From the NCBI GenBank assembly GCA_004298665.1, contig SCQY01000048.1, positions 1 to 33,267 on the forward strand: DNA of 33,267 nucleotides, in the 5' to 3' direction. The stretch is from a bacterium. Its GTDB lineage: Bacteria > Vulcanimicrobiota > Vulcanimicrobiia > Vulcanimicrobiales > SCRA01. Below are positions 1-33,267 of the stretch, one piece after another. Position 1 is the first letter of the stretch. Each line of letters begins with the position of its first letter. The position numbers and the translations under genes were made by a program. The notes under the pieces were generated by a model that did not search any database, was not told where the DNA came from, and saw nothing but the letters and a program-made list of their open reading frames with translations.

Positions 1-584
1 TCGACACCGTAGAGCCGTGCCGGTACGTCGCGTGCCAAGAGCTCCTCGGTGCGCCGCCTCGCGCGCTCCTTGAGCTTCTCGACGGGCCCGAATTGAATGG
101 ATTCCGTGGGGCAGGCCTTCGCGCAGGCCGGCTCGATGCCGTCCTTCATACGATCGTAGCAGAGCGTGCACTTCTGTGCGACGCCTTGCTCTTCTTGAAT
201 GGCGATGACGCCGAAGGGGCAGGCCGGGACGCAGTAGCCGCAGCCGTTGCAGACGTCGGGCTGCACGTAGACGGCACCGAACTCGTTGCGTACGATGGCT
301 CCGGTCGGACAGGCTTCCATGCAGCCGGCGTGCGTGCAGTGCTTGCAGACGTCGGACATCATCACCCAGCGCGACTCGGCTGGGTTGATGCGGTCGAACT
401 GCTCGACGAAGTCCACGTGGCGCCACGTAGTCGCGGAGAGGCGCCCCGTGTTATCGTAGGAGTTGCCCGAGAACGCGTACCCGTCGGAAGGCAGTTGGTT
501 CCACTGCTTGCAGGCCACCTCGCACGCTTTGCAGCCGATGCATAGCGTGACGTCGGTGAAGAAGCCCATCTCTTCCCCACTCAT
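1..584 (-). CDS. fdhB: Formate dehydrogenase beta subunit, 4x[4Fe-4S] ferredoxin-like (C-terminus beyond window)
   Basis: This is the electron-transfer subunit that carries electrons from the FdhA active site to a downstream acceptor. 194 residues are visible from the ATG at 584; the gene runs off the left edge. Sixteen cysteines fall into four cluster motifs: C15/C18/C21/C25, C80/C83/C88/C92, C112/C115/C118/C122 and C139/C142/C154/C158. This is the four-[4Fe-4S] pattern of the FDH-N/HybA/DmsB family. No Tat signal or membrane helix is visible; the C-terminal anchor helix some members carry would lie outside the window. The start is ambiguous: in-frame ATGs lie at 599, 584 and 569. The one at 569 is preceded by a GGGGAAG Shine-Dalgarno-like stretch, while the one at 599 is the same ATG that opens each repeat-borne mini-ORF upstream. 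It lies downstream of fdhA on the same strand, separated only by the 80-bp repeat tract, so co-transcription is expected. Family assignment is firm; the natural acceptor is unknown. Confidence 0.9.
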   Translation of the reverse strand, partial: MSGEEMGFFTDVTLCIGCKACEVACKQWNQLPSDGYAFSGNSYDNTGRLSATTWRHVDFVEQFDRINPAESRWVMMSDVCKHCTHAGCMEACPTGAIVRNEFGAVYVQPDVCNGCGYCVPACPFGVIAIQEEQGVAQKCTLCYDRMKDGIEPACAKACPTESIQFGPVEKLKERARRRTEELLARDVPARLYGV

Positions 585-918
585 GTCGCTGCGCTCCATT
601 CGTGGGGACCCCACCGCTTTGACTGTTCCGGCGCACTCGCGCCAGGTTGTACCTTCCAGCTCATTGCGCTGCGCTCCATTCGCGGGGGCCCCACCGCTTT
701 GACTGTTCCGGCGCACTCGCGCCGGGTTGTACCTTCCAGCTCATTGCGCTGCGCTCCATTCGTGGGGGCCCCACCGCTTTGACTGTTCCGGCGCACTCGC
801 GCCGGATTGTACCTTCCAGCTCATTGCGCTGCGCTCCATTCGTGGGGACCCCGCCGCTCTGACTGTTCCGGCGCACTCGCGCCAGGTTGTACCTTCCCAC
901 CCATTGCGCTGCGTGCCA
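581..918. repeat. Four 80-bp tandem repeats plus a partial fifth, between fdhB and fdhA
   Basis: Units lie at 581-660, 661-740, 741-820 and 821-900, with a degenerate partial copy at 901-918. The period is exactly 80 bp, and copies differ at only a few positions, for example GGGGACC versus GGGGGCC, and GCCAGG versus GCCGGG. Each unit holds two dyads: one centred on GTGGGG(A/G)CCCCAC (about 602-614 in copy 1) and GGCGC-ACTC-GCGCC (630-643). The second extends to a 7-bp stem in copies 2 and 3. Because 80 is not a multiple of three, the reading frame shifts with every copy. There are no unique spacers, so it is not CRISPR. The array fills the whole gap between the fdhA stop and the fdhB start and contains no obvious promoter or terminator. 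It resembles a REP/BIME-like or minisatellite element; I do not recognise the family. Confidence 0.95.
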
Positions 919-922
919 TCAT
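581..922 (-). other. Chain of four overlapping repeat-encoded mini-ORFs linking fdhA to fdhB
   Basis: Read in the fdh direction, the repeats encode four ORFs: 922-821 (33 aa), 839-741, 759-661 and 679-581 (32 aa each). The consensus peptide begins MERSAMSWKVQ, continues with GASAPEQSKRWGP and ends EWSAAQ or EWSAAT. Each ORF stops at a TGA inside ATGA or CATGA, 19 nt past the first ATG of the next ORF. The first ORF starts at an ATG that overlaps the fdhA stop (ATGATGG). The last overlaps the fdhB frame, which opens with the same ATGGAGCGCAGCG at 599. Ribosomes leaving fdhA could therefore re-initiate stepwise all the way to fdhB. Whether the peptides are made is unknown. A codon-compatible repeat with incidental ORFs is the alternative. 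Confidence 0.5.
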
Positions 923-3900
923 CGTCGATCCTCGTGCCGCTGCGTGTACCGTGAGGCTGCCATGATCGTCTCGGGCGACACGATCTGCGCGGAGATCGCC
1001 TCCGAGCCGGACGCGGCTTCCACGGCGCCGGGGAGCGTCGGCGTGCCCAGCGGATTGCGCTGCCCCAGCGGCACGTCGTCGTCGGCCGCGAACGGATGGG
1101 CTGAGCTGCGGCGCCCGGCGCGGACGTTGCAAGTGAAGGCCTTGCCTTCGTGGATCGAGACGTTGGGGTCGGCCACCAGCGGGGGGAGGTCGTTCGGCGT
1201 GTCGCCGGTGACGACGCCTTGCGTCCCCCAATGCCACGGCAATCCGACTTGATGGACGAAGCGCCCTTTGCCTAGACGTATCGGCTGCATGCGCCCGGTG
1301 ACCAAGGCCTTGGCCTCGACTTCGGCGCGCGCCGTCTCGATCGTCACCCATTCCCCGTTGCGGATCCCGCGCTCCACGGCCAGCTCCGGCGAGATCTCGC
1401 AGAAGAGCTCCGGCTGCAGCTCCGCCAGCCACGGCAGCCAGCGCGACATCGCGCCGCTCAAGTGATGTTCGGTGAGGCGATACGTGGTGATGACGTACGG
1501 ATAGCGTGGATCGCCGATGTCGTGGTAGGGGTTGTCGCGGCGGCGCCACTGCTTGAGCACGGGATTGTACTGCGCGTGAGGATAGAGTGCGTTGCCGACG
1601 GGCGATTCCTTAGGTTCGTAGTGCGTGGGCATCGGTGCGTCAACGGTCCCGGTTGGGGCGAAGAGCTGAGCAACGCCGTCCGGGTTCATGATGAAAGGTG
1701 AGGCGCCGTCGTGTGCGTCGATCCCGCTGCCGTCGGCCTTCGCCGGCGTGCTCGGTGCTTTCGTGAGCGGGAAGTCGGGAACGTCGTAGCCCACCCACTT
1801 GCTCTGCGCCTCGTCCCACCACACGTACTTCTTGCGCTCGCTCCAGGGCTTGCCTTCGGGGTCGGCCGAGGCGCGGTTATAGATTTGGCGGCGGTTCGAA
1901 GGCCACGACCAAGCCCACTCCAGAGAGACCCACTGATCGCCCTTGCGGCGGCGCGTCAAGTTCTCCTCGGGGGTGGGATACATGCCGGAGTAGATCCAAC
2001 AGCCGCAGGCGGTCGAGCCATCGTCCTTGCACTCCGCAAAGCCCTTGAGCTGCTCGCCAGTGTCGGTGCGATAACCGTTCATCTCGCGCATCACCGCCTC
2101 GACGTCCGGATCGCCCAATGCGCGCTCGTGTGCGCTAGGGTGGTCATAGTCCCAGGTCATATCGAGAATCGGGCGATCGCGCCGCTGCGCGGAGGTAGCA
2201 TAGAGTTCCTTGAGGCGCTTGCCCAACTGATAGACGAAGCCGAGGTCGCTGCGGCAATCGCCGGGCGGGTCGACGGCCTTCTCGTGAAACTGCACCAAGC
2301 GCATCGTGTTAGTCAGCGTCCCCGCCTTCTCCGCGATGCAGGCACTGGGCATGAAGAAGACTTCCGTTGGGATCTGTTTCGGGTCCACGCCCTCGCGCTT
2401 CCAGAATGCAGCCGATTCGATCTCAAAGATATCGCGCACCACCAGCCAGTCGAGCTTGGCCATCGCATTGCGCTGGAACTCCGCATTCTGCCCGCCGACG
2501 GCGGGGTTCTGGCCGAAGAGCAGCATGCCGCGTACCGTTCCGTCCTTCATGCCCACGAACATCGGCATGTGCGAATGGTCGCCCGTGTTCTTCGGTAAGT
2601 AGTCGTAGGCCCAGTCGTTCTCCCGGGTGGCTGCGTCGCCGTACCATGCTTTCATGAACGAGACGGCGTATTTCGGGAAGTTGTTCCACCAGCCCGTGCG
2701 CGGGGTCTGGTGTCTGCACCACGTCGCGAAATCAGTCTCGCCTTTCTCGAGCGTGGGCGCCTTCAAGTATCCCGGGAAGAGATCGTAGAGTGTGGCGTTG
2801 TCCGTCGATCCTTGAATGGACGCATGGCCTCGCAGCGCCATGACGCCTCCGCCCGGGCGCCCCATGTTGCCCAGCAGCGACTGCAAGATGCCGCCGGCGC
2901 GGATGTTCTGCACGCCCACGCTGTGCTGCGTCCAGCCCATGGCATAGCAGAAGACGGCCGTTTTCTCGCGTCCGCTATTGGTGCAGAGGAGCTCGGCCAA
3001 CTCCAAGAACTTCTCGCGGGGCGAGCCGCAGATCCGCTCTACCATCTCCGGCGTATAACGCGCGTAGTGGCGCCGCATGATGTTCAGTACGCAATGCGGG
3101 TTCTGCAGCGTGGGGTCGCGTTTGGGGCGCGGCGCTTCGTTCTCTGCGCCGGGCTCCAGCTCGTAGCGCCAGGTCGACAAGTCGTAGGCGCCGTGATCCG
3201 GGTCCAATCCGCTGAAGACGCCGTCGAGGTCCTCGCTGTCGCGGTAGTCATCGTTGACGATGAACGACGCGTTGGTGTAGTTGAGCACGTACTCTTTGAA
3301 ATAGCGCTCGTGCTCCAGCACGTAGTTGATCAAGCCTCCCAGGAAGGCGATATCCGTCCCCGAGCGGATCGGTACGTGCAGGTCCGCCATGGCGCTGGTG
3401 CGCGTGAAGCGCGGATCGACGTGGACGATCTTGGCGCCTTTGGCTTTCGCCTTCATCACGAAGCGAAAGCCCACGGGATGACACTCGGCGAAATTGCTGC
3501 CCTGGATCACGATGAGATCCGAGTTCTGAAGATCCATCAAGAACGTCGTCGCGCCGCCGCGGCCGAAGGAGGTGCCTAGACCAGGCACCGTCGAGCTATG
3601 TCATATGCGCGCCTGGTTCTCGACGAAGGGCATGCCAAGACTCCTAAAGAGCTTGGCCATGAGGTAGTTCTCTTCGTTGTCCAGCGTGGCGCCGCCCAGC
3701 GATGCCAAGGCCATCGTCCGATTGACGCGCCGCCCTTGCTCGTCTTCCTCCTGGAACGTTGCGTCGCGCGTCTCCTTGATGCGTTGCGCGATGCGCTCCA
3801 TCGCCCAGTCCAGCGAGACGTCTTGCCACTCGGCGGCCCCCGGCGCGCGGTACTTGCATGTCTTCCAGCGGGCGGGGTTGACGTGGAGCTGAAACGTCGC

Positions 3901-4188
3901 CGCACCCTTCGGGCAGAGCGTTCCGCCGTTGATGGGCGAGGCGGGGTTGCCCTCGATGTCGATGATCGTATTGCCGCGATGGTAGACAAGCGTAGCACAA
4001 CCCACGGCGCAGTAAGGGCAGACGCTCGGCGTGACTTTAGCGTCCGCCGTGCGAGGGCGCAACTGACGCGAACGCTCGCTCATGGGGTTGGGTAACGTGC
4101 CGACGCGCTCGCGCAATACTTTCGCGGCGCGGTCGAAGAGCTGTTGAAGACCGGTCCCGGGCCCGAGTATGTCCTTCTTGGTTGCCAT
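919..4188 (-). CDS. fdhA: Formate dehydrogenase alpha subunit, selenocysteine- and Mo/W-bis-MGD-containing (UGA read-through at 3601-3603)
   Basis: This is the catalytic subunit oxidising formate to CO2 (or the reverse) at a molybdopterin guanine dinucleotide centre, similar to FdnG/FdoG. The full reading is 1089 residues from the ATG at 4188, which is preceded by AGGGGG. An N-terminal [4Fe-4S] site is formed by C57, C60, C64 and C92. The in-frame TGA at 3601-3603 is residue 196 in the context NQARI-U-HSSTV, matching the selenocysteine context and position (Sec196) of E. coli FDH-N. A SECIS hairpin follows. Downstream of the TGA the molybdopterin oxidoreductase fold continues uninterrupted (e.g. 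GSNFAECHPVGFRFVMKAK, VDPRFTRTSAMAD), with the dinucleotide-binding domain at the C-terminus (GEWVTIETARAEVEAKALVT). An automatic caller would split it into two ORFs (4347-3601 and 3588-919). There is no twin-arginine signal at the N-terminus, unlike periplasmic FDH-N, so a cytoplasmic location is likely. The stop at 919-921 overlaps the first repeat mini-ORF. Confidence 0.93.
3571..3603 (-). promoter_or_regulatory. Bacterial SECIS element with selenocysteine UGA codon
   Basis: On the minus strand the UGA (3603-3601) is followed by 11 nt (3600-3590) and then a perfect 7-bp stem, GGTGCCT (3589-3583) paired with AGGCACC (3577-3571), closing a GGTCT loop. The E. coli fdhF SECIS has the same 11-nt spacing and an apical GGUCU, which SelB recognises. 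The hairpin overlaps codons for conserved residues, as expected for bacterial SECIS elements. This implies that the genome encodes SelA, SelB, SelC and SelD elsewhere; none is in this window. Confidence 0.9.
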
Positions 4189-4293
4189 GCGATGCCCCCT
4201 GAAGAACGACTTGCAGCGCCTCCGATGTTCGATGGGGTGAAAGCGATCTCCCCGGCGAACACCTATTGCAGCAAACTTCTCGCTTTGCGGAAC
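4189..4293. promoter_or_regulatory. Divergent intergenic region between fdhA and moaD-like/AOR
   Basis: This ~105-bp gap separates the two divergent redox units and must hold promoters for both unless they are transcribed from further away. I could not identify a convincing -35/-10 pair or a -24/-12 (sigma-54) motif on either strand. The fdhA-side Shine-Dalgarno sequence (AGGGGG) lies at its left end. Confidence 0.4.
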
Positions 4294-4581
4294 ATGATGG
4301 AAAGAGATCGATCGGTGCGTCTGGAGCTTTACGGCATGGCTCGCCATCTTGTCGGCGAGGGCGCTCTCGATATCCCGGCGGAGTCGGCGGCGACGGTTGG
4401 CAGCCTCTTGCGCGAGGCGGCGCGTCTGGCCCCCGTGCTGGTTGGAACGGTGTTGGAACCTGACGGCACGCCGATCGCCCCGAACTACGTCCTACTCGAC
4501 GGGCGCAACGCCGTCGCCCCCGGAGATCCGGTGAGCGACAGCGACCATCCCTGTCTGTTCGTGTTGGCCTCGGGGGGATAG
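4294..4581 (+). CDS. MoaD/ThiS-family sulfur carrier, probably for the tungsto/molybdopterin of the adjacent AOR
   Basis: A small beta-grasp, ubiquitin-like protein of about 95 aa ending in the diagnostic C-terminal Gly-Gly (FVLASGG). In MoaD this tail is thiocarboxylated and donates sulfur to the pterin dithiolene. The central part (VGTVLEPDGTPIAPNYVLLDGRNA) followed by a PGDPVSDSD turn fits the family. The start is uncertain: ATG at 4294 or 4297, or GTG at 4315, which has a purine-rich GGAAAGAG about 8 nt upstream and would give 88 aa. It lies 6 bp upstream of the aldehyde oxidoreductase gene, a frequent pairing for AOR-family enzymes, and is divergent from fdhA across about 105 bp. I infer that it serves the cofactor of AOR and possibly of FdhA. 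It is not necessarily the housekeeping MoaD. Confidence 0.82.
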   Translation: MMERDRSVRLELYGMARHLVGEGALDIPAESAATVGSLLREAARLAPVLVGTVLEPDGTPIAPNYVLLDGRNAVAPGDPVSDSDHPCLFVLASGG

Positions 4582-4587
4582 GGTGCT

Positions 4588-6369
4588 ATGACGGCGAGCC
4601 TGCCGCGCGATTTGCTGGAGATCGACCTCAGCGAGCGCACCTGGTCGCGCAGCCGTCTCGCCGACGCGGTCCTCGATATGGCGCCGGGGGGCGCCGCGCT
4701 GGCGGTTCACCTCCTGGATGAGCGTATCAGCGGTCCGCTCGATCCGCTGGGCGAAGAAAACCCGCTGTGCTTCGCGGCAGGTCCCTTCGCCGGATCGGCG
4801 CTCCCCGCGGCCGCCAAACATGCGTTGGCCACGGTCTCGCCGCTGACGGGATTGATCAACGATACGCTCTCCTCGAGCCATTGGTCGGCGGCGCTGCGCC
4901 GCATGGGTTTGGCGGCGCTGGTGATACGCGGCCGTGCCGAGGGGCTTACCGCACTCGTCATCGACGGCACGAGCGTCGAGTTTCGCGATGCGGCCGCGCT
5001 AGCGGGGTCCTCGGCCGACGCGGCGGGGCGCGCGCTGCGCCGCGAGCTGGGCGACGTTCGTGCGCGTGTCTGCGCCGCCGGCCCCGCGGGGGAGCGCCTC
5101 GCGCGCTTCGCCGTGGTGGAGAACGATGGACGCCAAGCGGGGCGCGGCGGAGCCGGCGCCGTCTTCGGCTCCAAGGCGCTCAAAGCAATCGTGCTGCGCG
5201 GCGGCGGCGAGGTTCCCGTGGCGGATCCCGAAGCGATGGCGCGTCTGGCACGCCGTTTGCGCGAGCGTGCCATTGGACCCAAGACGGCGAAGTACCGGGT
5301 GTTGGGCACGGGCGCCAACATGCGCGTTCTCGACCGCATGGGCCTGCTTCCCACACGCAACTTCAGCGCCGCCAGATTCGAAGGCACGGAGCGTGTGACG
5401 CCGGAACGCGCTCGCGAGTCGCCGGAGAGCTACGTCGAGTATCGCGCAGGCTGCGCGAACTGTCCCGTGCAGTGCGAACATCGCTACGTGCGGCGCGACG
5501 GCGATCGCCGCCACGCCGCGGCCAGTGAATACGAGTCGACCTGGGCACTCGGCCCCAACTGCGGCGTCGACGACCTCGATGCGGTGCTCGACGCCGTTGA
5601 CCGCTGCGATCGCTACGGTCTGGACACGATCTCTACCGGGGGCGTCATCGCCTGGACGATGGAGTGCGTGGAGCGCGGCATCTTGAGCGCGCAGCGTGTA
5701 GGCGTCGACGCGCGCTTCGGCAATGCGCGTGCGATGCTGGCGTTGATCGATGCCGTCGCGTCCGGCGAAGGCTTCGGCGCGCTCCTGGCGCGCGGCGTGC
5801 GCGCCGCGGCCGCCGAAGTGGGCGGCGGGAGCGAGCGCTTCGCCATGCACTGCAAAGGCCTGGAGATGCCCGGGTACGAGCCGCGCGGTCTGCCTACGTA
5901 CGCCCTAGGGTTGGCCGTCTGCACGCGCGGTGCGTGCCACAACAGGGCAGCAACGTACGATCTAGATCTGCGGCGACCCACGTCTGCGTACACGCCGGAT
6001 GAGCGTGCGCGGGCCTGTATCGAGCAAGAGGACTACGCCGCGGCATGGGACACGTTGCTGCTGTGCAAGTTCGTGCGCGACTGCTTCGACGACTTCTGGA
6101 ACGAGGCTGCGGAGCTGCTCACCGCCGCCGTTGGCGGTGCCTGGGACGCGGCGCGCTTGCACGCCGTCGCCGTTCAGAGCTGGGAGCGTAAGCGCTCGGT
6201 CAACGCACGCTTGGGGTGGAAGCCCGAGGACGACGTGCTGCCCGCGCGCTTGTTCGAGGATCCGCTGTCCGGCGGGCCGGCAGCCGGCCTGCGCCTCGAG
6301 TCCGCGTCGCTCGAAGCGATGAAGTATGCCTACGAGCGCGGGCGTGCCAATCGTGCTGTAGTGCGCTAG
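4588..6369 (+). CDS. aor: Aldehyde:ferredoxin oxidoreductase family enzyme (tungstopterin, [4Fe-4S])
   Basis: 593 aa, the usual length for the AOR family, which oxidises aldehydes to carboxylic acids (or reduces acids) with ferredoxin using a tungsten bis-pterin. The order of elements fits: an N-terminal pterin-binding beta domain, a glycine-rich segment (GRQAGRGGAGAVFGSKALKA), and the cluster motif C289-x2-C292-x3-C296. The distal ligand is C493 (LLLCKFVRDC). From memory these correspond to C288/C291/C295/C494 of Pyrococcus furiosus AOR. The DxxGLDT motif is present as YGLDTISTGG. The ATG at 4588 has AGGG 5 nt upstream, and the gene sits 6 bp after the MoaD-like gene. The final TAG overlaps the convergent stop of the next gene within a CTAG tetranucleotide. 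Substrate subclass (AOR, FOR, GAPOR, WOR4/5) cannot be told from sequence alone. No dedicated ferredoxin lies alongside, and FdhB is the nearest Fe-S carrier. Confidence 0.9.
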   Translation: MTASLPRDLLEIDLSERTWSRSRLADAVLDMAPGGAALAVHLLDERISGPLDPLGEENPLCFAAGPFAGSALPAAAKHALATVSPLTGLINDTLSSSHWSAALRRMGLAALVIRGRAEGLTALVIDGTSVEFRDAAALAGSSADAAGRALRRELGDVRARVCAAGPAGERLARFAVVENDGRQAGRGGAGAVFGSKALKAIVLRGGGEVPVADPEAMARLARRLRERAIGPKTAKYRVLGTGANMRVLDRMGLLPTRNFSAARFEGTERVTPERARESPESYVEYRAGCANCPVQCEHRYVRRDGDRRHAAASEYESTWALGPNCGVDDLDAVLDAVDRCDRYGLDTISTGGVIAWTMECVERGILSAQRVGVDARFGNARAMLALIDAVASGEGFGALLARGVRAAAAEVGGGSERFAMHCKGLEMPGYEPRGLPTYALGLAVCTRGACHNRAATYDLDLRRPTSAYTPDERARACIEQEDYAAAWDTLLLCKFVRDCFDDFWNEAAELLTAAVGGAWDAARLHAVAVQSWERKRSVNARLGWKPEDDVLPARLFEDPLSGGPAAGLRLESASLEAMKYAYERGRANRAVVR

Positions 6370-7811
6370 CGGCGCGCGACGTCGATCACTGCGCCTGCGC
6401 GTACCAGCGCCACGCGCAGCCGGCGCATCAGCCCGATGCGTAAGGCGATCTTGGAGAAGTCGACGCCCTGGTGCAGCGCCAGCGCGGCGGCGATGCCGGC
6501 TGCCTCGCCTTCCTCGATGGTGGTGGGAATGATCCGCGCGCTGCCGGCGGCTACATGCGTTGCCGAGATCGCCGGGCCGGCTACGAGCAGGTTGTCGAAG
6601 CCGTACGGCACCATCGCGCGGAAGGGCACGCCGTAGACGTGGCGCACGGGTGCGTAGGCGGGCGGCTCTCCGATGTACGTGGGATGGATGTCCAGCGGAT
6701 ACGAGGCCAGGCCGATGGTGTCGTACGGTACGCGTCCGTGCCAGATATCATCGGCCGTGAGCATCGTCAGCCCCAGCACGTGGCGCGTCTCGCGAATGTA
6801 GAGCTCGTCGGCGAACGCCCCGAGACGCGCGTGCGCGAAACCAGGGACGCGCTCGCGCAGGAAGGGCATCAGGTGAAGAATTTCGGCGCGCGCGATCGCC
6901 TCGCCCTCGCTCACCGAGACTGGGTCTCGACCGTCGACTCCCACCACGTCGACTGCATTGACGGTGACGCGTCCGCTGGGTTCGCGTCCCAAGTTGAGAT
7001 CGCGCACGATGACGCGTGGCGACAACGGATCGTAGGCGCGCATCAGGCGCGTGTAGCCCCACACTTTCTTCTCGGTGGCCCCTCCCGCACCGTAGCGTTC
7101 TTCGTCGTAGGAGCGCACCGCCGTATGCCAGTCCACGCCGTCGACCGCGAACATCAGCGTCGCTGCCTGCATCTTCGTGTCCAGCCCGGTGTCCTGACGC
7201 CCAACGTCGTAGCGTGCACCCGCGAGCGCCGCGAGATCACCTCTGTCGGTCGCGTCGATGACGACCGGCGCGCGAAGCGCGAAGACCGCCCCGCTGTGCT
7301 GATCGCCGAACCTGACCTCTGTGACGCGCCGGTCGAGCGGATTTCCGATGACGTCGGCGGAGAGTGCCGCCGTGTCCAGACGCACCGTGATCTCCGGATA
7401 GGAGCTGACGATGTGCAGGAAGGCCGCTTCGGCGGTCTGCGGATCGAAGGCCTCGCCCAGCTGCTGGTAGATCTCACCAAAGATGCCTCCCTCGATGCGC
7501 GCACCGTCGAGAGCCTTGTTGAGATCCCACTGGTCCATCATGGCGCCGGTGAGCACGCCGCCGAGGTAGGGACGGTCGCAGACCAACGTCACGCGCAGCC
7601 CCTGACGGGCGGCGGCGATGGCAGCGGCGATCCCCGCCGGCGTTCCACCGACCACCAGCACTTGTACCTCCCGCGCCGGTTCGGCGGCGCGCGAGGCGTG
7701 CTGAGCCGTGGCATTCGCCGGCAGCGGAAGGAGCGGGAGAATGAGCGCAAACAGAACGGCGAGCGCCGCCAGGCGCGGATGGGTCAGCCGGCGGATGCTG
7801 CGACGGCGCAA
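6366..7811 (-). CDS. Exported FAD-dependent oxidoreductase (FAD_oxidored family)
   Basis: 481 aa from a TTG at 7811, preceded by GGGGGGAAGAACCG, a good Shine-Dalgarno sequence at normal spacing. No in-frame ATG precedes the conserved domain. Residues 1-35 look like a Sec signal peptide: basic MRRRSIRRL, a hydrophobic core ALAVLFALILPLLPLP, and an ANA cleavage site. Next comes a Rossmann FAD motif (VLVVGGTPAGIAAAIAAARQ) with an acidic end at VCDRP and GGVLTGAMMDQWDL. The C-terminal FAD-contact segment is present as LLVAGPAISATHVAAGSARI with IEEGEAAGIAAA. The interior VIDATDRGDLAALAGA is typical of PF12831-like proteins often annotated as xanthan-lyase-like or generic FAD-dependent oxidoreductases. 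The substrate is unknown. The start overlaps the upstream diguanylate cyclase gene by 28 nt, implying co-transcription. Confidence 0.82.
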   Translation of the reverse strand: MRRRSIRRLTHPRLAALAVLFALILPLLPLPANATAQHASRAAEPAREVQVLVVGGTPAGIAAAIAAARQGLRVTLVCDRPYLGGVLTGAMMDQWDLNKALDGARIEGGIFGEIYQQLGEAFDPQTAEAAFLHIVSSYPEITVRLDTAALSADVIGNPLDRRVTEVRFGDQHSGAVFALRAPVVIDATDRGDLAALAGARYDVGRQDTGLDTKMQAATLMFAVDGVDWHTAVRSYDEERYGAGGATEKKVWGYTRLMRAYDPLSPRVIVRDLNLGREPSGRVTVNAVDVVGVDGRDPVSVSEGEAIARAEILHLMPFLRERVPGFAHARLGAFADELYIRETRHVLGLTMLTADDIWHGRVPYDTIGLASYPLDIHPTYIGEPPAYAPVRHVYGVPFRAMVPYGFDNLLVAGPAISATHVAAGSARIIPTTIEEGEAAGIAAALALHQGVDFSKIALRIGLMRRLRVALVRAGAVIDVARR

Positions 7812-8869
7812 CGGTTCTTCCCCCCAACTTTGGCACGGTAGAGCGCTCCGTCGGCGGCCAAGAAGAGCCCTTGCTCATCTACGGCGTTGACGGGATAGAC
7901 GGCTAGGCCCGCCGAGGCGCTGATGCCCCGAACATTGAGCGCCGCCAGTACGCGCTCCACAGCGCGCCTGCCGGCCTGGGCGTCGGTTTGAGGCATGACC
8001 AGAACGAACTCATCGCCGGCGTAGCGAGCCACGACGTCGCTCGAACGCGCCGTTGCCTTGAGCGTCTCGGCGAACGTTCGCAGGGCTGCGTCGCCCGCTG
8101 CGTGGCCCTGTGTATCGTTGATCCGCTTGAGGTCGTCGAGGTCCAGGATCACAAAGCAGAACGGTTGCCCGTGCCGCGCAGCGAGCGCCAGCGCATGCTC
8201 CATCTGGTCGTGGAGCCGGCGCGCGTTGGCCAGGCCCGTCAGGTGGTCCACCATGGCGAGCCGCTTGGTCTCTTGAAACAGGCGCGCCGACTCGACGGCC
8301 ATCGCAGCCTGCGAGGCGAAGTCGAGCAGGATCCGCACCGAATCGTCGGTGATCTCCCCGTCCAGCCCATCAACGAAGATCACGCCACGGATCGTTTCGC
8401 GCGCCACCAGCGGCACCAGACAGAAGGTGCTGCCATCGGTGAGCGGTGGAAGGCTGGCCTGAGCGACGAAGAGCTCGAATTCGCCGGTAGCCACGGCGAG
8501 CAGCGGTGAGCTCGGCTCGAGGTCCAGCGGCAAGGCATAGGCGAGCGGGGCAACGCTGCCGTCGGGCTCGGTCATCATGCGTGGCGTGACGGTCGCGCCT
8601 TCCACGTCCAACAGCACCACACGCTGGTAGCCGAGGGCTTCGCGAATGCCGCGCATCACCATAGATAGGATGTCGTCCAGCTCGAGGGTCGAGTTGATGG
8701 CGGAGAAGACCTGCTGGAGAATGAAGAGCTCGGCATTCTGGCGTGCCAGCTCGTCGCGCTCCGCCTCGACAAGGGCAAGCCGATCCAGGGCGGACTCCAA
8801 CTGCCGTCGAAGCGCATCCTCGCGGATACCCGGTGCGTCCTCCAGTGGAGTCCCCCCATGCTGCCTCAT
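7784..8869 (-). CDS. GAF-GGDEF diguanylate cyclase
   Basis: 361 aa from the ATG at 8869. It is predicted to make c-di-GMP from two GTP. Layout: an N-terminal coiled coil (~17-50, EDALRRQLESALDRLALVEA), a GAF sensor domain (~50-205, with the QVFSAINSTLELDDILSMV start typical of GAF), then a GGDEF domain from DHLTGLANARRLHDQ to the C-terminus. The signature loop is AGDEF (about residues 283-287, RYAGDEFVLVMP), an accepted active variant of GGDEF. The Mg-binding DLDDLKRINDTQGHAAGD is intact. No RxxD inhibitory site is evident upstream of AGDEF. There is no transmembrane segment, so it should sense a cytosolic signal through GAF. The open frame continues upstream antisense to dnaE, but that part is a shadow; the start chosen is the first ATG before the coiled coil, and its Shine-Dalgarno sequence is weak. 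It is divergent from dnaE. Confidence 0.88.
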   Translation of the reverse strand: MRQHGGTPLEDAPGIREDALRRQLESALDRLALVEAERDELARQNAELFILQQVFSAINSTLELDDILSMVMRGIREALGYQRVVLLDVEGATVTPRMMTEPDGSVAPLAYALPLDLEPSSPLLAVATGEFELFVAQASLPPLTDGSTFCLVPLVARETIRGVIFVDGLDGEITDDSVRILLDFASQAAMAVESARLFQETKRLAMVDHLTGLANARRLHDQMEHALALAARHGQPFCFVILDLDDLKRINDTQGHAAGDAALRTFAETLKATARSSDVVARYAGDEFVLVMPQTDAQAGRRAVERVLAALNVRGISASAGLAVYPVNAVDEQGLFLAADGALYRAKVGGKNRCAVAASAG

Positions 8870-8974
8870 GCTTGATGTGCTCGCCCGATTCGGCCCTCGA
8901 ACAATCGGTGCCTCCGAGTAACGTAAGGCGACGGTAAGGGATTTCGAGGCGGTGCCAGAGTAACAAGGGCCGCC

Positions 8975-11900
8975 GTGAGTTTCGTGCATCTCCATGTCCA
9001 CAGCGAGTACTCCCTCCTCGATGGCGCTTGCCGCATCGAGGACCTCTGCCGCCGCACGGTGGAGGAGGGTGCCCCCGGGATCGCCTTGACCGACCACGGC
9101 GTGATGTTCGGGGCGATGGAGTTCTACTACGCCGCCAAGGATCATGGCATCGTCCCGATCATCGGCTGCGAGGCCTATCTGGCTCCGCGCGGGCGCAAGG
9201 ATCGCAGCGTGCGCAATGAGGCGCACGTGACCTTGCTGGCGGCCGACCACACGGGCTACAAGAATCTGGTGGCCTTGATTTCGGCCGGCTTCCTGGAAGG
9301 CTACTATTACAAGCCGCGCATCGACCTCGAGCTGCTCGAGCGGCACAACGACGGTCTGATCGTTCTCTCCGGCTGCATGAGCGGCTTGGTTGCCGCGCCG
9401 CTGCTGAAGAACGACCGTGCGACGGCTCTCGAGAACGCCAAGATCTACCACGAGATCTTGGGCGATCGCTTCTACATCGAAGTGATGCGCCACGGCATGC
9501 CGGAGGAAGACGAGATCAACCGTGGGCTCGTCTCCATCGCGCGCGAGCTGAACCTGCCGCTGGTAGCCACCAACGATTCGCACTACCTCGACCGTACCGA
9601 CGCGCCGGCACACGACGTTCTGCTCTGCATCGGCACCGGGAAGACCGTCTCTGACACCCAGCGCCTGAAGTTCTTCTCCGACCAGTTCTACATCAAGACG
9701 CCGCAGGAGATGCGCGAGCTCTTCGCCGATCTTCCCGACGCCTGCGACAACACGGTGGAGATCGCCAAGCGCATCGACATCAAGATCCCGGAGAGGATCT
9801 TCCACCTGCCGGTGTATCCGGTTCCGGAGCCGGAGAAGACACCCGAAGCCTTCCTGCGCGAGCTCTGCGAGACGGGCCTGGTGGAACGCTACGGCGCGCA
9901 GCGCGCCGCGAGCGACTCCGAGTTGCGCGAGCGCCTGGAGTACGAGCTCGGCATCATCGTCAAGATGGGCTTTGCCTCGTACTTCCTGATCGTCTGGGAC
10001 TTCATCAAGTACGCACGCGACCACGGCATTCCGGTTGGGCCGGGGCGCGGCTCCGCAGCGGGGTCGCTGGTCTCGTACTGCCTGCACATCTCCAACGTCG
10101 ATCCTATCCGCTTCACGCTGATCTTCGAGCGCTTCCTGAACCCGGACCGCATCTCGATGCCGGACATCGATACCGACTTCTGCGTCGAGCGCCGCGACGA
10201 AGTCATCCGTTACGTGGAAGAGAAGTACGGCAAGGAGCGTGTGGCGCAGATCGTCACCTTCGGTACGATGCTGGCCCGCGCGGCCGTGCGCGACGCGGGC
10301 CGCGCGCTGGCCGTGCCGCTCCCCGATGTCGACAAGGTCGCCAAGCTGATCCCCAGCGGACCGGGCGGGCTTTCGATCGCGCAGTCGCTCGAGCAGATTT
10401 CCGAGCTGCGGATGATGTACGACAACTCACCGCAGGTGCGCCAGCTGCTGGATACCGCCCGCTCCATCGAAGGGCTTGCGCGCCACGCCTCGACGCATGC
10501 CGCCGGCGTGGTGATCGGCAAGGAGCCCCTCACCCAGTACGCTCCGCTCATCGAGCTGGGCGAAGGCGACGTCAACACGCAATACTCGATGGGATGGATC
10601 GAGAAGATCGGCTTGCTCAAGATGGACTTCTTGGGTCTGCGCAACTTGACGGTGATGCAGAACGCCGTCGAGGAGATCCGGCGCACCGCCGATCCCGCCT
10701 TCGATCTCGAGACCGTTACTTTGGAGGACCCCAAGACGTTCGCTCTGCTCTCGCAAGGGCGCACGACGGGCGTCTTCCAGTTCGAGTCCGACGGTATGCG
10801 CCGCTATCTCATGGAGCTCCAGCCCAGCAGCCTGGACGATCTGGTAGCGATGAACGCGCTCTACCGCCCCGGACCGATGGACTGGATCCCGGACTTCATT
10901 GCCGGCAAGCACGGGAGGAAGAAGCCCACCTACCTCCATCCCAAGCTGGAGCCGATTCTCGCTGAGACGTACGGCGTTGCCGTCTACCAGGAGCAGGTGA
11001 TGCAGATCGCTCGCGAGTTGGCCGGCTTTACCATGGGACAGGCCGACGAACTGCGCAAGGTGATGGGGAAGAAGCAGGTCGACAAGGTCCCCAAGTACCG
11101 CAAGAAGTTCGTCGCAGGCTGCATCGCCAACGGCGTCGACGAAACGCTGGCGGAGAAGATCTTCGGCTTCATCGAGCCCTTCGCCGGATACGGCTTCAAC
11201 AAATCGCACAGCGTCTGCTATGGGCTCATCGCCTATCAGACGGCGTACCTCAAGGCGAACTTTCCTCAGCAGTACATGGCGGCGTTGGCCTCTTCCGTGC
11301 GCGACAAGACCGAGAAGCTCGTCGAGTACATCGAAGAGTCAAGGGCGCTGGGCATCGACGTCCTCCCGCCTGACGTCAACGTCTCGCAATCCGACTTCTC
11401 GGCGGACGGCGCGGCGATCCGCTTCGGTTTGAGCGCCATCAAGGGCGTGGGCGAATCAGCCGTGCGTGCGATCATCGCGGCACGCGAGGATGGCGGCCCA
11501 TTTTCCAGCATCTTCGATCTTGCCGCGCGCGTCGATACCAAACAGCTCAACAAGCGCGTGCTCGAGGCTTTGGTCAAGGCGGGCGCACTCGACTCGCTGC
11601 CCGGTAATCGCTCCCAGCAGCTCGATGCCGTGGAAGGCGCGCTCTCCTCCGCCGGGCGCGCAGCGCGCGACCGGGAGCTGGGCCAGGCTTCGCTGTTCGG
11701 CGCGTTGGAGTCGACAGACGGCGGCGCTGCCGTTGCGCATGTGCTGCGTGAGCTTCCGCCGCCGCCGCAGTCGGAGGCGCTGGCGTGGGAGAAGGAGCAC
11801 TTGGGGCTCTATCTCTCCGGTCACCCGCTGGCGGAGGCGGCTCAGGCGCTCTATGCTCGCACGGGGCGCTCGATCCGCGAGCTCCAGCAGTGCCAGGACG

Positions 11901-12442
11901 ATGAGCCCGTCTGCGTGGGCGGCATCATCGTCGAGCTGCGTAAGGTACTCACCAAGCAACAGCAGCAGATGCTGATCGCGCGCGTCGAGGACACCACGGG
12001 CTCCGTGGAAGTCGTGGTCTTTCCCAAGGTCTATCCCGCCGTGCAGCACCTCTTCGTGCGCGACAACGTCGTGATCGTCAAAGGGCGCCTGCGCATCCGC
12101 GAGGCGCGCGGCGCAGTGAGTGCGGAGAGCGAGGAGGAGACGCCGCTGGAGGTGACGATCCACCTCAACGAAGCCATGCCCTTCGAGTACCATGGCGTTG
12201 CGCAGAGCACGCGCGGCTGGCATCTGCGCGTGGCCACCAAGGCGCAGATCGATCGCCTGCGGGCCCTGGTATCCGAGTGGCCAGGGGAGGTCCCGCTGGT
12301 CCTCCACCATGGCGCCCACGTCAAGCGTCTTCCCGCGGGCATCAGCGGTGCCCCGCAGGTGCGCGGCGCGCTCGAGCAGATTTTCGGCGCCGAAGCCATG
12401 CGCGAAGGCGCAGCAGATGAAGGAGGAACGTCATCGCGATGA
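8975..12442 (+). CDS. dnaE: DNA polymerase III alpha subunit
   Basis: 1155 aa, a normal DnaE1 length; this is the replicative polymerase catalytic subunit. The GTG at 8975 has AAGGG 6 nt upstream. The N-terminal PHP domain starts with FVHLHVHSEYS (H5, H7, H9) and ALTDHG, so metal-binding residues look intact and proofreading by PHP is possible. Catalytic aspartates D397 and D399 (PDIDTDF) and D551 (KMDFLGL) match E. coli D401/D403/D555 closely. Other conserved blocks are PVGPGRGSAAGSLVSY, the YQEQVMQIA region, and FNKSHSVCYGLIAYQTAYLK. The tail holds a helix-hairpin-helix region (FGLSAIKGVGESAVRAI) and an OB fold (VGGIIVELRKVLTKQQQQML). The stop overlaps the hisZ start in ATGA, so it heads an unusual operon with histidine biosynthesis and division genes. 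Confidence 0.97.
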   Translation: MSFVHLHVHSEYSLLDGACRIEDLCRRTVEEGAPGIALTDHGVMFGAMEFYYAAKDHGIVPIIGCEAYLAPRGRKDRSVRNEAHVTLLAADHTGYKNLVALISAGFLEGYYYKPRIDLELLERHNDGLIVLSGCMSGLVAAPLLKNDRATALENAKIYHEILGDRFYIEVMRHGMPEEDEINRGLVSIARELNLPLVATNDSHYLDRTDAPAHDVLLCIGTGKTVSDTQRLKFFSDQFYIKTPQEMRELFADLPDACDNTVEIAKRIDIKIPERIFHLPVYPVPEPEKTPEAFLRELCETGLVERYGAQRAASDSELRERLEYELGIIVKMGFASYFLIVWDFIKYARDHGIPVGPGRGSAAGSLVSYCLHISNVDPIRFTLIFERFLNPDRISMPDIDTDFCVERRDEVIRYVEEKYGKERVAQIVTFGTMLARAAVRDAGRALAVPLPDVDKVAKLIPSGPGGLSIAQSLEQISELRMMYDNSPQVRQLLDTARSIEGLARHASTHAAGVVIGKEPLTQYAPLIELGEGDVNTQYSMGWIEKIGLLKMDFLGLRNLTVMQNAVEEIRRTADPAFDLETVTLEDPKTFALLSQGRTTGVFQFESDGMRRYLMELQPSSLDDLVAMNALYRPGPMDWIPDFIAGKHGRKKPTYLHPKLEPILAETYGVAVYQEQVMQIARELAGFTMGQADELRKVMGKKQVDKVPKYRKKFVAGCIANGVDETLAEKIFGFIEPFAGYGFNKSHSVCYGLIAYQTAYLKANFPQQYMAALASSVRDKTEKLVEYIEESRALGIDVLPPDVNVSQSDFSADGAAIRFGLSAIKGVGESAVRAIIAAREDGGPFSSIFDLAARVDTKQLNKRVLEALVKAGALDSLPGNRSQQLDAVEGALSSAGRAARDRELGQASLFGALESTDGGAAVAHVLRELPPPPQSEALAWEKEHLGLYLSGHPLAEAAQALYARTGRSIRELQQCQDDEPVCVGGIIVELRKVLTKQQQQMLIARVEDTTGSVEVVVFPKVYPAVQHLFVRDNVVIVKGRLRIREARGAVSAESEEETPLEVTIHLNEAMPFEYHGVAQSTRGWHLRVATKAQIDRLRALVSEWPGEVPLVLHHGAHVKRLPAGISGAPQVRGALEQIFGAEAMREGAADEGGTSSR

Positions 12443-13659
12443 GGCTACCCGCGGGAACTCGGGACTGGCTGCCCGAGGAGCTCGCGGCTAAACGCGCCCT
12501 GGAAGCTTCGCTGCGCGGGGTCTTTGCGCGCTTCGGCTATCGGGAGGCGGCCACGCCCAGCTTCGAGCGCTTCGACGTCATCGAAGCGGGCCTGGGCAAA
12601 GCGCTGGGCGAGGAGAGCTTCCGCTTCACGGACCGCCGCGGCACGACCATGGCGCTGCGGCCGGAGATGACGACGCCCATAGCGCGTCTGGTGTCCACGC
12701 GGCTGCGGGGTGCGCCGATGCCGCTGCGGCTGTGCTACATCGCCCCCGTCTACCGCTACGAAGAGCCGCAAGAAGGGCGTATGCGGGAGTTCACGCAAGC
12801 CGGCGTCGAGCTGATCGGCAACGGCTCTGTGGAGGCCGACGTCGAGATCATGCTCTCGGCGCTGGAGGCCCTCGACGCGGCGGGTCTGCCCGACGCGCAC
12901 ATCGACGTCAACCACGCGGCGATCGTCGATGCCGTGCTGCGTGAAGTGGGGCTGGAGCCGCACGTGGCGCGCCTGGTCAAGGGTCTGTTGGGGCGCCGCA
13001 ATCTCGTTGCGCTACGGGCATTCTGCGCAGCCAACGGCACGCCCAGCGTGCAAGTTCTGCCTGAGCTGGCACTGCTGCGCGGGGGCGAGGAAGTGCTGGA
13101 GCGCCTGCTGCGTTACGTTCCGCATCCACGTGTCGACGGCGGCATCGCGCGGCTGCGCGCCATTTTGGCGCGCGCGGCCAGCCTCTCGATGGGCCATCGC
13201 ATCGCCGTCGACTTCGCGCTGCTGCGCGACTTCGAGTACTACACGGGCTTGGTCTTCGAAGCGTACGTCCCAGAGCTGGGCTTCTCGCTGCTGGGCGGCG
13301 GCCGCTACGACGGTCTCCTGGGAAACTTCGGCTTTCAAACTCCGGCCGTAGGCTGGACGGTGGGCGTTGAGCGGCTCTTGATCGCCCTGGAGCGGCGTGG
13401 CGGGATACCGGCCGCCGAGGATGCGGCCGCGCAATACCTCGTGGCCGGCGACGACCGCGTGGCGCGCGCGCTGCGTGAACGCGGAGCACGCGTGCTGCGC
13501 GCGCTCGACGGCAGCGAAGAGGCGACGCTCGTGGCCGAGGCGCGCCTGCGCGCCATCCCGCGCATCGTCGTCGCAGGGGTCTGCATCGACGTGCTCGACG
13601 GGCGCCGGCGATCTTTGGAAGAGGTGCTGTCGGACCGTACGGGGGATGACTTGGCATGA
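12439..13659 (+). CDS. hisZ: ATP phosphoribosyltransferase regulatory subunit (HisRS paralogue)
   Basis: 406 aa with a class II aminoacyl-tRNA synthetase-like fold. HisZ binds short-form HisG and confers histidine feedback control on the first step of histidine synthesis. Class II signatures are visible: motif 1 region LPAGTRDWLPEE, motif 2 RYEEPQEGRMREFTQAGVEL and motif 3 LGGGRYDGLLGNFG. The latter part (AVGWTVGVERLLIALE) also resembles HisRS. The call as HisZ rather than HisS rests on the directly following 208-aa short HisG and on a truncated anticodon-binding region. The start overlaps the dnaE stop (ATGA), with AGGAGG 12 nt upstream inside dnaE; its own stop overlaps hisG in ATGA. Translational coupling would match HisZ:HisG stoichiometry. 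A functional HisRS cannot be excluded by eye but is less likely. Confidence 0.88.
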   Translation: MRLPAGTRDWLPEELAAKRALEASLRGVFARFGYREAATPSFERFDVIEAGLGKALGEESFRFTDRRGTTMALRPEMTTPIARLVSTRLRGAPMPLRLCYIAPVYRYEEPQEGRMREFTQAGVELIGNGSVEADVEIMLSALEALDAAGLPDAHIDVNHAAIVDAVLREVGLEPHVARLVKGLLGRRNLVALRAFCAANGTPSVQVLPELALLRGGEEVLERLLRYVPHPRVDGGIARLRAILARAASLSMGHRIAVDFALLRDFEYYTGLVFEAYVPELGFSLLGGGRYDGLLGNFGFQTPAVGWTVGVERLLIALERRGGIPAAEDAAAQYLVAGDDRVARALRERGARVLRALDGSEEATLVAEARLRAIPRIVVAGVCIDVLDGRRRSLEEVLSDRTGDDLA

Positions 13660-14282
13660 GCCTGACCATCGCCGTCCCCAAAGGGACGCTCCTCGACGAG
13701 TCACGCCGGCGGCTCGCCAACGCCGGGCTCCGCTTACCGGAAGACGTGGGGCGCAAGCTGGTCCTCGACGACCCCGAGAGCGGCGCGCGCTTTCTGCTGC
13801 TGCGGCCCAGTGACGTGCCAACGTACGTCGAGTTCGGAGCCGCCGACTGCGGCATCGTTGGAGCCGACGTACTCTGGGAGACGGAACGCAGCGTCTCCGA
13901 GCTGGCCGACCTGAACTTCGGCTACTGCCGGCTGGTGGTGGCGGGACCGCGCGCCTCGGGATTCCATCGAGGGAAGCCGTTGCCGACGTTTTGCCGTGTG
14001 GCCAGCAAGTTCGTGCGCTCGGCAGAAGGCTACTTTGCCGAACGCGACCTGCCCGTGCAGATCATCCCGCTCCACGGGAGCGTCGAGATCTCCCCGGTCG
14101 TTGGTCTAGCCGATCTCATCGTCGACCTGGTGGCCACGGGGCGCACCCTGGCCGAACATGATTTGGAGATTGTGGACGAGATAGCACCCTCGACGGCGCG
14201 CTTCGTGGTCAACCCCGTGCGCTTCCGTGCGAAATACGAAGAAGTCACTGCCCTGCTGGAGCGCCTGCAGTGCGACGCGTAA
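13656..14282 (+). CDS. hisG: ATP phosphoribosyltransferase, short-form catalytic subunit
   Basis: 208 aa. It condenses ATP and PRPP to N1-(5-phosphoribosyl)-ATP, the committed step of histidine synthesis. The length is that of the short HisG that lacks the C-terminal regulatory domain and needs HisZ, encoded just upstream. The N-terminus LTIAVPKGTLLDES and the PRPP-binding segment DLIVDLVATGRTL are diagnostic. CRVASKFVRSAEGYFAE and IIPLHGSVEISPVVGLAD are also conserved. The ATG is inside ATGA shared with the hisZ stop, and the 3' end overlaps hisD by 13 nt. Confidence 0.95.
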   Translation: MSLTIAVPKGTLLDESRRRLANAGLRLPEDVGRKLVLDDPESGARFLLLRPSDVPTYVEFGAADCGIVGADVLWETERSVSELADLNFGYCRLVVAGPRASGFHRGKPLPTFCRVASKFVRSAEGYFAERDLPVQIIPLHGSVEISPVVGLADLIVDLVATGRTLAEHDLEIVDEIAPSTARFVVNPVRFRAKYEEVTALLERLQCDA

Positions 14283-15565
14283 GCGCCGGAGAGGCGGCCG
14301 CCGCGGGGCTCTATGCGCGCGGCTGGGAGCCGCCGGCGCAGGCTGTGGCCGCCGTGCGGGCCATCGTCGATGCGGTGCGCGAGCGCGGCGATGCGGCACT
14401 AGCCGAGTACACGCGCCGCTTCGACGGGGCGGAGCTCGCGAGCGGAACGCGCGTGAGCGTGCCGCCGTACCAAGAGGCCAAGGGCCTGGTCTCGCCCGAG
14501 GTGGCCGCTGCTTTCGAGCTGGCGCGCGCCCGCATCGTGACCTTCCACGAACGCCAACGCGTGCAATCGCAGCTTCAGCCGGAGGGCGACGGCAGCGTCA
14601 GCGGCTGGCTCGTCCAGCCGCTGCGGCGCGTTGGGCTCTACGTGCCCGGCGGCTCGGCAGTGCTCTCTTCGTCGGTGCTGATGAACTCGATTCCGGCCCA
14701 CGTGGCCGGCGTGGCCGAGATCGTCGTCTGCTCGCCGCCCGGCCGCGACGGCCGCCTGAGCGACGCCGTGCTCTTCGCCTGCGCGCTCTGCCCCTGGATC
14801 ACCGAGGTCCATGCCGTGGGGGGAGCTCAGGCGATCGCGGCGCTAGCCTATGGCACGCAGGCGATCGCCCCGGTAGAGAAGATCGTCGGCCCCGGCAACG
14901 TCTACGTGACGGAGGCGAAGCGCCAAGTTTACGGCACCGTGGGCATCGACAGCCTCGCGGGGCCCTCGGAGGTGCTGGTGGTCGCCGACGAGCGCGCGCG
15001 TCCGGAGTTCGTGGCAGGCGAGCTGCTGGCGCAGGCCGAGCACGACCCGCGAGCCCGCGTGGTTGCCGCTTCGCCCTCGCGCGTGCTGCTGGACGCCGTC
15101 GCGGCGCTCTTGGAGGGTTCGTTCGCCCGCCAGACGGGGCGTGACGAGATCTTGGAGGCCTCGCTGCGCGACGGCACGTGGCTGGTCGACTGCGCTAGCC
15201 TCGATCAGGCGATCGAGGTCGCCAACTCCTTCGCCCCAGAGCATCTGAGCGTGCAGACGAGCGATCCGTGGCGTCTGCTCGGGCGCTTCCGCAACGCCGG
15301 CGCGATCTTCCTGGGCGATTGGACCCCGGTGGCCGCCGGCGACTATGTGGCCGGCTCGAATCACGTGCTGCCCACGAGCGGCGCGGCGCGCTACGCCTCG
15401 GGTCTGCGCGTCGCCGACTTCGCGCGAACCGTGTCGGTCGTTGCCTACAGCCGTGAGCGCATGGCGCACGACGCCGCGCCGCTGGCGGCGCTGGCCGATT
15501 TCGAGGGACTGCGCGCACATGCACGCTCCGCGCGCATCCGCGCCGCCGGCGAGGGGCACGAGTGA
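14270..15565 (+). CDS. hisD: Histidinol dehydrogenase
   Basis: 431 aa, the standard length. It performs the last two NAD-dependent oxidations from L-histidinol to L-histidine with a catalytic zinc. Conserved blocks are RRVGLYVPGGSAVLSSSVLM, EKIVGPGNVYVTEAKRQV, GIDSLAGPSEVLVVAD and LLAQAEHDPRA (the zinc/substrate Gln-His pair), and NHVLPTSGAARYASGL. The best available start is the GTG at 14270 within the last codons of hisG, a 13-nt overlap; no in-frame ATG precedes the conserved region. Only hisZ, hisG and hisD of the pathway are here, so the remaining his genes must lie elsewhere. Confidence 0.96.
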   Translation: MRRVSAGEAAAAGLYARGWEPPAQAVAAVRAIVDAVRERGDAALAEYTRRFDGAELASGTRVSVPPYQEAKGLVSPEVAAAFELARARIVTFHERQRVQSQLQPEGDGSVSGWLVQPLRRVGLYVPGGSAVLSSSVLMNSIPAHVAGVAEIVVCSPPGRDGRLSDAVLFACALCPWITEVHAVGGAQAIAALAYGTQAIAPVEKIVGPGNVYVTEAKRQVYGTVGIDSLAGPSEVLVVADERARPEFVAGELLAQAEHDPRARVVAASPSRVLLDAVAALLEGSFARQTGRDEILEASLRDGTWLVDCASLDQAIEVANSFAPEHLSVQTSDPWRLLGRFRNAGAIFLGDWTPVAAGDYVAGSNHVLPTSGAARYASGLRVADFARTVSVVAYSRERMAHDAAPLAALADFEGLRAHARSARIRAAGEGHE

Positions 15566-16380
15566 GCACAGAACCACCGTACGCCAAGCCGCCGCAGCTC
15601 ATCGCACTCGACATCGACGGAACGCTCGTCGACGCGCGCCTGACGCTTGCGCCGCCCGATAAGACGGCTATCGCCGCGGCGCGCGCGGCAGGGAGCCGCG
15701 TGGTGCTCTTCACGGGACGAATGTTTGCTTCCAGTGTACGTTTCGCAGAGGAGCTCGGCCTCGAAGGGCCCTTGGTGTGTTACCAAGGTGCCGCCTGCTA
15801 CGATGTGGCCACGCGGGAGCGCCTCTGGGAGGAGCCCGTCAGCGCCGAGACGGCGCGCAGCGTGGTGGAGCGGATGCTGGCGGACGGCTTCCACGCCCAG
15901 GCATACTTCGACGACCGCCTCTTCGTCCAGAGCATCAATCGCTGGTCGCGCATCTATACCGATATCGCCGCCGTGGAGCCGGTGCTGGTCCCCTCGCTGG
16001 AGGCAGCGATCACCCGCCCATCGACGAAGGTCGTCGCCGTCGGCGAGCCGGCCCGCATGGAAGCCTATGCGCGCGATTTGAGCGCGCGTTACCCCGAGCT
16101 CTACGTCACGCGCAGCCAGCCGGAGTTCGTCGAGGTGCTCAACCGCAAGGCCAACAAAGGCGACGCCTTGCGCCGCGTGGTGGCGGAGCTCTGCGTCGAC
16201 CCCGTCTCCACGATCGCCGTCGGCGACTCGTGGAACGACGTGCCGCTCCTGAACGCAGCAGGCTTCGGCGTGGCCATGGGTTCGGCACCGCCCGAGCTAA
16301 AAGCCCTCGCCGGGGCCATCGTGCACCCGGTAGGCGGGCACGGCGTCAGCCAGGCGCTGCGCGAGTATGCCGTGCCGTGA
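15562..16380 (+). CDS. Cof-type HAD-superfamily phosphatase
   Basis: 272 aa from a GTG in GTGA shared with the hisD stop. HAD motif I is ALDIDGTLVD (D17 nucleophile, D19 acid/base), motif II is LFTGR, motif III lysine falls in NRKANKGDALRRV, and motif IV is VGDSWNDVPLL. The large inserted cap between motifs II and III fits subfamily IIB (Cof/YidA), which acts on sugar phosphates, FMN, PLP and similar small phosphomonoesters. Because it is translationally coupled between hisD and ftsQ, it may supply histidinol-phosphate phosphatase activity, which some lineages obtain from HAD enzymes. That is position-based inference only. Confidence 0.88.
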   Translation: MSTEPPYAKPPQLIALDIDGTLVDARLTLAPPDKTAIAAARAAGSRVVLFTGRMFASSVRFAEELGLEGPLVCYQGAACYDVATRERLWEEPVSAETARSVVERMLADGFHAQAYFDDRLFVQSINRWSRIYTDIAAVEPVLVPSLEAAITRPSTKVVAVGEPARMEAYARDLSARYPELYVTRSQPEFVEVLNRKANKGDALRRVVAELCVDPVSTIAVGDSWNDVPLLNAAGFGVAMGSAPPELKALAGAIVHPVGGHGVSQALREYAVP

Positions 16381-17105
16381 AGCCCCTACGCCGCCGTCGT
16401 CTGCCGCTGCGTGCGCGGCTCAAAGCCGCTTCGCTCGTGCTGGCGGTGCTGGCGCTGCTGGCCGCCTACGGAGGCTACCGCTTGGCCGTATGGCCCGGCT
16501 TCGATCTCCAGCGAATGATCGTCACCGGCAACAGCCACGTGAGTGCGGACGAGGTCGCCGCTGCTGCAGCGGTGCCGCACGACCGCAATCTCTGGCTGCT
16601 CAACCTTGCCCCGGTGCGCCGTCGGGTGGAGGCCCTGCCTTGGGTGGCGCATGCTCGCTTGTGGCGCATCCTTCCGGCGGCTTTGCACGTCGAAATCACC
16701 GAACGCCTGCCGGTTGCCGTGGTCTTCGCCGCTTCGGACGGAGGCGACGCATATGCGCTGGTCGACGCCGGCGGACACGTGCTAGAGCGCAGCGATCACG
16801 CAGCGTGGGACTATCCGCGGATGCGCGGGATCGCGCCGGGCAGCGCGGACTTCCGCCGCGTCGCCGGCGACTTGCAGACCTTGGCGGCTAGCGGCGTGCG
16901 CGTGCGCGAACTCGACGTCACAATGCTTGGCGAACTGGTTGCGGTGACGTATACTCGACTCAGGCTCGACTTCGGGGACGATTCCGATCTCCCGCACAAG
17001 GCGAGCCTGGTGAATCCCATCATCGCTCGACTCGGGCGCCGTGTCACCAGCGTAGCAGCGCTGGACCTGCGCGCACCGAAGACACCCGTGGTTCTCTACC
17101 GATAG
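16377..17105 (+). CDS. ftsQ: Cell division protein FtsQ/DivIB
   Basis: 242 aa starting at a GTG that overlaps the HAD stop (GTGA, 16377-16380). It is a bitopic septal protein that scaffolds FtsL/FtsB in the divisome. A basic cytoplasmic tail (MKPLRRRRLPLRARLKAA) is followed by one membrane helix (about 18-38, SLVLAVLALLAAYGGYRLAV). A POTRA domain comes next (about 44-113), starting LQRMIVTGNSHVSADEV and ending LHVEITERLPVAVV. The FtsQ beta domain follows (ALVDAGGHVLERSD ... LRLDFGDDSDLPHKASLV). The open frame extends upstream through the HAD gene but is a shadow there. It is 2 bp upstream of the DUF881 gene, as in Firmicutes divIB-ylxW clusters. Confidence 0.93.
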   Translation: MKPLRRRRLPLRARLKAASLVLAVLALLAAYGGYRLAVWPGFDLQRMIVTGNSHVSADEVAAAAAVPHDRNLWLLNLAPVRRRVEALPWVAHARLWRILPAALHVEITERLPVAVVFAASDGGDAYALVDAGGHVLERSDHAAWDYPRMRGIAPGSADFRRVAGDLQTLAASGVRVRELDVTMLGELVAVTYTRLRLDFGDDSDLPHKASLVNPIIARLGRRVTSVAALDLRAPKTPVVLYR

Positions 17106-17107
17106 AC

Positions 17108-17866
17108 ATGGCAACGCTCGCATCGACCCCTTCGAAGCCCGCTCATCTGCGCCTCTCGTGGCAGCTCTCGCTGGCATTGGTCGGCGCGGTACTGGGCATG
17201 ATCGTCGCGATGCTCTTCCGCACCCAGGCCAGCCAAGGGTTTCCGCTGGCCAACCAAAGCACCGGGACGCTCGCAGCGCTGCTCAAACAGCAGGATGCCG
17301 TCGACGCGCGCCTGCGCTCGACGATCGACGTTCAGCGCGCTGAGCTCGACCGTTACGAGCGCCAGGCGACCGCGGGGCGTTCGCTCTCGCGCGTGGCGCG
17401 CAGCGAGCTGCAGCGCTACAAAACCGCCGCAGGGCTGGTGGCCCTAACCGGACCGGGGCTGACCGTGACGCTGAACGACTCTCCCAAGCCCGCCGCCGGG
17501 CCGGTCGATGCGCAGTACAAGCTCGTCCACGACTACAATCTGCGCGAGATCGTCAACGAGCTCTGGGCTTCCGGGGCAGAGGCGATTGCCATCAATGGGC
17601 AGCGCTACGTAACGGGGACGCCGATCCGCTGCGTGGGACCCGTCATCCTGGTAAACCAGGAGCGCATCTCGCCGCCGTACCAAATCAGCGCGATCGGCTC
17701 CGCCAAGCCGATGGCCGGCGCGTTGCAGATGCCGGGGGGAGTACTCGACGCGATGGGGCCGCAAATCCAGAGCGGGGTGCAGGTGCGGCTAGCCGCAGCC
17801 TCTTCGCTCACGGTGCCGGCATATCCGGCGCTTGCGCCGTTCCATTACGCCAAGGCGGCGCATTAG
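17108..17866 (+). CDS. DUF881 (YlxW/YlxX-like) membrane-anchored protein
   Basis: 252 aa. An N-terminal membrane helix (about 19-38, LSLALVGAVLGMIVAMLF) is followed by a predicted extracytoplasmic coiled coil (about 55-110, LAALLKQQDAVDARLRSTID...). Then comes the DUF881 core with GLVALTGPGLTVTLNDSP, YNLREIVNELWASGAEAIAI, NGQRYVTGTPIRCVGPVILV and PYQISAIG. Members sit between divIB/ftsQ and sbp-ftsA in Firmicutes and Actinobacteria; their biochemical function is unknown. Here the gene is 2 bp after ftsQ and 1 bp before sbp, so a role at the septum or cell envelope is a reasonable inference. Assignment to the family is firm. Confidence 0.88.
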   Translation: MATLASTPSKPAHLRLSWQLSLALVGAVLGMIVAMLFRTQASQGFPLANQSTGTLAALLKQQDAVDARLRSTIDVQRAELDRYERQATAGRSLSRVARSELQRYKTAAGLVALTGPGLTVTLNDSPKPAAGPVDAQYKLVHDYNLREIVNELWASGAEAIAINGQRYVTGTPIRCVGPVILVNQERISPPYQISAIGSAKPMAGALQMPGGVLDAMGPQIQSGVQVRLAAASSLTVPAYPALAPFHYAKAAH

Positions 17867-17867
17867 C

Positions 17868-18230
17868 ATGAAGCGGGCGTTCAGCCTTCTGCTCCCCGCG
17901 CTCGGGGTGGCGATCGGCATCTGGCTTGGCTTCGCGCTGCCGGGCCAAGTCCCTAACGCCTACGTGAAGTATCTGGGCGTCGCGTTGCTGGCCGCGTTCG
18001 ACTCGGCGCTGGGCGGCTTGCGAGCCGGCCTCGAAGATACCTACGATCCGACGGTGTTCTTCTCGGGCTTCGTCGCGAACACGCTTCTGGCTGGACTCCT
18101 GACGTACGCGGGCGATCGCCTCGGCGTGGAACTCTACCTTGCCGCCGTGATCGTCTTCGGCGCGCGTATCTTCAACAATATCGCGATCATGCGGCGCATC
18201 ATCATCGGCCGCCTCCGCCGCGCCCGCTAG
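17868..18230 (+). CDS. sbp: Small basic protein Sbp (DUF1290), membrane
   Basis: 120 aa from the ATG at 17868, one base after the DUF881 stop. About three hydrophobic helices are visible: LLPALGVAIGIWLGFALPG, YLGVALLAAFDSALGGL and LYLAAVIVFGARIFNNIAI. The conserved DSALGGLRAGLEDTYDPTVFFSGF core and a basic C-terminus (RRIIIGRLRRAR) identify the Sbp/DUF1290 family, normally found between ylxW/ylxX and ftsA. Function is unknown. The longer open frame starting at 17832 overlaps DUF881 and is not supported. The TAG stop shares a CTAG tetranucleotide with the convergent Bax-inhibitor-like gene. Confidence 0.9.
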   Translation: MKRAFSLLLPALGVAIGIWLGFALPGQVPNAYVKYLGVALLAAFDSALGGLRAGLEDTYDPTVFFSGFVANTLLAGLLTYAGDRLGVELYLAAVIVFGARIFNNIAIMRRIIIGRLRRAR

Positions 18231-18880
18231 TCGTTGCGGCGCGAGCCGCTCGAGTTGGCGAAGAGCTGGAGCAGGGCGATGAAGATGTTCACGAAGTCCA
18301 GGTAGATCGAGAGCGCCAAGGTGACCGGCGTATCGTAGGGCGCCGCGGCTCGTATGCGGGCGAAGTCCACCAGCGTCAGCAGCGCAAAGATCGCGAGCGT
18401 CCACCATGCGTAGGTGCTGGGGGCGATGAAGTGCAGGAATGCGCTGGCGATCCCCACGATGACTAAGCCGATCAGTGCGGCGAAGGCGATGCCCGAGAGG
18501 CGCCGGAAGTCGAAGGTTGACGTGTAGACCAGCGCACCCAGCAATCCCATGCCGACCCCTGCGGTCAACGCTGCCTCACCGACTTGCGCCGAGCCGATGA
18601 TGGCCGTGTAGCGTGCGATGATGGGCCCGAGCCAAACGCCGTCGGCGATGGCGAAGAGGTAAAAGAGCCCCAGCGAGAGCGAGGCGTTGGCGCGCGTCAT
18701 CTGCACGGCGAAGATCAGCGCGAACGAGAGCAGCAGCGAGCCGAAGTAGATCAGCGGCGGCGGGGCCGGCACAGCATAGGCCGTCACTCCGGCCACGGCC
18801 AAGGCACCTGCGGTGATGATCAGGACCTGACCCAAGAGCGCTCGGGTCCGAACGGCGGCGTTTGCGGCGTAGTCGTACAT
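18227..18880 (-). CDS. Bax inhibitor-1/YccA family membrane protein
   Basis: 217 aa with about seven hydrophobic helices. The family signature includes FAIADGVWLGPIIARY after an LGLFYLF helix, ALVYTSTFDFRRLSGIAFA, and a C-terminal IYLDFVNIFIALLQLF. BI-1-like proteins (YccA, YbhL, YetJ) are proposed pH-sensitive Ca2+ leak channels or FtsH modulators. The ATG at 18880 has only a weak Shine-Dalgarno sequence. The gene is on the opposite strand to its neighbours and interrupts the otherwise Firmicutes-like sbp-ftsA junction. Its stop overlaps that of sbp. Confidence 0.9.
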   Translation of the reverse strand: MYDYAANAAVRTRALLGQVLIITAGALAVAGVTAYAVPAPPPLIYFGSLLLSFALIFAVQMTRANASLSLGLFYLFAIADGVWLGPIIARYTAIIGSAQVGEAALTAGVGMGLLGALVYTSTFDFRRLSGIAFAALIGLVIVGIASAFLHFIAPSTYAWWTLAIFALLTLVDFARIRAAAPYDTPVTLALSIYLDFVNIFIALLQLFANSSGSRRND

Positions 18881-19097
18881 GATGTTCTTGGATACCCGTT
18901 CTCCGAGCGGCGAGTTTCAGGGCGGCGATGGGGTCGGGCGTTTGGTCGCTTGCCACAATATCTAGGGGAAGCGATACGTGCGCTACCCTACATTTCGTGG
19001 TTTTCCACCGTTTGTCCACAAGGGAGTCTCCACCTCCCGCAGGAAGGAGCGGCGAAACCGGAACCAGCTACGGCCGGCGAGGAGAGCAGACGCGCGG
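18881..19097. promoter_or_regulatory. ftsA upstream region with repeated TCCAC boxes (DnaA-box-like)
   Basis: This 217-bp divergent gap contains TTTTCCACC (19001-19009) and TTGTCCACA (19012-19020). The latter is an 8/9 match to the DnaA box TTATCCACA. A third TCCAC lies at 19029-19033. The first two form an imperfect 11-bp direct repeat (GGTTTTCCACC / GTTTGTCCACA), spaced about one helical turn. A possible weak promoter, TTGCCA (18950-18955), 17 nt, GATACG (18973-18978), lies upstream. A purine-rich GGAG at 19081-19084 precedes the ftsA ATG. Function as operator or DnaA site is inferred only. Confidence 0.4.
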
Positions 19098-20324
19098 ATG
19101 CCCAAACAGGAGACGATAGCCGGGCTCGACGTGGGAACCACCAAGACCTGCGCCGTCGTCGCGTCCTACGGACCCGAAGGCTTGGAGATCATCGGCGTCG
19201 GCGAGGCCCCCAGCACCGGCCTGCGCAAAGGCGTGGTGACGGACCTCGATCAGACCGTCAGATCGATCGAGGCTGCCTGCGAAAAGGCCGAGCGCATGGC
19301 GGGCGTTCATATCACCGACGTCTACGTCGGCGTCACGGGGGAGCACGTCAAGAGCCGCAACAACCACGGCGTCGTCGCCGTCTCCGGCGATGATCGCGAA
19401 GTCGTTGCCGCCGACGTCGCGCGCGTGGTCGAGGCTTCGAAGATCATCGATCTCGATGCCAACCGCCAGATCCTCCACGCCCTGCCGCGCTCGTATGCGA
19501 TCGACGGCCAAGATGGCGTCACGGATCCGGTGGGCATGGCCGGCCAGCGTCTGGAAGTCGATACGCACATCGTTACTGCGGGCTCCACGTTCTTGGCCAA
19601 CGTCCTCAAGTGCGTCCATCGCGCGGGTCTCGAAACGCGCGGCGTGGTCTTCGAGCCGTTGGCCAGCTGTGCTGCGACCCTGCTCCCCGAGGAACGCCAC
19701 ATCGGCGTGGTTCTGCTGGACATCGGCGGGGGCACCACGGACGTTGCAGTCTACGCGGGCGGCGGCGTGGTACATTCCGCCGCGATCCCGGTGGGCGGCA
19801 ACATCCTGACCAACGACATCGCGGTGGGCCTCAAGACGACGCTTGCCGAGGCCGAGCAGATCAAGCGCATGTATGGTACCGCCGCGTTCGTGCGCAGCGA
19901 GCGCGACGAGATGCCCATCGAAGTGAAGATGCTCGACGGGCGCGCTACCCGCGCGGCCACCATCGGGGAGCTGCGCGGCATCATCGGCCCGCGCGTCCAG
20001 GAGCTCTTCCGCCTCGTCAAACGCGAGCTGGTCGAGCATGCCCCCCGCGATCTCATCCTCGCGGAAGTCGTGCTGACCGGCGGAGGCGCCCAACTTCCCG
20101 ATCTCGACGCCGCGGCGCAAGAGTTCTTCGGACTCCCCGTGCGCGTCGGCGTTCCACAGAACGTGGGCGGTCTCACCGAGTCGGTGCGCAACCCCGCCTA
20201 TGCCACCGCCGTGGGCCTGGTGATCTTCGGCCCCAATTCGGACCAGACGCCGCGCACGTCGCGCCGTAACGGCGCAAGCTTTATCTCGCGTATCTCCGCT
20301 TGGCTCTCCGACCTGTGGTCGTGA
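19098..20324 (+). CDS. ftsA: Cell division protein FtsA
   Basis: 408 aa, an actin-like ATPase that tethers FtsZ to the membrane. The phosphate-1 loop is ETIAGLDVGTTKTCAVV. Phosphate-2 is VVLLDIGGGTTDVAVY and the adenosine motif is VVLTGGGAQLPDL. The 1C subdomain specific to FtsA lies after VTDLDQTVRSIEAAC (VGVTGEHVKSRNNHGVVAVSG). The C-terminus ends in an amphipathic helix, SFISRISAWLSDLWS, the membrane-targeting sequence of true FtsA. This separates it from the related pilus protein PilM. The ATG at 19098 is chosen because homology begins there; a GTG-initiated extension to 18978 is low in similarity. FtsZ follows directly. Confidence 0.95.
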   Translation: MPKQETIAGLDVGTTKTCAVVASYGPEGLEIIGVGEAPSTGLRKGVVTDLDQTVRSIEAACEKAERMAGVHITDVYVGVTGEHVKSRNNHGVVAVSGDDREVVAADVARVVEASKIIDLDANRQILHALPRSYAIDGQDGVTDPVGMAGQRLEVDTHIVTAGSTFLANVLKCVHRAGLETRGVVFEPLASCAATLLPEERHIGVVLLDIGGGTTDVAVYAGGGVVHSAAIPVGGNILTNDIAVGLKTTLAEAEQIKRMYGTAAFVRSERDEMPIEVKMLDGRATRAATIGELRGIIGPRVQELFRLVKRELVEHAPRDLILAEVVLTGGGAQLPDLDAAAQEFFGLPVRVGVPQNVGGLTESVRNPAYATAVGLVIFGPNSDQTPRTSRRNGASFISRISAWLSDLWS

Positions 20325-20366
20325 ATGAACCCGCAACTCGAGCTTACACTCACTCCGGAGGAATCG

Positions 20367-21434
20367 ATGGCTGAAAGCAAGCGTTACGTCCCCGACCATG
20401 CCGCGACGATCAAAGTGATCGGTCTGGGCGGCGGCGGCTCCAATGCAGTCAACCGCATGATCGATGCCGGGCTCCTAGGCGTCGAGTTCTTCGCCATCAA
20501 CACGGACGTGCAGGCGCTCAAAGGCTGCCGCACGGAGAATCGCATCCAGATCGGCAATGGCCTGACGCGCGGCTTGGGCGCCGGCGCCAATCCCGACACG
20601 GGGCGTCAGGCCGCCGACGAGTCGCGCGAGGACCTGGCCATGGTGATCGACGGAGCCGACCTCGTCTTCATCACGGCTGGCATGGGCGGCGGAACGGGCT
20701 CGGGTGCCGCGCCGGTGGCCGCCGAGATCGCGCGCGAGTCCGGCGCACTGACGATCGCCGTGGTGACCAAACCGTTCGCCTTCGAAGGGCGCAAGCGCAT
20801 GCAGGTGGCCGAGCGCGCGATCGCCGAGCTGGAGAGCAAGGTCGACACGCTGATCACCATTCCCAACGAGCGTTTGATGCAGATCATCGAGAAGCGCACG
20901 CCGCTGCAGGAGGCGTTCGGCTACGCCGACGATATTCTCCGCCAGGGCATCCAAGGCATCAGTGATCTGATCACGCAGCCGGGGCTCATCAACCTCGACT
21001 TTGCCGACGTCAAGGCGATCATGACCGAGGCGGGATCCGCGATGATGGGCATCGGCGTGGGCTCCGGCGAGCATCGCGCCGCCGATGCCGCGCAAAAGGC
21101 TATCGCCTCGCCGCTGCTGGAGACGACCATCGAAGGCGCGCGCGGCGTCATCTTCAACGTCACCGGCGGGCCCGATCTCTCGATGTACGAAGTGAACGAG
21201 GCGGCGGAGATGATCGCGCGCGCGGTTGACTCTGAGGCCAACATCATCTTCGGCGCCACGGTCGACCCCGAGCTGGGGGAGCGCGTGCGCATCACCGTGC
21301 TCGCCGCGGGCTTCGGCGCGCGGACGCGCCGCAGCGGCGTCGCCTTCGCCGCCGGTGAGACACCGTTCGAGAAGATCGCACCGCTGAACATGGACGATAT
21401 CGAAGTTCCGGCTTTCCTGCGCTATCGCAGTTAG
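20367..21434 (+). CDS. ftsZ: Cell division GTPase FtsZ
   Basis: 355 aa. The ATG at 20367 is preceded by CCGGAGGAATCG, the best Shine-Dalgarno sequence in the window. An in-frame ATG at 20325 abutting the ftsA stop is less likely because it has no such site and adds a poorly conserved leader. It polymerises into the Z ring. Features: [17 protein letters not shown], the tubulin signature GGGTGSG (107-113), the [12 protein letters not shown]7 loop, and the C-terminal peptide [12 protein letters not shown] that binds FtsA. The disordered linker between core and tail peptide is only about 20 residues, shorter than in most FtsZ proteins. Confidence 0.97.
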
Positions 21435-21478
21435 GGTTATCGTCGTCTAGAGAGCGGGGCTCGGGGCACTCTCGCGGT

Positions 21479-22036
21479 GTGAGTTCTTCCGTTGCCCCCC
21501 GCACGCTCGCGCCCGCCGCCATCGTCGTGCTCGCGCTGATGGTACTGTTGGCGGCCGCCGATCTCGCACGCTCCCTCTGGCGGGTCCATATCTTCGCCCA
21601 GCAGGTCGCGGGCGACCGTCGCGCGATTGCCGTCGCGCAGCGTCAGCTCGGTGACCTCACCGCCTTGCGCGCGCGCCGCACACGTCTGGCGGAACGTCTC
21701 GCCCATGACCAACGGCACGAGAGCGGCACCTGGCTCGGCGACGTCGAGCGCGCGGCACAGCGCAGGGGACTGACGCTGTTGGCCGTTCATCCGGTGGAGG
21801 ACGTCGCGCGTGGCCGATCCCTCCCGCGGGAATTCACGCGCCGCGCCGCCGAGGTGCGCCTGCGCGGCGGATGGCGCGCCGTGGACGGCTGGCTGCGCGC
21901 GCTCGCCGAGATGCCCGGCATCGTGGAAGTTGAGCGCGTCGCCGTTGAGCCCGCACGCGGCCAGGGAGCCAGCGCCCTGGAGGCACGCATCGTGCTCGTC
22001 TTCTCGACGCCGCTGGAGCGCGAGGGCAGGGTGTGA
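21479..22036 (+). CDS. PilO-like type IV pilus inner-membrane assembly protein
   Basis: 185 aa from the GTG at 21479, 44 bp after ftsZ. One N-terminal helix (about 8-28, LAPAAIVVLALMVLLAAADL) is followed by a coiled-coil stretch (AGDRRAIAVAQRQLGDLTAL). The C-terminal ferredoxin-like part has VRLRGGWRAVDGWLRALAEM and VEVERVAVEPARG, the topology and motif pattern of PilO/GspM. Sequence identity is too low for certainty. The assignment is strengthened by the PilP-like and secretin genes coupled downstream. No PilN or PilM gene is adjacent. Its stop overlaps the next start (GTGA). Confidence 0.7.
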   Translation: MSSSVAPRTLAPAAIVVLALMVLLAAADLARSLWRVHIFAQQVAGDRRAIAVAQRQLGDLTALRARRTRLAERLAHDQRHESGTWLGDVERAAQRRGLTLLAVHPVEDVARGRSLPREFTRRAAEVRLRGGWRAVDGWLRALAEMPGIVEVERVAVEPARGQGASALEARIVLVFSTPLEREGRV

Positions 22037-22494
22037 AGCGGCCGCTTCGGGTTGCGATTGCCCTCGCGCCGGGCTGCCTTCTGTTGATTGCCGCGAGCCT
22101 AGTGGCCAGCGACGGAACGCCGCGCCCCGCCCGTGCGGCCGTCGCCATCTCCGCGCGCCGGCCTGCGGTCCTGCCCGGCGCCGCGCGCGCGCTCGTCGCC
22201 CCGCCGCTCGGGCGCGATCCTTTCGCGCCTCCCCCCGGCGCGCGGGGCGACGAGACGCCCCCGCCTCCCGCGCAATCCGCGCCGCCTACCACACCGCAAG
22301 GGTCTCTGCCCATCCTGCGCGCCGTCGTCGTGGGGGCACGCGCCATGGCGCTGCTCGACGTGGGCGGAGAGTCGGTCGTGGCGCACGAGGGCGAGGCGGC
22401 CGGAGCATGGCGCGTGACGGAGATCTCCACAGGTACCGCGCGTTTAGTGCGCGGCGGCGCCGAGCTGACGCTGCGCATGGAGGAACGCTTGTGA
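22033..22494 (+). CDS. PilP/GspC-like secretin-interacting protein
   Basis: 153 aa from a GTG overlapping the PilO-like stop. An N-terminal hydrophobic anchor or signal (VAIALAPGCLLLIAASLVA) is followed by a Pro/Ala-rich linker. The typical GRDPFAPPPG segment comes next, then a small beta domain (LRAVVVGARAMALLDVGGES ... GAWRVTEISTGTARLVRGGA). This HR-like domain in PilP and GspC contacts the secretin N domains in the periplasm. PilP is usually a lipoprotein, but no clear lipobox is seen here, although a Cys lies in the hydrophobic segment. Coupled by GTGA to the secretin gene. Confidence 0.68.
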   Translation: MKRPLRVAIALAPGCLLLIAASLVASDGTPRPARAAVAISARRPAVLPGAARALVAPPLGRDPFAPPPGARGDETPPPPAQSAPPTTPQGSLPILRAVVVGARAMALLDVGGESVVAHEGEAAGAWRVTEISTGTARLVRGGAELTLRMEERL

Positions 22495-23891
22495 CCCGCG
22501 GTGCGTGCTGTGCGATCGCGCTGGCGTTGCTGCTGCTGATCGCGATCGTCGCACCTTCGCGCGCCGGTGAGCCGCCCGGCAACCGGATCGATCTCGACGT
22601 GCGCAATGCGGAGGTCGTCGACGTTTTGCGCCTGTTGGCGGTGGAGTCCGGGACGAATCTCGTTGCCGACGCCAGCCTTCCACGCGTGCGCCTCTCGCTG
22701 CGCTTGCACGGGGTGACGCTCGAGCATGCCTTGGACGCGGTCGTCAAAGCCGGCGGCCTAGCGATCCATCGCGACGGCGACGTGATCGTCGTGGGCGGCG
22801 TGGAGGCGATGAATCGAACCTACGGCGACGACGGCGGCGGGTTGGAGACGGCCGTCGTGCGCTTGGAAAACGCCCATCCGGCAGACGTGGCCGTGGGCTT
22901 GCGCGCAGCGCTGCCCGTGGGAACGGTTGTGGTGCCCGACGGCAGAAGCGGCACGCTGGTCGTCGAGGGCGCGCACAGGGTGGTGGAGCGCGCGCGGAAC
23001 TTGGCGGCGACCTTGGACGTAGCGGTGATCGGAGGCGGCGGCGCGCTGGGCACGGCAAGCGCAATTCCGTTGAAGTATCTGCGTCCCAGCGAAGTAACCG
23101 CGCAGCTCAAGGGCATGCTGCCTGAGGGAAGCTACCTCGCCGACGACCGGCAGAACGCCGTTGTGGTCTCGGGAGGCCCGCTCTTAGCAGCCCGTGCCCG
23201 CGCCTTGCTCGCCGCGCTCGACGTTCCGGCGCCGCAAGTCACGTTCGACGTGCGCGTTCTCGACGTGACCCCGCGCGACCGCACCCAGAACATCGGTATC
23301 CTCTGGGGCTCGCTCGGCGCGGGAGGCTTCTCACCGGGGCAGATCGACCTTTCGACGACCAATGGGCGCGCCTTCACTGCTGCCGGATCGGCCCTCGATG
23401 CGCGCATCGGCGCGCTGGTCTCCACGGCGCAAGCTCGCGTGCTGGCCGAGCCCAAGATCACGGTGCTCAACAACCATGAAGCGTCACTGCTGGTGGGCGA
23501 GACCTACCCCTTGACGCAGATCGACTTGCGTACGGGCCAAGTCAGCGTACAGTATCTGGACATCGGCGTGAAGCTCCGCCTCACGCCCACGATCGGCGCG
23601 GACGGCGCGATCGTCGCGGAGCTCCATCCGGAGTACAGCACGGTGATCGGCAACGCCGGTGTGGGCAACTACCCGATCATCGGCAACCGCAAGATCGACG
23701 CCGTTCTGCGCGTGCGCAGAGGCGAGGCGATCGTGCTCGGCGGCATGCTGGAGGAGATCGACTCGCAAACCGTGTCGAAGGTACCCGTGCTGGGGGACGT
23801 GCCCGTCTTCGGCGGTCTCTTCCGCAGCCGCAGCGCCCACGAGCGGCGCGACGAAGTGGTCTTCGTCATCAGTCCGCACGTCGTGGAGTAA
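22491..23891 (+). CDS. pilQ: PilQ/GspD-family outer-membrane secretin
   Basis: 466 aa from the GTG at 22491 (GTGA overlap). It forms the outer-membrane channel for type IV pili or a type II-like system. A signal peptide (about 1-25, CCAIALALLLLIAIVAPSRA) is followed by an STN/N0 domain (NRIDLDVRNAEVVDVLRLLA...). Two N1/KH-like domains follow (ETAVVRLENAHPADVAVGLR; AIPLKYLRPSEVTAQLKGML). The secretin core contains VLAEPKITVLNNHEASLLVG, KLRLTPTIG and VLGGMLEEI. It ends with VSKVPVLGDVPVFGGLFRS. It is compact and lacks the AMIN domains of proteobacterial PilQ. Its presence argues for a diderm envelope. Confidence 0.9.
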   Translation: MTRGACCAIALALLLLIAIVAPSRAGEPPGNRIDLDVRNAEVVDVLRLLAVESGTNLVADASLPRVRLSLRLHGVTLEHALDAVVKAGGLAIHRDGDVIVVGGVEAMNRTYGDDGGGLETAVVRLENAHPADVAVGLRAALPVGTVVVPDGRSGTLVVEGAHRVVERARNLAATLDVAVIGGGGALGTASAIPLKYLRPSEVTAQLKGMLPEGSYLADDRQNAVVVSGGPLLAARARALLAALDVPAPQVTFDVRVLDVTPRDRTQNIGILWGSLGAGGFSPGQIDLSTTNGRAFTAAGSALDARIGALVSTAQARVLAEPKITVLNNHEASLLVGETYPLTQIDLRTGQVSVQYLDIGVKLRLTPTIGADGAIVAELHPEYSTVIGNAGVGNYPIIGNRKIDAVLRVRRGEAIVLGGMLEEIDSQTVSKVPVLGDVPVFGGLFRSRSAHERRDEVVFVISPHVVE

Positions 23892-23944
23892 GCGCTGCGC
23901 ACCCGGCGGCGGGGAGGCTTGCGCGCCGCGTCGAAACGGCGGCC

Positions 23945-24310
23945 ATGCAGTTCGAGGAGTTCTGGCCTCGGTATCTTCGGGCACATGCCAATGCGAGCAC
24001 GCGTACCGTGCACGTCGCCGGGACGCTTGCCGGCGTGGGCATCGCGGCGTATGCGCTGGCCTCGCGCCGCCCGGCGCTGCTCGTCGCGGCTCTGGCCGCC
24101 GGCTATGCCCCGGCCTGGCTCTCGCATCTGCTGATCGAGCGCAATCGTCCGGAGACCTTTCGCGAGCCTCTGCTCTCGCTTCAAGCGGACTTCGCCATGG
24201 TCGCGCATGCGCTGCGCGGCACCCTTGGCCGCGAGCTCGACGGCGCCCTCGGCAAGGCGGGCTCCGCCGCCGGCATCGGCCCCGCCGATGACTACTGCAC
24301 CATCCGTTAG
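23945..24310 (+). CDS. Mpo1-like (DUF962) membrane protein
   Basis: 121 aa. The start FEEFWPRYLRAHANASTRTV is characteristic of the Mpo1-like/DUF962 family, followed by HVAGTLAGVG, two hydrophobic helices (about 27-62) and SHLLIERNRPETFREPLLSL. In yeast, Mpo1 is an Fe2+-dependent alpha-dioxygenase of 2-hydroxy fatty acids, and conserved histidines (HAN, HVAG, SHL) are retained here. The bacterial role is not established. It sits 53 bp after the secretin gene and 9 bp before aroC, so it is probably co-transcribed without an obvious functional link. Confidence 0.85.
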   Translation: MQFEEFWPRYLRAHANASTRTVHVAGTLAGVGIAAYALASRRPALLVAALAAGYAPAWLSHLLIERNRPETFREPLLSLQADFAMVAHALRGTLGRELDGALGKAGSAAGIGPADDYCTIR

Positions 24311-24319
24311 GATTCCAAT

Positions 24320-25483
24320 ATGTTTCGCTACTTGACGGCCGGCGAGTCGCACGGCCCGGCACTGGTCGGTATCCTCGACGGCATCCCCGCGGGGCTGCGC
24401 CTTGACGTCGATCGGATCAACGCTGCCCTTGCGCGCCGCCAAGGCGGCTATGGCCGCGGCGGGCGCATGAAGATCGAGAAGGATGCCATCGAGTTCCTCG
24501 CGGGCCTGCGCGGCGGCATGACGCTAGGCTCGCCGCTCTGCGTGATGGTGCGCAATCGCGACTTCGAGAACGTGCGCGCGCTCATGGATCCGCTCACCGG
24601 CGCCGGCAAGCCCATTACCAACCCGCGCCCGGGACACGCCGATTTCGCCGGTGCGTTGAAGTTTCGCCATCGCGACCTGCGCAACGTGCTGGAGCGGGCC
24701 AGCGCTCGCGAGACGGCGCTGCGCGTGGCGCTCGGCGCCATCTGCGCGCAGCTGCTCGAGCAGTTCGGCGCACGTATCGCTTCCTACGTAACGCGCATCG
24801 GGTCCGTCGAAGCACCGGTCTGCGAGGAGTTTCCAGCGCCCGCGGCCGTCGACGCCTCCGACGTGCGCTGCCCCGATGATGCGGCCAGCGCGCGCATGAT
24901 TGCTGCGATCGACGCGGCTAAGGCCTCTGGTGATACGCTGGGCGGCCAGTTCGAAGTGCGCGTCACGGGCATGCCGGTAGGCATCGGCTCGAACCGCCAG
25001 CCCGCTGAGCGGCTCGACGGCGTGATCGCCGGGAGCGTCATGGCGATGCAGACGGTGCGCGCTGTGGAGATCGGTGCTGGAGCTGCCATCGCCGCCACGC
25101 CGGGCTCGCAGGCACATGACACCTTCGCCATCGACCAAGGGCAGCTCGTGCGCGGTTCCAATCGCGCCGGCGGCATCGAGGGCGGCATGTCCAACGGCCA
25201 GGACATCATCGTGCGCGTCTCGGTGAAGCCGATCCCCACGCTGATGAAGGCGCTTCCCTCCGTCAATTTGCACGAAGGCGAGATTGCCCCCGCCGCCATC
25301 GTGCGCAGCGACGTCTGCGTGGTACCCGCCGGCTCGATCGTGGGCGAGGCGATGGTGGCGCTGGCACTGGTCGCTCCCTTCCTCGACAAGTACGGCGGCG
25401 ACTCGATGGAGGAGGTCGTCGACAACTTCCGGCGCTCGCAGGAGGCCGCCGCGGGGATCTTCCCCAACGTAGCGCTCTCGTGA
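24320..25483 (+). CDS. aroC: Chorismate synthase
   Basis: 387 aa, an FMN-dependent enzyme converting EPSP to chorismate, the final common step of aromatic biosynthesis. Diagnostic segments: FRYLTAGESHGPALVGILDG, RRQGGYGRGGRMKIEKD, GHADFAGALKFRHRDLRNVL with ERASARETALRVALG, and the C-terminal GGIEGGMSNGQDIIVRVSVK. The ATG at 24320 has AGGA at good spacing. The stop overlaps the aroK GTG start, giving an aroC-aroK-aroB cluster that is translationally coupled. Confidence 0.97.
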   Translation: MFRYLTAGESHGPALVGILDGIPAGLRLDVDRINAALARRQGGYGRGGRMKIEKDAIEFLAGLRGGMTLGSPLCVMVRNRDFENVRALMDPLTGAGKPITNPRPGHADFAGALKFRHRDLRNVLERASARETALRVALGAICAQLLEQFGARIASYVTRIGSVEAPVCEEFPAPAAVDASDVRCPDDAASARMIAAIDAAKASGDTLGGQFEVRVTGMPVGIGSNRQPAERLDGVIAGSVMAMQTVRAVEIGAGAAIAATPGSQAHDTFAIDQGQLVRGSNRAGGIEGGMSNGQDIIVRVSVKPIPTLMKALPSVNLHEGEIAPAAIVRSDVCVVPAGSIVGEAMVALALVAPFLDKYGGDSMEEVVDNFRRSQEAAAGIFPNVALS

Positions 25484-25980
25484 CGCCGCTGGTCCTGGTA
25501 GGCTTCATGTGTGCCGGGAAGAGCACCGTGGGACGCCTCTGCGCGCAGCGGCTGGGCCTGCCGTTCGTTGACACCGATGACGAGATCGAGCGCCTCCACG
25601 CGCCCATCGACGAGCTCTTCGCCATGCGCGGCGAAGCGGAGTTCCGGCGCATCGAGCGCGAGGTCGTGGACGCTGCGCTGCAGCGCGAAGGCGTGGTGGC
25701 GCTAGGCGGCGGCGCCTTCGCCCAGCCCGGAGCCGCCGAAGCGATCCTCGCGCGCGGCCGCGTAGTCTGGCTGCAGATAACTTCCGAAGGCGTGCTGGCG
25801 CGCGCCGGCGATCGCGTGCGCCCGCTCTTGGGCACGGCTCCCGCGCGCGAGCGCGTGGAAGAGCTGATGCGCGCGCGCGAGCCGCTCTACGCCCGCGCCC
25901 ACCTCACCGCCGACGCCGGCGGCGATGCGGCGGCGCTCGCGGAGCACATCTGCGCGTGGTACGCGGGAGTGAAGCCATGA
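25480..25980 (+). CDS. aroK: Shikimate kinase
   Basis: 166 aa from a GTG overlapping the aroC stop. It phosphorylates shikimate at O3. The Walker A is GFMCAGKSTVG. The shikimate-binding Asp lies in FVDTDDEIE, with Arg in FRRIEREVV and the GGGAF loop (VVALGGGAFA). The lid is DRVRPLL and the adenine-binding region R-E-P-L-Y (MRAREPLYARAHLT). Length is typical. The ATGA at its 3' end overlaps the aroB start. Confidence 0.96.
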   Translation: MTPLVLVGFMCAGKSTVGRLCAQRLGLPFVDTDDEIERLHAPIDELFAMRGEAEFRRIEREVVDAALQREGVVALGGGAFAQPGAAEAILARGRVVWLQITSEGVLARAGDRVRPLLGTAPARERVEELMRAREPLYARAHLTADAGGDAAALAEHICAWYAGVKP

Positions 25981-27026
25981 GCGGCGATCCGGTGTTAGGC
26001 TATCCAGTCGTCGTCGGCCCGGGAGCGCTGGATCGGGTCGCCGCGATTGCGCGCGGGCGAGGCCATCGCCGTGCCGTGGTGCTGGCGGACGCCAACGTGG
26101 AGAGCTATGCGCGCCGCGCGGCGGCGAGTTTCGACGGGGCGGTGCCGCTGCGCACCTTCACGCTCGGCGAGGAACGCAAGACCTTGACGACGCTCGGCTC
26201 CGTCTACGACGCACTGGCCGAGCTGGAAGTCGATCGCGGGACGCTCGTGGTTGGCGTAGGCGGCGGCGTCGCGGGCGATCTCTTCGGCTTCGCCGCCGCC
26301 ACCTTCATGCGCGGCGTAGCGTTCCTCAACGTAGCGACTTCGCTCGTGGCGATGGTGGACGCGGCCATCGGCGGCAAGACGGCCATCGACTTACCGGCAG
26401 GGAAGAACCTCGCAGGCGCCTTCGCGGATCCCGTGGCGGTCGTCTCAGACGTGCGCGCCTTGGAGACGCTGCCGCCCGCGCAGATTCGCGAAGGTCTCGG
26501 AGAGATGGTGAAGCATGCCGTCCTGGACGGCGAGGCGGCCTTCGCCCAGCTCGAGCACTGGGCGAGCGAGTCGTTTGAGCGCTGGCCCTGGGCAGAGCTG
26601 ATCGAGCGCAACGTCGGGGTGAAGGCGGCGGTGGTTGCGCGCGACCGCCTCGAGCGCGGCGATCGCGAGCTGCTCAACCTCGGGCATACCTTCGCGCACG
26701 CCTTCGAGCGCGACTCGCGCTACGCGCTCTCGCACGGCAACGCCGTAGCGCTCGGTCTGCGCGCAGCGGGCATCGCGGCGCGGACCTGGGGGCCGTGGTC
26801 GGACCGCGATCAGCAACGTTTGGTGGCCCTGCTGCGCGCCCTGGAACTCCCCACGTCGTACGGCGGCCTCGACGTCGGCGGCGTGCTGAGCGCGATGCGC
26901 GCCGACAAGAAGCGCCGCGAGGGGCGCCTGCGCTTCGTTCTGCCGCGCGCGCTGGGCGACGTAGTGAGCGGCATCGAGATCGACGACAAGGAGGTGCGTG
27001 AGGCGGTGGAGCGCTGTACGCGGTAG
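25977..27026 (+). CDS. aroB: 3-dehydroquinate synthase
   Basis: 349 aa, an NAD- and metal-dependent enzyme that cyclises DAHP to 3-dehydroquinate. NAD-binding GVGGGVAGDLFGFAAATFMR and TSLVAMVDAAIGGKTAIDL with GKNLAGAF are clear. The metal-ligand region includes EGLGEMVKHAVL and LNLGHTFAHAFE. The ATG at 25977 lies in the ATGA shared with aroK; a longer frame from 25956 lies inside aroK and is not needed. The aroK-aroB order downstream of a secretin gene parallels the proteobacterial pilQ-aroK-aroB arrangement. Confidence 0.97.
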   Translation: MSGDPVLGYPVVVGPGALDRVAAIARGRGHRRAVVLADANVESYARRAAASFDGAVPLRTFTLGEERKTLTTLGSVYDALAELEVDRGTLVVGVGGGVAGDLFGFAAATFMRGVAFLNVATSLVAMVDAAIGGKTAIDLPAGKNLAGAFADPVAVVSDVRALETLPPAQIREGLGEMVKHAVLDGEAAFAQLEHWASESFERWPWAELIERNVGVKAAVVARDRLERGDRELLNLGHTFAHAFERDSRYALSHGNAVALGLRAAGIAARTWGPWSDRDQQRLVALLRALELPTSYGGLDVGGVLSAMRADKKRREGRLRFVLPRALGDVVSGIEIDDKEVREAVERCTR

Positions 27027-27040
27027 ACGTCCTGGTTGAC

Positions 27041-29398
27041 GTGCAGACCAGCCGCTTCGATCGGCGGCTGACGTACGCGCTGGCGGACGGCGAAGCACCC
27101 GCGATCGGTGAGGTGGTTCGAGTTCCGCTGGGCTCGCGCAGTGTCTACGGCTACGTAGTCGGCGCACCGCGCGCCGCTGACGAACAGCAGGGGCTGCGCC
27201 TCAAACCGCTGGCACGGACGGAGGCGCCGCGCGCCTTCAACGAAGAGGGCCTGGCGCTTGCGGAGTTCCTAGCCGACCGCTATCTCTGCACGCTTGCGGA
27301 GGCTCTGAGCGCCGTCACGTTTTCCGGCGCGGTGCCACGCGCCGTCGATCGCCTCTACCGCACGTGCGATCGCCCCCGGGCAGAGCGCTACCCAAGCGTC
27401 CCGGAGCGCCTGTTACGCCTGATCTGGGAGGAACTGGGCGACGGATGGACGCCCCACCGTCTCCTGCACCATCCGGAGGCGCGGCGCGTCGCCGAAGCCG
27501 CACGCCTGCTGGAATACCTGCAAACGCTGCAGCGCAGCGGCGATCTCGTGCGCCGGCGTACGTTCGGCCACCAGAGCGTGCGCATACGCCGCGAGCGTTG
27601 GCTCCTGCCCGGCGCCGCCGGCCCGCGCGGCCCCAAGGCTAAAGCCCTTGCGGCGCTGGTGCGCGAGCGCGGCGAGCTGCGCCGCAGCGACGCGCTCCTT
27701 GCTGGTTACGGCGGCGACGTCGTAGCGCGCGCCGTTGCTGCAGGCGCGCTGGTGGAGCAGATGCGCGAGGCGCCGCGCGGCCCGCGCGCGGGGAACGGTG
27801 CCAGGAGCGCCGTCGTGCCGACGCCCGAGCAGCGGCACGCGCTGAATGCCATCACGGGAGCACTCGGGCGGGGCGGCGAGTTCCTGCTCTTCGGCATCAC
27901 CGGCTCGGGGAAGACGCTGATCTATCTCGACGCCATCGCGGCCGCGCTGGAGCGAGGCCGCCGCGCGATCGTGCTGGTCCCGGAGATCTCGCTCACGCCG
28001 CAGACGGCGGCGCGTTTCGAGGAGCGGTTCGGCGGGCGCGTGGCCGTCTTCCACAGCGCACTCTCGGATCGCGAGCGTTTCGAAGCCTGGCAGGCCTGCT
28101 GGCGCGGCGAGATCGACGTGGTGGTGGGGGCGCGCTCGGCGATCTTCGCTCCCTTGGAGAACGTGGGGCTGATCGCCATCGACGAGGAGCACGAGACCAG
28201 CTACAAGCAGGATACGGCGCCCCGCTACGTCACGGCAGACGTCGCACGCGAGCGCGCGCGGCGCAGCGGCGCCGTGCTGATCTTCGGCAGCGCCACGCCT
28301 TCGCTGGAGCGCTGGCACGATGCGCTGACGGAGCGCACCGCGCTGCTGCGCCTCCCGCATCGCGCGACCGGCCTCCCGCTCCCGGCCGTGCGCGTCGTCG
28401 ACATGGCCGATGAGCTGCGCAGCGGCAATCGGCGCATCTTCTCCACTGCTCTGCTCGAGGCGCTCGAGCAACGCCTCAACGCGCGGGAGAAGAGCGTGCT
28501 CTTCGTCAACCGGCGCGGGTCGGCCGGCTTCCTGCTCTGCCGCGAGTGCGGCTGGGTGCCGGAGTGCACGCACTGCAGCATCTCGCTGGCCCTGCACCGT
28601 GCCGACGCACTGCTGCGCTGTCACTACTGTGATCTCCAGGCGCCGGTCCCGGTGCGCTGCGGCAACTGCGGCAGCGCAATCTTCCGCGAGTTCGGCGTGG
28701 GCACCCAACGGGTGGAAGAAGAAGTGCGCCGGCTCTTTCCGCAGGCGCGCGTGGGGCGCATGGATTCCGATACCACCACGCGCCTGGGAGATCACGCGCG
28801 CATCCTGAGCAGCTTCCAGCGTGAAGGCGACGTCCTGGTGGGGACGCAGATGATCGCCAAGGGGCTCGACTACCCGCTGGTCACGCTGGTGGGCGTCGTC
28901 GCCGCGGACATCGGCCTCCACCGTCAAGACTTCCGCGCCTCCGAGCGCACCTTCTCGCTGCTGGTGCAGGTGGCGGGGCGCAGCGGGCGCGCGCGCCCCG
29001 GCGAGGTGATCGTGCAGACCTATGCACCGGAGCACCCGGCTATCGCGCTCGCCGTGGCGCAGGATTACGAAGCTTTCGCGCAACGGGAACTCGCCGAGCG
29101 CGAGGCGCTGCGCTACCCACCCTACGCCTCGCTGCTCTATCTCGGCGTGATCGGGCGCAGTCGCGGACACGTCGAGCGAACGGCACGCGGATACGCGGAG
29201 CGGCTGCGCCGCGCCAACGTGGCCGAAGTGCTGGGGCCGGCCCCCTACCCGGTGGAGCGGGTCAACGACGAGTGGCGCTGGCGGATCGCCTGCAAGAGCG
29301 AACGCCCGGACGAGCTGCGCGCCTTTGTACGCGAGCGCATCCTCACCTTCGCGCGCACCGATCGCAGCGCCCGCGTCGTGGTGAACGTCGATCCCTGA
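27041..29398 (+). CDS. priA: Primosomal protein N', replication restart helicase
   Basis: 785 aa, a superfamily 2 3'-5' helicase that reloads the replisome at stalled forks. The N-terminal 3'BD domain is followed by a winged-helix region and a helicase core. The core has Walker A GITGSGKT (about 285-292), DEEH (about 380), and FGSATPSLE (motif III). The eight-cysteine zinc module inserted in the helicase is intact: CRECGWVPECTHCSISL, then CHYCDLQAPVPVRCGNC. Motif V/VI are represented by GTQMIAKGLDYPLVTLVGVV and QVAGRSGRARPG. The GTG at 27041 is the only ATG/GTG/TTG after the upstream in-frame stop (26999-27001). The preceding in-frame residues VDVLVDV look like the conserved PriA opening, so a CTG start nearer 27014 is possible. 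Confidence 0.95.
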   Translation: MQTSRFDRRLTYALADGEAPAIGEVVRVPLGSRSVYGYVVGAPRAADEQQGLRLKPLARTEAPRAFNEEGLALAEFLADRYLCTLAEALSAVTFSGAVPRAVDRLYRTCDRPRAERYPSVPERLLRLIWEELGDGWTPHRLLHHPEARRVAEAARLLEYLQTLQRSGDLVRRRTFGHQSVRIRRERWLLPGAAGPRGPKAKALAALVRERGELRRSDALLAGYGGDVVARAVAAGALVEQMREAPRGPRAGNGARSAVVPTPEQRHALNAITGALGRGGEFLLFGITGSGKTLIYLDAIAAALERGRRAIVLVPEISLTPQTAARFEERFGGRVAVFHSALSDRERFEAWQACWRGEIDVVVGARSAIFAPLENVGLIAIDEEHETSYKQDTAPRYVTADVARERARRSGAVLIFGSATPSLERWHDALTERTALLRLPHRATGLPLPAVRVVDMADELRSGNRRIFSTALLEALEQRLNAREKSVLFVNRRGSAGFLLCRECGWVPECTHCSISLALHRADALLRCHYCDLQAPVPVRCGNCGSAIFREFGVGTQRVEEEVRRLFPQARVGRMDSDTTTRLGDHARILSSFQREGDVLVGTQMIAKGLDYPLVTLVGVVAADIGLHRQDFRASERTFSLLVQVAGRSGRARPGEVIVQTYAPEHPAIALAVAQDYEAFAQRELAEREALRYPPYASLLYLGVIGRSRGHVERTARGYAERLRRANVAEVLGPAPYPVERVNDEWRWRIACKSERPDELRAFVRERILTFARTDRSARVVVNVDP

Positions 29399-29405
29399 GA
29401 ATGCT

Positions 29406-29439
29406 ATGAGCCGCGGAACCTTACGGCGCCGCGGCTCAT
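29406..29439. terminator. Hairpin between convergent priA and rpsT, probable bidirectional terminator
   Basis: A perfect 11-bp inverted repeat, ATGAGCCGCGG (29406-29416) and CCGCGGCTCAT (29429-29439), encloses a 12-nt loop. It starts 7 bp after the priA stop and lies 23 bp beyond the rpsT stop. No clean T-tract follows on either strand, so it is not a textbook intrinsic terminator and may instead pause polymerase or protect 3' ends. Confidence 0.6.
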
Positions 29440-29462
29440 GGATTGCTGCTTCCCGGACGAAG

Positions 29463-29714
29463 TTACTTCGCGGCGGCTCGTTGCAGGGCGCGCGCCAAGC
29501 GTGACTTCTTGCGAGCGGCCTTGTTCGGGTGGATGATGCCCTTGCTGGCCGCCTTGTCGAACGCCGACTCCACGGTGCGCGCGACGCCCGCATCACCTGC
29601 GGCGGCAAGCGCTTTCTTGTAGAAGGTCTTCAGGCGGGTCTTCGCGGAGAGGTTGCGCACGCGGCGCTTCTCAGACTGACGAGCCCACTTGATGGCGGCT
29701 TTGATGTTCGGCAC
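29463..29714 (-). CDS. rpsT: 30S ribosomal protein S20
   Basis: 83 aa, a 16S rRNA-binding primary assembly protein. The sequence begins MPNIKAAIKWARQSEKRRVR and continues with NLSAKTRLKTFYKKA and GIIHPNKAARKKSRLA, all conserved. Translation starts at a GTG (29714-29712) with AGGAG 6 nt upstream, atypical for such a highly expressed gene. A near-consensus promoter lies immediately upstream. It is monocistronic between the convergent priA and co-directional rsgA genes. Confidence 0.96.
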   Translation of the reverse strand: MPNIKAAIKWARQSEKRRVRNLSAKTRLKTFYKKALAAAGDAGVARTVESAFDKAASKGIIHPNKAARKKSRLARALQRAAAK

Positions 29715-29744
29715 GGGAGACTCCTATGGCAAAACGACCGCCGA

Positions 29745-29774
29745 ATCATAGCACGCTCCCCAGGCCGCGGTCAA
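29745..29774 (-). promoter_or_regulatory. Sigma-70-type promoter for rpsT
   Basis: On the minus strand, TTGACC (29774-29769), 18 nt, TATGAT (29750-29745): five of six matches to each consensus hexamer. Transcription would begin near 29738, leaving about 24 nt of leader before the GTG. The -35 hexamer includes the TGA stop codon of rsgA. Confidence 0.65.
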
Positions 29775-30712
29775 TCGCTCAAGAGGGAATTGGTAGCCTG
29801 CTCGAGAGCCCGCCGGTAGCTGGAATAGCGAACGGCCGCGACCTCGCCGCCCTCCACGGCGGCCTTGACGGCGCACGAGGGCTCCTCCACATGGCGGCAA
29901 TCGGGAAAGCGGCAGCGGCCAACGTAGGGCGCAAGATCGCGGAAACTGGCGGCGAGGCCGCTTGGGTCGAGGTCCGCCAGCGAGAACTCGCGCACTCCCG
30001 GCGTGTCGATCAGAAAGCCGTGGCCCAAGTAGGCCAGGCGCGAGCTCGTCGTCGTCTGCCGGCCTCTGCCGGTGCGCTCGTTGACTTCACCCACGCGCGC
30101 GCCGATGTCGGCTCCTAGGACTTTGAACAGCGAGGACTTTCCCACGCCGCTCTGCCCCAGCATCAAGGCGCGCCGGCCTGCGATCCGCTTCGCCAGCTCC
30201 GCGACGCCGCGATGGTCGACCGTACTCAGGACGATCACCTCGTAGCGCAAGCGCTCGCGATAGAGCGCAAGCGCCTGCGCGATGACGCCCGGGTCGGCGA
30301 GGTCGGCCTTGGTCAGCGCAAGCAGCGGCGCGATCTCCTGGTGCTCGGCGAAGGCCAAGGCACGATCGATGAAGCCGTAGCGCAGCTCGGGACGCGCGAG
30401 CGCGGCGACGATGACGAGCAGGTCGACGTTGGCGGCCATCGTCTTGCGCTCGCCTCCGGCCGTGGTGCGCGTGATCGTCCGCGTGCGCGGCAGCACCTCC
30501 ACGATGATGCCCTCGCCTGCCGCGCCGTCGACGGCACGGATCAGCACGCTGTCACCCACGACGGGGAGTTCGTCGAGTGAGGGATAGTCGCAGAGCAGCA
30601 GCGCGCCGTCGTCTTCTACGGCGGCCCACGCACGGTTGCGCCCCCGCGAAACGACCACGGCGGACTGCACGGGGCCCGCTTCGCGCAGCGCCCTGTGCTT
30701 GCTCTGCCTCAT
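29771..30712 (-). CDS. rsgA: Ribosome small subunit-dependent GTPase RsgA
   Basis: 313 aa, a circularly permuted GTPase that helps mature and release the 30S subunit. The N-terminal OB fold contains LDELPVVGDSVLIRAVDG. GTPase motifs occur in permuted order: G4 LLALTKADL, then G1 LMLGQSGVGKSSL, G2-containing RGRQTTTSS, and G3 FLIDTPGVREF. The C-terminal zinc finger is CRFPDCRHVEEPSC. The start is the ATG at 30712. It is divergent from the unknown gene at 30773, and its 3' end carries the rpsT -35 box. Pairing with rpsT suggests a ribosome-biogenesis context. Confidence 0.95.
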   Translation of the reverse strand: MRQSKHRALREAGPVQSAVVVSRGRNRAWAAVEDDGALLLCDYPSLDELPVVGDSVLIRAVDGAAGEGIIVEVLPRTRTITRTTAGGERKTMAANVDLLVIVAALARPELRYGFIDRALAFAEHQEIAPLLALTKADLADPGVIAQALALYRERLRYEVIVLSTVDHRGVAELAKRIAGRRALMLGQSGVGKSSLFKVLGADIGARVGEVNERTGRGRQTTTSSRLAYLGHGFLIDTPGVREFSLADLDPSGLAASFRDLAPYVGRCRFPDCRHVEEPSCAVKAAVEGGEVAAVRYSSYRRALEQATNSLLSD

Positions 30713-30772
30713 TCACCGGCGGCGTTCGCGGCCCAGGAACGCTCGGCCTGCGGCGAGGAAGATGACGGCGCG

Positions 30773-31297
30773 ATGGATGCGTTGACGGGGCTGCGCGCGG
30801 AGCGGGCGCTCGACCAGGAGATGCGCGAAGCCTTCGCCGCGTGGTGCGAGCGCGGCGGCGGCTCGCTGCGCGCGTGGCGTGTCGCGTGCGCCGTCGACTG
30901 CACCTTCGCCGTCGTGGCCGGCACGTTGGACGAGCGCGCGGCGGAAGGCGTCCTCGGCTGTTCGTTGCATCTCGATCGCCCGCCGGCGATGTACCTTTCT
31001 CTCGAGCCGAACGCCGCGCAAGGATCGAGTCTGCTGGAGGCGGCGCTCGGCGGGCGCGGCGCACCCGACGGGGTGCGCCTGGAACGGCGCAACGGCATGC
31101 TGATGCTGCGCGTTGCCACGGAGCGCACGCCCTATGCCGTGGTGCGCGATCTGATCGATCTGGAGCTGCTGCCGGCGGGTTTGGGCTGCATGGTACGCCT
31201 GCTCTCGCCCATCGATCTGCGTACGGTCGCCGCCATCGCCGCCGATGGTTTGGGGGCGCCCATCTCCGCCCGCGACGTCCTCGAGGCGCGGCTCTGA
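30773..31297 (+). CDS. Hypothetical protein coupled to cdaA
   Basis: 174 aa from the ATG at 30773 (GAGGAAG about 11 nt upstream). I do not recognise the family. There is no signal peptide or membrane segment, so it should be cytosolic. The first residues, MDALTGLRAERALDQEM, resemble the opening helix of GGDEF domains (D-x-LTGL-x-N-R-x-x-L). The rest lacks the Mg-binding Asp, the GGDEF loop and the usual length. Later segments LRVATERTPYAVVRDLIDLE and MVRLLSPIDLRTVAAIA could be an alpha/beta ligand-binding fold. The TGA stop overlaps the ATG of cdaA by one base (TGATG), so it is translated together with the c-di-AMP cyclase and may regulate or partner it. That role is inference from position. 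Confidence 0.7.
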   Translation: MDALTGLRAERALDQEMREAFAAWCERGGGSLRAWRVACAVDCTFAVVAGTLDERAAEGVLGCSLHLDRPPAMYLSLEPNAAQGSSLLEAALGGRGAPDGVRLERRNGMLMLRVATERTPYAVVRDLIDLELLPAGLGCMVRLLSPIDLRTVAAIAADGLGAPISARDVLEARL

Positions 31298-32148
31298 TGA
31301 TGCATCTGCCGTCCTGGGTCCTCGCTGCGCTAGACGTGCTGGCCACCAGCACGCTCATCTACTACCTGCTGCTGTTGATCCGCGGCACGCGCGCCGTGCA
31401 GATCATGCTGGGCTTGCTGACGCTGATCGCCGTCATGGCTACGGCCGGCATGCTGCAGTTAGTGGTGCTCAAGACGCTCTTGCAGTATCTCTTACTCGGT
31501 ACGGCGGTGACCTTGCCGATCGTCTTCCAGCCCGAGTTGCGGCGCGCGCTCGAACGCATCGGACGCGGAGAGTTCTTCCACGTAGCGCAGGACGAAAGCG
31601 GCGAGAGCGTGGATCTCGAGCGCGTGGTGGAGGCGCTGGCGCGCGCGGCGACGATCCTCTCGCGCAGCGAGATCGGCGCGCTGGTAGTGATCGAGCAGCA
31701 GAGCGGCCTTCAGGAGTTCGTGGAGAGCGGCACCGTGCTCGACGCGAAACTGACTCCGGAGCTCCTGCTCACGCTCTTCACACCGCGTGCCCCGCTGCAC
31801 GATGGTGCGGTGATCGTCCGTGGCGACCGCATCGTGGCCGCAGGCTGCTTTCTTCCGCTGACGGAGGCGATGTGGCTCGATCGGCGTCTGGGGACGCGTC
31901 ACCGCGCGGCCATCGGTCTCACCGAGCAGACGGATGCGATCGCACTTGTCGTCTCCGAGGAGACGGGGAACATCGCGGTGGCACGTGGTGGTCGCCTCTC
32001 ACGCGAACTCGACGATGAGGAACGCCTGCGCAAAGTGCTGCGCGCCTGCATTCACGCCGCGGCGCCGGCCCGCAACCGCGTGGAAGTGGTCGTGGCCGCG
32101 CTGCGCCAGCGCCTGCGCGTTGAACGGCCTCAGAGTACGCGCGGATGA
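31297..32148 (+). CDS. cdaA: Diadenylate cyclase CdaA (DacA)
   Basis: 283 aa, a membrane-bound enzyme making c-di-AMP from two ATP. Three N-terminal helices (about 6-80, e.g. TSTLIYYLLLLIRGTRAVQI and IMLGLLTLIAVMATAGML) precede the DAC domain. The catalytic motifs are D169-G170-A171 (APLHDGAVIV) and the R-H-R of GTRHRAA (201-203). The start ATGATG at 31297 overlaps the stop of the upstream hypothetical gene. It overlaps cdaR in ATGA, giving the conserved cdaA-cdaR-glmM operon that couples osmotic/potassium signalling with peptidoglycan precursor synthesis. Confidence 0.96.
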   Translation: MMHLPSWVLAALDVLATSTLIYYLLLLIRGTRAVQIMLGLLTLIAVMATAGMLQLVVLKTLLQYLLLGTAVTLPIVFQPELRRALERIGRGEFFHVAQDESGESVDLERVVEALARAATILSRSEIGALVVIEQQSGLQEFVESGTVLDAKLTPELLLTLFTPRAPLHDGAVIVRGDRIVAAGCFLPLTEAMWLDRRLGTRHRAAIGLTEQTDAIALVVSEETGNIAVARGGRLSRELDDEERLRKVLRACIHAAAPARNRVEVVVAALRQRLRVERPQSTRG

Positions 32149-32819
32149 TCGGCGGCTTCTTTCGACGCAATCTCGGCCTCAAGGCGCTCTCCCTGACCCT
32201 GGCGATCTTGGCCTGGGCGTATCTCACGTATGGCGCCAACCTCGGCGTGCGAACCGGCATCACCCAGCAGGTCGAAGTTCCGATCACGTTGCGCGATGTT
32301 GCGGCGGGGTTGGTTGCCGAGCCCGCTGCGCAGACCGTGACGGTGGTCGTCGGTGAGGATCACGGGCCGTTCGATGCGCCTTCGGCCAAGGAGTTCGTGG
32401 TCTCCCTCGACCTTCGTGGTTTGGGTGTCGGCATCTATAGCCTCGCGCCGCGCGTCGTGGGACCGCGCGATGCGAAGGTCGAGCGCGTTCGTCCCGCCTC
32501 CGTCGTCGTGACCCTCGATCGGCTGGTCTCGCGCCGCCTTCCCGTCTTCGTGCAGTACCGCGGGAGGCCGCCACAGGTCTCCGGCGCGAACGGCGCCAAC
32601 GTGGCGCCTGCGACGGTGGTCGTTCGCGGCGCCGCGGCGGCCGTCGCGCGCATCGTGATCGTCGCCGCGGAGATCCCCGGCGATCGCTTCACGGCAGGAT
32701 TCGATGCCTTGTTGGCGCCGGTGGCGCTGGATCTCAAGGGGCACCCGGTAGGCGACGTGGCGATCGCACCAAACCTCGTGCGCGTCACCGTTCCCAAGAG
32801 CGTTTCGATCAGCGAGTAG
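32145..32819 (+). CDS. cdaR: YbbR-domain protein CdaR, regulator of CdaA
   Basis: 224 aa. A single N-terminal helix ([20 protein letters not shown]) anchors extracytoplasmic YbbR repeats. These show the alternating beta pattern [20 protein letters not shown] then [10 protein letters not shown], and [16 protein letters not shown]. About two repeats fit, fewer than the four in Bacillus CdaR. In Firmicutes CdaR binds and modulates CdaA. The start ATG lies in the ATGA shared with the cdaA stop. Confidence 0.9.
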
Positions 32820-32836
32820 GAGAAGAAGGCGAGAAC

Positions 32837-33267
32837 GTGGCTGAGCACCAGCGAATCTTCGGTACCGACGGCGTGCGAGGAGTGGCTAACGCCGACCTCA
32901 CGCCGGAGCTGGCGTTTCGCGTGGGCCGCGCCGCCGCCGTCGTGCTGGCGCATGAAGTCGAAGCGGGCCGCCCGATCGTGGTCGGGCGCGACACACGCGT
33001 ATCCGGACCGATGCTGGAGGCGGCGCTGGTCGCCGGCATCTGCTCGGCCGGGCGCGGCGTGGTCTTGCTCGGCGTGCTGCCCACGCCCGCCGTCGCGCTG
33101 ATTGCACGCCTCGTCGGCGCCGCCGCGGGAGCCATGATCTCCGCCTCGCACAACCCCATTGCCGACAACGGCATCAAACTCTTCGGTGCGGACGGCTTCA
33201 AACTCTCGGACGCGCTCGAAGCGGAGATCGAGTCCGATATCGCCGCCGACAGCGGGCCGCGCCCCAC
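32837..33267 (+). CDS. glmM: Phosphoglucosamine mutase (3' end beyond window)
   Basis: 143 residues are visible from the GTG at 32837, preceded by AAGAAGGCGAG. It converts glucosamine-6-phosphate to glucosamine-1-phosphate for UDP-GlcNAc synthesis. The opening [20 protein letters not shown] and [11 protein letters not shown] are diagnostic. The phosphoserine loop is MISASHNP with Ser104 (E. coli Ser102), followed by [13 protein letters not shown]. It is 17 bp after cdaR. In Firmicutes GlmM binds CdaA and inhibits it, so the neighbourhood is functionally coherent. Confidence 0.95.

Follow-up and report, generated by a model that had tools for sequence, protein, structure and literature searches.

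The gap between fdhA and fdhB in the window, by which we mean the whole 33,267-nt stretch of DNA analyzed here, is filled by a tandem array of an 80-bp repeat that belongs to a dispersed, hairpin-forming family. Taken together, the analyses of this family make it likely that the array derives from a structured repeat that resembles MIRUs and is apparently mobile, and that enters DTGA stop/start junctions, duplicates the DTGA and leaves the coupling between the neighboring genes intact. The window alone offers little proof of this; the statistics in its favor were obtained at other loci and in the sister genomes.

The array was the one reported by TRF (direct repeat family D1) and occupies positions 580–913 on the minus strand, with a period of 80 bp, 4.2 copies, 94% matches and zero indels. 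Four consecutive element copies were recovered as covariance-model matches on the same strand, namely copy 1, which adjoins fdhA, at 813–892 (70.5 bits), copy 2 at 733–812 (75.3 bits), copy 3 at 653–732 (78.6 bits) and copy 4, which adjoins fdhB, at 573–652 (89.4 bits). Both flanking genes also lie on the minus strand. The upstream gene, fdhA (919–4188, with a putative upstream start), encodes the large subunit of a formate dehydrogenase. An in-frame TGA at 3601–3603, combined with a SECIS_3 match at 3548–3606 on the same strand (37.7 bits, which falls short of the gathering score of 63; E 4.5e-6), identifies the product as a selenocysteine formate dehydrogenase, in agreement with a preliminary description of this DNA that had named it a selenoprotein gene. 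The downstream gene, fdhB (3–584), encodes the iron–sulfur subunit, runs off the contig end and is 94–96% identical in the sister genomes.

The preliminary description had also reported that each repeat supplies an ORF of 32–33 codons, together forming a relay from the fdhA stop into the fdhB frame, and the ORF coordinates bear this out. On the minus strand, the ORFs run from 922 to 821, 839 to 741, 759 to 661 and 679 to 581, followed by the FdhB frame from the ATG at 599 or 584, and each mini-ORF stop does lie 19 nt beyond the first ATG of the following ORF. The second ATG of each unit provides a tighter arrangement than this 19-nt overlap, as it overlaps the preceding stop by 4 nt (ATGA), a feature that the preliminary description had touched on only briefly. 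Five ATGA overlaps were found in all (922–919, 824–821, 744–741, 664–661 and 584–581), through which the whole gap is crossable. The first of these junctions (919–922) connects the fdhA stop with the start of mini-ORF 1 (821–922), which reads MMARSAMGGKVQPG...SAAQ and has 33 aa; mini-ORF 2 (741–824; MSWKVQSG...SAAQ), mini-ORF 3 (661–744) and mini-ORF 4 (581–664) have 27 aa each, or 32 aa when read from the ATGs at 839, 759 and 679, respectively; and the last junction (581–584) connects the stop of mini-ORF 4 with the fdhB start (MSGEEMGFFTD). The overlap is thus present at all junctions, as the preliminary description had held, but the array copies are ~96% identical to each other, so that its occurrence in all four represents one inherited event, and their reading as four independent overlaps was dropped.

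A GGAG lies 9 nt 5′ of each internal ATG in the fdhA–fdhB array. It was not relied on as a conserved Shine–Dalgarno sequence of the unit, the corresponding column varying among G, A and C in the family. An example of the peptides predicted from the relay at 581–922 is MSWKVQPGASAPEQSK. The frame of the element that the mini-ORFs use changes from locus to locus (PGASAPEP, RRECAGTF and PGRVARNL), which argues against selection for the peptide itself, and a conserved peptide product was ruled out on this ground.

Diverged copies of the 80-bp unit were detected by BLAST on ~12 further contigs of the same genome, in which the covariance model produced 52 matches at E ≤ 1 (~40 copies). The other three genomes of the genus yielded 18–65 matches each, and in a survey of 149 genomes of the phylum the family was numerous in this one genus only (4 of the 149), with few weak or single matches outside it. 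Among 84,980 species genomes, the exact core pattern was confined to FW021_bin.48 and REEB356, two MAGs of this genus, and a search for viral carriage found no exact core match in the IMG/VR contigs. Altogether, the copies from the four species fall into ~62 separate locus groups, with arrays of one to five units. The element does not correspond to an RNA family known to Rfam, since a search of positions 1–4500 at E ≤ 1 returned the SECIS_3 of fdhA only. The Y1/REP-type transposase (PF01797) was absent from all four draft genomes, in which the controls were positive, and mobilization of the REP/RAYT kind was ruled out accordingly.

An alignment of fourteen copies revealed two hairpins on the sense strand of the element (TACAAACCGGGGCGAGTGCCCCGGAACCTTTCAAGCA..GGGGTCCCCACGAACGGAGCGCAGCGGAGTGAGTGGGGA). 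Hairpin 1 combines a GAGT loop with a stem that covaries across the family. In hairpin 2, TCCCCAC is paired to GTGGGGA, and the tip bears a GCGNAGC mini-hairpin. In copy 4, these structures fall on the minus strand at 628–645 (CTGGCGC-GAGT-GCGCCGG) and 574–608 (TCCCCAC...GTGGGGA), the latter holding the ATGA of the fdhB start. The first alignment showed pairing in 99.6% of the cells, compared with 27–45% when the partners were slid, and compensatory changes at 6 of the 17 pairs; in an alignment of 143 copies fitted to the model, such changes were observed at 16 of the 17. A second element type, which has the 3′ half in common and differs in the 5′ half, was noted at L108, L168, L171, L172 and L177, its 5′ half being composed of a variable inverted repeat around TCTTG followed by CTCCCGGAGGGG. 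Rare intergenic elements of the form GGGGTCCCC...GTGGGGA, which lack the DTGA, were encountered in a different family of the same order, at L184 (4905–4978; genome G024) and L185–L188, and these are possible distant relatives.

The surroundings of the copies from the four genomes were scanned with a home-made codon-usage script that called genes on draft MAGs, with predicted starts, at the loci around element copies, and 105 clusters were classified. Within co-directional gaps, 61 clusters carried the element in the sense orientation and 3 in the antisense; after merging orthologues, 33 of the 35 loci were sense and 2 antisense (p 4e-8). Two of the three antisense clusters adjoin a tRNA-Leu gene. 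The host operons, whose gene names were assigned by reading translations, include rpsL–rpsG–fusA, rpsQ–rplN, rplV–rpsC, atpG–atpD, accD–accA, mutS–mutL, sucC–sucD and rbfA–DHH. The remaining copies are located between divergent or convergent genes, at the ends of contigs, beside tRNA-Cys and tRNA-Ser genes and, in one array, within a gene. Neither the random orientation nor the loss of conserved overlap that the preliminary description had set against its own proposal was observed, given this bias and the relays found in 17 of 20 gaps (see below), with the exception that a sizeable minority of loci lie outside co-directional gene pairs. Copies at L091, L097, L105, L118, L137 and L166 abut tRNA genes (Cys, Ser and Leu) exactly at the boundary and are often antisense to the tRNA. 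The in-gene array (L095, 3001–3230; contig C32 of genome G000) consists of three 75-nt units that keep the reading frame of the E2 (lipoyl acyltransferase) gene holding them and that follow the part encoding the lipoyl domain.

The relay observed in the window recurs at other loci of the family. Considering element-bearing gaps of up to 330 nt, a DTGA chain joins the upstream to the downstream gene in 17 of the 20 gaps whose upstream stop is part of a DTGA, whereas 6.1 chains are expected for a random interior of the same dinucleotide make-up, a random frame and at least two DTGA junctions (P ~4.5e-7, the true P being weaker than this value because orthologues among the 20 gaps make them not fully independent). 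Control gaps without the element that have a DTGA upstream stop contained no chain (0 of 15). An alternative null that also allows direct read-through gave 9.3 expected chains (P 3e-4). When the gap length is held fixed in the first null, 17 chains compare with 11.4 expected, a weak excess, which is explained by the fact that an in-frame gap in high-GC DNA is usually open. The link to translational coupling drawn in the preliminary description is thereby backed by data from the family as a whole. In the broader set of short element gaps, 26 of the 46 have no DTGA at the upstream stop, so that no relay is possible (e.g., rpsL–rpsG–fusA); these gaps, together with the loci that are not co-directional, indicate that DTGA is not the sole target. 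The native −4 overlap occurs in 40 of the 290 co-directional pairs in the studied loci. At L117 and L155, just past the stop of an rpsP-like gene, the first relay DTGA lies within a small inverted repeat (ATGAGC-GCAA-GCTCAT at L117), which could conceal the start codon from free ribosomes.

The 3′ motif of the element was found to differ with genomic context. It reads DTGA in 38 of the 46 copies in co-directional gaps versus 3 of the 16 copies elsewhere (Fisher p 8e-6 by copy and 3e-4 by cluster), and NCGA in 13 of the 16 copies outside co-directional gaps. The T/C position of this motif pairs with a column that switches between A and G (A–U in 59 copies and G–C in 43), so that the stem persists whether the stop/start signal is present or not. 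A tentative and rather doubtful reading of this pattern is that the family represents a new class of structured mobile element, in which the stem of the second hairpin would carry the stop/start signal. The element would act as a portable ribosome-relay module adapted to its landing place, with an origin separate from that of MIRUs. In operons, A–U with C–G (or U–A) pairs would then write the DTGA, through which ribosomes would be relayed; elsewhere, a compensatory change to G–C would erase the signal and keep the fold.

Copy-number comparison among relatives, which the preliminary description had suggested, uncovered 0, 3 and ~4 units at fdhA–fdhB in different species. In G001, the two genes carry no repeat and meet in a plain 4-nt ATGA overlap (GGTCATGATCGAC...GACATGGGATTT), and in G003 three units of unequal length keep the relay through ATGA, GTGA, ATGA and ATGA. 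Several more distant relatives (e.g., L068–L071) share a DTGA overlap at this junction, which suggests that the overlap without a repeat is probably the ancestral fdhA–fdhB state. At the accD–accA, uvrC, rfaE and L171 pairs, the empty sister sites are DTGA overlaps, except for one empty rfaE orthologue without such an overlap, and the filled sites exhibit a DTGA at both insert ends. The empty sister sites of sucC–sucD and rpsQ–rplN have no overlap. The mutS–mutL insert of G003 has a 13-nt direct repeat, ATGAGCATCCATG, on both flanks, and an element located before the start codon of the E2 gene at L095 is flanked by TATGAGCCGT repeats. These flanks have the appearance that a target duplication would give, with clean target duplications present at a few sites only. 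The differing occupancy between species and these apparent target duplications point to mobility of the family, presumably by transposition. At L225 (G001, before the holA-like gene of L112), an apparent element remnant seems to be joined in frame to the C-terminal end of the upstream gene product, and it still overlaps the following gene through a terminal ATGA.

Based on these observations, we propose that the array in the window would have arisen by local tandem expansion of a repeat that is specific to the genus, is non-autonomous and forms hairpins. This repeat may be spreading through the genome, and its favored insertion sites would include the DTGA 4-nt stop/start overlaps between operon genes. 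Insertion, followed by duplication of the unit, would leave each unit bounded on either side by a DTGA, with an open frame in between, the length from DTGA to DTGA being 2 mod 3, and would in this way convert a single coupled junction into a chain of coupled junctions. A ribosome ending fdhA could reinitiate at each ATGA and reach fdhB, so that insertion would be tolerated in an operon of coupled subunits. The mini-ORFs are predicted to be translated, and selection would have favored harmlessness rather than gain. The sense bias, the empty and filled sites and the DTGA relays all lend weight to the suggestion, already present in the preliminary description, of a mobile repeat that is harmless within operons.

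That description had placed more emphasis on a dedicated regulatory relay, which would carry ribosomes from one gene to the other, guard against Rho termination or use copy number to adjust the FdhB:FdhA ratio. Such a role would fit a relay that is perfect at all five junctions and has persisted in two species, one with 4.2 units and one with 3, but it is difficult to reconcile with the sister species that has a bare ATGA overlap and zero repeats, and tuning by copy number finds no support, one species having 0 units and others 3 and ~4. Furthermore, the family also inhabits unrelated operons (ribosomal-protein, atp, acc, mut and suc), many of its copies occupy relay-free gaps or sites beside tRNA genes, and the peptide is not conserved. 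The array also lengthens a route that is already −4 coupled, and the extra reinitiation would be expected either to lose ribosomes or to change nothing. We regard a dedicated relay at fdhA–fdhB as quite improbable on this evidence.

It is also unlikely that the hairpins do all the work, as a structured mRNA or single-stranded DNA module in which the open frames would be a by-product of high G+C content and sense orientation. Roles in mRNA processing, stability, transcription pausing or DNA recognition for mobility would agree with the strong covariation of both hairpins and with the many copies in gaps without a relay, and stop codons in the sense core are modestly fewer than in shuffles (0.71 vs 1.05). 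However, this explanation does not account for the in-frame spacing in 17 of the 20 DTGA-type gaps, nor for the presence of DTGA in operons versus NCGA elsewhere. Replication slippage producing an array with neither functional nor mobile significance could explain the nearly identical copies in the window, which could stem from one duplication, and it may account for the number of units. As a full explanation it is refuted, and we give it hardly any credence, in view of a dispersed family of ~62 locus groups with orientation bias, covariation, and filled and empty orthologous sites.

MIRUs are known chiefly as mycobacterial strain-typing markers, and no transposase is known for them. PMC12548453, citing Supply et al. 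1997, presents them as short mobile repeats whose insertion at a start codon couples an internal ORF to the gene at −4 nt, with minimal impact on gene expression. The family described here resembles them in its short repeats, which lie singly or in tandem between the genes of operons, in their short ORF with −4 nt (DTGA) coupling, and in running in the same direction as the flanking genes (33:2 in our loci). The resemblance extends to insertion into an existing DTGA overlap, here at fdhA–fdhB, accD–accA and three further pairs, and to a presumed mobility that leaves the host gene almost unaffected. Unlike MIRUs, our family resides in an unrelated uncultured genus, bears two covarying hairpins, also lies inside coding sequence and beside tRNAs, chains up to four mini-ORFs at one junction, and swaps DTGA for NCGA, with the stem kept, outside operons. 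By every feature tested, the family works in the manner of a MIRU, the analogy being with the published description of MIRUs rather than with their sequence. It is apparently an independent, structured MIRU-like family, marked by multi-unit relays and by a stop/start motif that depends on context.

Other systems share fewer of these features. Rickettsia palindromic elements (RPE; PMC10969869) are likewise short structured repeats tolerated in frame inside genes, as in the E2 array. The copies studied here are mostly intercistronic, with one in-gene array and a frame that varies by locus, and the comparison of frames between loci detected no conserved reading frame and peptide of the RPE type. 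The REP/BIME, ERIC, Correia and MITE-like repeats are also small, dispersed and hairpin-forming, often lie in transcribed intergenic regions and are possibly mobilized in trans, whereas our family shows a sense-strand bias and a DTGA frame rule and has no REP-type Y1 transposase. Compared with native NTGA coupling (PMC12548453), the relay unit corresponds to an ordinary −4 overlap, but one that is supplied by an inserted repeat and chained.

The fdhA–fdhB series of 0, 3 and ~4 units provides a natural test of the number of successive termination–reinitiation steps open to a ribosome. It would also probe the −4 spacing rule, about which published reporter data disagree (PMC12548453). The proposal of silent insertion into coupled operons made for MIRUs rests on one lineage, and the family described here, with its covarying hairpins and with junctions that occur empty, with one unit or with several, would constitute a second, apparently independent one. 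If this is true, coupling-preserving mobile repeats would be a recurrent strategy and not a mycobacterial curiosity.
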